A DNA stretch of 57,485 nucleotides. Source: a virus. Below the pieces are notes generated by a model, which did not search any database, was not told the origin of the DNA, and saw only the letters and a program-made list of their open reading frames with translations. Both the position numbers and the translations under genes were made by a program. Positions 1 through 57,485 of this stretch are shown here, one piece after another (the stretch's first letter is position 1; every line of letters begins with the position of its first letter). The stretch spans positions 1 to 57,485 of the IMG/VR virus record IMGVR_UViG_3300044712_000163; one strand, written 5' to 3'.

Positions 1-319
1 ACAACATCCTGTGTCCCCACACCGATAGAAACCAAACCGTTTGATGACGCATACAGCACACCAAACTGGTCAGAAGCAATTGACTTTTTAGACACGCAAG
101 GCTGCGGTAATGGCAGCTTACGCTGAGTCATTGCGGTTGGGGAAACACCGGTAATCAGATACGGGAATTTAGTAGTTAAAACCACAAGGGTATCTTCGTA
201 TACACCTAAGCCAACGATCTGATAATCAACAGTTAGCATATAGCCAGACGGCCAAGCATGTGGGTAATATGGTTCAGATAGCCAGACTTGGTTACCACGG
301 AAAGCAGCTAAGATACCGT
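1..319. repeat. Left copy of the contig-end overlap
   Basis: These 319 bases match 57167-57485 at a constant offset of 57166, with eight differences (window positions 93, 105, 132, 135, 150, 162, 183 and 192). Every difference is a transition and every one falls on the third position of a codon in the minus-strand tail gene. This is the usual sign of an assembly that closes on itself, or of circularly permuted DNA, with two natural alleles represented. A genuine terminal repeat is less likely because the overlap lies in the middle of one gene. Confidence 0.93.
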
Positions 320-1100
320 TAGGCATAGCCACAAGACCTTTTATATCATCAGGTGGTGGTTCCCAGTACAGGGACGGCAGTTCAGAACCAAGCTGAGCTA
401 CTGTCAAACTATCTACGTAACTTGTTGTTGCAACAGGGATTTCTGCTACAAAGCTAAAAATAACGCTAGATGCACCGATGATGGTGCGATAAATTCTGCG
501 ATGAGTGATGTTATATCCGACAGTCGGAACTGCAGAGAATCCAGAAACTGTAACGGTAGCACCTGAGGTTGTAACAGTAACATTAGTAGCAGGGCTTGGG
601 CCAGACTCTTCTTTTACAGAGCCAAACGAACTAACGTTTGTATAGACATACGACCTTGTTTCCACAGTGCCAGATGCGCTAGATGCTACTAGTGTCGGAG
701 CTGCTGTCGGAGCAGGGACACCCATATAAAGCCATGCATCAGGAAACGGACGAGTACCTGTACCACTGGTAGTTGCTAATGCCCAGTTAGTCTTTTTAGG
801 GGCACCATCACCTGTGTAGTAATAACGAAACTCATCAACGTCTGCAACAGGCCCTGGAACTACGTCAACATCCTCATGCCACTCTAACCAGTATTTGTCA
901 CCGGATGGGCTATCAATACGATAAATTGTATGAGGGTCTACTGTTGTCGGGGTGTACTCTAAAAGTGGCTGTGCCCATGAGCGCAGCTCACGTGATTGTA
1001 ATTTAACGTTCTTAGCTAGCTGGGCTTGTGTAGGCTCAATTTGGGTAGGGCCTGTTCTCGGAACAATCCCTGAAAAGTCTTCCAGTTTTATATATGGCAT
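1..1100 (-). CDS. Tail/virion protein, N-terminal part (gene split by contig ends)
   Basis: The frame opens with ATG at 1100 (MPYIKLEDFSGIVPR) behind a GGGTAGGG-type ribosome site and runs off the left edge. Joined across the junction with 56449-57166 it makes one 605-codon gene. The N-terminus resembles podovirus tail or head-completion proteins that begin with a short 'tracks the genome, then beta-rich' segment. The middle is Thr/Ser/Val-rich and looks like fibronectin-type beta structure (roughly residues 140-240). A role in the tail tube or tail needle region is inference from composition, size and position between lysis and internal virion genes. It is not a truncated gene in nature; only the cut point splits it. 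Confidence 0.75.
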   Translation of the reverse strand, partial: MPYIKLEDFSGIVPRTGPTQIEPTQAQLAKNVKLQSRELRSWAQPLLEYTPTTVDPHTIYRIDSPSGDKYWLEWHEDVDVVPGPVADVDEFRYYYTGDGAPKKTNWALATTSGTGTRPFPDAWLYMGVPAPTAAPTLVASSASGTVETRSYVYTNVSSFGSVKEESGPSPATNVTVTTSGATVTVSGFSAVPTVGYNITHRRIYRTIIGASSVIFSFVAEIPVATTSYVDSLTVAQLGSELPSLYWEPPPDDIKGLVAMPNGILAAFRGNQVWLSEPYYPHAWPSGYMLTVDYQIVGLGVYEDTLVVLTTKFPYLITGVSPTAMTQRKLPLPQPCVSKKSIASDQFGVLYASSNGLVSIGVGTQDV

Positions 1101-1118
1101 ACCCTACCCTTGTTTTAT

Positions 1119-1367
1119 TTACTCAGCATCAGCTACTTCAGTAAACTCAGTTTCTGTTGCTTCTGCTTTTTTACTCTTTTTGGACTTCGCCTTACCTGGG
1201 TTTAGCTTAGCGTCTACTAGCTCTTTACCTTCAGGGGTCAATTCAAAAAGACCGTTTTCATCTGTTTTACCTACAATTACACGACTTCCACGCTGGCCGA
1301 CAATCAAATTGCCTGCTACGCTTTGTGCACCTAGTAATTCTTTAACTTGTGATTTTGAGCTTGCCAT
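1119..1367 (-). CDS. Small unknown protein with basic-acidic tail
   Basis: This 82-aa protein lies just upstream of the tail gene and downstream of the lysis cassette. Residues 1-58 look globular (VAGNLIVGQRGSRVIVG, then a beta/alpha pattern ending at ELVDAKL). Residues 59-72 are lysine-rich (KAKSKKSKKAEA) and the last ten are acidic. The ATG at 1367 is preceded by AAGGAG. I do not recognise the family. A small virion-associated or assembly protein is possible from context only. Confidence 0.7.
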   Translation of the reverse strand: MASSKSQVKELLGAQSVAGNLIVGQRGSRVIVGKTDENGLFELTPEGKELVDAKLNPGKAKSKKSKKAEATETEFTEVADAE

Positions 1368-1379
1368 GTTTACTACTCC

Positions 1380-1796
1380 TTAAACTATAGTTATTGTTAC
1401 CGGCTCTTTGGCCTGTTCTAACATAGGAAACAGAATGCTAAATGCTACCTTAGAACTACCAATCCAGCCACTCTTTCCGTCCCACGTGGAGCCTACTAAA
1501 ATACAGCCTTCCGTGTCTTTACTGCTATTTCCGGTATGAATCCTGACGCCAGTAAAACCGGGGACATTCATCAGTAACGGCAGTCTTGTCCTAAATCTAG
1601 TAGACATTGTTATTGTAACAGGGTACACACCCTTTGGTATAGCCGTATGGTTCTGAACTTTCCATTGTTCAACCGGCTCACCTATCACTTCTCTAACTTT
1701 GTCTTCTAAGGTGTAGCAAATAAATTTACTTTCGTCATACAACTGCCCAATGGTAAAAGTATCACCAAAGTAAACTCGTTTTAAAGTTAGTTTCAT
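1380..1796 (-). CDS. DUF5675-like protein, candidate lysis enzyme
   Basis: The 138-aa sequence has the features I associate with DUF5675 phage proteins: an N-terminal beta strand (MKLTLKRVYFGDTFTIGQLY), 'CYTLEDKVRE' near residue 28, 'IPKGVYPVTIT' near 53, and 'GVRIHTGNSSKDTEGCILVG' with conserved His, Asn, Thr-Glu-Gly-Cys. That His and Cys arrangement resembles L,D-transpeptidase-like folds, so a peptidoglycan-active role is plausible. It overlaps the upstream holin gene by four bases (ATGA), so the two are translationally coupled. No other endolysin candidate lies in the cassette. Family is fairly sure, enzymatic role is inference. Confidence 0.65.
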   Translation of the reverse strand: MKLTLKRVYFGDTFTIGQLYDESKFICYTLEDKVREVIGEPVEQWKVQNHTAIPKGVYPVTITMSTRFRTRLPLLMNVPGFTGVRIHTGNSSKDTEGCILVGSTWDGKSGWIGSSKVAFSILFPMLEQAKEPVTITIV

Positions 1797-2203
1797 TTAG
1801 TAGCTGTACCTTCTTTTTTGTCAAAAGACCTAAGACCGGCTAAACCTAATAAACCAAGGAGTATCTGCAAAGTTAAGTCTGTATCAATAACAGGAAACTC
1901 GCCCCGATACCCAAATAAAACTACTGCGATGAAACGGCATAATGGTTCAAATAATGCGGCATATAGTAGTGCAATACCGCACCCCCAGCCAATGAAAGGA
2001 CGCCAGCCAGACACAAATAGGCTAGTATGGCCAGCCTCAATCTTGTTAATATCGGTTTGAGCAACCATCGCTTGAAGGTCACCATTTTGCTGCATTTTGA
2101 AAAGTTCGAGCTTAGCTTTTGCAGCTTCTGCCGGATCAGGCCAAAGTCTATCAATTAATTTGCCACCAATATCTAAAACTGCACTAACAGGATCTAGAGC
2201 CAT
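1793..2203 (-). CDS. Holin, three-helix gene-transfer-agent type
   Basis: The 136-aa protein opens with a 'DPVSAVLDIGGKLIDRLWPDP' amphipathic segment and an Ala/Lys/Glu helix. Membrane segments follow: around residues 60-85 (SGWRPFIGWGCGIALLYAAL), around 86-100, and 108-123 (LTLQILLGLLGLAGL). The motif 'SGWRPFIGW' is typical of the 3TM holin family found in gene-transfer agents and many phages. It would form the inner-membrane lesions that time lysis. It lies directly before the DUF5675 gene (ATGA overlap) and after a second holin. Confidence 0.8.
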   Translation of the reverse strand: MALDPVSAVLDIGGKLIDRLWPDPAEAAKAKLELFKMQQNGDLQAMVAQTDINKIEAGHTSLFVSGWRPFIGWGCGIALLYAALFEPLCRFIAVVLFGYRGEFPVIDTDLTLQILLGLLGLAGLRSFDKKEGTATK

Positions 2204-2212
2204 ATGCCCCTC

Positions 2213-2527
2213 TTATAGGTTTGGGAACTGCTTTGCCAGCCACTTCTCAAGTAAGAAAATTGCACGGCTGCCCATATGCCCAGACACACCAACGATTGAT
2301 GCGGTAGCTAGTGGAGAAAATCCTGCGTTCTCACAAAGCCAAAAAGCAATAACTCCAGCAAAAGCCGAAGTGACTATTTCCCCAAAAAATTCAACTAAGT
2401 TAAATACTTTTGTATGTCCTTCTTGGAGCTTTCTCATAAAACTAACCACACCGCCAAGCATAGCTAAGCCAAAAACCCATACATAGGTTAAAAACGAGTA
2501 CGAAGTAGGGTCTTTTTCTGGCATCAT
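2213..2527 (-). CDS. Second holin-like membrane protein (LydA/holin_3 type)
   Basis: This 104-aa protein has a predicted helix at residues 10-30 (SFLTYVWVFGLAMLGGVVSFMRK), a second at about 48-65 (VTSAFAGVIAFWLCE) and a third at about 70-90 containing 'VGVSGHMGSRA'. The 'GLAMLGGVVSFMRKLQEG' and 'SGHMGSRA' motifs match the LydA/phage_holin_3 superfamily. Two ATG codons are adjacent at the start (2527 and 2524), with AAGGG just upstream. With the three-helix holin it makes a two-component membrane system. One of the pair might act as an antiholin; the sequence does not say which. Confidence 0.75.
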   Translation of the reverse strand: MMPEKDPTSYSFLTYVWVFGLAMLGGVVSFMRKLQEGHTKVFNLVEFFGEIVTSAFAGVIAFWLCENAGFSPLATASIVGVSGHMGSRAIFLLEKWLAKQFPNL

Positions 2528-2532
2528 AACCC

Positions 2533-2892
2533 TTATTTAAGATTACGTAGTTTATATAAAGTAGACAAATATGTTTCTACAGCAGTATCAATTAAGTTCT
2601 GAATAGCTGTATCACTTTTTTCCACCGCAGTATAGCGAATCTTCTCTAAAGAAGTAAGGTGCTTTTCAAGGATATCGGCGATGTCGCCAGTAGAGTCTTC
2701 GCTTAGCATAGGAATTTTGCCAATCAAACCGTGACGACCTTGGTATGCCTCTGCGATTGAATCTGCATTATCAATAATGTCATCGTAAAAAGAACCAAGT
2801 GCCATATGCTGGGCAAATGATTTAGTGTTTAGATGCTCACGATGAGCCACTTCACGACTCAAAAATAAAATAGCGATTAGTCTTGCAATCAT
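2533..2892 (-). CDS. Conserved helical phage protein of the lysis cassette
   Basis: This 119-aa, all-helical protein begins 'MIARLIAILFLSREVAHREH' and carries 'TKSFAQHMALGSFYDDIID', a pattern of spaced His, Glu and Asp residues like a short ferritin/Dps-type helix bundle. I associate this sequence type with DUF5856 proteins found beside holins in phages. No metal site is proven. It is separated from the holin by only five bases and from the next gene by three, so it is part of the same transcript. Function unknown. Confidence 0.65.
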   Translation of the reverse strand: MIARLIAILFLSREVAHREHLNTKSFAQHMALGSFYDDIIDNADSIAEAYQGRHGLIGKIPMLSEDSTGDIADILEKHLTSLEKIRYTAVEKSDTAIQNLIDTAVETYLSTLYKLRNLK

Positions 2893-2895
2893 GGT

Positions 2896-3129
2896 TTAAG
2901 CGCCTTGAGGAGGTGTTGGAGGGGTTGGCGGAACAAACGGAGCGACTGGGCCGTACTGGCCAGCTTTGGCATTATTATATAGCTCACGTCCGTACTCCAT
3001 AGTATCGTTAGGCATGGCATTGAATGGGGTATCACCAGGGATTTCAGCAAACTGGACGATTAATTCAATAGCCTGCTGGTCTTCTTGTGAATACTTTGGA
3101 TCTCTTGCTGAAACAATAGTTAAGCTCAT
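2896..3129 (-). CDS. Small unknown protein with proline-rich C-terminus
   Basis: The 77-aa product has a Gln/Glu/Asp-rich N-terminal half (YSQEDQQAIELIVQF), a middle with 'NDTMEYGRELYNNAKAGQYG', and ends in a run of Pro-Pro-Thr repeats (residues 66-76). The end suggests a flexible or surface-exposed tail. It sits between the tail-fibre gene and the lysis cassette with tight spacing. Family not recognised. Confidence 0.6.
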   Translation of the reverse strand: MSLTIVSARDPKYSQEDQQAIELIVQFAEIPGDTPFNAMPNDTMEYGRELYNNAKAGQYGPVAPFVPPTPPTPPQGA

Positions 3130-3141
3130 TTTTATTTCCTA

Positions 3142-4086
3142 TTATGCGTAACGAACAAACAAACCAATAGCAGTGCCGCCATAGGTATTTACAGCGCCAA
3201 GATGCCTCCAAGAGCCTGGTAAAGTTTGGATCTGAGCAGCTTGGGTGTAACCATCCCAAGGGTTACCTGCTGCATACAAATCTCCGCTAGTTAAAGCCCC
3301 GCCGCCAATGCCGGCATTTCTTGCACAATCAACAGGCGAAGGCCAGCCGGTCGCAACTACTAGACACCCAATATTGTGGACAGACATATTCTGCAAACCG
3401 CCGCCGCTATTAATTGATCCAGCAGAACCAGCAGAACCAGAGGAGTTTGCGTAGCCAGAAGAGTTAGAGTAGTTTGAAGAGTTAGCGTAGTTTACCGATG
3501 CACCGCCGATAGAAGCAGCGTTGTATGGGGTGTAGCCAAGGCCGTTAACAATTTGAGTAGAATTAAGAGTAGTTACAGTTGCAGCATTACCAGTGATATT
3601 ACCAGTTAAGGTTCCAGTTACGTTGCCAGTGACATTACCAGTGACATTACCTGTAACATTACCAACAACGGGGCCTGTATGAGTACCAGCAGAATTACCT
3701 GTTAGGTTTCCGGTTACGCCACTAGAAGCAACAATTGCACTTGAAAAAGTCTTTGTACCCTCAATAGTCTGGTTACCATCAAGTTGAACAAAGTTCTCAA
3801 AAACTGCGGCATTTGGACGCATAGCGAAACCGTCACCAGCGTTAAATGCTAGGGCAGTCGTGCCGTCTTGCCCACGTAAAACAGTGAAAGAATCAACGTT
3901 TTTAGCCGTTACCTTAACAATCTCGTAGTTACCTACAGAATCAAAGAGTGTGGCATAGAAATAAGATCCGCCTACTGGGGATGGAAAAGATGCTCCTAAG
4001 CCCGCACTAATAACAATAGTGGTAGCTGAAGTACTGATACTTGCCGCTAAAAGAGCGGTAGCGTTGTTTTTAAACAGAATGGGCAT
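3142..4086 (-). CDS. Tail-fibre protein with GNVT tetrapeptide repeats
   Basis: The 314-aa protein starts with a fibre-type N-terminal domain (PILFKNNATALLAASISTSA; 'VLRGQDGTTALAFNAGD' near residue 75) found in phage proteins that attach fibres. Residues about 128-170 are tandem 'GNVTGNVT' repeats likely forming a triple beta-helix or shaft. Residues about 200-225 form a second low-complexity run of Asn, Ser, Gly and Tyr. The C-terminus (about 230-314, 'GWPSPVDCARNAGIGGGAL') is probably the receptor-binding tip. The short repeats are also visible in DNA as a roughly 12-bp unit around 3596-3670, so repeat number could change by slippage. Confidence 0.8.
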   Translation of the reverse strand: MPILFKNNATALLAASISTSATTIVISAGLGASFPSPVGGSYFYATLFDSVGNYEIVKVTAKNVDSFTVLRGQDGTTALAFNAGDGFAMRPNAAVFENFVQLDGNQTIEGTKTFSSAIVASSGVTGNLTGNSAGTHTGPVVGNVTGNVTGNVTGNVTGTLTGNITGNAATVTTLNSTQIVNGLGYTPYNAASIGGASVNYANSSNYSNSSGYANSSGSAGSAGSINSGGGLQNMSVHNIGCLVVATGWPSPVDCARNAGIGGGALTSGDLYAAGNPWDGYTQAAQIQTLPGSWRHLGAVNTYGGTAIGLFVRYA

Positions 4087-4124
4087 CTATATCTCCTAAT
4101 GTGCTGATTCTATACGGTTTTTGT

Positions 4125-4298
4125 CTATTGGGCAACATCTGCTGGTAATGGTGTGTTGCCCTCTTCAAGCCATTTTAAGTAGGCTTGGTAGTCTGTGTTG
4201 TCAGGGTCAATAGGTATTAAAGCACCATCAGGCAAACGCTTAATAGTGGTTGATTCTGTTTTACCCAAAGGAGGTAGTGTTAGTTGATATGTATACAT
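4125..4298 (-). CDS. 57-aa tail-fibre companion protein
   Basis: ATG at 4298 encodes MYTYQLTLPP..., ending LKWLEEGNTPLPADVAQ. Its 'NTDYQAYLKWLEEGNTPLPAD' end is nearly the same as that of the 55-aa protein at 5308-5475. Both immediately follow a tail-fibre gene in transcription order, and their stretched Tyr-Leu-Lys-Trp helix looks like the small fibre-assembly or 'tail fibre chaperone' proteins of phages. The chaperone role is inference. Confidence 0.7.
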   Translation of the reverse strand: MYTYQLTLPPLGKTESTTIKRLPDGALIPIDPDNTDYQAYLKWLEEGNTPLPADVAQ

Positions 4299-5306
4299 TT
4301 ATAGCTCCGCAGAAAATCCACCAGTGCTAGGCCCAACAAAATCAGCAGAAGCTACCCCATTCCATTGATAATAAGTCGCCAAAAATGTAATGCTTGTTGA
4401 ATCTGGCGCACGGGTTATTGTTCCAGCATATGTAGGGTTAATTAAAGTTGGCGCTGTACGCATAGCAACTGGATATGATAAAGTAAGAATTCGATAATTC
4501 TGTCCTAGCGCAATAGGCGGAGCGTAGCACGTATTTGTTATATACCAATAATACCTCTGACACAAAGACAATTCAGTACCATACGGTCTGTAATCAAAAG
4601 TAGTAGCACTTGTACCGACTTCTAATTGAACACCAGTGAGGTAGAACGTCGCTCCGTTGGTAGAGATCCATGGGGTTTGACTGGCAGTGTTAAACCCAGC
4701 GCCAGTAGTCCAAGTATTTGCAGGAATGTTGCGATTTGATCCTGAACCTAAATCAAATAAAACAAATAGTCCAGCACCATTTCCAGTAGTCCATGTACCA
4801 AGGGCTGTTCCAGGTACAGTAACAGAAACATAAGTCCATGTATTGGCTGTAGATATTGTATAGTTTGCTGCGTAACCTGCGTCACCAGAACTGCTTCTAA
4901 ATCCTACACAATAAGTGCCTATTACACTTGACTGTACCCAAAAGGAGACCGTAAATGTTTTAGCATTAACAGTGCCTTGATTGAAATCGGCGATGTTACA
5001 TGCTTCAATTGCTTGAGATAAAGCATAAGTATCGCTAGAAGCAATAGAGCTATCTGGAGATGTAACAGTAAGTTTTAGACTATTAAAAAAGCCACTTGGC
5101 GCTGACGCCACTAATTGGCAAGAGTATACTCCGCCACCCGCATAGTTACTTTGCCACCTATCCACAGAATATCCACCATTCGCTGGAGTATTTAGAGCTC
5201 CGCCATTTCGCTGGTCGATAACCATAGCTCCGTTGATAATACGGTTCTTAAAAGCATATGGCTGTGGGGTTCCCAACATGCCTGGTTGAACTTGTGTCAG
5301 TGCCAT
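4299..5306 (-). CDS. Tail fibre / receptor-binding protein, paralogue A
   Basis: The 335-aa protein carries 'FKNRIINGAMVIDQRNGG' near residue 20 and 'GVQLEVGTSATTFDYRPYG' followed by 'ELSLCQRYYWY' near residue 240. This pairing is typical of phage tail-fibre proteins with a carbohydrate-binding-like beta domain in between. The C-terminal 80 residues differ from paralogue B (5476-6561) and probably set receptor specificity. The start at 5306 follows the stop of the upstream small protein at 5308 by a single base. Confidence 0.82.
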   Translation of the reverse strand: MALTQVQPGMLGTPQPYAFKNRIINGAMVIDQRNGGALNTPANGGYSVDRWQSNYAGGGVYSCQLVASAPSGFFNSLKLTVTSPDSSIASSDTYALSQAIEACNIADFNQGTVNAKTFTVSFWVQSSVIGTYCVGFRSSSGDAGYAANYTISTANTWTYVSVTVPGTALGTWTTGNGAGLFVLFDLGSGSNRNIPANTWTTGAGFNTASQTPWISTNGATFYLTGVQLEVGTSATTFDYRPYGTELSLCQRYYWYITNTCYAPPIALGQNYRILTLSYPVAMRTAPTLINPTYAGTITRAPDSTSITFLATYYQWNGVASADFVGPSTGGFSAEL

Positions 5307-5307
5307 A

Positions 5308-5475
5308 TTATTCGTCCGCTGGTAAAGGTGTGTTGCCCTCGTCTAACCACTTGAGGTACTCTTGGTAGTCTGTGTTGGCTGGGTCGAAGGGGAAGTTAGT
5401 GCTTGTGCCGTCGCCATTATCACGAACTGCTCCTATGTCGCTATTATCAATTCTTGATTTTAAAAGTTTGTACAT
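5308..5475 (-). CDS. 55-aa tail-fibre companion protein
   Basis: ATG at 5475 gives MYKLLKSRIDNSDIG..., ending YLKWLDEGNTPLPADE. The last 24 residues are closely related to those of the protein at 4125-4298, while the first half differs. It lies between two fibre paralogues, one base from the next start. The duplication of fibre plus companion suggests a copied gene pair. A role in fibre folding or trimer assembly is inferred from position. Confidence 0.7.
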   Translation of the reverse strand: MYKLLKSRIDNSDIGAVRDNGDGTSTNFPFDPANTDYQEYLKWLDEGNTPLPADE

Positions 5476-6561
5476 TTATAGCTCCGCACTAAATAGCAAG
5501 TAAGAAGTAGTATTGTTGTTAGCCATCAAATCAGAACATCCTCCGGCTGTTAATCCGCTATTTACAGTAACGTATAAACTTGCGTTAATTAAAGTTGCAG
5601 TGTCTAGTGTGAGACTTTGACAAGGGATAATACTTGTACCGCCATAAAGCGCAAATTGTGAAACTGCAGGGATTGTTAAGGACGGAGGTGCTCTCATTGC
5701 TGTTGGAAAAAACACAATAGGGTCTGAAGTAGAGCCAGTCGGATTAGCTCCGTTCCCATAGCGAGTATAAGAACTGGTTGAAGATACTTTATAGCAGTAA
5801 CGCTGACACAAAGCTAGCTCAGTACCATAGCTACGCACATCAAAGTTTGTTGCTGTAGTGCCTACTTCAAGCTGTACGCCTGTAACGTACCATGTAGAGC
5901 CAGTAGTAGCAGCTAACTTTACTCCGCCTGTAAGACCAAAAAGGTTAGATGCTACCCAAGAACCTGTGACTGCACCGCTATAAGTTGGGCCAACTCCAAG
6001 GTCAAAATTTAATGACAGTCCTGCGGCATTGGTATTTGGGTATGTACCACCAGTATCACCAGGTATGGTTACTGTTTTGTATTCCCAAGTATTTGCTGTA
6101 TTTATGGTATATGAAAACACATAAGAACGAGATGCACCGCTACCACTACGAATAGACCCGCCAAAATTACCAGTTAAACTTGATTGAACCCAAAATGATA
6201 CTGTAACAGTTTTAGCATTAGCGCTTCCCCAATTAAAGTCTGCAATGTTATAACCTTCTATGACTGTTGTTGCTGCAGCGTAATCTGTAGATACTGGAGT
6301 TACACCAGTACCCGCTGTAAATACCATACTATTAGCAAACCCAACTGGGGCAGTAGAAGATTGCTGGCATGTAAAGTTATTTATGGTTCCGTTTTTAGCG
6401 CAGCGCCATCTATCTAATGTATACAATGGGTCGGTGTTTACAGTAACACTAGCTCCACCATTTCTTTGGTCGATTACCATAGCCCCGTTGATGATTCTAT
6501 TTTTGAACCCTGTGCTAACTCCAGGTGAGCCTAGCTGAGAAAGGATATTTGCTGTTGTCAT
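5476..6561 (-). CDS. Tail fibre / receptor-binding protein, paralogue B
   Basis: This 361-aa protein shares with paralogue A the segments 'FKNRIINGAMVIDQRNGG', 'VSFWVQSS', 'NTANTW' and 'VTGVQLEVGT..TNFD' plus 'ELALCQRYCYK'. The middle is a jelly-roll-like beta domain, and the last about 85 residues are divergent. Its start (6561) overlaps the stop of the XkdW-like gene by four bases (ATGA). A tail-fibre identity is well supported by the paralogy and motifs; the receptor is unknown. Confidence 0.82.
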   Translation of the reverse strand: MTTANILSQLGSPGVSTGFKNRIINGAMVIDQRNGGASVTVNTDPLYTLDRWRCAKNGTINNFTCQQSSTAPVGFANSMVFTAGTGVTPVSTDYAAATTVIEGYNIADFNWGSANAKTVTVSFWVQSSLTGNFGGSIRSGSGASRSYVFSYTINTANTWEYKTVTIPGDTGGTYPNTNAAGLSLNFDLGVGPTYSGAVTGSWVASNLFGLTGGVKLAATTGSTWYVTGVQLEVGTTATNFDVRSYGTELALCQRYCYKVSSTSSYTRYGNGANPTGSTSDPIVFFPTAMRAPPSLTIPAVSQFALYGGTSIIPCQSLTLDTATLINASLYVTVNSGLTAGGCSDLMANNNTTSYLLFSAEL

Positions 6562-6728
6562 GCTAATTGTTCTTCCGTAGGTTTAGCTAGTGTTGGGTGA
6601 TCCCATTTAGCAATGTAATCACCTTTGCCGTCTGAATCATTTTGCAAACGGATTGTTCCTGAGATAGGATTAAAGTCAACTTCAGTTAGCTCAGTATAAA
6701 TAGATATAATTTTTTCGTATAAATTCAT
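6558..6728 (-). CDS. XkdW-like small protein
   Basis: The 56-aa protein begins MNLYEKIISIYTELTEVDF and ends 'WDHPTLAKPTEEQLA'. The core 'IRLQNDSDGKGDYIAKW' is the signature I associate with the XkdW family of small tail-associated phage proteins. It is overlapped by its neighbours on both sides and has a paralogue at 7723-7884. It probably helps assembly of the fibre encoded next to it. Confidence 0.75.
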   Translation of the reverse strand: MNLYEKIISIYTELTEVDFNPISGTIRLQNDSDGKGDYIAKWDHPTLAKPTEEQLA

Positions 6729-7726
6729 TATGCTGCCCTTACTAATGAACCATTAAAATATGTTAAATCTTGCCCAAGATTAATGGTTACGTTCTGAGAC
6801 GCTACACAATACCCTTCAACATAATCAGTAGATCCATTTAAATAAATTAAAGCAGATGCTACGCTAATACAAGAACCTGTTCCAGCATTTGATGGGGTTA
6901 CATTCCCGTATTTAAAGCTAGTGCCGTTTTTAAAGATGGAACAATAAAAATTAGCAGCGACTGAAGTTGATTGGTACACAGCTAAATTTATTTGGTAGTA
7001 TCCAGGTACTAAAGGCTGAAACCGATAATTAGTGCTGTTGTCAAAAGCATTAGCCGTATCAAACTCTTCAGTATTAAACTGTATTTTTACCCAAATGTTA
7101 GCTGTGGCTGTTTGTGTAGTGCCTGAACGATATACCCCAAATGCTGGGCCTGTACCAGCCACATTTGTACTAATCTTAGCTTGATTTACGCTGGCATCAG
7201 CCAAATAAGTAGTGCCGACTGAACCAGCAGTTCCAGGGATAGCATTAAGAATTGAACTTACATAAAAGCTTTCTACAGTAACCAGATCACCAAGCGTAGC
7301 GCTCGTAGCAAGAACAACAGTAGTTCCGTTAGTAGCATTATAGTCAGCAGCGCCCAGGCGAACTCCGTTACGGTAGACATTGATGAACCCCACTGTGTAA
7401 GAAGGCGGTGTGAATGTAGTCTGCCCTGCGGTGGCTGTGAACTCGGTAATCGTTCTGTACGCTGTGGTTGTAACACCAGAAGCTGGAATACCAAGATAAC
7501 GGACTGAGATATTGCCTGTACCAGCTGGTGGAGCTGCTGAGAAATTTAATGATGTACCAACAACTGCGTAAGTCGTAGGGTCTTGCAAAACACCGGAAAC
7601 AGAAACAAGAATTGAAGAAGGCGTAGCAGGGGCCACACTCATCGTAAAGCTTGTAGTCGAGCCGTTTCCACTGAATTGATCAGTTAGATATGCTGCCGTT
7701 AAGACGGGGTTTCCGATATAGCTCAT
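6728..7726 (-). CDS. Tail fibre with repeated N-terminal beta domains and C1q-like tip
   Basis: The 332-aa protein starts with a domain of the type 'FSGNGSTTSFTMS...SILVSVSGVLQ' that also opens the 8691-9674 protein. A second related copy occupies about residues 90-150 ('AGQTTFTPPSYTVGFINVYRNG'). The C-terminal 140 residues (from 'GTGPAFGVYRSGTTQT', with 'NYRFQPLVPGYYQINLAVYQ' and 'SIFKNG') resemble a C1q/TNF-like jelly roll, a common receptor-binding tip. This tip is shared with the shorter protein at 7884-8372. The stop overlaps the next gene start at 6728. Confidence 0.8.
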   Translation of the reverse strand: MSYIGNPVLTAAYLTDQFSGNGSTTSFTMSVAPATPSSILVSVSGVLQDPTTYAVVGTSLNFSAAPPAGTGNISVRYLGIPASGVTTTAYRTITEFTATAGQTTFTPPSYTVGFINVYRNGVRLGAADYNATNGTTVVLATSATLGDLVTVESFYVSSILNAIPGTAGSVGTTYLADASVNQAKISTNVAGTGPAFGVYRSGTTQTATANIWVKIQFNTEEFDTANAFDNSTNYRFQPLVPGYYQINLAVYQSTSVAANFYCSIFKNGTSFKYGNVTPSNAGTGSCISVASALIYLNGSTDYVEGYCVASQNVTINLGQDLTYFNGSLVRAA

Positions 7727-7884
7727 TTAAGTTGTTCCTCAGTAGGTCGAGGTAAAGTTGGGTGTTCCCATTTAGCGATGTAGTCGCCACGACCATCTGA
7801 GTCGTTCTGGAGACGAATAGCGGTTAGGAAGTCTTCTTGGGTAAGCTCAGGATAAATAGCTATGATTTTGTCGTATAAAGTCAT
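7723..7884 (-). CDS. XkdW-like small protein (second copy)
   Basis: The 53-aa protein (MTLYDKIIAIYPELTQEDF...WEHPTLPRPTEEQLK) is about 60 percent identical by eye to that at 6558-6728 and shares the 'IRLQNDSDGRGDYIAKW' core. It overlaps the following fibre gene start by four bases (TCAT region at 7723-7726) and meets the preceding one at 7884. It sits beside a fibre with a C1q-like tip, just as its paralogue does. Confidence 0.75.
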   Translation of the reverse strand: MTLYDKIIAIYPELTQEDFLTAIRLQNDSDGRGDYIAKWEHPTLPRPTEEQLK

Positions 7885-8372
7885 TATGCTGCCCTTACCA
7901 ATGCACCACTAAATTGTGAACCAGCGCCATAAATAGCAACACCACCGCTTCCGTTATAGGTATATAACTCAACATAATCCGTTGTACCATTTAAATAAAG
8001 AACTGCGCTTGCAGTAGCGGTTCCACAATTTCCGATTACATCGAAACCCCTCAAAAACTCAGAACCGTTTTTAAAGATAGAAACAATCATTCTTGAAACA
8101 GCGCCATTCATTTGGACACTTCCATTTATTTGGTAGTAGCCAGCAACTAATGGCTGAAATCTAGAGTTTGTAACGCTATCAAAAGCATTCGCAGTATCAA
8201 ACAATTCGGAACCACAAACCATTTTTGTAAAGGTATTGAGAGCTGGAACGGTGCTATTGTTTGATGGATAAGCACTAAACGCTGGTCCAGTACCAGCTAC
8301 GCCAGTGCCCAAGTCAGCCTGAATCACAGCACCATTAGCTATTGAATTAGTATTGATCTGACTAATCGGCAT
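7884..8372 (-). CDS. Short fibre with C1q-like domain
   Basis: The 162-aa protein has a brief N-terminal linker (MPISQINTNSIANGAVI) followed by a C1q-like jelly roll from about residue 30 ('GTGPAFSAYPSNNSTVP'). The motifs 'ELFDTANAFDSVTNSRFQPL', 'AGYYQINGSVQ' and 'SIFKNGSEF' match the tip of the 6728-7726 protein. It looks like a detached tip that could decorate or compete for the same attachment site. It ends in 'SGALVRAA', the same last residues (LVRAA) as the longer paralogue. Confidence 0.75.
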   Translation of the reverse strand: MPISQINTNSIANGAVIQADLGTGVAGTGPAFSAYPSNNSTVPALNTFTKMVCGSELFDTANAFDSVTNSRFQPLVAGYYQINGSVQMNGAVSRMIVSIFKNGSEFLRGFDVIGNCGTATASAVLYLNGTTDYVELYTYNGSGGVAIYGAGSQFSGALVRAA

Positions 8373-8677
8373 TATGGGTTACCTTGTTGTGCCTCTAATG
8401 CTGCTCGAGCTGCTGCTTCTGCCTCCGCTTCGGCTTGACGTTGTGCTGCTGATTTAACTAAACCTAACTCCAAAGCACGTTCTACGATGGCTTCACGAGT
8501 TGCTGGGATAGGCTCACCAATAGCTAAGAAGTTAGTAACTGCAGTCTGGATAATCTCATCCATAGCCACACGGCAGCGCTCGTGAACTGCATTTTGTATC
8601 CAAGCGTCTTGAGAAAGAGCGGCATATGAGAGTGCCTTATCTTCTGTTTCTGTAAGTGTAATTGTGTATGTTGTCAT
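8372..8677 (-). CDS. Small helical protein, fibre region
   Basis: The 101-aa product has a beta start (MTTYTITLTETEDKAL), a helix 'HERCRVAMDEIIQTAVTNFL' and a highly Ala/Glu/Arg-rich C-terminal helix (residues 78-97). Similar small proteins are found within phage tail-fibre clusters. Its stop coincides with the next gene start at 8372. Function unknown; a fibre-assembly helper is a guess. Confidence 0.65.
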   Translation of the reverse strand: MTTYTITLTETEDKALSYAALSQDAWIQNAVHERCRVAMDEIIQTAVTNFLAIGEPIPATREAIVERALELGLVKSAAQRQAEAEAEAAARAALEAQQGNP

Positions 8678-8690
8678 TTTTTACCTTTTC

Positions 8691-9674
8691 TTAGCCAACC
8701 AATTGAATGGCGAAATAAATAGAAGTGTTTTGAGTTTGCCCAGAGTTTGGATTGTTAAACCAACCGGCGCCAACAGAATCACCAGCTGCTAAACTTACTA
8801 ATTGAGTGCGATGCTTTGCGTAGTACCACTGAGCAGCAGGAAGTCCGTTATTTACTACAAGTGGTTGTGTTCCGTTAATAGAAACAAAATAGTAAGAATC
8901 CCAGTGTGGCTGAAAGTATGCACTCATTTGCCCACCAAAACTGATAAGGTATAACCCTGTAATAGGCGCAGTAAATAAACCTGTAGAAGAATTATAATAG
9001 CCACCTCTGTTGATTGTTGCCGATGTGCTAGAAAGATTTCCAGTGCCTCCTGCTCCTACTGATACGTTGTATTTTTCTAAATAGCAAGCTGGCTGGTATG
9101 GAGTTGTTATTCTTCCATTGGCGTCAATACGCATCCGCTCTGTGTTGTTTGTCCCAAATAGTAAAGCTGCACCACTTGCTCTATTCCAGCAATACCCTGA
9201 GCTTCCACCGTCTTGGCCAACAGCCATACTGCTGGTGCCTGTTGTATTTCCGTTTCCGGCAATTTCAATCATTGCAGATGCCGCAATACCACGAGCCAAA
9301 CCTAACGCAGCATTAGGGCTAGAAGTACCAATACCTACGTTACCGTTTACATCCCAATAGGGAGCACCGGCAGTCATCTGCGCATTTCCGACAGTCTGCT
9401 GACCTGGTTGTATAGTCTGGATGATCGGGCTTACGTAACGAACGTAGATGTTGTTTGTTCCGCTCGGAGGAGCAGAGGTGAACGTAATAACATTTCCACT
9501 GATTGTGTAAGCAGTGCTTGGGTTTTGTGGAACGTTTTCAATAACGACTACAACTTCTTGAACGTTATTTACACTTCGGCTTAAAGTAAAAGCCGTAGTT
9601 GAGCCGTTACCATTAAAGTAATCAACTATTGCGGTAAACGCTTGCTGGGTTGGTGAATTACCAATTACAGCCAT
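8691..9674 (-). CDS. Tail fibre with C-terminal C1q-like domain
   Basis: The chosen start at 9674 (MAVIGNSPTQQAF) meets the stop of the upstream gene; an in-frame start at 9698 would add eight residues and overlap it. The N-terminal domain ('DYFNGNGSTTAFTLSRSVNNVQ..VSGNVITFTSAPPSGTNN') is the same type as in the 6728-7726 fibre. A 'VGIGTSSPNAALGLARG' linker follows, then 'ERMRIDANGRI', and a C-terminal 'GGYYNSSTGLFTAPITGLYL' domain of C1q type. This is a mosaic fibre with domains shared across the cluster. Confidence 0.8.
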   Translation of the reverse strand: MAVIGNSPTQQAFTAIVDYFNGNGSTTAFTLSRSVNNVQEVVVVIENVPQNPSTAYTISGNVITFTSAPPSGTNNIYVRYVSPIIQTIQPGQQTVGNAQMTAGAPYWDVNGNVGIGTSSPNAALGLARGIAASAMIEIAGNGNTTGTSSMAVGQDGGSSGYCWNRASGAALLFGTNNTERMRIDANGRITTPYQPACYLEKYNVSVGAGGTGNLSSTSATINRGGYYNSSTGLFTAPITGLYLISFGGQMSAYFQPHWDSYYFVSINGTQPLVVNNGLPAAQWYYAKHRTQLVSLAAGDSVGAGWFNNPNSGQTQNTSIYFAIQLVG

Positions 9675-10000
9675 TATGCGATCTCCAAGAGGCTGCAAAC
9701 AACATCGCCTGAACTAGCGGCGCTTGTTACTACCTTTAATACATCTCCAGCTTCAAGAACGGTTTTTTGATCTCCGCCAACAATGACTAAGGCCATGCCA
9801 ACTGCAATCGTTGCGCCTTTTACTAAGTAATAATCTACTCCACCTGAAGTAATATAAGCGTCTGTAGTAATTGGGCTAACAGTTGTATTTGCTACGGATA
9901 AACCGATAACTGTAGTTTGTGTGGCTGAAGGGCAAGTATAGACAGTAGCTGCCGATGTACCTACGCTTTTGCTAAAGAAGTTCTTAAAAGTATTTGCCAT
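9674..10000 (-). CDS. Small beta-rich virion protein
   Basis: The 108-aa protein (MANTFKNFFSKSVGTSAATV) is rich in Thr, Val, Ser and Ala with alternating hydrophobic positions, which suggests a beta sandwich. Related short proteins occur near structural genes of podoviruses. It lies between a fibre gene and a homing-type endonuclease, with its start immediately after the endonuclease stop. A fibre-attachment or decoration role is inferred only from position. Confidence 0.65.
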   Translation of the reverse strand: MANTFKNFFSKSVGTSAATVYTCPSATQTTVIGLSVANTTVSPITTDAYITSGGVDYYLVKGATIAVGMALVIVGGDQKTVLEAGDVLKVVTSAASSGDVVCSLLEIA

Positions 10001-10429
10001 TTATTTTGTATTCCTTAAATATTCTATTGCTCTTTCTAGTAATCCAATATCATCTCTTAAATTTCCTATGCCTGTATTGCAATTACTACAAAGCAATCCT
10101 CTAATTTTTCCTGTCTCGTGGCAATGGTCTACTGCAAATGCTTTACGCTTACCTGTGTCATTTGTACCACATATTGCACAACAACCGCCTTGTGCTTCCA
10201 ACATTGTTAAATATTCTGAATAACTTATTCCATATATTCGTTTTAATTTACTGTCTCTATCGTTTTTATAATCATAAGGTCTTTTATGTTTATGTTCATG
10301 ATAGCTATTATTTTGATACTTACGATGACATTCGACACAGTTAGGCCTAATGCCGTCTTGATACTTTATGTTCTTTGGAAACTCATCTACGGGTTTCTCT
10401 TCAGAACAAGTTTTACATATTTTACTCAC
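10001..10429 (-). CDS. HNH endonuclease (endonuclease VII-like)
   Basis: The 142-aa protein has an N-terminal zinc-knuckle region (CKTCSEEKPVDEF...CVECHRKYQ) and a C-terminal endonuclease VII/HNH module. That module has 'CCAICGTNDTGKRKAFAVDH' (residues 83-102), then 'CHETGKIRGLLCSNCNTGIG'. The Cys pairs and His-Asn layout are those of recombination endonuclease VII-type enzymes. It interrupts the virion gene cluster and is more AT-rich than its neighbours, so it is probably a free-standing homing endonuclease. Overlap with the downstream fibre gene is four bases. Confidence 0.82.
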   Translation of the reverse strand: MSKICKTCSEEKPVDEFPKNIKYQDGIRPNCVECHRKYQNNSYHEHKHKRPYDYKNDRDSKLKRIYGISYSEYLTMLEAQGGCCAICGTNDTGKRKAFAVDHCHETGKIRGLLCSNCNTGIGNLRDDIGLLERAIEYLRNTK

Positions 10430-11418
10430 CCCAATGCAATCGCTAAAGCTACAGCCGTTCCTGCTGGATCGAAATCTGTACTATTTGCTACTGCTGCTGT
10501 GCCAAGCCCCATTGAAGTTCTAGCTGTAGCTGGGTTTTGGTTAACCCACAAATTAGAGCCGTTGCGTACTAAAAAATCGTTTTGGGTAGCTCCACTAATA
10601 GCAACATCATGCAGTTCGTCTAGTTCATAACCATTTTGAATGCGGGTTTGAATAACTCCTTGGTTTGCATGAACTCTTGTTACGATACCAACATAAACTA
10701 AATGGTTTGGTGCTGACGGCTTTGTCTGAGTATATCCGCCTGCAACTGTGGGGCTTAAGTAAACAATCCCACCTTCAATTAGTCCAAGAGTATTTAATCC
10801 TGCAACTTCCCCAGTAATAACCACAAATCCGTTTTGGTTATTGGGAATGTCAGCTTGAATCATGCCGTACGTCTGAGCCGAAGTAGCATCAGATGTAGCT
10901 AATGCTTTCTGAACAAGCATCTTATTGCCGGCTGCGCCTGCAGGATAAACAATTGTACCTTTAGTTAAGGTAGCCCCTGTTTCGTTTCTTACTTGCGCAA
11001 TTAATGTACCTGTATTGGCCGCAGTTCCTACACTTAAGTCAAAGACTGTTCCAGTGGGGGAGAGAATTACACTTCCGTCAACAGAAGTCAAATTACTAAC
11101 TGCTGCGTCTGCTTTTGTTCCCTGTGCGGCAGTGGCAAAGCTATCGGCAGAATATCCGCTGTCTTTAATTAGCTTGCCAGTTACGCCGTCAAAAGATGCA
11201 AAGTCATTAGCTACAGCACTTGCTGGGCCATCGACATCACCGACTGCACCTAGGTTTACAGATAAATCACGAGACGAACCCGTACCAGTAATCGTAACGC
11301 TAGTATCCGTAGATGTAAGCGTTTCAATCTTGGCGTCGTTTAGGTTGACAAAGTTAGCATCGACCTCATTATTAGTGAGGGGACTTCCTTTGCCAGCCCG
11401 GGTTACTATGGTAGTCAA
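10426..11418 (-). CDS. Tail-fibre-like protein
   Basis: The 330-aa protein starts 'MTTIVTRAGKGSPLTNNEVD', a frequent opening of fibre proteins. It continues with 'ANFVNLNDAKIETLTSTDTS', Ser/Thr/Gly-rich strands and a 'GTLIAQVRNETGATLTKGTI' segment near residue 145 common to phage fibre shafts. The end is 'NPATARTSMGLGTAAVANST'. It probably attaches to the virion by its N-terminus. It is coupled to the upstream HNH gene by a four-base overlap. Confidence 0.75.
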   Translation of the reverse strand: MTTIVTRAGKGSPLTNNEVDANFVNLNDAKIETLTSTDTSVTITGTGSSRDLSVNLGAVGDVDGPASAVANDFASFDGVTGKLIKDSGYSADSFATAAQGTKADAAVSNLTSVDGSVILSPTGTVFDLSVGTAANTGTLIAQVRNETGATLTKGTIVYPAGAAGNKMLVQKALATSDATSAQTYGMIQADIPNNQNGFVVITGEVAGLNTLGLIEGGIVYLSPTVAGGYTQTKPSAPNHLVYVGIVTRVHANQGVIQTRIQNGYELDELHDVAISGATQNDFLVRNGSNLWVNQNPATARTSMGLGTAAVANSTDFDPAGTAVALAIALG

Positions 11419-11434
11419 AGTCTACCCTTTCGGA

Positions 11435-11878
11435 TTAAGAGATTGTAATTGTCCAAGTAACGCTCATTGCGTCATCTGAACCTTTATTTACAACTGCAAA
11501 TACTGTACGGCAAAGCATTGTGCCTGCGCTTGCTGCGTTTAAAATACCTGCTTCAGTTACTGCACCAGTTGCGGTTGCAGGTGGGAAAGTCGCAGTGTAA
11601 GTAACGATATTAGAAGCAGAGGTACCAGAGGACAAAGCCACTCGGCCAAGTTCAGATTGAAGTGCAGTATCGCCTGCAGCAGCCGCAGTTGTACCAGAAC
11701 CAAGAGCCATATGACTCATGATATTTGAGGCGGTGCCAACCATACGAGAAGCGACATAAGCTAAACCGGTGTTAACTACCAAGTTTTTAAACTCACGCTC
11801 TTCTTTAATTTTACCGTCAGGGCCTGTGATTACGACCCGCAAGGAGCCGGAGGCTTTTAAATTTTCGTTTGTGTTCAT
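11435..11878 (-). CDS. Tail-associated structural protein
   Basis: The 147-aa protein has an N-terminal domain 'GSLRVVITGPDGKIKEERE' followed by 'NLVVNTGLAYVASRMVGTAS'. The middle is 'MALGSGTTAAAAGDTALQSE' and the C-terminal half is beta-rich, ending in 'DDAMSVTWTITIS'. This arrangement is common among small phage tail-fibre-linked proteins. Exact position in the particle is unknown. Confidence 0.75.
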   Translation of the reverse strand: MNTNENLKASGSLRVVITGPDGKIKEEREFKNLVVNTGLAYVASRMVGTASNIMSHMALGSGTTAAAAGDTALQSELGRVALSSGTSASNIVTYTATFPPATATGAVTEAGILNAASAGTMLCRTVFAVVNKGSDDAMSVTWTITIS

Positions 11879-11887
11879 ACAGCTCCT

Positions 11888-12574
11888 TTATGTGAAGGTT
11901 CGATACGAACCAACGTAATCTTCTAAGAAATAAGTAATATCACAGTAGTTTTGCATTAGCAAGTAGCCACTGCTTCCTGTTGAGACATTATCCGACTTAT
12001 TTGGCGCAAAATCAATAACTTGCGCACTGGTATTCGTAGTGAAGTCGCTTATTGACTTGATGAACTGATGCTGAATATTAGCATCCATATTGTCCACCAT
12101 AGTAATAGCATCTGATACGGGTTTACTAATATCACGAGAAGCAGCTTCACCTATCACAACTGCGTCTGTCTTTAACGTTTCTACCGCAAATGTCGGTGCG
12201 TCTACAGCAAAAATATCTTCAGCAAACGTGCGTATATAAATTAGCACTAAATTAATACTATCTGCAAGGGCTGCAGAATCTGCAATGTTTTTGGCTGTGC
12301 TCAAACGAACTGCGTCCGCTGGCTGATTTAAGCTATCCGCTACTGGCTTAGATACATCTAGATAAATCTGGTCTGCAGGTGTAATGACATCTACTGCCAA
12401 TACATCTGGCATCGTGACTTTTGCGCAGACTTTGACTTCAAGGTAAGAAACACGTGCGCATGGCTGAATATAACTAGCTTGCGCTTGTGCATTGATATAG
12501 GATACCTGAGCCGCCGGCTCAATAAAACTGACCGCTGCTAGAATTATAGAAGAAGCAGTAGTACTACAGCTCAT
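11888..12574 (-). CDS. Virion protein with degenerate internal repeats
   Basis: The 228-aa protein contains two families of short repeats. At residues about 20-46 there are three copies of a 'QVSYI / QASYI / RVSYL' type unit. From about residue 74 onward a 'KPVADSLNQPADAV', 'KNIADSAALADSIN', 'KPVSDAITMVDN' pattern recurs. It ends with a Tyr/Asp/Phe-rich segment (YCDITYFLEDYVGSYRTFT). A fibrous or linker role in the tail is plausible. Family not recognised. Confidence 0.65.
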   Translation of the reverse strand: MSCSTTASSIILAAVSFIEPAAQVSYINAQAQASYIQPCARVSYLEVKVCAKVTMPDVLAVDVITPADQIYLDVSKPVADSLNQPADAVRLSTAKNIADSAALADSINLVLIYIRTFAEDIFAVDAPTFAVETLKTDAVVIGEAASRDISKPVSDAITMVDNMDANIQHQFIKSISDFTTNTSAQVIDFAPNKSDNVSTGSSGYLLMQNYCDITYFLEDYVGSYRTFT

Positions 12575-12906
12575 TAAAACTCGGCTCTAAGCGTAAACTG
12601 TAATAAATCGTAAACAGTCAAAATCTGACCATTAAAGCTCATCTCAATCTCGCCTTGGTACTGCCCTGGAGCAATATCAAGAGTAGTTCCGGGGAAGAAG
12701 AACATTACTTCTCCATCGGCGCCACCATTGGTTTTTACACAAGTTAGAGTAGATAAAACAGTTGTGCCACCTTGGGCACGGAGCTTTACAACAACTGTAG
12801 TGGTCTCAGCAGATAAATCGATTGGGTCGCCTGTCTGAGCGTTTGTTAGCGTCAGAGTAACTTCTGGGAGGTTATCTCCCTGAACCAGTTTAATATTAGT
12901 ACTCAT
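12574..12906 (-). CDS. BppU N-terminal-like baseplate/fibre anchor protein
   Basis: The 110-aa protein (MSTNIKLVQGDNLPEVTLTL) is Ig-like and matches the pattern of BppU N-terminal domains: 'VQGDNLP', 'LTNAQTGDPIDLSAE', 'VVVKLRAQGG' and 'GQYQGEIEMSF'. I start it at 12906, where ATG overlaps the upstream stop (ATGA) behind GAGG. A GTG six bases upstream would also be in frame. Such domains anchor receptor-binding proteins to the tail. Confidence 0.7.
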   Translation of the reverse strand: MSTNIKLVQGDNLPEVTLTLTNAQTGDPIDLSAETTTVVVKLRAQGGTTVLSTLTCVKTNGGADGEVMFFFPGTTLDIAPGQYQGEIEMSFNGQILTVYDLLQFTLRAEF

Positions 12907-13565
12907 ACCCACCTCTGGAATTCAATTCTTGGGGATCCACGAGTCAAGCCCTTAGTGACTTGCATGCGGACTCTATTAATCTCGTAACGGAACATCTTAA
13001 GCGCTTCGATGGCGCCTGCTTTATCCGAATAATCTTGCCGTGGCTGAGCTAGCAAACGGCCTCTTGCACCCCAAGCAATAGCTTCTGCGTACTGCTCATA
13101 TATCTCAGAATCAATCTCTGAAGAATCACGAGTTGGGGCAATAGCTGCTTTTACATAAAGAATTGCAGGTTGTGTGACATAAGGCGTAGGAACCAGCATT
13201 ACCTCTGGCTTAATCATGCGGGTAATGTATTGTGGTGCGCCTTGAATCTGTTGGTAGTCGCCCATGCGATAAATCTCAGCTAACTCGTCTGGGCCCTTAG
13301 GAATCAATAAGTTAGTATTAAAATATGCCTGAACAGGTACTACAAACTTAGTATCAGCCGGTGTTTGAACAGGGTAACTATTCTGTCCGTTAACAACATC
13401 CATTGCTGGAATGTTAATCTGCCATACTAAAGTCTTTTCGCAAAACTCAATCGCTGCTTGCTTAATAGCGTTTTCAGCAATAAAGTCAGACGCATCAGGT
13501 ACATACTGGAGTACTAATGGCAAGAACTTTGAATATGGGACGGTGAAGCCGTAAGCTTGTGTCAT
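12903..13565 (-). CDS. Head-tail connector / tail tube-like protein
   Basis: The 220-aa protein (MTQAYGFTVPYSKFLPLVL) has the short helix 'ENAIKQAAIEFCEKTLVWQ', then 'NGQNSYPVQTPADTKFV', 'GAPQYITRM' and 'YVKAAIAPTRDSSEI', followed by a helix with 'EQYAEAIAWGARGRLLAQP'. This is the conserved layout of podovirus adaptor/tail-completion proteins that sit below the portal. It is translationally coupled to both neighbours. The assignment to a specific complex is inference. Confidence 0.7.
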   Translation of the reverse strand: MTQAYGFTVPYSKFLPLVLQYVPDASDFIAENAIKQAAIEFCEKTLVWQINIPAMDVVNGQNSYPVQTPADTKFVVPVQAYFNTNLLIPKGPDELAEIYRMGDYQQIQGAPQYITRMIKPEVMLVPTPYVTQPAILYVKAAIAPTRDSSEIDSEIYEQYAEAIAWGARGRLLAQPRQDYSDKAGAIEALKMFRYEINRVRMQVTKGLTRGSPRIEFQRWV

Positions 13566-14248
13566 GATTGCGAGCCTGGTTTGCTAGGGTCTTTAGGAGC
13601 AAATTGCTGGTTAGGGCTATTTCCAAGTTCCGAAGTAGATTTCTGAGTCATAGAAGCCATAAATGTAGAAAGGTATCCACTCGCCAATTGCAGTCCTGGA
13701 GCGTACTCAGCATCTTTACTACATGCTCTATACAGGACATAGTCTAATAAAGGAGTAGCAAAAATATCATTCAAAGCAATTACTTCATCTTCATCCGCTA
13801 AAGGTGCAGGGACTGGAGAATAGTTTACCTGCAAGTATGCTTTTCCAGTATTAGGCGGGTAAACAAAAAATACGGTTTGATCTTGTGGATCAAAAATATA
13901 GTGACGTGGTATTAGTGTCGGACAATCGTCGTGCCAATCAGGATTAAACGAGTCAAGTAATTCACGTGAAGTTAAACGGATAGCACGGCCTGGCTTAGTG
14001 CCGTCAGTGCCCATAAATCGAATAACTTCTAAAAGTGTCCAGCCATCAGCTGGAATTGACTGGCGAGTACCAGCAACTAGCTTATATACGCTTACTTTAT
14101 TGGTAGCGTTAGGGGACATGATGACAATTTGACGTTGTCCATCATTGATCCAGTCTAGAAGTTCGGCACGAGTCCAGCGATCATTACCTACGTCAAGTAG
14201 TTGTATCGCTGCCTTATCGATGATGGATTTTGCGGTAATTGTTCCCAT
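13562..14248 (-). CDS. Phage adaptor protein (DUF6682-like)
   Basis: The 228-aa protein shows 'AKSIIDKAAIQLLDVGNDRW', 'RAELLDWINDGQRQIVIMSP' and 'DNIFATPLL'-type text near residue 165 ('NDIFATPLLDYVLYRACSKD'). This is the signature I associate with DUF6682 phage adaptor proteins that join portal and tail. The N-terminal helix-turn pattern and the C-terminal 'LYRACSKDAEYAPG' helix support it. It starts after a strong terminator at 14265-14284 and overlaps the next gene by four bases. Confidence 0.75.
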   Translation of the reverse strand: MGTITAKSIIDKAAIQLLDVGNDRWTRAELLDWINDGQRQIVIMSPNATNKVSVYKLVAGTRQSIPADGWTLLEVIRFMGTDGTKPGRAIRLTSRELLDSFNPDWHDDCPTLIPRHYIFDPQDQTVFFVYPPNTGKAYLQVNYSPVPAPLADEDEVIALNDIFATPLLDYVLYRACSKDAEYAPGLQLASGYLSTFMASMTQKSTSELGNSPNQQFAPKDPSKPGSQS

Positions 14249-14264
14249 AACCCTATTATATTAG

Positions 14265-14284
14265 GAAAAGGGGCCGAAGCCCCC
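14265..14284 (-). terminator. Terminator with UUCG loop
   Basis: Read on the minus strand the hairpin is GGGGC-TTCG-GCCCC followed by TTTTCC. The stable UUCG-type tetraloop and U-run make a good intrinsic terminator. It lies between the repeat protein gene and the adaptor gene and would reduce adaptor and tail expression relative to the capsid genes. Confidence 0.8.
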
Positions 14285-14299
14285 TTCGTTTTGCAAAAA

Positions 14300-14863
14300 T
14301 TAAGCAGGTGTAAATGTGATGGCAGTGATATTTGCAGGTGGGCCGCCTGGAGGCGCTGTGCCGCCACTAAAATCAATAGTTGTAGATGCTACTCCAGCAA
14401 CGTAAGCCCATGATGCATTAATTACACCGGTGTATTGCATACCGCTTCTTGTGACAACACAGGATGTACCAACAGGCTGAGCTTTTAATGTATTAAACGC
14501 AGCTGTATCTGACCAAGACGATCCTGTTGCGGTCATATCAAATACTAGCATTCCGCCTGAAATTTGTAATCCGCCGATTGAATACTCTGTGCCCTGTGTG
14601 TATGTTACTGGGGTAGAGGGTGTAGGGCCACTGCCGACTGCTTCCATAATAGCAGTTGCTTGCGTCCCAAATAAACCTTGTTGTACTAACTCATCTGCAG
14701 TAGCGTCGCCTTCTTTAGCAGCTAAAATCTGCGTAGCTTGAGTAGTAGAAAATCCTTGAGAAACTAATGCTGCATCAGAACCTGTACCAGCTCCAACCGC
14801 AATAACTTCTGTTGCTTGCGTACCAGATAAACCACTGGATACTAAGTCATCAATAACAGCCAT
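14300..14863 (-). CDS. Repeat protein with C-terminal beta domain, capsid-adjacent
   Basis: The 187-aa protein begins with three copies of a roughly 25-residue unit: 'DDLVSSGLSGTQATEVIA', 'AALVSQGFSTTQATQILA' and 'DELVQQGLFGTQATAIME'. Each reads as LV-x-x-G-F/L-S-x-T-QA-T-x-I. Residues about 93-187 are a separate beta-rich domain, 'VTYTQGTEYSIGGLQISGGM' onward, ending 'PPANITAITFTPA'. The gene lies two places downstream of the coat gene and shares its repeat with the 68-aa neighbour. A head-decoration or fibre role is an inference. Confidence 0.75.
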   Translation of the reverse strand: MAVIDDLVSSGLSGTQATEVIAVGAGTGSDAALVSQGFSTTQATQILAAKEGDATADELVQQGLFGTQATAIMEAVGSGPTPSTPVTYTQGTEYSIGGLQISGGMLVFDMTATGSSWSDTAAFNTLKAQPVGTSCVVTRSGMQYTGVINASWAYVAGVASTTIDFSGGTAPPGGPPANITAITFTPA

Positions 14864-14873
14864 TTTTTATTCC

Positions 14874-15080
14874 TTAATCATAAATTATTACTGCTTGTAC
14901 TGGAGAAAACCCAACGCTAACAAGCTGTGATGGATTTCCATTTTGACTGATTACTTCAGCTTGGGCGATTGAACAACCTGCTGAAATCAATGCTGTACGA
15001 TCATATCGAGAATAAGAAATTGCTTGTGCTTCTGCCGCCCAAATTCCTGCTTCTACTAGTGCGTCTATATATGAAGACAT
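14874..15080 (-). CDS. Three-repeat small protein, capsid-adjacent
   Basis: The 68-aa protein consists almost wholly of three units related to those of the downstream gene: 'DALVEAGIWAAEAQAIS', 'TALISAGCSIAQAEVIS' and 'SQLVSVGFSPVQAVIIY'. The unit is LV/LI-x-x-G-x-x-x-x-QA-x-x-I, likely two short helices. AAGGAACTGCAA precedes the ATG at 15080. Its tandem arrangement with the 14300-14863 gene suggests descent from one ancestral repeat and a shared binding partner, possibly the capsid. Confidence 0.7.
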   Translation of the reverse strand: MSSYIDALVEAGIWAAEAQAISYSRYDRTALISAGCSIAQAEVISQNGNPSQLVSVGFSPVQAVIIYD

Positions 15081-15102
15081 TTGCAGTTCCTTAAATCAAG
15101 TT

Positions 15103-15126
15103 GTGGGTGGAGAATTCTCCACCCAC
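15103..15126. repeat. 24-bp perfect palindrome
   Basis: The 24-base sequence reads identically on both strands, with arms GTGGGTGGAGAA and TTCTCCACCCAC meeting at a GAATTC centre. It lies between the coat gene stop and the repeat protein start. In RNA it would fold into a 10-12 bp hairpin. No U-run follows in the minus direction, so it may be an mRNA-stabilising or processing hairpin rather than a terminator. Confidence 0.8.
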
Positions 15127-15136
15127 TGTGCGGTTA

Positions 15137-16141
15137 TTAACCTGCTGCTACTAACAATGCCAAGCCGTCAGCCTGAACAACTTTGTAACCGTACACGTTC
15201 AAACCACGAATCAATGTACCGAAGTCGTTAGGGTTCTGTAAGCTCTCAACTTTAGCAATTTGTGATGCGAAAGTGATTGCAGACTTGTGGCCAGCCATGA
15301 TTGCATGACGCTTAGCTGTACCAGCATCAGCACCGCCAACCCAGTTTTCACCAGCAGCTGCACGTGGCAACAAATTGGATACATAAACTGTGAAGCGATC
15401 GATCATTCCAACCTTACCGTTACGGAGGATAGAAGATGGGTCACCCATGAACTGAGCTTGAGCCAAGTTAGATTGCATCAAGATTTGACGCTCTGTTGGG
15501 CTAATTACCAAGAAACGGTCAGTTTCAGGAACGTTAGCTTCATCTAATACAGAAGACAATGCAGTGATGTTCTGGAGGATGTTTGATGCTGACAATGTTA
15601 CAGGAGTGTCGTCAGTACCGAGGTCAAACGCACCAGAAATCTTACCAGCGTCAGCGCCTTGGTTGTAAGAAGCACCTTGATTGAATGTGCCACCCAAAAC
15701 GTCTTGATCGATCTGGATCTTCATCTGCATAGCAGCGTCGTTTGTGAAAACGTCCATCAACTTAGGCTTAGCTTGCAACTCGAGAACGTTGTTAACGTTT
15801 ACGCCGAAGTATTTACCTTTGTTGATTGTCAAAGAGATAGTGCTAGGAGCAGGAATCTCATATGCCAAGTTTTGGCCGATTTCGTAGTTGTTGATGGTGA
15901 TTGTTGGGATGGTGTTGATAATTACTGTATCGCCCATACCAGTGATGTCACCTTGCCAATCTGTATTAGCGATTTCGCCAAAAACAGTAGCAGCATAGAA
16001 TTTCTGAGCCAGTTTACCTGACCAGAGGGTAGGAATAAAAGTACCGCTGTAAGCTGTACCAGAGTAAGCGGTTTCGCCGTTAGGAGCGTTAAAACCACCT
16101 GCGTTAATTGGGTAGACTGCGCCCGGAGTAATTGTAGACAT
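15137..16141 (-). CDS. Major capsid (coat) protein
   Basis: The 334-aa protein follows the scaffold and portal genes and has the P22/T7-like coat pattern. An N-terminal arm (MSTITPGAVYPINAGGF) is followed by 'FIPTLWSGKLAQKFYAATVF'. Further on are 'GDTVIINTIPTITINNYEIG', 'TISLTINKGKYFGVNVNNV', a spine helix with 'TNDAAMQMKIQIDQDVLG', and a C-terminal 'KHAIMAGHKSAITFASQIAK'-type strand ('AKRHAIMAGHKSAITFASQI'). A strong AAAGGA site precedes the ATG at 16141. It would form the icosahedral shell, about 36 kDa per subunit. Confidence 0.88.
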   Translation of the reverse strand: MSTITPGAVYPINAGGFNAPNGETAYSGTAYSGTFIPTLWSGKLAQKFYAATVFGEIANTDWQGDITGMGDTVIINTIPTITINNYEIGQNLAYEIPAPSTISLTINKGKYFGVNVNNVLELQAKPKLMDVFTNDAAMQMKIQIDQDVLGGTFNQGASYNQGADAGKISGAFDLGTDDTPVTLSASNILQNITALSSVLDEANVPETDRFLVISPTERQILMQSNLAQAQFMGDPSSILRNGKVGMIDRFTVYVSNLLPRAAAGENWVGGADAGTAKRHAIMAGHKSAITFASQIAKVESLQNPNDFGTLIRGLNVYGYKVVQADGLALLVAAG

Positions 16142-16199
16142 CTATGTTTCCTTTCTAGGGATTTAAAATACCACTCTCGCTCCGGGTCTTAGTTCGTTT

Positions 16200-17189
16200 T
16201 TAGCGAACACGCCCCTCGGCAATTGCGGCGTGAATTTGTTTTTCCATCTGTGCCGCCTCTTCATCGGTGTAGTAGCCACGGCGCCAATCTGAATAGAACT
16301 TCTCAATGTCATTATTAGTAAACATTGGTTTGTCCTGATTGTCTCCAGGCTGCGACGTCGAACGAGTACGGGTCGGCGCAACTTGACGTTGAAGCTCTTG
16401 CTGGCGATTCACTTGAGGAGCTGGTGCTGGAGCTATAGTCTGCTTATAAGCTTTAAAGATTGTCGCTACACGAGCAACATCTAAATTCTCATAAGCATTG
16501 TTTAGCGCAACATTCTTAGGAATTCCATAAACTGGGTCAACTTCTTGTAACCAAGCAATAAAACCTGGATCTACATTAATTGCTTCCCAATCAGAAACTT
16601 GCTGTGCTAAACCTGCCAAGAAACGGTCTTTATCAGACACTACTTGACGCTCAGTCACATTCCCAAGTTGCCCTTTAAGCTGTTTAATTTCCTCTTTAAG
16701 CTGTGCTTCAGAAGATTTGAGTGTTGCCACTTTAGCCTCTGTTGCTCGCTCAATCAGGTCAATTAAATCTGGCCCAAATGCTTCTTTGTCTTCGTCAGTG
16801 ATTAGAGAACTTGTCTTTGGTGTTTCCGCAGCTCGTGCCTCGATATTCGCTTTGTCATCCAACAGTTGCTGGATTTGCGTTTGCATCTCACGCACTTGAC
16901 TATGCAATCTAGGTACTTCTGCGTCATACATTCCTTTTAAGGTGTGGTACTTGTGGGCCCACTTCTCTTCAGGGATTTCCGTTGACTTAGTCTCTTGCGA
17001 AACGTTATTGTCAGGCGGCGGATCGTTTGGTGGCGGATCTTGAGGAGGATTTTGTCCTACTGTCTGATCACTTTGTTGATTATTCGGGTCAGTCTCCGAG
17101 GAGCCCTCCCCGGTCTTTTCGCCGCCTAATTCGGCCGCAATACGGTCTGCTTCTTCCAGCTGTTGCTGAACTGCCTTTGGCAATGCCAT
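16200..17189 (-). CDS. Capsid scaffolding protein
   Basis: The 329-aa protein is Glu/Gln/Asp-rich and lies directly upstream of the coat gene, as scaffolds do. Residues about 25-65 are Pro/Asn/Asp-rich and disordered. A long coiled coil from about residue 88 to 185 has 'SQVREMQTQIQQLLDDKAN' and 'KSSEAQLKEEIKQLKGQLG'. A Pro-rich linker sits near residue 250. The C-terminus 'NDIEKFYSDWRRGYYTDEE' onward forms a basic helical tail typical of the coat-binding hook. It would be expelled or cleaved before DNA fills the head. Confidence 0.85.
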   Translation of the reverse strand: MALPKAVQQQLEEADRIAAELGGEKTGEGSSETDPNNQQSDQTVGQNPPQDPPPNDPPPDNNVSQETKSTEIPEEKWAHKYHTLKGMYDAEVPRLHSQVREMQTQIQQLLDDKANIEARAAETPKTSSLITDEDKEAFGPDLIDLIERATEAKVATLKSSEAQLKEEIKQLKGQLGNVTERQVVSDKDRFLAGLAQQVSDWEAINVDPGFIAWLQEVDPVYGIPKNVALNNAYENLDVARVATIFKAYKQTIAPAPAPQVNRQQELQRQVAPTRTRSTSQPGDNQDKPMFTNNDIEKFYSDWRRGYYTDEEAAQMEKQIHAAIAEGRVR

Positions 17190-17278
17190 TTCTATCTCCT
17201 TTAGCTCCGACTCTCATGTGCGCTCCGCTCTTAACGGTGTGCGCAAACTCGATATACGGTCTGCTACTACGGTTTATG

Positions 17279-17521
17279 CTATCCCTTGCGGGTAGCGCTC
17301 AGTTTGGTGACTAACTCGTTAGAGTTTTTGATATGACCTAGTAAGTCGGCCAATACCCCGGCTTCACCTTGTAACCGGAAAATTTGTTCTGTTTGCACAG
17401 AGCCTACTAGTTGCTCTAGGGTTCCTTTACGGCTCTCCCTTAAGTACTCAACTAAAGGTTCGAATTCTTTGGCTTGCAGTCGTTGAAAACAACGAGCTAC
17501 TTGCTCATCTAGTCTTAGCAC
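17279..17521 (-). CDS. Small helical protein between portal and scaffold
   Basis: The 80-aa product (MLRLDEQVARCFQRLQAKEF) is nearly all helix with 'LVEYLRESRKGTLEQLV' and 'LQGEAGVLADLLGHIKN'. I recall similar small proteins immediately before scaffold genes in podoviruses. The following 89-base gap (17190-17278) holds direct repeats of TGTGCGC but no obvious signal. A role in head assembly is inferred from place only. Confidence 0.6.
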   Translation of the reverse strand: MLRLDEQVARCFQRLQAKEFEPLVEYLRESRKGTLEQLVGSVQTEQIFRLQGEAGVLADLLGHIKNSNELVTKLSATRKG

Positions 17522-17713
17522 TTACTTGCAAAGACCTTCTGTACGAGCGGATTCTTGAGCGAACTCTTTACCGCCACGCTTACCTAAAGCATCTACATTA
17601 CCATCAGAACCACCGGCTCCTTGGGATGCAGCGCCTTTGCTCATGCCGTCAGTTTTTGCTGACTCTTGAGCGTACTCTTTGGAGCGGGACTCCATTGGTG
17701 CGATTGCTTTCAT
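17522..17713 (-). CDS. Small low-complexity protein with duplicated motif
   Basis: The 63-aa protein carries two copies of a short motif: 'KEYAQESAKTDGMSK' near residues 12-26 and 'KEFAQESARTEGLCK' at 49-63. A Gly/Ser/Asn linker lies between them. It is the first gene after the best promoter of the virion block (17757-17785), with AAGGAG before the ATG. Probably a head or assembly accessory protein; family unknown. Confidence 0.65.
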   Translation of the reverse strand: MKAIAPMESRSKEYAQESAKTDGMSKGAASQGAGGSDGNVDALGKRGGKEFAQESARTEGLCK

Positions 17714-17730
17714 AAAAACTCCTTAATGTC

Positions 17731-17748
17731 ATCAGGTAAGTACCTGAT
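17731..17748. promoter_or_regulatory. Operator-like inverted repeat below the capsid promoter
   Basis: ATCAGGTA-AG-TACCTGAT is an 8-bp perfect inverted repeat with a two-base spacer. It begins about nine bases downstream of the -10 element on the minus strand, where a repressor would cover the transcription start. In RNA it could also be a 5' hairpin. No other exact copy was noticed. Confidence 0.55.
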
Positions 17749-17756
17749 TTAGTTAC

Positions 17757-17785
17757 TATTTACAACTTCTATACTACTTTGTCAA
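17757..17785 (-). promoter_or_regulatory. Sigma70-type promoter for the capsid operon
   Basis: On the minus strand TTGACA (17785-17780), a 17-base spacer and TAAATA (17762-17757) form a near-consensus sigma70 promoter. It lies in the gap between the portal gene and the 63-aa gene and would drive the scaffold, coat and repeat-protein genes. The host RNA polymerase would be expected to read it. Confidence 0.7.
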
Positions 17786-17788
17786 GCT

Positions 17789-19909
17789 TTACTGCGAAAA
17801 TCTATCAGTTACTGGTGCGCCATTCATAAGTTGTGCTCCACCTGGTGCTGCTATCGGAGTACCACCTTGTTGAGGATTACCTTGTTGCTGATTTGTTAGT
17901 TCTGCTGCTTGGGCCATTGCTTGCTGTTGTGAAGCTTCAGCCTGCTTGATCTTCATCTGCTCTGCAGATGGAACAATCTTGTCTACGTTCATATCTAACG
18001 TACCAGCAGCTTGGCGTAGCAATTCAGCAATACCTTCCATGCCTACTACTTGCTGTGCGGCAGGGCTATTCAGTGCGATTGACAAGAATTCGTTTCTGCG
18101 TTGCTGCGCTTGTTCTTTCTCAAGAATCGAAGCAGCTCCTCTAGCAACAATATCAACATCACCCTTAAGATCAGGATCATCGCTATAGCGCATGTTGTAA
18201 TAGTACAAGCGATCTACGCAAGGTTTAATAACATGTTCATCGATATTCGCAATAACTTGCTTAATTGACTTACCAGCGTTTGTCATCAACATGGACATAC
18301 CTGATGCAGTTCTAGCAGCGCCGCCTGTAGGTGATCCGCCAGTCATGTATCGTGGAATACCTGTGTATTCGTCAGCTAATGTTGCAAACTTCTCATACAC
18401 CGCCATCAATTCGTTAGCTTGTGTAGATGGTTGGAAGAACTCAACTGGTTTAGAGTTAGACCCGATCGGATCTGCAGTAACTTGCCAAATCTTCCATGGG
18501 TACAACTGGGTAACAATTTCACCCTCTGGGAGACGATCAATGTTGTAAACAACCTGTGGGCCTGATGCCAAGCTCATATTGTTCACCAAGCTGCGAGCAG
18601 CAGCGTTACAGATGTCTTGAGTGTCACGGCATAGGTCAGCTACAGAATTGCCCCAAAACGCTCCTGGGACTTCCTCGTAAGAGGTCTTGTAGTATGGTTT
18701 ACGACCGAGTGGATCTGGGTTGATAACCGCTTTGATAATCCATGTACCGATAAGCCAAGCTTCAATCGGATATTCAGCCATTGGGTCTGGAACTTCTTCT
18801 TCGCTCATACCCCAGTCACGGAGTAAGCGACCTTGTACAGAACCCCAGAACTGTAATGCGTCTATAAGTTCAGAAGGGTTTTGGCCAGCTGCTGTCGTTG
18901 ATTTGCCTTCCGCTGTAGCCTTTGTAAGGTCGACATATATCCACTCACGGAGTCCACCTTTGCCATACTGCTCCAAAACTCCACGGATTGCACCATCACT
19001 ATAGCCATCAACGCCGATAAGTTGGTGCAAGTCTGCTCGAGATAATTTGTGTCTTTCAATTAAATACCCGTCATTAACTGTAGAAGCATCTGGAGCTGGA
19101 TAAATGTTGAACGGACTTACTCGTTCCCACTCTAATGCTAATGTGTTTTGTACTTGGAGATCATAGTTACCGCCTGGCATCTTGACCCACTTAAGCTCAG
19201 GACGATTGCGTACAACTGGGCCTTTTAGCAACGCAGCAGGGAATGTAACTAAGTCATCGATGAACTGAGCAAACGCTGTAGTCCACTGGCCTTCGATCAT
19301 CTGCTGATGCATTTTCTTTTCCATGCGCTTTGCAGTATCTTCTGCAATCTCACCAAGCTGGCGATACGCTGCATCTTTTAGCTTTAGGAGAAGTTCACGG
19401 ACTTCAACATCTGTTGGATTTAAACCAGCGGCAAGCATTGTTTCTAATTGCTTTTGTGCCTGCATCATGAGGTCTTGCAAAATATCTGGTTCCATATCTG
19501 GAATCGGACTTGGGCGCAAGCTCCATGGTTTTTCTTCAGGGCTAGACATAATAACGTCACGTAACCAGCTGGAGGCAGCACGGCACTTGTTAGATGTCAG
19601 CATCATGTAAATTGTGGAACTACCCTGCTCACGCAATTGCGCAAGTTTGTCAGGATCATACTGTCCACGGCGAGCACGAACAGATTTAAGCATTTGCTGC
19701 TCAATCGTGTACTCTTTTGCCATACGAGCGTACCACCACTTTTGCTTGATGTACGCAGCAAGATTCTGAATAACAGTACTAGAATTTGCGTCGACGGCTG
19801 CTTTGCGCTCCTCTTCTTGGAGCTGCTTGATGGACTTAATTGGTACGATACCACCAACCGAGGTGTAGCCCGGTGCAGTAGCGTTTGTGATATTCAACGC
19901 AGATTCCAT
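17789..19909 (-). CDS. Portal protein (head-tail connector)
   Basis: At 706 aa this is the size of P22/T7-like portals. N-terminal residues about 1-100 carry 'SNKCRAASSWLRDVIMSSPE', a portal-type segment. The middle has 'MEKKMHQQMIEGQWTTAFAQ', 'WERVSPFNIYPAPDASTVND' and 'FWGNSVADLCRDTQDICNAA'. The C-terminal 90 residues are Gln/Ala-rich helix ('KIKQAEASQQQAMAQAAEL'), a barrel or crown region. Its twelve-fold ring would sit at one capsid vertex, bind terminase and admit the DNA. It lies after TerL and before scaffold, the standard order. Confidence 0.87.
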   Translation of the reverse strand: MESALNITNATAPGYTSVGGIVPIKSIKQLQEEERKAAVDANSSTVIQNLAAYIKQKWWYARMAKEYTIEQQMLKSVRARRGQYDPDKLAQLREQGSSTIYMMLTSNKCRAASSWLRDVIMSSPEEKPWSLRPSPIPDMEPDILQDLMMQAQKQLETMLAAGLNPTDVEVRELLLKLKDAAYRQLGEIAEDTAKRMEKKMHQQMIEGQWTTAFAQFIDDLVTFPAALLKGPVVRNRPELKWVKMPGGNYDLQVQNTLALEWERVSPFNIYPAPDASTVNDGYLIERHKLSRADLHQLIGVDGYSDGAIRGVLEQYGKGGLREWIYVDLTKATAEGKSTTAAGQNPSELIDALQFWGSVQGRLLRDWGMSEEEVPDPMAEYPIEAWLIGTWIIKAVINPDPLGRKPYYKTSYEEVPGAFWGNSVADLCRDTQDICNAAARSLVNNMSLASGPQVVYNIDRLPEGEIVTQLYPWKIWQVTADPIGSNSKPVEFFQPSTQANELMAVYEKFATLADEYTGIPRYMTGGSPTGGAARTASGMSMLMTNAGKSIKQVIANIDEHVIKPCVDRLYYYNMRYSDDPDLKGDVDIVARGAASILEKEQAQQRRNEFLSIALNSPAAQQVVGMEGIAELLRQAAGTLDMNVDKIVPSAEQMKIKQAEASQQQAMAQAAELTNQQQGNPQQGGTPIAAPGGAQLMNGAPVTDRFSQ

Positions 19910-19936
19910 AGATTATTCTTGGATGTTAATAATTGC

Positions 19937-19966
19937 TTTGTAACTCATAAGTACTTGATGTGTCAA
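19937..19966 (-). promoter_or_regulatory. Possible sigma70 promoter for portal
   Basis: On the minus strand TTGACA (19966-19961) is followed after 18 bases by TACAAA (19942-19937), or after 17 bases by TTACAA. The -35 is perfect; the -10 is only partial. The gap after the TerL stop (19910-19969) is otherwise empty and the site lies about 28 bases before the portal ATG. Confidence 0.5.
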
Positions 19967-19969
19967 GCG

Positions 19970-21370
19970 TTAATCCCAAACAAAGTTATGTTTTTCTACT
20001 TTTTTGGCTTTTTTGCTTAAAACATCCCCAGTCAAATTGCCATCAGCATGCAAACAAGCGTACTGGAACGCATCGGCAACGTGCGAATATTGGTTCTTTT
20101 CCGGTTTGTCATCGACATCACCGTTATTTCGTATTTTATACCTATATCCGCCTCGTAGTGCATTTATTATATTTCTGCAAGACGGATCAATCAGCATTGT
20201 TACTTTGCCGTCAACCATACGAGTTAGCAATGCATCTACTGCGCTTAATCTAGCTACAACGCTGTTAGACCTTGCTGGGATGACACGAAATCCCTCTTGT
20301 TTCAAAATATCGAATACAGATCGCTCATCAGTCTGCGCCCTTTGCGTACCCGCTGGGTCTCCGATGATCAAACATGGCATACCCGGAAATTTATTAGCTA
20401 GGAGCGGTTTTAGCTTCTCACGGACAAATCTGAGCGTACCCATCCCCTCGGAAACCAAATCCGCATACGTGAGAAACCTACCCTGAGGGTCTACCTGACT
20501 AATCGTACAAGCTGGTGTTAAACCGAAGTCCATACCAATAATCAGAGGATTCGTGGATAGTTTAATATAGTTTAGTGGTTTTTTGCTAACGTGGATATCA
20601 GGATCGAAAGCCCTAAAAACAGGCTGGCCACTAAGAGACTTACCAAACTGAGCATTAATGTAGACATCGACCCAGTCTTCCGACTTCCCTTCCGCCAAGT
20701 TCTCATAATAGCCCTCAGGTAGAAACTCGAGCCAATCCGCTTCTTGGGATAAACCCGATGGTTGAAAATAACATGCCGCATTCTTTGGTGGGTCGCTTAG
20801 ATACTGCTCCCAGAACGTGTCCATGTCTGGTGGGTTTGTCATCCCCCAAATATGCGCATTACTAGCCCCGTCGTCAGTAACACAACCAACAGTATTATCC
20901 AGTTTAGAAGGATAACGGCCCAGACGTCCTTGCAGTGCGTTAAAAATGTCGGGATTGATCTCACGGAACTCATCGAGGATGCCGAAAGAAGCCTGTAGAG
21001 ACAATAGACGCCGTACGTCGTTAGAATCATCAAGGCCACGGAATAAAATTTCACATTCGACATCATCGAACCTTAGAATAAATTTGTAGTTAGTCTTTTC
21101 AAACACACCCGCTTGACCGTCTGGATACCAACGCAGAACGTCCGGAATACTCGTATCCTTTAACTGCTCTCGTGTGTTACGAATCCAAATAGCTCGTGAC
21201 CGTCTTATGCCATCTCTGCATTTCGCCATCCTACTAGCGTGATATGCAATCTTCATAATTCCAGCTGTGGTCTTTGTCGATCCAACTGGCCCTACGATTA
21301 ATGATATAAACGACTCGTCGGTTAAAAACTCAGAGACGCTCGCCGGTGGTGTGTATGTTAAGTGGCTCAT
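19970..21370 (-). CDS. terL: Terminase large subunit
   Basis: The 466-aa ATPase-nuclease pumps DNA into the prohead and cuts it. The Walker A-type loop is GPVGSTKT at residues 27-34 and the Walker B is 'FGILDEF' at 129-135 with Glu134. In the C-terminal nuclease domain the metal-binding aspartates are Asp281 ('GMDFG'), Asp338 ('GDPAG') and Asp433 ('HVADAF'), the expected RNase H-like triad. It overlaps TerS by four bases (ATGA). The combined motif set is diagnostic. The packaging type (cos or headful) cannot be read from sequence alone. Confidence 0.92.
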   Translation of the reverse strand: MSHLTYTPPASVSEFLTDESFISLIVGPVGSTKTTAGIMKIAYHASRMAKCRDGIRRSRAIWIRNTREQLKDTSIPDVLRWYPDGQAGVFEKTNYKFILRFDDVECEILFRGLDDSNDVRRLLSLQASFGILDEFREINPDIFNALQGRLGRYPSKLDNTVGCVTDDGASNAHIWGMTNPPDMDTFWEQYLSDPPKNAACYFQPSGLSQEADWLEFLPEGYYENLAEGKSEDWVDVYINAQFGKSLSGQPVFRAFDPDIHVSKKPLNYIKLSTNPLIIGMDFGLTPACTISQVDPQGRFLTYADLVSEGMGTLRFVREKLKPLLANKFPGMPCLIIGDPAGTQRAQTDERSVFDILKQEGFRVIPARSNSVVARLSAVDALLTRMVDGKVTMLIDPSCRNIINALRGGYRYKIRNNGDVDDKPEKNQYSHVADAFQYACLHADGNLTGDVLSKKAKKVEKHNFVWD

Positions 21371-21906
21371 TGAGCTTTCTTTTTACGCTTCGGTTTATCC
21401 GCTTCGAGCACTTGCTCGATCGCCTCAGTCTGCTCGATCTGTTTAATATTTTCAACTTCTTCGACATGTTCTGCTGATATGTCGATCGGTTCAGCTTTTG
21501 GTGGCGTGAGATTTATCGTGATCGAGAACCCTGGCCCAGCTTGCACCTGCGCATTTGTCTTTGGCTCCATATCACCCAGCTTAGCACCTAGCTTTACGAA
21601 CTCAAGCTTTTGTAAAAGCGTTGCATCATTGCTTCTTGCAATTTTGTATGCGTCTTCAAAAACGTCCTCAGTGAGCGCTTTTGCTTTTATTTTGAACGTA
21701 ATTCCGCTGGTCTCAAGCTCAGCCTTTTTAGCTGCCACTGCATCAGTGAACGGCTTCCAAGACTGGAGCTTTTCCCATTTGAGTCCTTCAAACCCATAGC
21801 GTGAAGCAATCTCACGGGGATCTTCCATCCCCATGGCTACGTTAAGAATTAACTCCTGCGGTACATCAAGCGCCGGTGGCGCTGTCGGAATCAGTTCTTC
21901 GTCCAT
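21367..21906 (-). CDS. Terminase small subunit candidate
   Basis: The 179-aa protein lies directly before TerL and overlaps it. Residues about 15-60 have 'ELILNVAMGMEDPREIASRYG', a likely HTH that would bind the pac or cos site. The region 'KKAELETSGITFKIKAKALTED', 'DAYKIARSNDATLLQKLEF' and 'VKLGAKLGDMEPKTNAQVQAG' is the typical oligomerisation domain of phage small subunits. A Lys/Glu-rich C-terminal tail (from about residue 145) would interact with TerL. The start at 21906 lies 41 bases inside the upstream RHH gene. Confidence 0.75.
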   Translation of the reverse strand: MDEELIPTAPPALDVPQELILNVAMGMEDPREIASRYGFEGLKWEKLQSWKPFTDAVAAKKAELETSGITFKIKAKALTEDVFEDAYKIARSNDATLLQKLEFVKLGAKLGDMEPKTNAQVQAGPGFSITINLTPPKAEPIDISAEHVEEVENIKQIEQTEAIEQVLEADKPKRKKKAQ

Positions 21907-22024
21907 CTAAGTATTCTAAAATCGCTTTACGGATAAGGTCAGACATAGTCGTACGGTCTTGATGCGCTTGTTCTTTTAACGCCTCAACGACTTCATCTGG
22001 TAGGAAGAAGTTGTGTCTTTTCAT
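21866..22024 (-). CDS. Ribbon-helix-helix DNA-binding protein
   Basis: This 52-aa gene starts at ATG 22024. It reads MKRHNFFLPDEVVEALKE..., with 'RTTMSDLIRKAILEYLDG', a clear CopG/Arc-type ribbon-helix-helix fold: a short beta strand, helix 1, turn and helix 2. Its end lies inside TerS in a different frame. Being the second gene after the promoter at 22277-22305, it could repress or tune the packaging or virion operon. Partners and operator are unknown. Confidence 0.75.
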   Translation of the reverse strand: MKRHNFFLPDEVVEALKEQAHQDRTTMSDLIRKAILEYLDGRRTDSDSATGA

Positions 22025-22025
22025 T

Positions 22026-22247
22026 TTATTTCTTTTTGGTTGGACGAGTAGTCGCCTTGGCTACGGTTTTTCTAGCTGGAGCAGCCGCACTACGCATCGG
22101 TTTTTTGGCCGAAGTGGATTTCGCTCCTTCTACTTTCTCGCCTTTTTTGTAGGCTGCAGGGCTTAACTTTTTCTCAGCAGCTTCTTCTTTTTTAGACTCT
22201 GTGCCTTTAAAGAAACCTAAGAGTTTGTCTAGTGCTTTGGATGCCAT
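22026..22247 (-). CDS. Small Lys/Ala-rich basic protein
   Basis: The 73-aa product starts 'MASKALDKLLGFFKG' and continues as Lys/Glu-rich helix, then Ala/Pro/Lys repeats (about residues 33-73) resembling a histone H1 or KU-type tail. Such proteins can bind DNA or RNA without sequence preference. It is the first gene after the sigma70-type promoter at 22277-22305, has AAGGAG upstream, and ends one base before the start of the RHH gene. Function not known. Confidence 0.7.
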   Translation of the reverse strand: MASKALDKLLGFFKGTESKKEEAAEKKLSPAAYKKGEKVEGAKSTSAKKPMRSAAAPARKTVAKATTRPTKKK

Positions 22248-22276
22248 GGTGCTTCTCCTTTGTGGTTGATGTGCGT

Positions 22277-22305
22277 ATTATGTATACGGTGTTTACATGT
22301 GTCAA
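22277..22305 (-). promoter_or_regulatory. Sigma70-type promoter for packaging operon
   Basis: On the minus strand TTGACA (22305-22300), a 17-base spacer and CATAAT (22282-22277) match the sigma70 consensus at 11 of 12 positions. It lies at the end of the HNH gene and drives the basic protein, RHH protein, TerS and TerL. The same TTGACA is found at two other promoters of the virion block. Confidence 0.72.
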
Positions 22306-22703
22306 GTCTTTTTATTTGCAAACCATTCTTCGTACTGGTGGTAGTTTGGCTCATCTAATGGAATTCCATGGTGCTCGTAGTAGTGGCCCTTTCGATGGCA
22401 ATTAGCACACAGAACCACGCAACGCTCCCGAATCTCGTTAATCGCTCTTCTAAAACACCCATTGGCTACAAGCTTGTGAACCTTTTTGTTATCGGCCTTG
22501 CGAACTACATGATGAAAGTCTAGTGTATTGGGGTGATTTTCTGAGCATAGTGCGCACTTAAGTGTGGATTTAAATACACGCCACTGGGCTTTGCCCTTTT
22601 CTTTGTTTACTTTTGTGCGAGCTATATGGGTTTCTTTGTTGCGCTCATACCATCGTCTCTGGGCTTCTTTTTGCCGTGGGTCTTTTGGGTCAGAATATGC
22701 CAT
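22302..22703 (-). CDS. HNH endonuclease
   Basis: The 133-aa protein has the HNH pattern: 'KCALCSENHPNTLDFHHVV' near residues 48-68, a basic helix 'KKVHKLVANGCFRRAIN', and 'CVVLCANCHRKGHYY' near 94-108. Basic N-terminal residues (KEAQRRWYERNKETHIARTK) fit a DNA contact. It is the first minus-strand gene beside the divergent control region and seems an independent homing gene. Cleavage site unknown. Confidence 0.85.
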   Translation of the reverse strand: MAYSDPKDPRQKEAQRRWYERNKETHIARTKVNKEKGKAQWRVFKSTLKCALCSENHPNTLDFHHVVRKADNKKVHKLVANGCFRRAINEIRERCVVLCANCHRKGHYYEHHGIPLDEPNYHQYEEWFANKKT

Positions 22704-22887
22704 GTGTGTAGGTTAGCATAAGGTGGGGTACTTGCGCAATGTATGTGAAGCATCGGGTTAGTAAACCATCCGCTTTCCCCCGTGGGTGTAAATTTGGTGG
22801 ACTAAAAGCTGTAATGTAGAAAGCCGCAAAACCCATTACTTGCCACATCCTTTATCGACGGCTTAACCACCCGAAATGATTTTAATA

Positions 22888-22930
22888 CCTATGGGTAAAA
22901 ATTGCTTAGTGGATTTGACGCCTATGGGTA
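22888..22930. promoter_or_regulatory. CCTATGGGTA direct repeats
   Basis: CCTATGGGTA occurs at 22888-22897 and again at 22921-22930, 33 bases apart or about three helical turns. A nine-base inverted version (CCATAGGTA) lies at 23199-23207. Such phased repeats look like activator or repressor sites. Function is inferred. Confidence 0.45.
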
Positions 22931-22941
22931 TAAAAAAGTTT

Positions 22942-23007
22942 CCTGATCGGGCAATTCTGATGAAAAAGTAGGCAGAAATAGAGAAATCTTCCCGATCGGG
23001 GTTTTTT
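22942..23007 (+). terminator. Terminator with long loop
   Basis: CCTGATCGGG (22942-22951) pairs with CCCGATCGGG (22991-23000), ten base pairs with one G-U, followed by GTTTTTT. The second arm is itself a 10-bp palindrome. It would stop plus-strand transcripts starting further left, or be an unrelated palindrome near the promoter. Direction and use are uncertain. Confidence 0.5.
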
Positions 23008-23026
23008 GTAAAGAAAAGTTTTGGGA

Positions 23027-23091
23027 TTGTAAAGTTATTAAATGACTCATTAATAAGGCTTTAAGGTATTTAAGGACTCTTTAATGAGTCA
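23027..23091 (+). promoter_or_regulatory. Candidate early promoter with 11-bp inverted repeat
   Basis: TGACTCATTAA (23043-23053) and TTAATGAGTCA (23081-23091) form a perfect 11-bp inverted repeat with a 27-base centre holding three TAAGG words. TTGTAA (23027-23032), an 18-base spacer and TAATAA (23051-23056) could be a weak sigma70 promoter, and the repeat would then overlap its -10 and start. The promoter is tentative; the repeat is certain. Confidence 0.45.
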
Positions 23092-23155
23092 GACATACAC
23101 AACGTGTGTATATACCTAAAAATAGGCCTTGTTGTATGGCAAACACGTAAAAGCA

Positions 23156-23197
23156 CCCCCCGCCCCCTCACCCCCTTTGTCCACCCCCTTAGCCCCC
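23156..23197 (-). other. Five-run G-quadruplex-prone tract on the minus strand
   Basis: The plus strand has C-runs of 6, 5, 5, 5 and 5 at 23156-23161, 23163-23167, 23171-23175, 23184-23188 and 23193-23197. The minus strand therefore has five runs of at least five G with spacers of 1 to 8 bases, more than enough for a four-tetrad quadruplex. It directly precedes the structured RNA. In an otherwise AT-leaning genome it stands out. Confidence 0.7.
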
Positions 23198-23511
23198 TGC
23201 CATAGGTAAGCCGATGGCGTTCTTACTTAGGATTCTGCCAGAGGTGTAGGGCTTACGATGTTCCCTACTACGGGTTGGTCTATACCTGAGCATCCTTTAG
23301 ACTTAGATGGGTAGCTTCCTAGTGCTGAAGCGTTGAGTCAATCTGATACTCAGTAAGCACAACATGGCGGGCGAAGTCTAGCGGGATAGTATCCGTGGAA
23401 AAGGCAAGATGTAATTGCCACACCAGAGCGAACCGCACTACACCACGATGTGTAGATTAGGGCAGAAAATACAAAATCTGTGCCTAAGTCCCGAAATGTG
23501 TAGGGACAATG

Positions 23512-23542
23512 CAAGGGTTATGAGAGAGGATTCCGACCCTTG
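23512..23542 (+). promoter_or_regulatory. Antiterminator hairpin of the leader
   Basis: CAAGGGT (23512-23518) pairs perfectly with ACCCTTG (23536-23542), seven base pairs around a 17-base loop. The right arm shares CCCTTG with the left arm of the downstream terminator. The two structures therefore exclude each other, the hallmark of an attenuator. What shifts the balance is not visible; no leader peptide or known ligand motif was recognised. Confidence 0.55.
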
Positions 23543-23596
23543 AGTGCAAAGTCAAAGCGTTCGAAGCGTATGACCCATAACACTCAAGGGGTTTTT
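23537..23596 (+). terminator. Leader terminator (attenuator)
   Basis: CCCTTGAGTG (23537-23546) pairs perfectly with CACTCAAGGG (23581-23590), ten base pairs, followed by GTTTTT. It lies 61 bases before the first early gene, so termination here would silence the whole early operon unless the antiterminator forms or a protein intervenes. Confidence 0.65.
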
Positions 23597-23657
23597 ATCA
23601 AGCGCCTTATTAGTAGGGTGTTTGATTCTGACTAACTTACTTAAGGAATTATCAATC

Positions 23658-24179
23658 ATGGCTCTACATACAGCAGAAGTATTAAACCAAAAAATCTCCG
23701 CAGTTGGCAAAACCGCAGGTGAATTGCAGTCCGCTATTCAAGAAGTAGCCGTTCAAGCAGTTGGCTATTCAATCGAGCATGGCGATATTCGCTTCGGTCA
23801 AAAGTTGTTTGATGTGCTCCCTAGTGGTGTGCGTCGTGCTAGCTTGGTAGCTTTCTTAGAAAAGCACGGTAACTTTGCTTGGTCTAAAGAAGAAAAATGC
23901 TTTAAGTTCTTCAAAGGATTGGGCGAGCCTCGTGTATATGATGAGCAAGCACTCATGGCGATTAACTGGGCATCTGCAACAAAAGAAACAATCGTATCCT
24001 CTTATGACCTTGAAGCCATCATGACCAAAGCAATCAATGCGATGGAAAAAGCATTCAAGGAGCATGAGAAGTCTGGTGTCAAGATCGAGAACTCAGCAGT
24101 CTATGATTACCTGTGCAGTGCTCGTGATTCATACAACAACGACAAGTATTCAGTAGAAGCAGAACTCAAGGTAGCGTAA
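23658..24179 (+). CDS. First early gene, conserved unknown
   Basis: The 173-aa protein (start at 23658, AAGGAA upstream, MALHTAEVLNQKISAVG) has 'ELQSAIQEVAVQAVGYSIEH', 'LPSGVRRASLVAFLEKHGNF' and a long C-terminal helical region. The 'RFGQKLFDVLPSGVRR' segment is seen in many phage early proteins, none of known function that I recall. It is the first gene after the leader RNA, so it is probably a host-takeover or regulatory protein. An upstream alternative start at 23622 lacks a ribosome site. Confidence 0.7.
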   Translation: MALHTAEVLNQKISAVGKTAGELQSAIQEVAVQAVGYSIEHGDIRFGQKLFDVLPSGVRRASLVAFLEKHGNFAWSKEEKCFKFFKGLGEPRVYDEQALMAINWASATKETIVSSYDLEAIMTKAINAMEKAFKEHEKSGVKIENSAVYDYLCSARDSYNNDKYSVEAELKVA

Positions 24180-24254
24180 TGCAACCTTCCTCGCCCCGAG
24201 CTCACCACTCGGGTCGAGATTCATTTAACTCATTACACTCACGGAACTTACATC
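24180..24254. other. Short gap with hairpin
   Basis: CCCGAG (24195-24200) pairs with CTCGGG (24208-24213) around a seven-base loop. No U-run follows, so it is not a typical terminator; it may separate the first gene from the next on the transcript. Confidence 0.35.
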
Positions 24255-24434
24255 ATGCGTTTAGCCATGCAGTGCATTAAATGGAATAACCCTGTGCCGT
24301 TTAAAGGTGGATACAAGCGTCAATCATACGCACCAGCCAAAACTCGTATCAATCCATTGGTTGTAAATGTGTATGTGCCAGATGAATCAGGTGAACTTGT
24401 CCTTCAAAAGCGTGTAAGACCCAAAGCAAGGTAG
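24255..24434 (+). CDS. 59-aa basic unknown protein
   Basis: ATG at 24255 gives MRLAMQCIKWNNPVPF, a Lys/Arg/Tyr-rich middle and a C-terminal 'YVPDESGELVLQKRVRPKAR'. The stop at 24432 lies immediately before the first DnaA box. The small basic protein could be DNA-associated. Family not recognised. Confidence 0.6.
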   Translation: MRLAMQCIKWNNPVPFKGGYKRQSYAPAKTRINPLVVNVYVPDESGELVLQKRVRPKAR

Positions 24435-24749
24435 TTATCCACAGGGTGTGTAGGCTATTATCCGTTTTTAGGGTGTTTGCCATGCGGATAATAGAACGGA
24501 TAATAGGAATTTCCATATGAATCAATAACTTATATCTATCTATTATCCTATTATCCTATTATCCATTATAAACTATACCCTCTATATATTGGAAAGCACA
24601 TCATGGATGGTGTGTGAAGCATACATATCGTTTACAAATTCCAATATGAGGGGGGTCTATTTGGAAAAAGCGGATAATGGATAATAGAAAATTAAGTCAT
24701 TGATTCATAAGGCTTTTTTCTTCATTTCTATTATCCAATCCTATTATCC
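24435..24749. other. Candidate replication origin: iterons in a quasi-palindrome
   Basis: TTATCCACA at 24435 is a perfect DnaA box. CTATTATCC occurs at 24455, 24540, 24548, 24556, 24728 and 24741; its complement GGATAATAG occurs at 24486, 24498 and 24679, and GGATAATGG at 24672. The whole is symmetric about 24616. From outside in there are two iterons on each side, then TATGAATCAATAACTTA (24516) facing TAAGTCATTGATTCATA (24693), 16 of 17 matched. Next come three iterons facing two, then ATATTGGAA (24586) facing TTCCAATAT (24639). It is very AT-rich and sits in the early block. No other such cluster was found. Confidence 0.75.
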
Positions 24750-24812
24750 ACGGCAACAGTAAACCCACACCATACATAGAATACATTAAATCCACCATAT
24801 CCGATATATGTG

Positions 24813-24821
24813 TGCTATACT
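24813..24821 (+). promoter_or_regulatory. Extended -10 promoter for the RHH gene
   Basis: TGCTATACT (24813-24821) is an extended -10 element with TGN before TATACT. No good -35 is seen at the expected distance. It lies 49 bases before the start of the ribbon-helix-helix gene and just after the origin. Confidence 0.5.
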
Positions 24822-24869
24822 TCCGCTATGTCAATCAAGGCATATATCAACAGTATAAGGAACATATAT

Positions 24870-25079
24870 ATGAGTAATAAATTAACCACATTAAATATAT
24901 CGCAGGACTTCTACAACTATGTAGCCAAGAAAGCGAGTGCGGAAGAGCGTTCTATTGCGCAATACATACGAAATGCAGTTAAAGTATATAGTGGATATAG
25001 TAATGCAACTTTAGCAACAAAAATAAAAACCTCTGACGACTTAAAGTTAGAGGAGTTAGACTTCCCTGACGAACAGTAA
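24870..25079 (+). CDS. Ribbon-helix-helix-like protein beside the origin
   Basis: I start it at ATG 24870, 8 bases after AAGG; the more distal ATG at 24828 lacks a ribosome site. The 69-aa protein reads 'LTTLNISQDFYNYVAKKASA' then 'SIAQYIRNAVKVYSGYS', the strand-helix-turn-helix of CopG/Arc proteins. The C-terminus is acidic (LKLEELDFPDEQ). Because the gene directly follows the iterons, it is the obvious candidate for the iteron-binding protein or copy-control regulator. That is inference; DnaA or the early proteins may do the work. Confidence 0.65.
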   Translation: MSNKLTTLNISQDFYNYVAKKASAEERSIAQYIRNAVKVYSGYSNATLATKIKTSDDLKLEELDFPDEQ

Positions 25080-25085
25080 TACATG

Positions 25086-25104
25086 GGGGCGATGAGCCCC
25101 TTTT
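25086..25104 (+). terminator. Terminator after the RHH gene
   Basis: GGGGC-GATGA-GCCCC followed by TTTT lies six bases after the stop. The strong five-pair GC hairpin and U-run are typical of an intrinsic terminator. It sets the RHH gene apart as a unit. Confidence 0.8.
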
Positions 25105-25119
25105 CTTATGGAACATCAC

Positions 25120-25227
25120 ATGACAAATCATCAGAAATCCGACAAATACTTCAAGTGGTTTTTATTGTTAGCACTCGCTTACTTCACTCTACATTTAATC
25201 CACGCAGTTGCCAATGGCAACATATAA
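25120..25227 (+). CDS. Small single-helix membrane protein
   Basis: ATG at 25120 gives a 35-aa peptide (MTNHQKSDKYFKWFLLLAL...). Residues 12-29 form one hydrophobic helix with a positive N-terminus, so it is likely inserted in the inner membrane with the N-terminus inside. It might be a minor inhibitor or lysis accessory; nothing more is visible. An in-frame ATG at 25108 would add four residues. Confidence 0.45.
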   Translation: MTNHQKSDKYFKWFLLLALAYFTLHLIHAVANGNI

Positions 25228-25255
25228 GACCACATCAAATCCATAGGAGCATAGA

Positions 25256-25480
25256 ATGAGTCACCAATATTTGTGTGTAGCTTGTTATGGTGGGCATGTA
25301 AATCCAGAACGGGCAAGAGCCCTAATTCGCAACGGTTCACCTATCACGTGCATCGAGTGTGGCGACAAGCAAGCCAAAAATCGTAGACATTGTATCGTAC
25401 CTATGGCAAAATCTAATTACGTAGTAGTTACAGATAGAACATTGCTAAAAGGACTAAACAAATATGCGAACACGGAATAA
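25256..25480 (+). CDS. Zinc-ribbon protein
   Basis: The 74-aa protein has two Cys-x2-Cys knuckles, 'LCVACYGGHVNPERARALIR' and 'ITCIECGDKQAKNRRHCIVP', spaced by about 23 residues. This is a treble-clef or zinc-ribbon layout. AGGAGC precedes the ATG. The C-terminus overlaps the HNH gene by 17 bases. A DksA-like or transcription-factor-like role is possible but not shown. Confidence 0.65.
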   Translation: MSHQYLCVACYGGHVNPERARALIRNGSPITCIECGDKQAKNRRHCIVPMAKSNYVVVTDRTLLKGLNKYANTE

Positions 25481-25913
25481 GCCACACACATTAGATTCAT
25501 TAAAAGACTTAACCACAATTACCCCCGATGGATGTTGGATATGGCAGGGGACAACTAGGTCAAATGGATATGGAGTAACTGTATATAAAGGAAAGCAAAC
25601 TACAACGCATCGAGTTGCCTACGAAATAGCTAATAACACCACATTACCAAAAGATATGGAAGTAGATCATATCTGCAACGAAAGAGGATGTATCAACCCA
25701 GCCCACTTAGAAGCAGTAAGCCATGAAGAAAATATGCGCCGAGGTGCAGAGCGTAGAACTGTATGTAGGAACGGACACGAATGGAACAAAGCCAATACAT
25801 ACACCACCCAAGTCAAGCGCAAACAAGGCGGACTACGAATGCAACGCTATTGCCGATTGTGCAGAGCAAAACATCAAGCAGATTTAAGAGCAAGGAGAGC
25901 ATCAAATGGTTAG
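25464..25913 (+). CDS. HNH endonuclease
   Basis: The 149-aa protein carries 'GCWIWQGTTRSNGYGVTVYK', 'RVAYEIANNTTLPKDMEVDH' and 'CNERGCINPAHLEAVSHEEN', the classic HNH arrangement of phage homing enzymes. A Cys-rich tail ('CRNGHEWNKANTYTTQ', 'YCRLCRAKHQADLR') follows. It overlaps the zinc-ribbon gene by 17 bases and the next gene by eight. Confidence 0.88.
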   Translation: MRTRNKPHTLDSLKDLTTITPDGCWIWQGTTRSNGYGVTVYKGKQTTTHRVAYEIANNTTLPKDMEVDHICNERGCINPAHLEAVSHEENMRRGAERRTVCRNGHEWNKANTYTTQVKRKQGGLRMQRYCRLCRAKHQADLRARRASNG

Positions 25914-26121
25914 AAAATACGCACCCAAACTAAGACCAACCACATACAATCCACGAGAACTTTTAGCTAACATAGCTTTATTACCAGTGGCACAAGACAA
26001 GCGTGAGGAAGTGTCCAAAGCAAACCCATTTCACTACTCTTTCGGGAATGTCAGACCTATATGGAAAACCTACCAAACATACGCACAAAACATGGGATTG
26101 ATAGAGCCTACTTATGACTGA
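25906..26121 (+). CDS. Small unknown protein
   Basis: The 71-aa product (MVRKYAPKLRPTTYNPRELL) is Tyr/Pro/Lys-rich with a helix 'NIALLPVAQDKREEV' and ends 'QTYAQNMGLIEPTYD'. It overlaps the HNH stop by eight bases and the next start by eight. I do not recognise it. Confidence 0.6.
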   Translation: MVRKYAPKLRPTTYNPRELLANIALLPVAQDKREEVSKANPFHYSFGNVRPIWKTYQTYAQNMGLIEPTYD

Positions 26122-26296
26122 CTACTACAAGGGCGACCGCATAGTTGAACTTCTTGAGGAGCTACGCCATGCCGAACAAGTGTTTAACCACACCAACGTT
26201 GAGAAACTTAATGACGAACTAAGGAACAAGCTCATCGCTGCCAAAGCACATGTAGCCATAATGAAAGCTAAACTTACTGCCTTACAGACCGACTAA
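26114..26296 (+). CDS. Small helical unknown protein
   Basis: The 60-aa protein (MTDYYKGDRIVELLEELRHA) is a helical hairpin: 'RIVELLEELRHAEQVFNH' and 'LRNKLIAAKAHVAIMKAKLT'. It may dimerise through a coiled coil. It overlaps the previous gene. Function unknown. Confidence 0.6.
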   Translation: MTDYYKGDRIVELLEELRHAEQVFNHTNVEKLNDELRNKLIAAKAHVAIMKAKLTALQTD

Positions 26297-26322
26297 CCTA
26301 TAACTTGGAAAGATGTTTACAT

Positions 26323-26523
26323 ATGACAGACTTCGCCATTAAACCAGATATACATGTGCAGGTTAAAACCAACTACGGCAACCAGACGATCTATCCGAAC
26401 TGTGAGTCCAGTAAAACATTTTGTCGTATGCTTGACCAAAAGACCCTGACCCCACTGAACATTAAATACATACGAGAGTTGGGATATACAATCGTTATAG
26501 ACACACCACAGGTAGAGATATGA
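26323..26523 (+). CDS. Conserved small phage protein
   Basis: I start it at ATG 26323 behind GGAAAGA with nine-base spacing; a TTG at 26305 would add six residues. The 66-aa protein has 'VQVKTNYGNQTIYPNCESSK', 'FCRMLDQKTLTPLNIKYIRE' and 'LGYTIVIDTPQVEI'. I have the impression of a widespread phage family with the YGNQTIYP motif, of unknown role. Confidence 0.65.
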   Translation: MTDFAIKPDIHVQVKTNYGNQTIYPNCESSKTFCRMLDQKTLTPLNIKYIRELGYTIVIDTPQVEI

Positions 26524-26762
26524 GCAAAGGCAATAACGGAGGTGGGCGCAAGCCGACGAGTCCGACAGTAGACGAGAGGCACATGACCTTACAGGAAATT
26601 GCTGACATATTTGGCACATCCCGTGAGCGTGTAAGGCAGATCGAGCAACGAGCATTGGGTAAGTTAAGACGCAAACTCAGAGCCATGGGCTACAAACCTG
26701 ACGACATACTTGGCGAGTTCATCGAGACACCAAGCAGACCGACCCGCATCCGACCCGAATAA
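26520..26762 (+). CDS. Sigma-region-4-like HTH protein
   Basis: The 80-aa protein has 'MTLQEIADIFGTSRERVRQIEQRALGKL' spread over residues 22-49, split here as TLQEIADIFGTSRERVR and QIEQRALGKLRRKLR. This is the sigma70 region 4.2 helix-turn-helix with the RERVRQIE motif. A Gly/Lys-rich head (SKGNNGGGRKPTSPTV) and a basic tail flank it. As an isolated sigma4 domain it could bind the -35 DNA or RNA polymerase beta-flap and act as an activator or anti-sigma. It overlaps the previous gene by four bases and is followed by a terminator. Confidence 0.78.
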   Translation: MSKGNNGGGRKPTSPTVDERHMTLQEIADIFGTSRERVRQIEQRALGKLRRKLRAMGYKPDDILGEFIETPSRPTRIRPE

Positions 26763-26790
26763 CTAGGGATTGCACTTCACCCTAGGGTAA

Positions 26791-26824
26791 ACCCTGATAC
26801 GCAAGTGTCGGGGTATTTGTTTTT
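26791..26824 (+). terminator. Terminator after the sigma4-like gene
   Basis: ACCCTGATAC (26791-26800) pairs with GTGTCGGGGT (26805-26814) with two G-U pairs, closing a GNRA tetraloop GCAA, and is followed by ATTTGTTTTT. A second hairpin (CTAGGG at 26763 and CCCTAG at 26780) lies just before it. Together they end the small-gene unit before the MoxR operon. Confidence 0.75.
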
Positions 26825-26859
26825 CCATCGCAGTATCAATCACTAACTTAAGAGGACTT

Positions 26860-27846
26860 ATGAAATTCTCAGACATCAAAACATCAATCGTTTCTCAATT
26901 CCACACAACTAATCTGGTTGTTCCGTATATCGAGGGTAAACCAGGCGGCGGTAAGAGTGCGCTAGCCCAAGCCGTAGGCAAAGAGTTAGGGTTTGATAAC
27001 GTAGTGCAATTCTTCGCAAGCCTTCGTGACCCAGTAGATTTGTTAGGCACACCCCGTAATGATGGTAATGTAACTCGCTGGATTCCCCCTGAGGAGTTGG
27101 CAAAGCTATCGACAGGGCGCAACTTACTTATCATCGAGGAGATGAGCGACTGTAACACCGCTATGCAGAACGGCTTATGTGGTTTGATTTATGACCGCAA
27201 ACTCAACGATCTTCACCTATCACCCGAGACTTACATCATCGCAACGGGCAACAGGACTCAGGATAAATCGGGTGCGAACCGTGTCGTGTCCAAGCTGATG
27301 GGTCGTGTGCGCCACATGGAGTTCACCGAGAACATCGACGATTGGTCTGAGTGGGCGCTTAACGCTGGTATTGATGTAACACTTATTCAGTTCTTGCGCT
27401 TTAGACCTGACCTGTTATCTAACTTCAACCCTGATGCCAAGTGCAACCCGACCCCTCGTACATGGGAGCGTGTGAACCTTATCCCTGCTGACTTACCAAC
27501 AGATTTGTATTTTAGTAACGTAGCTGGCGATGTGGGCGAGGGTGCTGCCGCCGAGTACACAGGTTTCCGTAGAATCTATGAATCACTTCCTAACATCGAC
27601 GGTATCTTGATGAACCCATCCAAAGCGGAAGTGCCTAAAGACCCAGCGGTTTTGTATGCGCTAACAGGTGCGCTTGCTCATAAGACAAGCAAAGATAACT
27701 TTGACAGAGTTTGTGAGTATGTGGACAAGATGAGCCCTGAGTTCCAAGTCATGTGCGTATCAGATGCCATGAAGCTCAAGCCTGAGATCAAAACAACCAA
27801 AGCATTCGTAGCATGGGCTGTGAAGAACAGTAATGTGATGCTATGA
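26860..27846 (+). CDS. MoxR-family AAA+ ATPase
   Basis: The 328-aa ATPase has Walker A GKPGGGKS (Lys32), Walker B 'LLIIEEM' (Glu93-Glu94) and 'RVVSKLMGRVRHMEF' near residues 142-156 with likely sensor arginines. MoxR proteins act with VWA-domain partners to remodel proteins or insert metal cofactors. The partner is very likely the VWA metalloprotein at 29743-30876, five genes on. It begins a tightly coupled operon, overlapping the next gene by four bases. The substrate is unknown; a role in changing a host complex is speculation. Confidence 0.82.
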   Translation: MKFSDIKTSIVSQFHTTNLVVPYIEGKPGGGKSALAQAVGKELGFDNVVQFFASLRDPVDLLGTPRNDGNVTRWIPPEELAKLSTGRNLLIIEEMSDCNTAMQNGLCGLIYDRKLNDLHLSPETYIIATGNRTQDKSGANRVVSKLMGRVRHMEFTENIDDWSEWALNAGIDVTLIQFLRFRPDLLSNFNPDAKCNPTPRTWERVNLIPADLPTDLYFSNVAGDVGEGAAAEYTGFRRIYESLPNIDGILMNPSKAEVPKDPAVLYALTGALAHKTSKDNFDRVCEYVDKMSPEFQVMCVSDAMKLKPEIKTTKAFVAWAVKNSNVML

Positions 27847-28094
27847 CCTACTGGAACTATCGAGTAGTTAATGTAGAGGATGACCCCGAGGAAGAACCGT
27901 TCTACGAAATATGTGAAGTGTTCTACGACGAGAACGATGAACCTGCGGGGTGGACTAAAGCTAACGCATGTGGTGAGGATATTCAGAACTTAGCTGAGTG
28001 TATCAAACTCATGGCAAAAGCACTGAACTATCCGACCCTAGAGCAAGAGGACTTTATTGGTAAGTTCTATGACCACGAAGGAGAACTACATTGA
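27843..28094 (+). CDS. Conserved small acidic protein
   Basis: The 83-aa protein (MTYWNYRVVNVEDDPEEEPF) has 'YEICEVFYDENDEPAGWTKA' and a C-terminal helix region 'LAECIKLMAKALNYPTLEQE'. The start sequence MTYWNYR and the strand 'YxIxEVYYD' type are widespread in bacteria and phages without known function. It overlaps MoxR by four bases and the next gene by four. Confidence 0.65.
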   Translation: MTYWNYRVVNVEDDPEEEPFYEICEVFYDENDEPAGWTKANACGEDIQNLAECIKLMAKALNYPTLEQEDFIGKFYDHEGELH

Positions 28095-28669
28095 AATATA
28101 TTGACGCACCTAAACCAATGGGCAACAAGTATGACTTGATGCACAACAACACACCATCGTTTGCAAGCACAGTAGTTACATGGGATTGTTCTAAGATGGG
28201 CAAGACTACATTCAATCGTGTAGTCAAATGGCTAGAAACAGGCACATCAAAATACAGTAGGGGCGAAGCGGCTTCTATGTATAACGAAATCCGTAAGCGT
28301 TTTGAAATCCCTGAGTATATAGTGCGCAACCACACAGGCGAACATCGAGGTGGCGGTGGTTATCTATATTGGGAACATGCAACCCCACAGTTAATGCAAG
28401 CACTTGAAGTTGTGTATCAAACCGAGCGTGTAGTAGATCGCTTGGAAAATGCACACAGACCACACTATTACCAACCATGGTATCTAAAGGCTGAGCATTT
28501 AACAGATAACAAGGGAGGTTACATATACCTGAACAGTAAGCATGATTTAGCTGAGGTAGAGCGTTGCGTAGCAGAGATAGTAAATAGTGAAGCAATCAAA
28601 GCTAAGCGTGAAGCGGCTATTGACTTTGTTAAATCAGGCGGTAAGTTGCAATTTACATGGAGAGCATGA
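28091..28669 (+). CDS. Unknown protein of the MoxR operon
   Basis: The 192-aa protein begins with a TTG codon (28091), supported by AAGGAG 7 bases upstream and the TTGA overlap with the previous stop. Segments include 'MGKTTFNRVVKWLETGTSKY', 'HTGEHRGGGGYLYWEHATP' and 'VVDRLENAHRPHYYQPWYL'. No known domain seen. It lies within the MoxR-VWA cassette, so a role in that system is likely by association only. Confidence 0.65.
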   Translation: MKYIDAPKPMGNKYDLMHNNTPSFASTVVTWDCSKMGKTTFNRVVKWLETGTSKYSRGEAASMYNEIRKRFEIPEYIVRNHTGEHRGGGGYLYWEHATPQLMQALEVVYQTERVVDRLENAHRPHYYQPWYLKAEHLTDNKGGYIYLNSKHDLAEVERCVAEIVNSEAIKAKREAAIDFVKSGGKLQFTWRA

Positions 28670-29547
28670 TGCACATAACATCATTATCAGAAAAGGCTAT
28701 GTTAGTTAAGCTGACAATGCGTAGGGCGAACTTAACTAAGCGTGACCAAGTAGCAGAGGCAGTAATTCAACAACAGTTAGATGACACTAGCTTGATCGTA
28801 AACAGTAAGTTGTTTAGAGATAAGGCGAACCCAGTTAATAAGATCATGACTGCGGCAAGTGAAGTCTATACGTATCACAAACTTAATACATTACCTTGGG
28901 CTGATAAGGGCCCCCGTGTCCTACCTAATGCACAGTACATGGACTACACAAGAGAGATGCGTAATCGTATTAACCATGTGGATGCCATGATACAGAATCA
29001 TTTACCTAACTACGACAAGTATGTTCAGCTTGATATTGCATATCGTAGTAAGAGCCCAACAGCTAGGGCGAAGGTTGAAGACTATCCGACAGCCGAGCAG
29101 TTCGAAGCTAAGATGGGATTTGATTTGCGCTTTATGCCAATGCCTGACCAACGACACTTCTTGTTCGACCTATCACCTGAGGATGTCAATGCTTTTAACG
29201 AAAGTATGGAGCAGACTGCGGCATTAGCTAAAGAAGACACGATCAAGCGTATGCTCACACCATTACAAAAATTGGTAGAGAAGTTAAACACACCGATCGG
29301 TGCTGATGGTGCGATCTTCCGTGACTCAGCTATTGAGAACATCGTAGAAGGTATCGAGCTTGCTCGTAAGCTAACGCTAGACGAGTCGCCTGAGATTAAG
29401 CAACTGACTGACATGCTTAACCAAGAGATCACTAAGTATGCAGATAAGACTGAGTGGCTCCGGGAATCACCGATAGTAAGGCAACAAGCTGCACAGAAGT
29501 TATCAGATATTGCTAGTGCGATGGGTGCATTCATGGGGGCAGCATGA
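28666..29547 (+). CDS. Unknown helical protein of the MoxR operon
   Basis: I start it at ATG 28666, which overlaps the previous stop (ATGA); an in-frame ATG at 28657 lies inside the previous gene. The 293-aa protein is helical, with 'KLTMRRANLTKRDQVAEAVI', 'PNAQYMDYTREMRNRINHVD' and 'MTPLQKL'-like text ('KRMLTPLQKLVEKLNTPIGA'). The C-terminus is 'QQAAQKLSDIASAMGAFMGA'. It could be an adaptor between MoxR and VWA proteins. No family recognised. Confidence 0.65.
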   Translation: MMHITSLSEKAMLVKLTMRRANLTKRDQVAEAVIQQQLDDTSLIVNSKLFRDKANPVNKIMTAASEVYTYHKLNTLPWADKGPRVLPNAQYMDYTREMRNRINHVDAMIQNHLPNYDKYVQLDIAYRSKSPTARAKVEDYPTAEQFEAKMGFDLRFMPMPDQRHFLFDLSPEDVNAFNESMEQTAALAKEDTIKRMLTPLQKLVEKLNTPIGADGAIFRDSAIENIVEGIELARKLTLDESPEIKQLTDMLNQEITKYADKTEWLRESPIVRQQAAQKLSDIASAMGAFMGAA

Positions 29548-29795
29548 GTGACTACGAAATCTACATAGCAGGGTTTGCCCTAATAGGCTGGTGTTTTGCA
29601 GGGCATTACTATATCCAATCAAAGCAACACAAGTTTGCAGGAATAATGCTTACCCGATCACTGTTAGGGGTAGCGTTAGGTAAGACGAAGCTAGAAATTA
29701 TTGACGGTGGACTAAAAATTACTGACTTAGAGGACACAGACCATGGCAACACAAGTAAGCAAGCTGGACAAGGCGAAGGCACAGATCGTTCTTGA
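29544..29795 (+). CDS. Small membrane protein of the MoxR operon
   Basis: The 83-aa protein (MSDYEIYIAGFALIGWCFAG) has one transmembrane helix at about residues 6-23 and a shorter hydrophobic stretch near 33-43. An Asp/Gly/Thr-rich soluble tail follows. It overlaps both neighbours, the downstream VWA gene by 53 bases. It may place the cassette at the membrane. Confidence 0.6.
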   Translation: MSDYEIYIAGFALIGWCFAGHYYIQSKQHKFAGIMLTRSLLGVALGKTKLEIIDGGLKITDLEDTDHGNTSKQAGQGEGTDRS

Positions 29796-30876
29796 TCACC
29801 CGTTCTTTGCAAGTATTCTGCTTAAACGCAAACTAACCCCACGCAATGACATCCCCACATTAGCAGTCAATGCACGGGGCGACATCTTCTACAACGAGAA
29901 GTTCATCGAAGACTTAACTGTACCGCAAGTAGTATGGGGCTTATGCCACGAGATCGGTCATGTTATCGGTCAGCATGCACTGCGTATCAAACATCGGAAA
30001 CATAAGAAGTGGAACTATGCAGGTGATGCGTGGATCAACGATATGCTTGACGATTGCGGAGTCGGAACTCGTATCCCTAACACAGTAGACATCAAAGGCA
30101 GTAAGGACAAGACAACCGAGACTATCTACGATGAGTTACCTGACGACCCGAATGGGCAAGGTGGTGGCAGTGGAGGTGGCGACGAAGGGTTCGAGAACGG
30201 ACTAGGCGACGACATCATGCAAGAAGACCTTACCGACTCAGAGATCAAGGAGATCGAAGCTAACGGCAAAGTCGAGATCGCACAAGCGGCGCAAGCAGCT
30301 AAGGCACGAGGCAAGTTGCCCGGTAAGTTAGCCGAGATTGTTTCAGATATTCTCAACGTTAAGACACCATGGTATGACATCCTCGAGCGCTACATGACTG
30401 ACTGTGTAAAGCAAGACTACACATGGACTAAACCTAACCGCAAGCATATCGGTGCGGGGGTATATCTTCCAAGCGTAGCAAGCGAGCCAGCGATGGGCGA
30501 GTTAGCTATTCAGGTCGATGTATCAGGTTCGATTACTAAGCGTGAACTCGATTATTACAACGGTCACCTATCACGCATCATCAAGCAGTGCAACCCAAGC
30601 AAAGTTCATGTGCTTTACACCGACACTGATGTTCAAAAGTATGTGGAATTTAATCAAGGCGATGATGTTCAGCTTGAGTTCTACTCAGGTGGCGGTACTG
30701 ATATGCCAGCAGGCTTTGACTTCTTAAACGAGAAAGGCATCGAGCCAGCAGTATTCGTTTGCTTAACAGACGGCTACACAGGATTCGGTGAACCACCAAG
30801 CTACCCAGTCGTATGGTGTATTAGTTCTAATGCAGTAGCAGACCATGGTGAAACTATTCACTTTGAAATGGAGTAA
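29743..30876 (+). CDS. VWA-domain putative metalloprotein (DUF2201-like)
   Basis: The 377-aa protein has an HExxH zinc site, HEIGH at residues 69-73 within 'WGLCHEIGHVIGQHALR'. An acidic/Gly linker (about 134-165) follows, then a C-terminal VWA domain with MIDAS motif DVSGS at 259-263 (Asp259, Ser261, Ser263), Thr319 in 'GGGTD' and Asp343 in 'LTDGYT'. This fits the VWA-like metallopeptidase family that partners MoxR ATPases. It is the apparent effector of the MoxR cassette. Peptidase activity is possible but unproven. Confidence 0.82.
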   Translation: MATQVSKLDKAKAQIVLDHPFFASILLKRKLTPRNDIPTLAVNARGDIFYNEKFIEDLTVPQVVWGLCHEIGHVIGQHALRIKHRKHKKWNYAGDAWINDMLDDCGVGTRIPNTVDIKGSKDKTTETIYDELPDDPNGQGGGSGGGDEGFENGLGDDIMQEDLTDSEIKEIEANGKVEIAQAAQAAKARGKLPGKLAEIVSDILNVKTPWYDILERYMTDCVKQDYTWTKPNRKHIGAGVYLPSVASEPAMGELAIQVDVSGSITKRELDYYNGHLSRIIKQCNPSKVHVLYTDTDVQKYVEFNQGDDVQLEFYSGGGTDMPAGFDFLNEKGIEPAVFVCLTDGYTGFGEPPSYPVVWCISSNAVADHGETIHFEME

Positions 30877-30878
30877 CC

Positions 30879-31094
30879 ATGGGATATCTAGCTGATGATG
30901 TAGAAGCTATGGAAGATTTAGTAGAAGACCTTAAAAAAGAAAATGAGGAACTAAAACGAGACATGGGCTCTCTTGAGGATGAAATTGAAACTCTAAAAGT
31001 AGTGCTAGCTCAATACAACCGAATGGAAAATTACTTACGGGAATACCACCATGGAGTTGTAGAGTCGTTTGAAGTTGCAGAACGAATGGAGTAA
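30879..31094 (+). CDS. Small coiled-coil protein
   Basis: The 71-aa protein (MGYLADDVEAMEDLVEDLKK) is a strongly charged heptad coiled coil from about residue 8 to 48 ('KKENEELKRDMGSLEDEIE'). The tail 'NYLREYHHGVVESFEVAERME' may be a separate helix. Likely an oligomerisation or scaffold peptide; function unknown. Confidence 0.6.
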   Translation: MGYLADDVEAMEDLVEDLKKENEELKRDMGSLEDEIETLKVVLAQYNRMENYLREYHHGVVESFEVAERME

Positions 31095-31096
31095 TC

Positions 31097-31372
31097 ATGA
31101 AATACAAATTCTTGCTGGATTATGAATGGCATTACTACATCGGAGGCGATTGCGGATTAAAGCATCGTAAATCACACAGTCCAATTGCACAGATTTTTCA
31201 TAAAGAGCAAGGAATGTATGAAGCGATGATTGTCAGAAAAGTTAGACATGAAACGCTAGATTTATTTTCAGTAGGTGTATTCAACGATAGCAACGAAGCA
31301 CAAGCAGTAATCAATCAAATACTAGAGGAGAAGTTTAATGAAAGTGCCAGTGCCGTTTGTAGGATGGATTGA
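31097..31372 (+). CDS. Unknown 91-aa protein
   Basis: The protein (MKYKFLLDYEWHYYIGGDCG) has a beta-rich head, 'MYEAMIVRKVRHETLDLFSV' and a C-terminal helix 'EAQAVINQILEEKFNESAS'. It overlaps the next gene by 35 bases. Not recognised. Confidence 0.6.
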   Translation: MKYKFLLDYEWHYYIGGDCGLKHRKSHSPIAQIFHKEQGMYEAMIVRKVRHETLDLFSVGVFNDSNEAQAVINQILEEKFNESASAVCRMD

Positions 31373-31556
31373 AGTAGAAGAGTTAGATGACATGACAGAA
31401 ATGTTGCGCCAGCAGATTCAAATTCAACAACGAGAGATATTGCGCCTTGGTATGGAAAATCAAGCAGCATATCAGAGAGGATGGAGCGATGCAGTCAAAG
31501 CCGCAACAGAACGAGTCCAAAAGATTTTCGATGCAAGCATTAACGATCAGAGTTAA
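31338..31556 (+). CDS. Small helical unknown protein
   Basis: The 72-aa protein has a brief strand (MKVPVPFVGWIEVEELD), then an amphipathic coiled coil 'EMLRQQIQIQQREILRLGME' and a helix ending 'FDASINDQS'. GAGGAGAAG precedes the ATG. It overlaps the membrane-protein gene downstream. Confidence 0.6.
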   Translation: MKVPVPFVGWIEVEELDDMTEMLRQQIQIQQREILRLGMENQAAYQRGWSDAVKAATERVQKIFDASINDQS

Positions 31557-31758
31557 ACGCTGGGTATGGGTATTCTCGTCAGGATTAGCCATAGGGATAA
31601 TTCTTGGTGGGCAAACCGCATATTGGTCGATCATTAAGGACTGTAAGGTTATGGGAATGTTTAGGTATGGTGATGCACCGATGAGTTGTACTTACCATTT
31701 AGTAAACATGCCTGTATATGATTCCACCGTGGACAAACCTAAGGAGAAAAAGAAATGA
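31489..31758 (+). CDS. Small membrane protein with basic head
   Basis: I use ATG 31489, which has GGAG about 4 bases upstream. The 89-aa protein has a basic head (SKPQQNESKRFSMQAL), one transmembrane helix near residues 27-45 ('VWVFSSGLAIGIILGGQTA') and an extracytoplasmic tail with two Cys. The gene overlaps the previous one in a different frame. The next gene begins at its stop, and both products look envelope-directed. Confidence 0.55.
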   Translation: MQSKPQQNESKRFSMQALTIRVKRWVWVFSSGLAIGIILGGQTAYWSIIKDCKVMGMFRYGDAPMSCTYHLVNMPVYDSTVDKPKEKKK

Positions 31759-32057
31759 AATTCTGGTACTCAGTATTTGTAGGCACATTGATATTTGGAA
31801 TTGTTTATCTAGCTTTTCCACCTAAGGCTTTCTCTCAACAGACAACTGTTTACACAGACAAATGGGGTCAGCCAGCAGGACAAGCATGGACTTATGGTAA
31901 TCAAACCTTTTACACAAATGAGTACGGCCGACCTATGGGTAGTGCAGCAACAACTGGAGTACAACCGCCAGCACCATTACCAATGCCATACCCACCACAG
32001 ATTAATGAGTTACGCATTGAACCCATTAGACCCATCGAACCATTGAGGCTGCAATGA
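31755..32057 (+). CDS. Secreted or envelope proline-rich protein
   Basis: The 100-aa protein has a signal-like or anchor helix (MKFWYSVFVGTLIFGIVYLA) followed by 'FPPKAFSQQ', a possible cleavage site after about residue 27. Then comes a Gly/Tyr/Thr segment 'KWGQPAGQAWTYGNQTFYTN'. The C-terminal third is Pro-rich ('PPAPLPMPYPPQINELRIEP'). It may act in the periplasm or span it, as small spanin-like proteins do. Function is not established. Confidence 0.55.
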   Translation: MKFWYSVFVGTLIFGIVYLAFPPKAFSQQTTVYTDKWGQPAGQAWTYGNQTFYTNEYGRPMGSAATTGVQPPAPLPMPYPPQINELRIEPIRPIEPLRLQ

Positions 32058-32335
32058 TACTTAAATCATGGTTTGGAACACTAGCGGACTCAACACCATT
32101 TACTGATGTGCCACTTGATGTGCATTGGCATGGCTTGGATTTATACGATGAAGACTATCAAGTAGGTAGAGTAGAGCATGGATGGAACAGATGGGTAGCA
32201 ATTCCATATTGGAACGAAGAAGAGCAGGAGTTTGACACAAAAGATGAAGCCAAAGCATGGTTGCTAGCCATGTACAAAATGGGAGGAGCAAATGAACCAA
32301 AGCAAAGACGTAGAGTTCGCCCAGCAGCAAAATGA
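32054..32335 (+). CDS. Unknown 93-aa protein
   Basis: The protein (MILKSWFGTLADSTPFTDVP) has a beta-rich core with Trp and His ('DVHWHGLDLYDEDYQVGRVE'), a helix 'TKDEAKAWLLAMYKMGG' and a basic tail. It overlaps its neighbours by four and 44 bases. Not recognised. Confidence 0.6.
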   Translation: MILKSWFGTLADSTPFTDVPLDVHWHGLDLYDEDYQVGRVEHGWNRWVAIPYWNEEEQEFDTKDEAKAWLLAMYKMGGANEPKQRRRVRPAAK

Positions 32336-32879
32336 GTTAATCGATAAGTACTGGGACATCAACGTAGACCACGACTGGTATCAGTGCACATATGATGAGT
32401 TCAAACTTGAGATGCAGACCAAGGGTATTACTGTTGAGGACATAAACTTTACAGGGTTTTATTCACAAGGTGATGGTGCTAGCTTTACAGGTAAGGTAGA
32501 CATGATCCAGTTCTTGAAGGTACACGGATTAGAAGAACACTACATGGGTGCAACATTCTTTGCAGGTCAAGGCGAGTTATGGGCAGACATTACGAGAGGA
32601 AGCAGTCGGTATTGCCATGAGCATTCAGTAGAAGCAACCTTAATAGATGACACATATAACAACTTTGACGATGAAGTTAGGTTTGAAGTCTATACCCGCA
32701 TGGAAGAAGTACTAAATGATGAGTGGCAACAATTAGAGGAAGAAGTAAACAAGATATGTAGGGGTTACATGCAAGACTTGTATCGACAGTTACGAGATGA
32801 GTATGAAGCCCTTACAACCAAAGAAGCAATATGGGAAACCATAGTAGCAAATGATTTACATGTTTTAGAAGCAGCTTAA
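32292..32879 (+). CDS. Conserved phage protein with FSQGDGA motif
   Basis: The 195-aa protein has 'DKYWDINVDHDWYQCTYDEF', then 'INFTGFYSQGDGASFTGKV', a motif widespread in phage proteins of unknown role. The C-terminal half is helical, with 'RMEEVLNDEWQQLEEEVNKI' and 'CRGYMQDLYRQLRDEYEAL'. I recall it annotated in some phages as an antitoxin-like protein, but nothing here tests that. Confidence 0.65.
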   Translation: MNQSKDVEFAQQQNELIDKYWDINVDHDWYQCTYDEFKLEMQTKGITVEDINFTGFYSQGDGASFTGKVDMIQFLKVHGLEEHYMGATFFAGQGELWADITRGSSRYCHEHSVEATLIDDTYNNFDDEVRFEVYTRMEEVLNDEWQQLEEEVNKICRGYMQDLYRQLRDEYEALTTKEAIWETIVANDLHVLEAA

Positions 32880-32905
32880 TTTACTAACTTAATAGGAGAA
32901 TTACC

Positions 32906-33565
32906 ATGGCATTTGTAGCAATTTCTAGAGACTTTATGCACCGTGTTACCAGCAAGATCGAGAACATGCGTCGAGCAGAAGTTAAGACCTTAGGCGAGAA
33001 CCGCCCTGAACTAGCACTTAATCCAGCAGACCCATTCTATATGCAAACTATATGGGGTGAGCATGCTAGCTTATATTCCCAAATGCCTAAGGAGTGGGTT
33101 GGACATCAAGAAAATATTCGCCTCAAGTTTAGAATCCCAGGTGCAACCCGTTCAGTAGAACATCGTAATTGGTTTGAGTTCCGTGCAGTATCAACTAACA
33201 AAGACGGTTTCCCAGTACCACCACGATTTGCTTCTTACGACGAGAAAGAGTGTGATTCGTCTAACCCACTGCTCGCATCTATCGTGGACTATGCGGTGAA
33301 GCTTAATGAGATTGATACTCGTTGGGAAGTAGTACAACAGAAAGTTACTGAGTTCTTACATGCTTGTAAGTCAGCTAACGAGGCAGTTAAGTTATGGCCT
33401 GACGTTAAGGTTTACTTTGACAAAAACGACATTGATCGTCTCGAGACTAAAGCTGCTCGTGCAGGTAGCAAAGACTCAGCAGCAGCCGAAGCACTAGCTG
33501 GTATTGATACAGGCGAGATCATGGGTGCGGCAGTTATTGCACGTCTATCAGGAGCACAAGTATGA
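32906..33565 (+). CDS. Unknown 219-aa early protein
   Basis: The protein (MAFVAISRDFMHRVTSKIEN) has an N-terminal helical region, 'PFYMQTIWGEHASLYSQMPK', 'IRLKFRIPGATRSVEHRNWF' (possible beta domain) and a long helical C-terminus ('ESLVDYAVKL'-like; 'AEALAGIDTGEIMGAAVIAR'). AGGAGAAT precedes the ATG. Its size and steady codon pattern suggest a real conserved protein; function unknown. Confidence 0.65.
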   Translation: MAFVAISRDFMHRVTSKIENMRRAEVKTLGENRPELALNPADPFYMQTIWGEHASLYSQMPKEWVGHQENIRLKFRIPGATRSVEHRNWFEFRAVSTNKDGFPVPPRFASYDEKECDSSNPLLASIVDYAVKLNEIDTRWEVVQQKVTEFLHACKSANEAVKLWPDVKVYFDKNDIDRLETKAARAGSKDSAAAEALAGIDTGEIMGAAVIARLSGAQV

Positions 33566-33723
33566 GCGAGGAGCGTTTAATCCGTATCGAGTCTAGGCTT
33601 GTGCAGATTATGCTCCATCTTGGAATGAACCCTTACAAGAAAGAGTATGAAGCCACAAATAAACACACAACAAGCTCTAGCCTTAATTCATGTTGCGGAG
33701 AGGAATCTAAGGGAAAACCCTGA
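33562..33723 (+). CDS. Small 53-aa protein
   Basis: ATG at 33562 overlaps the previous stop (ATGA). The peptide (MSEERLIRIESRLVQIMLHL) has one amphipathic helix at residues 3-20 and a Thr/Ser/Cys-rich tail. It overlaps the next gene by 77 bases in another frame. Real or not is uncertain. Confidence 0.45.
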   Translation: MSEERLIRIESRLVQIMLHLGMNPYKKEYEATNKHTTSSSLNSCCGEESKGKP

Positions 33724-33898
33724 TGACCAACGGCTAAAGAATTTAACTAACTCAGTGGTGTCTATTGTCGTGCTGTATTTAAGGCAGCCAACGGCGATAG
33801 TCACCCTGCCACAATTAAATGTTTACAACCGCTTGCGCAACTATTTAGAAAAGAGTAACATACACACCCCACAGGAGAATAATGATGGCAGTAGGTGA
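33647..33898 (+). CDS. Unknown 83-aa protein
   Basis: The protein (MKPQINTQQALALIHVAERN) is helical ('NLRENPDDQRLKNLTNSVVS'), with a hydrophobic segment 'IVVLYLRQPTAIVTLPQL' and a polar tail. It overlaps the upstream small ORF and the dNTP diphosphohydrolase gene. Not recognised. Confidence 0.55.
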   Translation: MKPQINTQQALALIHVAERNLRENPDDQRLKNLTNSVVSIVVLYLRQPTAIVTLPQLNVYNRLRNYLEKSNIHTPQENNDGSR

Positions 33899-34238
33899 TG
33901 TAAATAGTACAGAGCGTGGATCAGGCGCTAGATACAACGATGACAAGCCAAACATGAGTTTGATACCTCTATGCACGTTGGAGGATGAGGCTCGTGTGTG
34001 GGCTTATGGTGAGAAGAAGTATGCAGCATGGAACTGGGCTAAGGGCATGCCATGGTCTGTTCCTCTAGCTTGTGCGCTTCGTCACCTATCATCTTGGCAG
34101 AGGGGCGAGGACATTGATCCCGAATCGGGACAAACACATTTAGCCCACGTCATGTGCAACATCCGTATGTTGATGCTATATACAAAAACCTACCCTGAGG
34201 GTGATGATCGACCACCTAAAGACTTAATGCCTAAATGA
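33882..34238 (+). CDS. dATP/dGTP diphosphohydrolase-like protein (DUF5664)
   Basis: The 118-aa protein has 'GSGARYNDDKPNMSLIPLCT', 'VWAYGEKKYAAWNWAKGMPW' and 'HLSSWQRGEDIDPESGQTHL', followed by 'HVMCNIRMLMLYTKTYPEG'. These match the DUF5664 family (PF18909), which I know as dATP/dGTP diphosphohydrolase N-terminal domains. It would adjust the purine dNTP pool during phage replication. No purZ or other Z-base gene was found, so a modified base is not indicated. Two ATG starts (33882, 33885) are possible. Confidence 0.75.
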   Translation: MMAVGDVNSTERGSGARYNDDKPNMSLIPLCTLEDEARVWAYGEKKYAAWNWAKGMPWSVPLACALRHLSSWQRGEDIDPESGQTHLAHVMCNIRMLMLYTKTYPEGDDRPPKDLMPK

Positions 34239-34414
34239 ATCACAACCTTAAAGAGAAGATGCTTCCTGAATGCTACGAATATAGTCTGAACGATGTAGCA
34301 GAAAAGATGTTTTTAACTGGTCGCACAGTATCAGCTATAGAAAAACGGGCAACAGAAAGCTTTAAACAGATATTTGCTACACGTGGCATTGATATTAAGG
34401 ACTTATTACCATGA
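34235..34414 (+). CDS. Second sigma-region-4-like HTH protein
   Basis: The 59-aa protein starts at ATG 34235, overlapping the previous stop. The segment 'LNDVAEKMFLTGRTVSAIEKRATESFKQ' (as LNDVAEKMFLTGRT then VSAIEKRATESFKQ) has the helix-turn-helix spacing and R-x-V-x-x-I-E-K-R-A pattern of sigma70 region 4. It is the second such protein of this genome. The short length leaves no other domain, so it may bind RNA polymerase or a -35 region. Confidence 0.6.
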   Translation: MNHNLKEKMLPECYEYSLNDVAEKMFLTGRTVSAIEKRATESFKQIFATRGIDIKDLLP

Positions 34415-34746
34415 ACAACATTCCGCACATCGTAGACACAGGAGCGAGTTATGTTCCTGAGGAAGTAAAAATTCAGCTAAAGATTACCCAAGAAAATCCT
34501 GATGGCTCAGCCGATGCAGTTGTTAAGTTTAATGCTCCAGCATTGGAGTGCTTAGTCCAGTGGGGCTTGGTAAAAATGATTGAGGAAGGACTAAAGACCT
34601 ATGCCCCCGTACCAGCTAAGAGACGAAAATCAGGAGTTGATGCGGGTAGTCGCACGAAAGGAAGAAGCCGAGCAGTTGCTAAAGCTAAGACCCGAGTGGC
34701 AAGTAAAACTCGTAAGGACACCAAAGCCCGAACCCGTAAAGTTTGA
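34411..34746 (+). CDS. Two-part protein with basic tail
   Basis: The 111-aa protein has a compact N-terminal half (residues 1-70, 'YVPEEVKIQLKITQENPDGS', 'APALECLVQWGLVKMIEEGL'). The C-terminal tail has more than twenty Lys/Arg ('TKGRSRAVAKAKTRVASKTR'). The tail suggests DNA or RNA binding. It overlaps the sigma4-like gene by four bases. Confidence 0.65.
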   Translation: MNNIPHIVDTGASYVPEEVKIQLKITQENPDGSADAVVKFNAPALECLVQWGLVKMIEEGLKTYAPVPAKRRKSGVDAGSRTKGRSRAVAKAKTRVASKTRKDTKARTRKV

Positions 34747-34758
34747 GGAGGCTTTGTT

Positions 34759-34965
34759 TTGATAAAATGGTTAGGAACATTCCTGTGCTTGACTGGCATT
34801 TGTTTGACGAGTTTCAACATCTACCCTATCAATATCGTCCTCAGTTTGATTGGTAGTGCACTATGGACATATGCAGGCTGGGCACAGAAAGACATGCCGT
34901 TATTTTTAGTTGAAGCAGTAGCCGTGGTCATGTATATGGCTGGGGTTATTGCCCTTTTTTATTAG
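34759..34965 (+). CDS. Small polytopic membrane protein
   Basis: The 68-aa protein starts at a TTG codon with GAGGAGG about six bases upstream. It has three hydrophobic stretches: residues 3-19 ('KWLGTFLCLTGICLTSF'), 22-40 and 49-66 ('LFLVEAVAVVMYMAGVIALF'). The 'YAGWAQKDMPLFLVE' motif is seen in small PQ-loop-like phage membrane proteins. Transport or membrane-modifying role is unknown. Confidence 0.6.
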   Translation: MIKWLGTFLCLTGICLTSFNIYPINIVLSLIGSALWTYAGWAQKDMPLFLVEAVAVVMYMAGVIALFY

Positions 34966-34973
34966 GAAAAATT

Positions 34974-35144
34974 ATGTTTGATTACGCCACTTATGCACTA
35001 GAAGCTAAACGATTAAAAAGGAAGATCAATGACCTCGTACTCAAAGAGCGTTACAGAGAAGCTGAAAAGCTTGCAGGAGAACTTGTCGTCCAAGCTAGAC
35101 ACCTTCGTACATGGTTGCAGCACAAAGTTGACGGGGGTAGGTAA
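34974..35144 (+). CDS. Small basic helical protein
   Basis: ATG at 34974 gives a 56-aa basic helix (MFDYATYALEAKRLKRKIND then LVLKERYREAEKLAGELV). AGGAAAA lies just upstream. It fills the gap between the membrane protein and the next gene with one-base spacing. Function unknown. Confidence 0.55.
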   Translation: MFDYATYALEAKRLKRKINDLVLKERYREAEKLAGELVVQARHLRTWLQHKVDGGR

Positions 35145-35145
35145 T

Positions 35146-35436
35146 ATGAGTACATCGCTAGGCGCTATAGGGCACATGAATAGTATTGCTTCGGGGTATG
35201 CAGCTCAGCAGGCGACAAATGCATATAACACAGTAACCACTCAATCAGCAGGAACAGGAACTATTACACAGTTTGGACAACCTATATGGAACGAAGACAA
35301 CCATATTTTTAACTGCCAAAAGGTTGAGAACGGCTGGACATTACAGTACCGAAGCAAACAATACATTGCAGCAGACCTTGATTCACTTATGGATCAGATG
35401 AAAGCCGCCATGGTTATGGAGAGGATAGATAAATGA
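35146..35436 (+). CDS. Small paired protein 1
   Basis: I start it at ATG 35146 (GTAGG upstream), which makes 96 aa: 'MSTSLGAIGHMNSIASGYAA', then an Ala/Gln/Thr-rich region and 'NCQKVENGWTLQYRSKQYIA'. A distal ATG at 35029 lies within the previous gene. The end 'DLDSLMDQMKAAMVMERIDK' shares its pattern with the end of the next protein. The two may be ancient duplicates. Confidence 0.6.
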   Translation: MSTSLGAIGHMNSIASGYAAQQATNAYNTVTTQSAGTGTITQFGQPIWNEDNHIFNCQKVENGWTLQYRSKQYIAADLDSLMDQMKAAMVMERIDK

Positions 35437-35633
35437 AACCAAGAAAAAAGATTAAGTTTGAACTGACTCATGCAAGCAACGGATACATCGTAGGTATGGT
35501 TAATCCAAACTATAACGGCCCATCGGGTGGTGAAGAGTTCTACAAAGAAACTTTTGTTGGTAATAATTTAGAAGAACTATTTCAGGCTTTGGTAGCTCAG
35601 TTTGTAGTAGAAAGAATGGTGACAGAACAATGA
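35433..35633 (+). CDS. Small paired protein 2
   Basis: The 66-aa protein (MKPRKKIKFELTHASNGYIV) ends 'NLEELFQALVAQFVVERMVT'. It shares with its neighbour the order NG(W/Y), short beta region and C-terminal L..L....V.ER. It overlaps the neighbour and the DNA polymerase gene by four bases each. Role unknown; position suggests a polymerase accessory. Confidence 0.6.
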   Translation: MKPRKKIKFELTHASNGYIVGMVNPNYNGPSGGEEFYKETFVGNNLEELFQALVAQFVVERMVTEQ

Positions 35634-37513
35634 CTAGATTAGTTACACTCGACTTCGAGACTTATTACAGTAAAGATTACGGTCTTAAGAAATACACTAC
35701 GGAAGCCTATATTCGTGATCCACAGTTCGAGGTCATCGGTGTAGCTGTGAAAGTAGATAACTACCCAACTGATTGGTTCAGTGGGACTATGGAAGAAACA
35801 AAGGAATGGTTACATGCGATACCTTGGGATGAAGCTAATTTGGTTTGCCACAACACTGCATTTGATGGTGCTATCCTTAATTGGCATTTCGGTATTAGGC
35901 CTCGTTACTACATGGATACTCTTTCTATGTCTCGTCCATTACACGGGCTTAATGTTGGTGGTAGTTTGGCAGCGCTTGCGAAGCACTATGTCATCGGTAC
36001 GAAAGGCACGGAAGTTGTAGATGCTCTTGGTAAACGGCGACTTGACTTTGAGCCAGGTGAGCTAGCCAAGTACGGTGAGTACTGTAAAAATGATACGGAA
36101 CTTACTTACACCTTATTTAACCTGCTAAAGCCTGAAATTCCAGCTAAGGAAATGTACATGATTGACCTTATGCTGCGGATGTTTATTGACCCAGTGTTAG
36201 AGCTCGATGCAAACAAACTCGAGACGCATCTAATTAATGTTCAACGTAAGAAAGAGATTCTGATGAACAGAATCTGTAACACGATTGGACGAGACGCACT
36301 TATGTCAAACCCTCAGTTTGCTGAGGTACTCAAGAAGATGGGTGTCGAACCACCTACTAAGATAAGTCTACGGACAGGAAAGGAATCGTATGCGTTTGGG
36401 AAAACAGATCCTGAGTTCAAGAAGCTACTCGATCATGAGGATGAGCGAGTTCAGGCTGTCGTCTCAGCACGTCTCGGTGTCAAAAGTACCTTGGAGGAGA
36501 CGAGAACGCAAGCGTTCCTTGGTATTGCGGAACGTGGGCCGCTCCCTATCCTTCTTAACTACTATGGGGCGCATACAGGTCGGGCGAGTGGTGGGGACAA
36601 AATCAATTTACAAAATCTCCCACGGGGCGGTGAGCTCCGTAAAAGTATGCGAGCGCCTGAGAAGCATAAACTTGTGGCGTCTGACTCAGCCCAGATTGAA
36701 GCGAGGGTTGTTGCATGGTTCGCTGGCGAAACTGAGCTGGTTGAGGCGTTTAGAAATAAAGTAGACATATATTCAGAGTTTGCTTCTGTTGTATATGAAA
36801 GACCAATTAACCGTAAACGAGTGGAGATTGTTGATGGAAAAGAAACATTCCCTGATTTTATCGAGGGGTTTGTCGGGAAGACTTGCATCTTGGGTCTTGG
36901 TTATGGAATGGGTAAGGACAAGTTTAAAGCCACGCTAAAGATCGGACAGGCTGGTGTATCAGTTGATATGCCACTATCTGATGCAGAGCGGGTGGTTACA
37001 GTTTATAGGCAGAAATATCCTAAGATCGTAGCCCTGTGGAAACAAGGGCAGGAAGCGTTAGACGCCATGATCAAAGGGTTTGAGTATGACCTAGGTGTTG
37101 GTATCAAGCTTAAATGCAAAGACAATAAGATTTACCTGCCTAACGGCATGTTTGTACACTATCCGAACCTACGCAAATCAGGCAACGAATACTTATATGA
37201 TGCACGATACGGGGCTAACAAGATTTACGGAGGTAAGGTAATCGAGAACGTGGTGCAGGCATTAGCTAGGATTATCGTGTTTGATCAGATGGCTAAGATT
37301 GACCAGCAGTTCCGTAAGAAAGACAGCAAGACCAATAGATTCAAGGTTGTACTGACAGTACATGACGAGGTTGTAGCTTGTGTACCTGAGGCTGCAGTAG
37401 GCAAGTGCGTCGAGTTCATGGAGAAAGCGATGTCTGTTCCGCCCTCTTGGTGTTCTGACTTACCAATTGCTTGTGAAGCTGCTTATGGCGATTCTTATGG
37501 TGATTGTAAATAA
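35630..37513 (+). CDS. DNA polymerase, family A
   Basis: The 627-aa replicative polymerase has an N-terminal 3'-5' exonuclease with Asp8 and Glu10 ('TLDFETYYS'), Asp79 ('CHNTAFDGAI') and Tyr151/Asp155 ('YCKND'). The polymerase domain has motif A 'ASDSAQIEARVVAWFAG' (Asp352), the fingers O-helix 'GKTCILGLGYGMGKDKF' (Lys417) and motif C 'LTVHDEVVA' (His578-Asp579-Glu580). All catalytic residues are present. The position matching Phe762 of E. coli Pol I is Leu421. It lies immediately before the nuclease genes and is coupled to the preceding small gene. Confidence 0.93.
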   Translation: MTRLVTLDFETYYSKDYGLKKYTTEAYIRDPQFEVIGVAVKVDNYPTDWFSGTMEETKEWLHAIPWDEANLVCHNTAFDGAILNWHFGIRPRYYMDTLSMSRPLHGLNVGGSLAALAKHYVIGTKGTEVVDALGKRRLDFEPGELAKYGEYCKNDTELTYTLFNLLKPEIPAKEMYMIDLMLRMFIDPVLELDANKLETHLINVQRKKEILMNRICNTIGRDALMSNPQFAEVLKKMGVEPPTKISLRTGKESYAFGKTDPEFKKLLDHEDERVQAVVSARLGVKSTLEETRTQAFLGIAERGPLPILLNYYGAHTGRASGGDKINLQNLPRGGELRKSMRAPEKHKLVASDSAQIEARVVAWFAGETELVEAFRNKVDIYSEFASVVYERPINRKRVEIVDGKETFPDFIEGFVGKTCILGLGYGMGKDKFKATLKIGQAGVSVDMPLSDAERVVTVYRQKYPKIVALWKQGQEALDAMIKGFEYDLGVGIKLKCKDNKIYLPNGMFVHYPNLRKSGNEYLYDARYGANKIYGGKVIENVVQALARIIVFDQMAKIDQQFRKKDSKTNRFKVVLTVHDEVVACVPEAAVGKCVEFMEKAMSVPPSWCSDLPIACEAAYGDSYGDCK

Positions 37514-37532
37514 ATTAGTGTAAGATATACAA

Positions 37533-37553
37533 AACCGCACTTAGCGGTTATTT
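37533..37553 (+). terminator. Weak hairpin after DNA polymerase
   Basis: AACCGC-ACTTA-GCGGTT is followed by ATTTCC, a short and imperfect U-run. It could be a weak terminator or a hairpin that sequesters the next ribosome site. It occupies most of the 54-base gap between polymerase and nuclease. Confidence 0.4.
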
Positions 37554-37567
37554 CCATTGGAGAACAC

Positions 37568-38221
37568 ATGGCGCTACCTAATGCATGGACATTCTCAGGA
37601 CTAGAAAAGTTCGAGACGTGCCCGAAACAGTTTTACCATACAAGAGTTAAACGGGATATTAAAGAGCCACCTACTGAGGCAATCAAATGGGGTGAAGCAG
37701 TTCATACCGCCCTAGAAGAACGAGTCAGAGATGGCAAACCATTACCCGAAGGTATGGAGCAGTGGGAAGGTTTAGCAGCGAAGTTAGCAGCACTACCTGG
37801 CGATAAGCTATGCGAGTACAAGATGTCTGTAAACGAAAGCTTTGAAGCATGCGATTGGTGGGAGTCATGGTCTCGTGGTATTGCTGACTTAATTATTGTT
37901 CATGAGTCTAAGGCGATTAACCTTGACTACAAGACTGGTAAACGTAAACCAACAGAGCAGTTAGAGTTATATGCAGCTTATACGTTTGCTTGTTTTCCAC
38001 ATGTGAAAGAAGTAGAGACAGGGTTTGTTTGGCTTAAAGACAAACGAATTGATAAAGAAAAGTTTACAAGAGATGATATTCCTAAAATATGGCAGGGCTT
38101 CTTACCTCGAGTGATTAAACTGGAAGATGCATACGAACGAGATAAATGGCCTTGTAAGCCATCGGGATTGTGCAAAGGCTGGTGTCCAGTTAAAACATGT
38201 GACTATTACAAGGATAAGTAA
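37568..38221 (+). CDS. Cas4/RecB-like PD-(D/E)XK nuclease
   Basis: The 217-aa protein has 'FSGLEKFETCPKQFYHTRVK' (Cys18), 'GEAVHTALEERV', then 'GIADL' (Asp107) and 'LDYKTGKRKP' (Asp120, Lys122) with 'EQLELYAAYTF' after it, the RecB motif order. The C-terminal cluster 'CKPSGLCKGWCPVKTC' gives four cysteines, so with Cys18 an iron-sulphur cluster is likely, as in Cas4 and AddB. Probably a DNA end-resection exonuclease for recombination or host DNA degradation. No CRISPR array or cas genes are near. Confidence 0.83.
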   Translation: MALPNAWTFSGLEKFETCPKQFYHTRVKRDIKEPPTEAIKWGEAVHTALEERVRDGKPLPEGMEQWEGLAAKLAALPGDKLCEYKMSVNESFEACDWWESWSRGIADLIIVHESKAINLDYKTGKRKPTEQLELYAAYTFACFPHVKEVETGFVWLKDKRIDKEKFTRDDIPKIWQGFLPRVIKLEDAYERDKWPCKPSGLCKGWCPVKTCDYYKDK

Positions 38222-38520
38222 TGGCACAGACACCTGAGGGCAAAGTAAAAGACGGAGTTAAAAAAGTCTTAAAGGCTCACGGTATTTGGTTCTACATGCC
38301 AGTAGCAGGCCCATTCAGTGCACATGGAATACCTGATTTTGTGTGTATCTGGAACGGCAAATTTCTTGCAATAGAAACCAAAGCTAAGGGTAAAATAACT
38401 AATTTAACCCCCAATCAAGAGCGGGTAATAGCGGAGATAAATAAGCATGGCGGTATGGCGATAGTAGTAGATGACCCCAAGACCGTAGAGGAATTTTTAA
38501 ATGAACGTAGAAGCAACTAG
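38221..38520 (+). CDS. VRR-NUC domain nuclease
   Basis: The 99-aa protein has 'SAHGIPDFVCIWNGKFLAIE' with Asp39 and Glu52, then 'TKAKGKITNLTPNQERVIAE' (Lys54), the GxPD...ExK core of VRR-NUC. Such small proteins are structure-specific nucleases. It starts on the last base of the Cas4-like stop and its end overlaps the HNH gene by 20 bases. It probably resolves branched DNA in replication. Confidence 0.83.
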   Translation: MAQTPEGKVKDGVKKVLKAHGIWFYMPVAGPFSAHGIPDFVCIWNGKFLAIETKAKGKITNLTPNQERVIAEINKHGGMAIVVDDPKTVEEFLNERRSN

Positions 38521-38941
38521 GGCTTACCACAGACAATGGAGTAGGATTAATGCAGATAAAATTGCTGCAAAAAGACGTACGCCTGAAGGAAGAGAAAAAC
38601 AAAAAGCCGCTTCAAAGCGATATAGAGAAAAAAATCCTGAAGCAGATATGCTTAGAATTGTAAAACAATCTGCTCGCTTAAAAGGACTTGACTTTAATTT
38701 AACTAAAGAGGATATTGTTATCCCTACTGTTTGTCCTGTATTAGGTATTCCACTATATAAAGATGGCAGTAAGGGAGCAAATACTCCTTCAGTAGATAGA
38801 ATAAAACCAGAACTTGGTTATATAAAAGGTAATATTTTGATTGTAAGTTTGTTAGCAAATCGTATTAAAACAAATGCGACAGCAGAACAAATTCTTGCAG
38901 TCGGTAAATTTTATGCAGAGTTGGAGGCGCAACGTGGCTGA
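38501..38941 (+). CDS. HNH-type endonuclease, AT-rich
   Basis: The 146-aa protein has a very basic head ('AYHRQWSRINADKIAAKRRT') and a C-terminal 'PSVDRIKPELGYIKGNILIV' motif with Cys-Pro-Val-Leu ('CPVLGIPLYKDG'). This is the layout of HNH homing enzymes such as those of T5-like phages. The AT-rich codon use differs from the flanking VRR-NUC and zinc-finger genes. It overlaps both, so it was probably inserted later. Confidence 0.78.
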   Translation: MNVEATRAYHRQWSRINADKIAAKRRTPEGREKQKAASKRYREKNPEADMLRIVKQSARLKGLDFNLTKEDIVIPTVCPVLGIPLYKDGSKGANTPSVDRIKPELGYIKGNILIVSLLANRIKTNATAEQILAVGKFYAELEAQRG

Positions 38942-39131
38942 CATCGTGGACACTGCAAATGATTTAGTAGCATTAAGTGAGGAGCTTGCATTACGTGAGA
39001 TTCGAGCAAAGAAACCTGAGGCAGTTTACACAGGCGAATGTTTATTTTGTGGCGAACCATTAGAGTCGCCTAAGAGATGGTGTGATGCTGAGCATCGTGA
39101 CCGTTGGGAACTTGAAAGGAAACGCAAATGA
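38934..39131 (+). CDS. DksA/TraR-like zinc-finger protein
   Basis: I start at GTG 38934, which has GGAGG about 7 bases upstream and overlaps the HNH stop; a distal ATG at 38874 lies inside the HNH gene. The 65-aa protein begins ADIVDTANDLVALSEELALR, then 'KKPEAVYTGECLFCGEPLES' and 'RWCDAEHRDRWELERK'. The Cys-x2-Cys and Cys pattern and helical N-terminus match the TraR/DksA C4 family, which bind RNA polymerase. It may modulate host transcription. Confidence 0.72.
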   Translation: MADIVDTANDLVALSEELALREIRAKKPEAVYTGECLFCGEPLESPKRWCDAEHRDRWELERKRK

Positions 39132-39388
39132 ATAAAGGTGGGCCAACTAAAGCAGCGTACGATAAAGCGTACAACGCAAGACCTGAGGAAGTAGCTAAAC
39201 GTGTTAAACGTAACCAAGCCCGTGCTAAGTTAGAAGCTGCAGGTAAAGTCAGCAAAGGTGATGGTAAAGACGTAGACCACAAGACTCCATTAAAGCGAGG
39301 AGGCGGTAATGGTACAAGCAACCTGTCAGTCAAATCCAAAACAGAAAACAGAGGCTGGAGAAAAGGAAAGAGTGGGTACAACCCTTAA
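39128..39388 (+). CDS. Small HNH-like protein
   Basis: The 86-aa protein is very basic ('DKAYNARPEEVAKRVKRNQA') with 'GDGKDVDHKTPLKRGGGNG' and 'SNLSVKSKTENRGWRKGKSG'. The D-V-D-H and Asn spacing are those of small phage HNH proteins, some of which assist packaging. The final metal-binding residue of longer HNH enzymes is not obvious. It overlaps the zinc-finger gene by four bases. Confidence 0.7.
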   Translation: MNKGGPTKAAYDKAYNARPEEVAKRVKRNQARAKLEAAGKVSKGDGKDVDHKTPLKRGGGNGTSNLSVKSKTENRGWRKGKSGYNP

Positions 39389-39623
39389 CCATTTAGCCGA
39401 AGAAGTATTGCTACAGGAGATTTTTAAAGTAGATCAGGTATGTAGAAACTATGATCCATACACAATGGACACCACCTACTTTTTAATCAAAGATAAAGAC
39501 GTCGTATGCAAAATGACGTTTGATGATTTAACCCCGATAGAAGACAGAGTAACTGCAATTCGGGTGGCAATGAGGATAGAACATGGCAACGATAGTGAAG
39601 GCAAAGGAGGCAGTACTCCTTAA
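39372..39623 (+). CDS. Unknown 83-aa protein
   Basis: I start at GTG 39372 (VGTTLNHLAEEVLLQEIFKV), which has AAGG a short distance upstream; the distal ATG at 39309 lies in the HNH-like gene. The protein is acidic, with 'VDQVCRNYDPYTMDTTYFLI' and 'DDLTPIEDRVTAIRVAMRIE'. It overlaps the SNF2 gene by 41 bases. Not recognised. Confidence 0.55.
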   Translation: MGTTLNHLAEEVLLQEIFKVDQVCRNYDPYTMDTTYFLIKDKDVVCKMTFDDLTPIEDRVTAIRVAMRIEHGNDSEGKGGSTP

Positions 39624-41148
39624 GCTACGTAATCCCAAAAGGATTACAACAGTAATACCAACAGCCAAAATGATCCAACATAAGGGTCAAGACATAGTGG
39701 CTGTACCTCATCGCCCTGATGAAACCCGTATTCTGCGTCAACTCGGTTACGATGCACCTGACCCGATGAAGATGCACTATGTGTGGCCTAAGGCAGCAGG
39801 TAAGTTTGATCCGTTTGCAGCTCAGATTGAAACGGCTAACTTTGTCACTATGCACAACCGCTGCTTCATCCTTAACTCCATGGGCACTGGCAAGACAGTT
39901 AGTTCTCTGTGGGCCTATGACTACATGCGTAGTCGCAAACAAGTAAATAAAGCACTAATCATTTGCCCGCTATCTACCATGGAACGTACCTGGGCAGACG
40001 AAGTATTTAAGACATTCCCACATCTAGATGCCACAGTTTTGTATGGTAGCCGTGAGCGCAGGCAGAAGTTGCTTAAGGAAGATTCTCATCTATACATCAT
40101 AAACATTGATGGATTAAAGACTATTGAAGAAGACCTTAAGAAGCGTCCTGACATCGACTTGCTCATCATCGACGAAGTAGCTATGTTCCGTAACGGCACA
40201 ACAAATCGTTGGAAGACCATGAATGCCATAGCAAATAAGCAGAGCCAAAGACGTATATGGGCTTTGACTGGTATGCCAACACCTAACGCACCTACTGATG
40301 CGTGGGCCCAATGCAAGCTAGTTAATCCTAATTCAACAAACGTACCTAGTTATTTTGCTAGGGCTAGGGACACCCTAATGCGTCAGATTAGCCCGTTCAA
40401 GTGGGTAGCTAGGGAAACGGCTAACGATACTATCAAAGAGTGGATGCAGCCTGCTATACGATATTCACTAGACGACTGTACAGATTTACCGCCTCAGACC
40501 TTTATAAGCCGTGACGTAACAATGTCAGACGAACAGAAAAAAGCTTACAAAGAAATGCTCAGTAAGCTAAAGACTGAGTACGAAGGCGGTGAAGTTTTAG
40601 CTGTAAACGAAGCAGTTAAAGCCAATAAGCTAGTACAAATCGCTTGTGGCATGGCATATGCCGCAGATGGTAGTACAATCGCTATCCCTTGTAATCATCG
40701 GATAGAAGTACTCAAAGAAGTGATTGAGGAATCTGAGGGCAAAGTAATTGTGTTTATTCCGTTAACTGCAGTACTAGAACATGTAGCAGATGAGTTACGG
40801 CATCACTGGGATGTAGGTGTTATCCATGGTGCAACCTCTAAGTCAGATCGTGACGAGATATTTGATTCGTTTCAAAAGCGTCCTGACCCACATGTGCTAG
40901 TGGCAAACCCAGGGACTATGAGCCACGGGTTAACCCTAACTGCCGCAACGACAATTATTTGGTATGCTCCAGTTCACTCTAACGATACATACGAACAAGC
41001 GTGTGCACGTGTAAGAAGGCCGGGGCAGACTAGGACTACAGTTATTGTCCACATAGCAGCATCGGAAGTAGAAAGACGTATTTACGAAAGACTTAAAACA
41101 AAGCAGAAAATGCAGGGTCTTTTATTAGATATGATGAAAGAAGTGTAG
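39583..41148 (+). CDS. SNF2-family DNA helicase/translocase
   Basis: The 521-aa protein has the SF2 motifs in order: motif I 'NSMGTGKTVSS' (Lys104), motif II 'LLIIDEVAMF' (Asp197, Glu198), 'WALTGMPTPN' (motif III) and motif VI 'RVRRPGQT' (residues 476-483). It would translocate on double-stranded DNA, helping replication fork restart or recombination. It lies between the nuclease group and the SSB-like gene, which fits. The start overlaps the previous gene. Confidence 0.9.
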   Translation: MATIVKAKEAVLLKLRNPKRITTVIPTAKMIQHKGQDIVAVPHRPDETRILRQLGYDAPDPMKMHYVWPKAAGKFDPFAAQIETANFVTMHNRCFILNSMGTGKTVSSLWAYDYMRSRKQVNKALIICPLSTMERTWADEVFKTFPHLDATVLYGSRERRQKLLKEDSHLYIINIDGLKTIEEDLKKRPDIDLLIIDEVAMFRNGTTNRWKTMNAIANKQSQRRIWALTGMPTPNAPTDAWAQCKLVNPNSTNVPSYFARARDTLMRQISPFKWVARETANDTIKEWMQPAIRYSLDDCTDLPPQTFISRDVTMSDEQKKAYKEMLSKLKTEYEGGEVLAVNEAVKANKLVQIACGMAYAADGSTIAIPCNHRIEVLKEVIEESEGKVIVFIPLTAVLEHVADELRHHWDVGVIHGATSKSDRDEIFDSFQKRPDPHVLVANPGTMSHGLTLTAATTIIWYAPVHSNDTYEQACARVRRPGQTRTTVIVHIAASEVERRIYERLKTKQKMQGLLLDMMKEV

Positions 41149-41165
41149 TAACTACAGGAGGAAGT

Positions 41166-41549
41166 ATGAAGCTTAGTGATTTAGTAGCTAAATACATCGA
41201 ACTGCGTGATAAGAAGTACGAACTGAAACATCAGTACGATTTTAAAGCTGCGCAGCTTGACGAGGTATTAAGCAAGATAGAAGCAAAATTGCTGCAAGTC
41301 TTTGATACTGCAGGGATGGATTCGGTTAAGACCGAGTTTGGAACTGCGTACGCATCGACCAGAAGTACGGCTAGTGTGGCTGACAAAGAGACCTTTATGA
41401 ACTTTATCAAAGAAAATGAAGAGTGGTCGCTTATGGAAGTCCGTGCAGCAAAGCTAGCCATCGAGCAGTACAAAACGGCAAATGGTGATTTACCCCCAGG
41501 AGTAAATTATCGTGAAGAAAGAGTTGTAAATATTCGCAGATCGCAGTAA
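41166..41549 (+). CDS. Conserved phage protein beside the SSB-like gene
   Basis: The 127-aa protein (MKLSDLVAKYIELRDKKYEL) has a coiled N-terminal helix, 'MDSVKTEFGTAYASTRSTAS', 'FIKENEEWSLMEVRAAKLAI' and ends 'YREERVVNIRRSQ'. I know this type only as conserved hypothetical phage proteins next to single-strand DNA-binding genes. AGGAGGAAG precedes the ATG. A replication accessory role is plausible. Confidence 0.65.
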   Translation: MKLSDLVAKYIELRDKKYELKHQYDFKAAQLDEVLSKIEAKLLQVFDTAGMDSVKTEFGTAYASTRSTASVADKETFMNFIKENEEWSLMEVRAAKLAIEQYKTANGDLPPGVNYREERVVNIRRSQ

Positions 41550-41576
41550 TCTATTATCCCTACAGGAGAAAAACAA

Positions 41577-42482
41577 ATGACTAATATAGTCTCTTTTGAG
41601 TCTGGCAAACTGCCAGCATATTTAACTAGCATCAATGTTTCTGAATTAAATCAAGACCTTACGTCACATGCAAGTAGTGGCTTCCCCATTATGAGCATCA
41701 AAGGCAAGGTATTTACTTTGTCACGTGGCGACGAGAAGACTGTTCTACCTAACCCTAAAGACCCTGATAGCCCAGCTACAGCGATTGACGTGGTTATTGT
41801 TAAGGTAAACAAAGGCACTTCTAAAGTGTTCTACCTCAACGGCTACAAAGAAGGTGAGCAAGCTAAGCCTGATTGCTTCTCAAACAACGGTGACAAACCT
41901 GATGCTGGTTCTAAGAACCCACAAGCTAAGTCTTGCCAAGCCTGCCCACATAACCAGTGGGGTTCAAAGATTGGTGAGAACGGTGGTAAAGGTAAAGCAT
42001 GTCAAGATTCAGTACGTATTGCAATTGCTCCACCTGACCAAGTAAACGACCCAATGTTGTTGCGTGTGCCACCAGCTTCTATCAAAGCATTAGGTGAGTT
42101 AGGTACTGCATGTGCTAAACGTGGTGTTCCATACAATGCTGCAGTTACTAAGATTAGTTTTGACTTGGCATCTGCCACACCGAAGTTGTTGTTTAAGCCA
42201 GTTGGTTTGCTAGACGATGCAACATTTGCTGCAGTTCAAGAAGTAGCTAATAGCGATATCGTTCGTAACATCACAGGTAATGGATTCTCTTCAGAGCCAG
42301 CACCTGAGTTAGCCTCACCAAAAGCTGCGCCTCAAGAGGAAGACGCTACACCTGCAGAAACAGTTGCCAAGCCAGTAGCTAAAGCTAAGCCTAAAGCAGA
42401 AGAGCCAGAAGCTCCGAAAGCTAAACCAGTAGAGCTAGATGTTGGTGACCTTAATCTAGACGACTTAAACTTTGACGATTAA
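41577..42482 (+). CDS. SSB-like single-strand DNA-binding protein
   Basis: The 301-aa protein has a beta-rich N-terminal core, a cysteine cluster 'SCQACPHNQWGSKIGENG' and 'GKACQDSVRIAIAPPDQV' suggesting a metal site, then an Ala/Pro/Lys/Glu linker. The strongly acidic end is 'LDVGDLNLDDLNFDD'. The acidic tip is the hallmark of SSB proteins and of T7 gp2.5. Its place before the primase-helicase and after the helicase supports a role in coating single strands. The exact OB fold cannot be confirmed. Confidence 0.7.
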   Translation: MTNIVSFESGKLPAYLTSINVSELNQDLTSHASSGFPIMSIKGKVFTLSRGDEKTVLPNPKDPDSPATAIDVVIVKVNKGTSKVFYLNGYKEGEQAKPDCFSNNGDKPDAGSKNPQAKSCQACPHNQWGSKIGENGGKGKACQDSVRIAIAPPDQVNDPMLLRVPPASIKALGELGTACAKRGVPYNAAVTKISFDLASATPKLLFKPVGLLDDATFAAVQEVANSDIVRNITGNGFSSEPAPELASPKAAPQEEDATPAETVAKPVAKAKPKAEEPEAPKAKPVELDVGDLNLDDLNFDD

Positions 42483-42622
42483 GCGCCTTTAGCAGATGGG
42501 TGGGGGTGCAGCCCCCCGTAATATCCTCCAAGTCCTTCACGGGATGGTAAGCCTAAAACGTCAGGGCAATCTGCTTAGACGTGACGATCGGGAGAGACCG
42601 ATACACTTATTGGGAGCATTAA
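42483..42622 (+). ncRNA. Structured intergenic RNA, possible pseudoknot
   Basis: The 140 bases between the SSB-like stop and the next start hold AGCAGAT (42491-42497) able to pair with ATCTGCT (42569-42575), and ACGTC (42558-42562) able to pair with GACGT (42578-42582). The second pairing crosses the first, as in a pseudoknot. Hairpins GGGGG/CCCCC (42502-42506 with 42513-42517) and ATCGG/CCGAT (42587-42591 with 42598-42602) lie on either side. No terminator is seen. It may tune expression of the primase-helicase or be a small RNA. Confidence 0.45.
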
Positions 42623-42883
42623 ATGAACGTACAAATAGAACAAAGAAAAGTCGCTGGTGTAGCGATAGAAGCAAGTCGTATTTTGGCAGATAAAGGATTT
42701 AACAGAGGTGAGATTATCCTTGGCCTCTCAGAGTTAATTGGTCGCACAATTGTAGATTCAGTACAAGATACTATCCAAGCAGAGGAACTAATGAAGATTG
42801 TTGGTGGTCATATTGCTAAGACTATTGACATCGGAATCCAAGCAGCAAAAGGCGGTAAGTCATCTATTATCACGGGGGTATAA
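42623..42883 (+). CDS. Small helical protein before the primase-helicase
   Basis: The 86-aa protein (MNVQIEQRKVAGVAIEASRI) is all helix with 'RGEIILGLSELIGRTIVDSV' and ends 'AAKGGKSSIITGV'. GGGAG precedes the ATG. It directly precedes the primase-helicase gene with no gap, so it may be its cofactor or loader. Not recognised. Confidence 0.6.
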   Translation: MNVQIEQRKVAGVAIEASRILADKGFNRGEIILGLSELIGRTIVDSVQDTIQAEELMKIVGGHIAKTIDIGIQAAKGGKSSIITGV

Positions 42884-45847
42884 ATGAATACCCTTGAGTT
42901 TTTTCAGGCGATACTGCCCGCCGAAGGGACTTACTTTCTCGCTTTATTTAAGCCTGGCTTTGACGCACCTGCTCACAAGGCATTTGATAGTCTAGAAGCT
43001 ATGGCTGAGGCTGTATCTAAGATTGAGCAAACTAATCCCACATGGAGCACCTATCATGCTTGTGCTTCGTACAACGGCGCTTTTGTAGAAAAAGATGGAA
43101 AGAAAAAATACCGTGTCAAAGAAAACTGGGACAAAGCCAAATCATTTTGGGCTGACATCGATTGTGGAGAAGACAAGGCATCAGAGGGTAAAGGGTATGC
43201 GACTAAACGAGAAGCTGCGCAAGCTATTGTTAAGTTCTGCACCGAGACCGGCTTTCCACGCCCAATGTTCATTGATTCAGGAAACGGAATACATTGTTAC
43301 TGGCCCCTCAGTAAAGCTATACCTGCAGATGCTTGGATACGAATTGCCTATGCACTCAAGTCCTTATTTGCGCATCACGGATTATTAGTAGACCCATCAA
43401 GAACTGCAGACTTTGCATCCATCTTACGACCAGTTGGCTCATACCATAAGAAAGGTCAGCCTAAGGAAGTTGTATGCAAACAGTTAGCAGTCGAGAGTAA
43501 TCCACGTGACTTTGCAGCCTTGGTAAAAGAACTTGTTAAAGACATTAAAGTCCAACAGCCACCAAAAGCTGCACCTGTTATTTCTCAGGAGATGTTAGAT
43601 GCCAATGCTGATTTACTTGGTCATATCCCTAATTCTGTTTCTATTCCTGTGTCAGCTATTAAGGTGGCTGAGCGGTGCAACCAAGTTGCAGAAATGCGAG
43701 ATATGCGTGGTGATGTTGGTTATGATCAGTGGCGTGGCGTCATTGGCATTATTAAACATTGCGTTGAAGGCGACACATTAGCCCATGAATGGAGTAGCGG
43801 ACATGAGCATTACACATATGAAGCTACACAGTCTAAGTTAGATACTTGGTCTACACCACCAGCTACATGTGAGTTCTTCTCAAAATGCAACCCAAAGGGC
43901 TGCGAAGGTTGTACACAAAAAGGCAAAATCAAAACCCCTATGGTTTTAGGTCGTGTCAGTGAACAACAAAAAGATTTAGTAGTAGAAGCTGAGATCGATG
44001 GCGAAGTAATGGAAGTCGAGATACCTGAGTTTCCTAAAGGATTCAGATGGTTAGGTGATTCCATGGTTCGTGAGATGGAAGACAAAGACGACATCTTGCA
44101 TCAGTTCCAGTTTAGCCGTACATTGTTTTACCCATTACATCGTATCCGCAAGGAAGACGGCACATTTTGTTTAGGTATGCGAGTGCATTTGCCTACAGGT
44201 AAGACTCGTGATTTTACGATTGATACATCCTTACTGGCATCCCCACAAAAGCTAGCTGAACAACTATGTGACTACGAAGTAGCAACAACTAACAACAAAG
44301 ACTCGAGTTTGCATATGACTGCATACCTTAAAGACTACCTGTTCAAGTTAATGAACGAAGCCGAAGAACTAAATACACTTACTACATTTGGCTGGCATTA
44401 TGATAACCAAGCATTCCTCTTAGGGGATAGACTTTATCATCGTGACGGTACAGTGCGTAAGGTATTAGTCGGAGGCTATGCTGCAGATAAGTTAAATGCA
44501 TTACCTGCTCCTATCGGAACTGCTGAGGGGTATGCGAAAGCGTTGAACTTCTTATATGCTCGTAAAGGCATGCAACCGATGCAGTACGTTATAGCATCAC
44601 ACTTTGGCTCTATCCTGACTCCATTTTGTGATTCGATGTATCACGGCTTGATGCTGGTTGTAACAGGTGGTGACTCAGGTAAGGGCAAGACCACAGTATG
44701 TAACTCAGCACTATATGCATTTGGTGACGCACAGAAGTTGCAGTTGTCTGGCGAGAAGGGTGCGACTATGAATGCACGATACAGCTTTATGTCTGCATTT
44801 AAAAACGTTCCGGTTCTTATGGACGAATTAACTTCATTACCAAATGACCAGTTGTCTGAGTTAGCGTATCAAATCTCCATGGGTCATGAGAAAGAGCGTA
44901 TGCGTATCAAGAATACTGGTATGCGATTCTCAGAAGCTCAAACATGGGATATGAGTCCAAGTGGTACTGCCAACGCTGACATGCATGGTAAGTTAGCTGG
45001 TATGAATCAAAACTCTCAAGCTGAAGCCGTACGTATTATTCAGATTAAGATTGACCAGTACCCAGAAACAAAGCTAGAAGTTGAAGAAGTAGAGCCTAAC
45101 CGTAAAATGATTGAACTCAATCGTGGAGCCGCAGGCGATAAATACATCAGATATGTTGTGTCTAACCTAGATACGATTATTGAGAAACTTACTGAGGTCG
45201 GTAAGCGTATCCATAAAGACGTACCTGACAGTAAATATCGTTTCTATCGTAACCACGCAATGTGTTCGCTCACTGCAATTCAAATCACAAACGAGTTAGG
45301 TATTACAAACTTTGACTTTGAAGCGTTGTATGAATACACCGTTGAGTTGTTCTTGCAGTTAGCAGAATCAGTAGCCGAGAATAATACCTTGACACCTGAG
45401 GATGCACTGAACAATATGATTGGCGAGTTGTCTCCTAGAATCATTGTGACCACAGAGTATCGTGACCGCAACGATGGACGAGGCCCTGAGACAGTCAGAA
45501 TTAGCGGTAACACAGGCCCAGCAGGACGTTACATCACTGGGAATGCGAACATCAAAGGTAATGACTTGGCTGGTAAGTTGTTCTTATGCCGTCAAGAATT
45601 TATCAAGTGGTGTAAAGACCATCGGGTTGACGAACATGCAGTGCTATCGTTTGCTCAAAACGCTGGTTTATTAGTCCCATGGAAAGAGAAGTTCACCATC
45701 GGACGTGGATCAAGTATTACGACAGGTAACACCCGTTGCGTTGTGATTGATATTAATAAGCTGCAAGGTATGACGAGTAATGCTCCCAAGCTAACTGTAC
45801 ACACGTCTACCCCAGTTCAATCAGGTAACACAGTCGTAAATATTTGA
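42884..45847 (+). CDS. Primase-helicase (AEP-like and DUF927-like)
   Basis: The 987-aa protein seems to join priming and unwinding. The N-terminal domain has 'SFWADIDCG' (Asp91, Asp93), 'SGNGIHCYW' (132-140) and 'DPSRTADFASILRPVGSYHK', the archaeo-eukaryotic primase-type motifs. After a CxxC cluster 'CEFFSKCNPKGCEGCTQ', the C-terminal half is a DUF927-type ATPase with Walker A 'GGDSGKGKTT' (Lys602) and Walker B 'PVLMDEL' (Asp647, Glu648). It would open the fork and prime for DNA polymerase A. It is the last early gene. Confidence 0.82.
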   Translation: MNTLEFFQAILPAEGTYFLALFKPGFDAPAHKAFDSLEAMAEAVSKIEQTNPTWSTYHACASYNGAFVEKDGKKKYRVKENWDKAKSFWADIDCGEDKASEGKGYATKREAAQAIVKFCTETGFPRPMFIDSGNGIHCYWPLSKAIPADAWIRIAYALKSLFAHHGLLVDPSRTADFASILRPVGSYHKKGQPKEVVCKQLAVESNPRDFAALVKELVKDIKVQQPPKAAPVISQEMLDANADLLGHIPNSVSIPVSAIKVAERCNQVAEMRDMRGDVGYDQWRGVIGIIKHCVEGDTLAHEWSSGHEHYTYEATQSKLDTWSTPPATCEFFSKCNPKGCEGCTQKGKIKTPMVLGRVSEQQKDLVVEAEIDGEVMEVEIPEFPKGFRWLGDSMVREMEDKDDILHQFQFSRTLFYPLHRIRKEDGTFCLGMRVHLPTGKTRDFTIDTSLLASPQKLAEQLCDYEVATTNNKDSSLHMTAYLKDYLFKLMNEAEELNTLTTFGWHYDNQAFLLGDRLYHRDGTVRKVLVGGYAADKLNALPAPIGTAEGYAKALNFLYARKGMQPMQYVIASHFGSILTPFCDSMYHGLMLVVTGGDSGKGKTTVCNSALYAFGDAQKLQLSGEKGATMNARYSFMSAFKNVPVLMDELTSLPNDQLSELAYQISMGHEKERMRIKNTGMRFSEAQTWDMSPSGTANADMHGKLAGMNQNSQAEAVRIIQIKIDQYPETKLEVEEVEPNRKMIELNRGAAGDKYIRYVVSNLDTIIEKLTEVGKRIHKDVPDSKYRFYRNHAMCSLTAIQITNELGITNFDFEALYEYTVELFLQLAESVAENNTLTPEDALNNMIGELSPRIIVTTEYRDRNDGRGPETVRISGNTGPAGRYITGNANIKGNDLAGKLFLCRQEFIKWCKDHRVDEHAVLSFAQNAGLLVPWKEKFTIGRGSSITTGNTRCVVIDINKLQGMTSNAPKLTVHTSTPVQSGNTVVNI

Positions 45848-45848
45848 G

Positions 45849-45895
45849 GTACTATCTAGGTGCTAGCACTGCCATGTTAGCATCTCCTGTAGTAC
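45849..45895 (+). repeat. 47-base hairpin after the primase-helicase
   Basis: GTACTA (45849) pairs with TAGTAC (ending 45895). Inside it AGGTGCTAGCA pairs with TGTTAGCATCT over 11 positions, two of them G-U. The clean long hairpin lies right after the stop and just before the terminator. It may stabilise the 3' end of the early transcript or be a processing site. Confidence 0.55.
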
Positions 45896-45904
45896 AAACT
45901 TAAA

Positions 45905-45940
45905 CCCCTCTTAGGATTTTTATTCTGAGAGGGGCTTTTT
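45905..45940. terminator. Bidirectional terminator between convergent units
   Basis: CCCCTCTTA (45905-45913) pairs with TGAGAGGGG (45926-45934, one G-U). It is followed on the plus strand by CTTTTT and on the minus strand by TTTAAGTTT. It ends the early block and also the last minus-strand HNH gene, whose codons overlap its right arm. Confidence 0.82.
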
Positions 45941-46282
45941 TATCCAACCAAGTTGATGCGCTGTTTTTAATCTATGGCAGTTAGCACATAAAGTTTGAAG
46001 ATTACTAATAGCATTGTTAGCATGATTACCATCGATGTGGTCTACATCTAATTGGCATGTATGCACCGGAACAAACCCGCAAGAAGCGCAAACAGGTTTT
46101 TTAAATTTTCTATAGGGTTTTTGGTCTTTCCCCCTAGAATGTCCTAGTTTCTTTTTCCCGTATTTTTTGTAGCAGTTTTTACAACAAAATAGTTGATGTG
46201 ATGTAGTCGGCTTGAATAACCCTACACACTCTTTACAGGCTTTTTCAGGGTGATTTACCCGTTTATATTTTTCTTTACTCAA
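45920..46282 (-). CDS. HNH endonuclease
   Basis: The 120-aa protein starts at TTG 46282 (overlapping the upstream stop, TTGA type). Cys-rich zinc knuckles 'CKECVGLFKP' and 'CCKNCYKKYG' precede 'CASCGFVPVHTCQLDVDHID', 'GNHANNAISNLQTLCANCHR', the HNH core. The C-terminus is encoded inside the terminator. Likely a free-standing homing enzyme at the end of the virion block. Confidence 0.85.
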   Translation of the reverse strand: MSKEKYKRVNHPEKACKECVGLFKPTTSHQLFCCKNCYKKYGKKKLGHSRGKDQKPYRKFKKPVCASCGFVPVHTCQLDVDHIDGNHANNAISNLQTLCANCHRLKTAHQLGWIKKPLSE

Positions 46283-46413
46283 TCTTCGATGTTGTATTCA
46301 AGATAGAATCGAACTATTCCTAGGTCTAAGACCACAAAATCCCCGTAGTCATCAGAGTTTACAAATTCAATCCCCACCATAAAACCTTTAATCCAGTATA
46401 GGCTGAGTATCAT
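46279..46413 (-). CDS. Small 44-aa protein
   Basis: ATG at 46413 overlaps the upstream stop (ATGA). The product (MILSLYWIKGFMVGIEFVNS) is hydrophobic at its start and ends 'VVLDLGIVRFYLEYNIED', a beta-type peptide. Short proteins like this lie at the end of phage structural operons. Its size makes a firm call impossible. Confidence 0.5.
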   Translation of the reverse strand: MILSLYWIKGFMVGIEFVNSDDYGDFVVLDLGIVRFYLEYNIED

Positions 46414-46685
46414 TTGCAGTTCCAACGCTTGAGTGATGCAGCTTTACGAGTCGGTTTACCATTCTCATCCTTCATTGGCCCAGGCATGCCTGACATGCGA
46501 GCACAGAAAGACTTACGACGGCCTTCATCAGCCTTAGTTTTGGGGTGTGGAGCAGGAGCTTTAAGATTAGACCCTGTTTCACGGTTGTATTTCTCTCGCC
46601 CCTTAGCAGTTAAACCAGCGCCTTTTGAGACTGGTAACTTCTCTCCACGTCCTACAGCTAGGGATACTCCCTTTTTAGTTGCCAT
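46410..46685 (-). CDS. DUF6321-like small protein
   Basis: The 91-aa protein has 'GAGLTAKGREKYNRETGSNL', 'RRKSFCARMSGMPGPMKDE' and 'AASLKRWNC', the pattern I associate with DUF6321 (widespread phage proteins near structural genes). It is very basic. It may bind DNA in the head or assist assembly. It overlaps both neighbours. Confidence 0.75.
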   Translation of the reverse strand: MATKKGVSLAVGRGEKLPVSKGAGLTAKGREKYNRETGSNLKAPAPHPKTKADEGRRKSFCARMSGMPGPMKDENGKPTRKAASLKRWNCK

Positions 46686-47044
46686 TATTTCTTCCTTGTT
46701 GATGGGCGCTTCTTAGCCGCCACTGCGGTTTTTACAGGATTAGCCACATGCTTCTTCGGCTTTTCCATGATGTATTTTACAAGCTCAGGATTGTCGGCAA
46801 GTAAGGCATATACTGCAGTTCCCAAGCCGCAAACTTGCTTCTCAGACATTTTAAGCTGCATGCAGTAGTCGATAGCATGGATGGCTTCATGTAAGAGAGT
46901 GTCTCGTTCCATCCCGTGGGCGATACCTTCTGCGACTTTGATCGTCTGCGTTTGGTCGTTACACTCACCATAATCTTCCCCCAACTTCATCGTTTGTACT
47001 TCGTAATTCTTACCTACAATTCGCAATACTTTTGGCAATGGCAT
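46685..47044 (-). CDS. Putative HExxH metalloprotease-like protein
   Basis: I start at ATG 47044 (MPLPKVLRIVGKNYEVQTMK). An in-frame start at 47104 would overlap the giant virion gene by 60 bases. The 119-aa protein has 'TLLHEAIHAIDYCMQ' with His52, Glu53 and His56, a zinc-type protease motif, and a Lys/Ala-rich tail ('KKHVANPVKTAVAAKKRPST'). Such short phage proteins may be peptidases or zinc-binding structural parts. A third ligand is not clear. Confidence 0.65.
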   Translation of the reverse strand: MPLPKVLRIVGKNYEVQTMKLGEDYGECNDQTQTIKVAEGIAHGMERDTLLHEAIHAIDYCMQLKMSEKQVCGLGTAVYALLADNPELVKYIMEKPKKHVANPVKTAVAAKKRPSTRKK

Positions 47045-47045
47045 T

Positions 47046-50000
47046 TTATAACTCCGATGTTTTCTTAACAAAGCCACGATTAGCCTTGTTGTATTGAACT
47101 CCACCAGTTACATTGCGCTCACGTTTCTTCTGCTCTTGTGGTGCTTTTAATAAATTAGACAATGGTTGTTTTGTGTAACCATTCTTAGCACGGGATTCTT
47201 GTAGATTTTTCCACTCTTCACGAGCTTCGCTTAAACCTGCATTGTCACCTTCTTTATACGCACGTACGTACTCACGTTTGATGTCGCTGGCCTTCTCATT
47301 ATAAAACTCATCGTACTGGAATTTAGCGGCATTTAAGAAATTTCTATCGATGATTGGCTTAGTAGGAAGACCCAAAGCCACCATAAAGGCATCTACAGCC
47401 CCAATATCTTCAGGCTTCATAACTACGTCACCAGCACGGGTTGTAATGCCCTCAGTAGCGTAGCGCTCGGCTTTTAGTATATTTCCTAGACCGGATGGCA
47501 AAAGCTGCTCCAAGCCCTTCTGGTAGTCCCCAGAGCCAATATAGTTAATACCGTCTGCAGCTTTAAGGGTTAAGCCACCAAATGGGCCAGTTAAGAGTGC
47601 GTATCCTGCAGCAGGCAAATCCTTACGGGTGAACTTAACGTCTGTATATGGCAGGATAGACAGCATCTGACCCATACCTAACTTACCAGAAACATCCACA
47701 CCTAAAGCAGCAGGAACGCCCTTAACCAGTAAATCTGCCAAACTATCGTCGCCAATAGCACGGCGCAGAGCAAGCTCAGGATTATCAGGTTCATCTTCGT
47801 CACCAAACAACATTCCATACAGCGCCGCAATTGCGGCAAAACCAGGCAAGCCCATCAAACCACCCATAACTGCAGTGTGCCCAATGGTGTAAGCAAGGGC
47901 TTTTTTACCGATTAAACGAGTGGCAGCATCTTCGCCGTTAAAAGCATCGTTATATAAACGGGCAATCAAACTAATCTGAATCAGCTGGAACTTACGGAAT
48001 TGTGTAGCTAGTCGACCTAAACCTTGGCGGGTAATGCGAGGAGCATTAAATGCACTGTAGTCACCGTGAGTTGTGTATATAATCTTGTCAGCATAGTCAG
48101 TTGCACGAGTCGGATTAGAGTTTTTAACTTCCAAACGGTATGCAGCTACAGCTGTGGCAACACGGTTAATGGTTTCGATGTCTTGAGCCATACCACGGAG
48201 CAACTCAGTTGCACGGCCAAACTTAGCTAACTTAGCATCTTCAGTAGACCTCCAACGACCTAAGTCTTGCTCTAAGCTAATGTCGATACGGCCCCGGTTA
48301 ACGAGAACTTCGACCACATTTCGTACATCCTCTGGCAGCTTGTTATAGCTATTCTCGCTTAAGCCATGTTTCTTGATTACGCTGGCAATATCGTTATAAG
48401 CACGAGTCATCTCTTTCCAGCTACGGGCATAGCCGTGTTTGCCACCTATCACAGGCAGTGACATCATGAACGGCTGCGTCATGTTTTGTAGGTAGTAAGC
48501 TGGGTTTGTCAATAACATCCATGCAGAAGTAGTGCTCAGTGCTTTATCCATGAATGGCGATGGGCGATACTCCATACCCATAAAGTGGCGCTTCATGAAC
48601 TCGTTGTAGTACTGACGACGCTCAGCTCGTGTGCCAGGGCTATCGCTAGAATCGGTTTCTTTCTTCATCTCACGGAGAATGTCGTAGATGTTACCTGTGT
48701 TCTCTAGGGATGAAATAAAGCTAGCTGTAGCACGACCTTGAGTAGCAAATGCTCTCATCATGTCTTTTTCTGCACCACCAATACCACGGCGACGGCGCTC
48801 AGACTGACGAGCAGACTGCTCAGAAAGTAATGTCAAATGCAGGTCAGCAAGTAAACGGTTTACAGCACGTTCAGACGCATCACTTAAGTTAGAGTCTTTA
48901 GTGTCTTCTACGAGGTTGCGTAACCGATGGAAGGTACTCTGGATGTCACGACCGCCATAGTTGTTGCTAGTATCTTTTTCAAAATCTTCGACTTGAGCGT
49001 AGTTAGCAGCTTCTGTACGAGCAATAGCTTTAGCTTCACCAACGGTTTCAGCGAACTGAACAAAGTAATGTAAGTCGTTCTTTTCTAATTCACGCAGCTT
49101 TTTAGCAGCTTCAGCTTTTACATCAGGTGCAGAGTTAGGATCGTTTACAACCTTCTCAGTATCAATGTACTGCTGGGACTTACCTACAACCACAAAGTCA
49201 CCAAAGCGCTTCAATGGAGCATAAGGCTTCTTGCTGTTAATACGCATCAAAGTGCGGTAGTCAGTTAAGCTAGCAGCTTTCTTTTTGATTAAGTCTTGCT
49301 CTTCTTCGACCTTACCAGCTTTCTTAGCAGCATCGATTAAAGCGTCATATTCAGTATTAATGTTGTCTACTACAGACTTTTGCATAGCTAGCAGTGTGCT
49401 CTGACCATGGGCAAATACACGCTTAATGATGTCTTGAGCTGGCGCTGGCATGGAGTCAAAGCGATCCTTCATATCAGGATCAATGTCTTTAGTCTCATCA
49501 AAGTTCTTAATCCAGCCTGGGTTATATGCCCATTTGCCATCACGAGTAGAATCCATCAAGAACTTATTAACACTGTTCTCGCCTGTACCTTTTACCTCAT
49601 TAGGCAGTTTGTCGTAGGCCTGTAGGATGTCATCTACTTGACGCTCTAAACGAGTACGGATAGCCTGACGCTCTTTCATCAAGTTAACGTATTTCTTAAC
49701 CGATGGAATAAACTTGCTAGCAATATCTGCTAAGTCTTCTGTAAACGCAGCGTATGGAACAGCGTTCTTAGCAAAGTTCTCAATAGTATCAGTCACATAA
49801 CGAACTGGCTTTTGGACTTCTTTAGGCAGTTTGTCTAGCTGTTTATCAGCTTGCTGACGAGCTTTAGATAAGCTTAGCTGCTTTGGGCCGGCTTCTTCTG
49901 CTCTTCTTTGAACAATACTGATAGCGGCTTGCGGGCGTTCGGGGGCGTTACGATTTTTGAATCGGACAACCCTTTCTGCTGTAGTTGTTGCCTTCTGGAT

Positions 50001-53000
50001 TTGAAGCGCTTTTGTAGACTTGATGTCATTAATAACCTCTGCAAAGTATGCTGCTGTAATTGGGGCTTCACGCTCTAATAGGCGCTTGGCATTAGGGTCT
50101 GTGTACACAGTAAAAGCTTGAGCAAACATTTCTAGCTCTACCTTTACTGCTGTATCTAAATCTGTAAACTTTTGTACGTCAAATGGATAAGCCAAAAACT
50201 CATTCCAACGGCTGCTATTTTGATAGAGAGAATAAAGTTCTTTAGCAACTTTACCTACAGGAGTTAGTACTCCGTTTTTCAAAACCACGCTCATCTCTGG
50301 CTGGGCAGAATAGACACCACCATGTGGCGCCATATCGACTGCATGGCCGATTTCATGGCGAGCAGTTTCACCTATATAAGCTTCGCTACCGACTCCAACG
50401 TTGACTGTAATTTTGTAGCGTCCGCCAAGTGACTCAATAGATCCAGGTTCTGCCTTAGGGTCGTTAATAGTCGCCCAGTCAGACACAAAGTCTAATGCGT
50501 TTGGGATACCTGTAATGTCTAAGTAGTTACGAATGCGGTCAAACCCAGGCTGTTCTTCTATTTCATCAAAAAAGAAAGTCTGCGCTGATTTGCTATAGAG
50601 TTTAGGTTCCTTAGCTAATTTAACTAATTCAGTCTGGACATCAGCAGGAGTCCAGTTCTCTTCCCCAAAGCTAATCCAGTCAGCTTGCTGTTCTTCTGAA
50701 AGGTCGGCAAACTTAGGTGCTTCTGGGAAATCTTTTATGCCTTCGTCCCACGCTTTAGCTGCGGCTTCTTCGTCGGTTTCACCTTCTTGACGTGCTCTGG
50801 CAACTTCGACCCTTTCGGTGTCTTGCTTTCGAACTCCTTCGCTAGCTGCGGGTTTGTTGCGTACAGCTTTCTTCTCTGTGCTTGGCTTTTGAACGGCACT
50901 TGGTTCTCCTTTTGCTACACGAACTTCTTGGCGACGCAGCAATTCAGCCACGATCTCATCGAGTTCTTCTACAGTTGTGTTCTCATCAGCAGCTAAGTTA
51001 TTGAGTTCAAAGTCTTTTAACTGGCTAATCTCTTTAGTCTTTAGCTTACGACGAGTACGGTTTTGGGCTGAGGCGTCTTCAAGTTCAGTAGCTCCGCTTA
51101 CATCAGGATTAAATACACGGAATCCAGACGGGCCGCCTTCTTCACCTGTGGATACTTCTTCTGTGCCAAGGCGCATATCTTCATCAGATGTAGCAACATT
51201 GGTGTCATCCACGTTCAAGCCAGAAGTTTCTTCTGTCGGTGCTTCAGTCAATAACTCTTCGTTAACAACCTGCTCTTCAGCTACAGTTTCTTCCTTAGAC
51301 ATAAGCTCAAGGAAGTTACCCATTTCTTCTTTAGAGATACCCATATTACGAGCAGCTAAAAGAATACGTGGGCCCCAAGTTTCTTGGGCCTGTGGGCCAG
51401 CAATCTGGTTTACACGAGCATCAGATATACCGAACTCTTTAGCGATTTGTGCTTGAGTCTGGTCTTTAGATAAAACAGCTAAAACAATCTTAGCGTCACG
51501 CTCACCAAAAGCTCTGGTTATTACTTGATTAATAACCTTTAAAGCGTCTTCACGCTCAGAGCTTACTTGCGCTTCTTGATTGCTGCTCTGATCGGGAACA
51601 GTGACCCTACTTCCACCGGTGCTGGTGCTTGTGGGTATTCCGCCACTTGGAATGGCTCCAGTTTGGAGGCCAAGCGATCCCGCTCCGACACTTCCTGATT
51701 GGATGGGTTGAACGCTAGTGGGTCGAACATCCCCAGGTTTTTCTCCGCTTGCTTGAGTTGCTCCGCTTTGCTCTGGAACTGCTCGAAGCCCGGCATTGGT
51801 TTGCAATTGCAATTGCTCATTTGATGCTCCTTTTTTAGGTGTTGTTTCTGCTGCTAATTGTTGTAAAGACACAAACGCAGGCGAATCTGTGCCAGTAATC
51901 GATTTATAAAAGCTGTTAAGCTGGTCTGCTTCTTTAAGAGCTTTAGGCCCTTCAAGGGTGTTAATAATAGCCTCGACACGACCAACTGCGTCATCTACTC
52001 CAGTAGCATCAGCTAAGCCATAATCGGATAAAAATTTAACTGCAGCATTGTTTACAGACTTAGGAGTGGCTTTTTGGTCAATCTTTAAAGCGCCTGAATT
52101 AACTGCTGCGCCAATCATAAATTTAAGCTCGTCACCTAAACCTTGATTTAGGTCTTCCATGCCTTGAATAAACTGTTGGGCTTGAGCAGTAGTAAAGAAC
52201 TGTTTGTTACCAATACGATATTGGTTCGCTACATCTAATGGCTTAATACCATAGACGGCTGACTTGTAGTTAAACTCTTGTTGCGCTGCTTCGCTTTGGG
52301 CTTGCGCTTGTTCTACTGCTTGTTGTTGAGCTATGGCATCAGCTTCTTGCTTTGCTTCTGTTCTAATCTGGTCTAGCTCTGCCTGTTGCTGTTTGATGGC
52401 GTCAAGTTGTAGTGGGGTATCTGTAGCAATCTCAGAACTATTAGCATCAATAGCCTTATTGATAGCATTACCATCGGGAGATGGCTCACCAGCACTAATG
52501 TTTGTAGACCCTGGCAATAAGCTGTCAGGTTGTTTAGTCATTGCACCTACTGCAAGACCTGTACCACCACCAAGCATACCGCCTAGTACAGCAGAACCTA
52601 CAACACCAGAAGAGATTTGAGTTTCTGGAGCGTATTGCTTTGCAGCAATGTTAGCTGATAATTTAGTAGAGCCTTCTTCAAATGCTTCGGAAGCAAACTC
52701 TGTAAGACCTGTTTTGAGGATAGATTTCGTACCAGTGGCAAGGGCTTTTTCAGCACCTGGGAGTAACGTAGTAGCAGCGCCAATAGCAAATGGCACAGCA
52801 GAAGCTTTACGAGCAGCATCAGTAGCTAAGCGCTCACGTTCTTCGATTGGCAAATTAACCAAGCTAGGGGAATTAATTACAGTCTGATATGCATCACCAG
52901 CGGCATCGCCACCAGCTAGTACACCGGTAGTTGCAGCACCTGATCCTAGAGCTACACGACCTGCAGCTCTTTCACTAAGATTTAATGCGCCGCCAAGGAT

Positions 53001-53459
53001 ACGACCACCTGTAATTGCAGCACCCGGGCCAACAAAACTACCTAATGCTTGAGAAGCAGCTAGACCTGGGTTCTGTAAAACATATTGCGCTGCACCTTTA
53101 GCCTGTTCTGTTAAATCCTCAGACTGCATGGACTGAGACAGTTTAGCTTTAGCGGCTTTTGCTACATCAGATTGTTTAAATTCACCTTCGGCTTGCAGAC
53201 GACCAATTGAGGCAGATAGCTCAGAACCTGGGGAGACAAGATCAATAGCGGCTTTAGGTAAACCAAGAGCTGCATTAGCTAGCTCGATGGCATAGTCATT
53301 CGCAGCTCCAAGGATTCCTCTTTTTTGTGGCGTAGCAGAAACAGCATCTGGAGCGGGTATGTCCCAAATGCTTCCTGATTGTTCTGGGGCTGGGCCCTTT
53401 TTACTACCTGCTTCTGGGTTAGGAGTTGTTGATCCTAGATCGTCCCAAATGCTCGCCAT
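47046..53459 (-). CDS. Giant internal virion protein (ejection type)
   Basis: The 2137-aa protein is the largest in the genome and resembles podovirus internal core or large polyvalent proteins that enter the host with the DNA. The N-terminal 250 residues are Ala/Gly-rich with possible membrane segments (about 155-195). Residues about 660-690 hold a sigma-region-4-like HTH ('IAKEFGISDARVNQIAGPQA'). 'ETARHEIGHAVDMAPHGGV' gives an HExxH site at 1035-1039. Long coiled coils fill about 1150-1550. The C-terminal 600 residues include hydrophobic helices near 1850-1880 and end with 'NKANRGFVKKTSEL'. It probably forms part of the ejection channel and may act on the cell after entry. Confidence 0.85.
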   Translation of the reverse strand: MASIWDDLGSTTPNPEAGSKKGPAPEQSGSIWDIPAPDAVSATPQKRGILGAANDYAIELANAALGLPKAAIDLVSPGSELSASIGRLQAEGEFKQSDVAKAAKAKLSQSMQSEDLTEQAKGAAQYVLQNPGLAASQALGSFVGPGAAITGGRILGGALNLSERAAGRVALGSGAATTGVLAGGDAAGDAYQTVINSPSLVNLPIEERERLATDAARKASAVPFAIGAATTLLPGAEKALATGTKSILKTGLTEFASEAFEEGSTKLSANIAAKQYAPETQISSGVVGSAVLGGMLGGGTGLAVGAMTKQPDSLLPGSTNISAGEPSPDGNAINKAIDANSSEIATDTPLQLDAIKQQQAELDQIRTEAKQEADAIAQQQAVEQAQAQSEAAQQEFNYKSAVYGIKPLDVANQYRIGNKQFFTTAQAQQFIQGMEDLNQGLGDELKFMIGAAVNSGALKIDQKATPKSVNNAAVKFLSDYGLADATGVDDAVGRVEAIINTLEGPKALKEADQLNSFYKSITGTDSPAFVSLQQLAAETTPKKGASNEQLQLQTNAGLRAVPEQSGATQASGEKPGDVRPTSVQPIQSGSVGAGSLGLQTGAIPSGGIPTSTSTGGSRVTVPDQSSNQEAQVSSEREDALKVINQVITRAFGERDAKIVLAVLSKDQTQAQIAKEFGISDARVNQIAGPQAQETWGPRILLAARNMGISKEEMGNFLELMSKEETVAEEQVVNEELLTEAPTEETSGLNVDDTNVATSDEDMRLGTEEVSTGEEGGPSGFRVFNPDVSGATELEDASAQNRTRRKLKTKEISQLKDFELNNLAADENTTVEELDEIVAELLRRQEVRVAKGEPSAVQKPSTEKKAVRNKPAASEGVRKQDTERVEVARARQEGETDEEAAAKAWDEGIKDFPEAPKFADLSEEQQADWISFGEENWTPADVQTELVKLAKEPKLYSKSAQTFFFDEIEEQPGFDRIRNYLDITGIPNALDFVSDWATINDPKAEPGSIESLGGRYKITVNVGVGSEAYIGETARHEIGHAVDMAPHGGVYSAQPEMSVVLKNGVLTPVGKVAKELYSLYQNSSRWNEFLAYPFDVQKFTDLDTAVKVELEMFAQAFTVYTDPNAKRLLEREAPITAAYFAEVINDIKSTKALQIQKATTTAERVVRFKNRNAPERPQAAISIVQRRAEEAGPKQLSLSKARQQADKQLDKLPKEVQKPVRYVTDTIENFAKNAVPYAAFTEDLADIASKFIPSVKKYVNLMKERQAIRTRLERQVDDILQAYDKLPNEVKGTGENSVNKFLMDSTRDGKWAYNPGWIKNFDETKDIDPDMKDRFDSMPAPAQDIIKRVFAHGQSTLLAMQKSVVDNINTEYDALIDAAKKAGKVEEEQDLIKKKAASLTDYRTLMRINSKKPYAPLKRFGDFVVVGKSQQYIDTEKVVNDPNSAPDVKAEAAKKLRELEKNDLHYFVQFAETVGEAKAIARTEAANYAQVEDFEKDTSNNYGGRDIQSTFHRLRNLVEDTKDSNLSDASERAVNRLLADLHLTLLSEQSARQSERRRRGIGGAEKDMMRAFATQGRATASFISSLENTGNIYDILREMKKETDSSDSPGTRAERRQYYNEFMKRHFMGMEYRPSPFMDKALSTTSAWMLLTNPAYYLQNMTQPFMMSLPVIGGKHGYARSWKEMTRAYNDIASVIKKHGLSENSYNKLPEDVRNVVEVLVNRGRIDISLEQDLGRWRSTEDAKLAKFGRATELLRGMAQDIETINRVATAVAAYRLEVKNSNPTRATDYADKIIYTTHGDYSAFNAPRITRQGLGRLATQFRKFQLIQISLIARLYNDAFNGEDAATRLIGKKALAYTIGHTAVMGGLMGLPGFAAIAALYGMLFGDEDEPDNPELALRRAIGDDSLADLLVKGVPAALGVDVSGKLGMGQMLSILPYTDVKFTRKDLPAAGYALLTGPFGGLTLKAADGINYIGSGDYQKGLEQLLPSGLGNILKAERYATEGITTRAGDVVMKPEDIGAVDAFMVALGLPTKPIIDRNFLNAAKFQYDEFYNEKASDIKREYVRAYKEGDNAGLSEAREEWKNLQESRAKNGYTKQPLSNLLKAPQEQKKRERNVTGGVQYNKANRGFVKKTSEL

Positions 53460-53476
53460 GTAAAATCCTTAAATTG

Positions 53477-54826
53477 TTATCGTGGTACTGGTTGCCCGCC
53501 GCCTAAATGAGTTGGAGGAGGTGGCTTAGGTTTGTTATCCTCTCCAAGTATATCTTGCCATGGAGTTTTTGGGAACTTCCTATTAAATTCATTGAGTTGC
53601 GCATCGCTCAAAGTCTGACCGGTTTTAGGGTCTTTACCTGATTGCAAAACAGCAATAGCTTGTTGGGGGGCATAACCACGCTCTGGGCCAAAGAAGCCTG
53701 CACGTTGCGCTGCAATATCAGCTGCAGATGCACCATCACCACGAAGTTTCTTCTCGATGTCGTTCCAAGTAATGGCATCGTCGTTCTTTACTGCACCACG
53801 CTTTAAGAACTCGTAAGCATCTTCTTTTTTGCCATAGAACTTAGAAGTTTTATCAGCAGCCAGTTCTTCAGCTTTCTTGTAAAGCGCTCCAGATGTACCG
53901 CCACCAGCTCCACCTTTACCACCTTTTAGGTAATCAGCGTAAGCAGACTTATAAGCCAAATCAGCCTGAGCAGAAGTTTCAGCAGCTTTAGTCTTACGCT
54001 CACCTTGCATAGCGGCAATAACTTTATCAGGAGAGCCTAATAAGCTAAGAGACTTGTCGTAGAATTGCTGCATAGCAGCTTTAGATAATTTATCAGTAGC
54101 ACTTCCTACATCACTAATAGTCTCAAGAACGTCACCCTTAGGGCCTAGAACTTGAATACGACTACCGATACCGTTTTTACCTTCTACAAACTTAACTTTT
54201 AAGCCCTCTTTAGAAGCAGCTTCAGCTAAGCCTTTTAATCCTTGTGACTCGCCAATACCATGTATTTTTGCCAAAGTATTGTCTAGCTCTTCTTTGGAAG
54301 CATCAAACTTATCTTGAATATCAGCTTCACGCATTACATTTTTAAGTTGTAATGCCTCTAAAGTACCTTTACGGCTAACTTGACCTGCCGCTTTGAGGTA
54401 TTCGTTCATGCCTTGTTTGGCAGTGTATTCTGTCGGTTTTAATTCTGGCAGGGCGGCTTTAGACTCAGGAATAGCACCTTGACGAACAGCATTCTCACGC
54501 AATGCGCCAGTAGCAGCTTCAGCAGAAGCACGTTCAAAAGCTTGGTCTTCAGGAGTATTACCTGGCAAAGCGCCTTGGTTAGATAACATTCTAGCTTGTT
54601 CGGAACCAGCTGCACCTCCAGCTTTAATAGCTTGCGCATAGTCGTCTTGCTGGCCGACACGAGATTGTGACTCACGCCAAGCTTGGTCAAGAGCCTCTTT
54701 TTCCGCAATATCTTTTTTAATCTGCGAACGTTGCAAAGCACGAAGTTCTTCTTCGCCAATACGCTCATAAGTACTTAAAGCCGATTGTCCTAGTGCACCT
54801 GCAAATGCGCCTGCATTAAATCCCAT
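53477..54826 (-). CDS. Internal virion protein, helical
   Basis: The 449-aa protein (MGFNAGAFAGALGQSALSTY) begins with an Ala/Gly-rich amphipathic segment and then long charged helices ('EALDQAWRESQSRVGQQDDY', 'KGTLEALQLKNVMREADIQD'). Near residue 306 a Gly-rich hinge 'GGKGGAGGGTSGALYKKAEE' occurs. The C-terminus is Pro-rich (PKPPPPTHLGGGQPVPR). The context beside the giant protein and the 308-aa protein suggests an internal core or ejection protein. Confidence 0.72.
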   Translation of the reverse strand: MGFNAGAFAGALGQSALSTYERIGEEELRALQRSQIKKDIAEKEALDQAWRESQSRVGQQDDYAQAIKAGGAAGSEQARMLSNQGALPGNTPEDQAFERASAEAATGALRENAVRQGAIPESKAALPELKPTEYTAKQGMNEYLKAAGQVSRKGTLEALQLKNVMREADIQDKFDASKEELDNTLAKIHGIGESQGLKGLAEAASKEGLKVKFVEGKNGIGSRIQVLGPKGDVLETISDVGSATDKLSKAAMQQFYDKSLSLLGSPDKVIAAMQGERKTKAAETSAQADLAYKSAYADYLKGGKGGAGGGTSGALYKKAEELAADKTSKFYGKKEDAYEFLKRGAVKNDDAITWNDIEKKLRGDGASAADIAAQRAGFFGPERGYAPQQAIAVLQSGKDPKTGQTLSDAQLNEFNRKFPKTPWQDILGEDNKPKPPPPTHLGGGQPVPR

Positions 54827-54843
54827 GATATTTCCTTAAATTT

Positions 54844-55770
54844 TTACTTGCCGACAAATCCGCCAGTGTAGTATTTACCAACTGCTCCAACTACAGAACC
54901 TGCTAATGAGCCCCAGCCAGCAGAAGCACCAGCATTTTGAGTAGCTTGACGGTTTTGATCCGCTTGGTAGTTCTGAGAATCAATACCATATTTTTGTACA
55001 CCGAGACTGCCTACAGTGCCCCAACCTTGTGAAGCACCGCCGTAAGCACTACCCATAGCACCGCCCATAGCACCGTAGTTACTCATCGATGTTTGACCTG
55101 CACCAAGAGCTGCGCCACCAGCATTAAGAGCTAAACCTGTTGAAGTTGCTTGGTTACCAAACGAACCCTGTGCCAATGCAGCAGCATCCATCTTTTTAGC
55201 CCAACCTAACTGCTCAGCCGCATTACGGGCACGAGTAGCAGCAGCGCCTTCTGTAGCCGCTTGTAGTACTGAGTTAGCGTTAATAGTTCCAACAGAACGA
55301 CCTGAAGTAGGGTTAATACCATAAGACTGGTTTCTACGTTCTAAGTCTGCAGCTTGAGTGCCAAAAGCCGTCTTAATATCACCAATTGCTTCAGAGGCGA
55401 TACGCTCTTTGTTTTCAGCGGTGTTATAGACTTCAGCTTCTTTATAGATAGCTTCACGGTTTGACGCATTGCGGTCATACTCAGCCATATTCTTTTTAGC
55501 TGATTCAATCTGCATGCCTTGCAGTTCTTTATCCATAGCAAACTGTTCATCTGCACGGAGGTCTTGCTTTTCTGCTGTAGCTTTTAAGTTTGGCCAAACT
55601 TCAGTTTTCCATTGATTCAAATATTCTTCTTGAATCTCAGCAATTTTCTTTTGCGCTAAACCAATGTTTGGATCTGGAGCAGGAGCACTTCCGCCACCGC
55701 CACCGCCTTTACCACCACCTTGAGGATTCCCCAATGGCAATAGTTTTTGTTTGTATCTTAATATACTCAT
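54844..55770 (-). CDS. Internal virion protein, Gly/Ala-rich
   Basis: The 308-aa protein has an N-terminal Gly-rich stretch ('GNPQGGGKGGGGGGSAPAPD'). Charged helices follow ('LAQKKIAEIQEEYLNQWKTE', 'RADEQFAMDKELQGMQIESA'), then Ala/Gln/Asn-rich repeats ('TSTGLALNAGGAALGAGQTS') and 'GSLAGSVVGAVGKYYTGGFV' at the end. This composition fits T7-like internal core proteins that pass through the tail. It overlaps the acetyltransferase gene by four bases. Confidence 0.72.
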   Translation of the reverse strand: MSILRYKQKLLPLGNPQGGGKGGGGGGSAPAPDPNIGLAQKKIAEIQEEYLNQWKTEVWPNLKATAEKQDLRADEQFAMDKELQGMQIESAKKNMAEYDRNASNREAIYKEAEVYNTAENKERIASEAIGDIKTAFGTQAADLERRNQSYGINPTSGRSVGTINANSVLQAATEGAAATRARNAAEQLGWAKKMDAAALAQGSFGNQATSTGLALNAGGAALGAGQTSMSNYGAMGGAMGSAYGGASQGWGTVGSLGVQKYGIDSQNYQADQNRQATQNAGASAGWGSLAGSVVGAVGKYYTGGFVGK

Positions 55771-56192
55771 TTCTTAAGCTCCAGCCAACGGCATTCGTCT
55801 TTTAACATACCATATAAAATAAAATCAGTTTTGTCGTCAGCCCCCTGCCTAATTAAGCCTTCTCGAACAAATCCAAGATGCTCGTCAAAGCGCTGTGCGT
55901 CTAAATTGTCTACCCTTACTAACCCAGTTACTCTATGGCAATTAAGCTGAATGAACGGATAAGCAAAACATCTATATAGAAAGTCTCGATTTAACCATCT
56001 GCGACCGGGTTCTGCGGCAACGTGCATCGATATTGATGGCCCCGTATACCAGTTAAAAACCACTCCAGCTATTAGTTCACCGTCTTCCTCTAACCCTAAA
56101 GCAACACAATCTGTGCCAAAACGATCCTCATCGATCCTCTGACCGACCCAAGGTACTATTCTATCTTCTTGGCCGTAAATTGTTGTTTTCAT
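55767..56192 (-). CDS. GNAT-type acetyltransferase-like protein
   Basis: The 141-aa protein has 'TDCVALGLEEDGELIAGVVF', 'NRDFLYRCFAYPFIQLNCHR' and 'VTGLVRVDNLDAQRFDEHLG' with 'FVREGLIRQGADDKTDFILY'. These match the GNAT pattern in which motif A is diverged (no clear Q/RxxGxG/A) and motif B (N..A.....GF..EG..R) is good. It could acetylate a virion or host protein. It is transcribed with the internal virion genes from the promoter at 56208-56236. Confidence 0.72.
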   Translation of the reverse strand: MKTTIYGQEDRIVPWVGQRIDEDRFGTDCVALGLEEDGELIAGVVFNWYTGPSISMHVAAEPGRRWLNRDFLYRCFAYPFIQLNCHRVTGLVRVDNLDAQRFDEHLGFVREGLIRQGADDKTDFILYGMLKDECRWLELKK

Positions 56193-56207
56193 TAGCGTTT
56201 AAACTAC

Positions 56208-56236
56208 TGTATACCACATCGCCATACACTTGTAAA
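56208..56236 (-). promoter_or_regulatory. Sigma70-type promoter for internal virion genes
   Basis: On the minus strand TTTACA (56236-56231), a 17-base spacer and TATACA (56213-56208) match the sigma70 consensus well. It lies in the 44-base gap between the small 70-aa gene and the acetyltransferase gene and would drive the acetyltransferase and internal virion genes. Confidence 0.65.
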
Positions 56237-56449
56237 TCAGTTTCCTGAGGCGTTTAATCTTACAATTATTTCATTAACTTTACTGATAACTTCGCTTAAA
56301 GAGGCTGTTGGGCCCAAAGTATGAATCTCAGCAATTCCGACTCGGGCGCCAGTGATAATCTCTACACACTCTTTGATAGCCGCTATTGACTGATTTAGAG
56401 TGCGGTCAGTCGTATTAACTGCTGGGATACCAGGTTTCTTAATAGCCAT
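56237..56449 (-). CDS. Small virion-region protein
   Basis: The 70-aa protein (MAIKKPGIPAVNTTDRTLNQ) has a helix 'NQSIAAIKECVEIITGARVG' and a second 'SLSEVISKVNEIIVRLNASG'. Similar small helical proteins lie after tail genes in other podoviruses. Its start meets the tail gene's stop at 56449. Role unknown, probably structural. Confidence 0.65.
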   Translation of the reverse strand: MAIKKPGIPAVNTTDRTLNQSIAAIKECVEIITGARVGIAEIHTLGPTASLSEVISKVNEIIVRLNASGN

Positions 56450-57485
56450 TATGGAGCGATCTGTCTAAGTTCACCGATAGAGCTGGCAACAGCTACCATG
56501 CGTACAGGCGTATTTCCTGAGATACGAATCTCGTATACGTACCCTTTTTGTAGGGCTGGCAAGCGTAGCGGCTCTTGAGACAGAATATCACCTGCCCATA
56601 CCTGCTCACCGTCTGCATAAAGAATTACAGTAATGTAGCGGTTTGTACCCTGCTCAGGAATGTCTTTAAGCAAAGAGCCGTTAAATGAGAACTGATTAAA
56701 GTAGCTGCCATCAATCTCGCCGCCAACTCGACCGCCACTAGCGTCAAAAATCTCTTGGTTTTGAGCAATAATAGACAGAACATATGCAATATAGGCTTGA
56801 ATGTTACCCATAAAGGTGTAGTCAGCTTGAACCTTAATTGCCCCAAAGTTAGTAGGGCTAGGCATCACAAACTTCTTAGACAGCCACTCGTAGGTTGTAA
56901 AGTTAACCAAAGAAGCGTCTAAGTGGTAAACCTTGCTATCAATCTCAGAAATAGCATAAATGTCGGTTGTCGACCGGTCTACGAACACAGAACGAGCTGG
57001 GAAGTCTAACTCAATTAGTGGAGGAATATCCCCACGAGACAGAACAATTGCCTTTCTTGCTCCATCCGCAGTGTAAAAGCCCATGTACATGTTGTTGTAG
57101 ATCATGCCTACCATGGTAAATGGGTTTAGTTTTTGCCACTCATCACGGGTATATAAAGGCACAGTTACAACATCCTGTGTCCCCACACCGATAGAAACCA
57201 AACCGTTTGATGACGCATACAGCACACCAAACTGGTCAGAAGCAATTGACTTTTTAGATACGCAAGGCTGTGGTAATGGCAGCTTACGCTGAGTCATCGC
57301 AGTTGGGGAAACACCAGTAATCAGATATGGGAATTTAGTAGTTAAAACTACAAGGGTGTCTTCGTATACACCTAAGCCAACGATCTGATAATCAACAGTT
57401 AGCATATAGCCAGACGGCCAAGCATGTGGGTAATATGGTTCAGATAGCCAGACTTGGTTACCACGGAAAGCAGCTAAGATACCGT
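56449..57485 (-). CDS. Tail/virion protein, C-terminal part (gene split by contig ends)
   Basis: The open frame runs from the right edge to 56449 without an upstream start in view. An ATG at 57405 is internal. The real start is at 1100 across the junction, giving a 605-aa product. Repeated beta motifs ('DTLVVLTTKFPYLITGVSPT', 'FGVLYASSNGLVSIGVGTQD') and 'AIKVQADYTFMGNIQAYIAY' suggest a beta-propeller-like domain, common in podovirus tail or nozzle proteins. The last 25 residues are hydrophobic and could bind a partner. Confidence 0.75.
   Translation of the reverse strand, partial: GILAAFRGNQVWLSEPYYPHAWPSGYMLTVDYQIVGLGVYEDTLVVLTTKFPYLITGVSPTAMTQRKLPLPQPCVSKKSIASDQFGVLYASSNGLVSIGVGTQDVVTVPLYTRDEWQKLNPFTMVGMIYNNMYMGFYTADGARKAIVLSRGDIPPLIELDFPARSVFVDRSTTDIYAISEIDSKVYHLDASLVNFTTYEWLSKKFVMPSPTNFGAIKVQADYTFMGNIQAYIAYVLSIIAQNQEIFDASGGRVGGEIDGSYFNQFSFNGSLLKDIPEQGTNRYITVILYADGEQVWAGDILSQEPLRLPALQKGYVYEIRISGNTPVRMVAVASSIGELRQIAP
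57167..57485. repeat. Right copy of the contig-end overlap
   Basis: These 319 bases equal 1-319 except at eight sites (57259, 57271, 57298, 57301, 57316, 57328, 57349 and 57358). Seen in the minus-strand reading frame of the tail gene, each change is at a codon's third base and silent. It therefore reflects two alleles of a virus population or of two assembled reads rather than random sequencing error. Confidence 0.93.

Follow-up and report, generated by a model that had tools for sequence, protein, structure and literature searches.

Gene content and upstream DNA of the divergent region

The virus record comprises 57,485 bases, which were analysed over their full length (the window), and its genes are organised in two divergent blocks. 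The leftward block carries T7-like head genes, including those for terminase, a portal-type head-tail adaptor and the major head protein. The rightward block encodes DNA polymerase A (PolA), an SNF2-type helicase, a DUF927 primase-like protein and an AAA ATPase, the gene content from which we infer that this plus-strand operon is early. Between the last minus-strand ORF (22302-22703) and the first rightward gene lies a gap, from 22703 to 23658, that contains the leader RNA described here, adjoining the rightward gene. A search for a phage-encoded single-subunit RNA polymerase (PF00940) gave no match, and the control genomes gave none either. Short HNH-like or zinc-cluster ORFs are dispersed in the genome at 22302-22703 (-), 10001-10429 (-), 25464-25913 (+) and 45920-46282 (-), with Pfam confirming HNH only for the one at 25464-25913.

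The first early gene (23658-24179, +) encodes a product of 173 amino acids, P0001, that belongs to phrog_1448 (PHROG E 8e-24), a family of unknown function. Its start codon is preceded by a likely ribosome binding site, AAGGA (23643-23647, +). The predicted structure of the protein is of low confidence (mean pLDDT 51), and the family profile found no related solved structure in the PDB. A preliminary description of this DNA had placed a structured RNA at 23201-23596, in an ORF-free stretch between the divergent blocks and just before the first early gene. This placement is borne out: the gene at 23658 follows directly and the longest plus-strand ORF of the leader (42 aa) does not exceed chance (51 +/- 18 aa in shuffles).

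Conservation of the upstream DNA begins abruptly at ACAACGTGTGTATA (23097-23113, +), a block (ACACAACGTGTGTATAT) that contains an inverted repeat and is conserved in the 12 relatives, and runs via a C-rich tract into the RNA. This block, present as a single copy in the window, is a candidate promoter/operator core. It contains TATAAT in relative L005 and TATATA here, with no recognisable -35 element, and a scan for sigma-70 promoters found none directly upstream of the leader. The C-rich tract (23154-23199, +), with its CCCCC runs, is conserved in all relatives and is possibly a rut-like or unstructured 5' segment of the RNA; on the minus strand the same positions form a run of G blocks in which a G-quadruplex is possible. 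Farther upstream, a 22-nt A+T-rich inverted repeat (23043-23091, 82% complementary) is not conserved in relatives. At 22986-23006, also ahead of the leader, the plus strand reads CCCGATCGGGG, a palindrome, and then TTTTTT, which may together be a terminator; the similar CCTGATCGGG lies at 22942.

A structured leader RNA supported by covariation

The folding energy of the single sequence is ordinary (plus strand z -1.09, with 15 of 100 shuffles folding as well; minus strand z -1.99). Since this energy is unexceptional, the reading of one sequence is insufficient as proof, which is supplied by comparative evidence. Relatives were gathered from viral contigs via P0001 and via a 16-base motif adjoining the start codon. 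Collapse of identical copies left 12 distinct leaders, including that of the window, with pairwise identities of about 56 to 97%. A phrog_1448 gene lies directly behind the leader in all 12. The leader occurs once per genome, and two relatives on contigs of 52-55 kb hold one copy each.

Helices P3, P5c, P6, P8, P9, P9a and P10 were anchored by hand and counted, with the pseudoknot excluded from the cell count. All 551 cells in the sequences that have these helices are standard pairs. Changes on both sides occur at 28 of the 47 pairs, compared with a mean of 7.6 and a maximum of 16 in 1000 replicates of a tree-aware null that relocates substitutions along the tree of the downstream gene; in these counts, the P3 and P5c arms of two or three rows were picked with structure in mind. 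The sequence-anchored subset alone also exceeds the null (13 versus a maximum of 12; G 238 versus a maximum of 135). Alignments made by MAFFT from sequence only pair 95.2% (A4) and 92.0% (A3) of cells, a figure that falls to just 27-51% when the partner is slid by 1-3 columns. Because G.U pairs are present (42 cells, 34 of them in P10) and A.C pairs are absent (0 cells), the RNA is assigned to the plus strand. The existence of a structured leader RNA encoded on this strand is thus close to certain, and a covariation test, of the kind that the preliminary description had proposed, shows helices covarying in the 12 leaders. Were the hairpins due to chance, or to a replication origin or another feature at the level of DNA, the ordinary folding energy (z -1.1) would be accommodated, as would the DNA-like character of the C-rich tract and of the inverted repeats farther upstream. 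This view is contradicted by the covariation, by G.U without A.C and by the far lower pairing of the slid controls, and is barely credible.

The element is slightly longer than originally delimited (23201-23596): conserved RNA extends from about 23185 to 23626 (+), past the terminator. Its structure contains at least eight helices, as had been proposed: P3, P4a, P5c, P6, P8, P9, P9a and P10 are supported, in addition to the nearly invariant P5a. All features described below lie on the plus strand. In folds of the 12 relatives, the 5' domain (23185-23274) is closed by CCCUUAG, which marks the start of the element, pairing with CUACGGG at 23268-23274. It carries a long clade-specific hairpin that is rebuilt from different sequence in L014 and L021 as compared with L005-L012. 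Helix P3 (23278-23302) joins GUCUA (23278-23282) and UAGAC (23298-23302) and shows changes on both sides. Helix P4 (23322-23360) pairs GUGCU with AGCAC around a conserved UGAGUCA(A)UCUGAU loop. P5 (23381-23436) consists of a GCGG/CCGC junction and the covarying hairpin P5c, GGCAA (23403-23407) with UUGCC (23415-23419). In hairpin P6 (23438-23455; CUACAC/GUGUAG), 4-5 of the 6 pairs have changed on both sides. Hairpin P7 (23457-23487) is a variable domain, recognised from folds and kept outside the statistical count, in which UUAGG/CCUAA becomes UUUGG/CCAAA in L012 and L021. Hairpin P8 (23488-23507; GUCCC/GGGAC), which in relatives has a CGAAAACAA-type loop, covaries when anchored and is 71% paired in the MAFFT alignment. 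It is followed by the strand AGGGUUAUG (23514-23522), invariant in 12 of 12 leaders, which holds the motifs AGGG and GUUAUG.

Entire hairpins have been swapped among relatives. Leaders L014 and L010 have close downstream genes and unrelated central domains (P5-P7), the picture of a domain swap within an RNA. A covariance model built without L014 (R2) nevertheless recovers the L014 leader at E 4.5e-25, despite its largely replaced central domain.

No known family accounts for this RNA. At gathering thresholds, Rfam 15 (which includes GOLLD, ROOL, OLE, HEARO, tmRNA, 6S, RNase P, group I and II introns, riboswitches and T-box) has no match in the window or in the leaders of relatives. At a relaxed threshold (E up to 5) the window matches only the S15 leader, with 14.2 of the required 39.5 bits. 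Group I introns, T-box and tmRNA were also considered and set aside, as was a P4-type immunity RNA, no lysogeny gene having been noticed. The leader, and the 8 kb surrounding it, found no match by blastn among annotated phages, and models R1 and R2 found none among named phages. The DNA pattern of the 3' module recovered from viral contigs the same family only, plus two chance matches in coding sequence (L058 and L059). In bacterial genome contigs it gave 20 matches, none convincing by model R1 (best E 0.13), and a P0001 profile search of genome contigs had no match. A search key composed of GCGGG..GCGAACCGCA was discarded as unspecific, its matched loci lacking a match to R2. The open-access literature surveyed describes no leader RNA of this kind. 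The suggestion of an undescribed phage RNA is therefore supported: the structure covaries, its strand is defined, and neither an Rfam family nor an annotated phage was found to match the sequence. On these comparisons, the leaders ahead of the early operon form a well-supported new RNA family, structured and about 400 nt long.

Probable terminator, downstream hairpin and predicted alternative pairings

The 3' part of the leader is occupied by an intrinsic terminator (23537-23596). Its 10-bp stem P9, formed by CCCUUGAGUG (23537-23546) and CACUCAAGGG (23581-23590), encloses a covarying internal hairpin (P9a/b) and precedes a U-run at 23592-23596; stem and U-run are present in all 12 leaders. Six of the 10 pairs have changed on both sides, and the upper stem has been rebuilt by compensation into GAGUG, GUGAG, GCGAG, GCAUG, GAUUG and GACUG types. 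A second, textbook terminator (CCCCUCGCAAGAGGGGUUUUU) lies directly behind the first in L010, L012 and L014; the first stem of L012 is followed by a U-run shortened to UUU. Termination of transcription at the 3' end of this RNA is very likely, and covariation of a terminator that is doubled in three relatives suggests selection for termination at the site.

Conservation continues beyond the terminator. P9 is followed at once by hairpin P10 (23597-23626), a stem of 13 bp with a UUA-NNNN-UAG apex that is paired in all 156 cells, after which come UCUGACUAACU, the likely ribosome binding site and the start of the gene. Since P10 is maintained as RNA, either some transcription passes the terminator or another promoter sits at its edge; the sigma-70 scan revealed no evident promoter there.

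Two alternative pairings involve the invariant strand upstream of the terminator. First, AGGG (23514-23517) can pair with the CCCU of the terminator (23537-23540), forming a candidate antiterminator. For every one of the 12 leaders, this pairing of the invariant GCA(C)AGGG strand is predicted in the nascent RNA at the stage when the 3' arm of the terminator has yet to be transcribed, at -6 to -15 kcal/mol, as compared with -23 to -26 kcal/mol for the complete terminator folding. Its length varies from 4 to 8 bp, and in 9 of the 12 leaders shuffled linkers fold it about equally well. CCCU and AGGG remain invariant next to a freely changing upper terminator stem, which speaks for the antiterminator; being invariant, they lend it no support by covariation. 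Second, GUUAUG (23517-23522) can pair with CAUAAC (23576-23581) in a candidate pseudoknot. Covariation is likewise silent on this pairing because both of its strands are invariant; the terminator end is probably pseudoknotted.

We favour, at a probability of roughly 45%, a cis-acting attenuation or antitermination element that also releases a stand-alone RNA. The leader would be transcribed on the plus strand from a promoter in the divergent region, presumably by the host RNA polymerase. In the nascent RNA, pairing of AGGG with CCCU would allow transcription to proceed through P10 into the early operon. If GUUAUG were instead held by CAUAAC, CCCU would be free, the terminator would be completed and transcription would stop there, leaving a stand-alone transcript some 400 nt long. 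The two states would be mutually exclusive because one upstream strand serves both pairings. Helices P3-P8 would bias the choice, whether as a sensor for a ligand, a protein or an RNA or through an effect on the polymerase, and P10 would serve the read-through mRNA as its 5' structure. Full pairing of P10 in all relatives points to selection on read-through RNA, and the single copy per genome, always before phrog_1448, agrees with such a role. Against attenuation, immediate expression of the early genes is what a lytic phage would be expected to need, no -35 can be recognised in the promoter, and the antiterminator rests on invariant bases with a linker that adds nothing in most leaders. Moreover, the terminator loop is long (34 nt) and structured, unlike that of simple intrinsic terminators. 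The control of early gene expression envisaged in the preliminary description fits the anatomy of a terminator, a possible antiterminator and a conserved hairpin beyond, and the leader may well set the extent to which the early operon is switched on.

With an intrinsic terminator at its end, the element may alternatively be an abundant stand-alone RNA, as the preliminary description also proposed. Such a non-coding RNA, about 400 nt long, would be released at the terminator and act in trans, as those of ICP1 and other phages may do, with read-through into the operon as leakage or processing. The strong terminator and the elaborate structure across the whole length would suit such an RNA, and the transcripts of highest abundance in phage ICP1 are non-coding RNAs (PMC7567579). 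We regard this as rather less probable than attenuation, given that P10 and the distance from it to the gene show no less conservation than the remainder and that the constant downstream gene suits a cis element.

Parallels in cultured phages and known systems

Genes of phrog_1448 occur in 412 annotated phage records, mostly as weak matches; among the matches listed, the carriers are mainly podoviruses and the gene frequently lies close to where the early region begins. An ORF-free, mostly unannotated structured stretch of 400-500 nt precedes this gene in Melnykvirinae, which infect Aeromonas, Yersinia, Serratia and Cronobacter, and in the T7-like vB_PpuP phages of P. putida (L044:3545-3959, L220, L227-L232, L042:1400-1927 and L225). 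No such gap lies directly before phrog_1448 in phiKMV-like, LUZ24-like and some other phages. The Melnykvirinae leader starts at a clear, near-perfect sigma-70 promoter (TTGACA..TACAAT in Atoyac13), and its conservation across hosts falls into separate modules. By eye, it has an apparent H-type pseudoknot with compensation (AACCUC/GAGGUU, GACCCU/AGGGUC and GAGAUA/UAUCUC). In Serratia phage Kaonashi (L231:1070-1600), the gene in the phrog_1448 position, of 176 aa, is annotated as 'DNA-directed RNA polymerase', an annotation unsupported here.

These leaders resemble the window family in gene, length, freedom from ORFs, structure and a hairpin before the gene, but they have different helices and a pseudoknot of their own, and no terminator was seen in them. 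The loci tested gave no match to Rfam, and models R1 and R2 matched none of the cultured-phage leaders. Given the different helices and the failure of both models, we treat them as a positional parallel that does not imply homology. That several podovirus lineages carry unrelated-looking but functionally equivalent leader RNAs, which modify or select the host polymerase or act with the phrog_1448 protein, is a speculative and on balance unlikely proposal.

A long hairpin lies directly before phrog_1448 in most of these T7-like phages, a position that would also suit a leader devoted to mRNA processing or stability. Early mRNAs of the T7 type are cleaved by RNase III at double-stranded hairpins, and P10 is a conserved 13-bp hairpin in a predicted early mRNA. 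It could be an RNase III-type or 5'-protective hairpin, with the remainder as a scaffold for degradation or processing. We consider this account very unlikely, as it leaves unexplained the covarying terminator, the extra terminators and 300 nt of structured RNA upstream.

The put RNA makes polymerase resistant to terminators through the beta' zinc-binding domain. By analogy, the leader may fold on the polymerase and carry it past its own terminator and later ones in the long rightward operon. Both lie where an early operon of a phage begins, the put of HK022 being the reference for RNA-only antitermination in cis (PMC9378689). As weak support, the plus-strand operon holds 17 promoter-like sites versus 39 expected, and terminator-like sites numbering two in the window (25085 and 26791) and one and four in relatives, a small excess over the approximately 0.4 expected in shuffles. 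The one at 26791-26814, the hairpin ACCCTGATACGCAAGTGTCGGGGT, is intergenic within the operon and ends in a T-rich tail. Put is about 70 nt long with two stems; the leader, at about 400 nt and at least eight helices, is some six times longer and contains no recognisable put-like two-stem unit, and a conserved downstream 'terminator' near 35 kb proved to be coding sequence. A mechanism of this type appears improbable.

Like transcription attenuators and terminator-type riboswitches, the element is a 5' leader, and both sequence and structure place an intrinsic terminator at its 3' end, as in those leaders; the mutually exclusive pairing upstream is a candidate one. Unlike them, it has no known aptamer, lies in a phage early operon and bears one more conserved hairpin, P10, behind the terminator. 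In its length, its multiple domains and its hairpins of variable length around conserved nucleotides, the leader also recalls GOLLD, ROOL and OLE, large ornate RNAs of phages or bacteria that were solved by cryo-EM (PMC12286853). It differs in being shorter, in having a single gene, and not tRNAs, as its constant neighbour and in having a terminator before an operon.

Structured RNAs of phages are few and mostly of unknown role, and the present family, strongly supported by evolutionary comparison, occupies the place at which transcription of the phage takes its first decision. The positional counterparts in cultured phages, whose hosts are Aeromonas, Yersinia, Serratia, Cronobacter and Pseudomonas putida, make the role of such leaders directly testable. 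Should the leader let polymerase pass terminators unheeded, a new RNA antiterminator would join put and EAR; should several podovirus lineages carry equivalent leaders, they would represent a previously unrecognised RNA-based control of early transcription.
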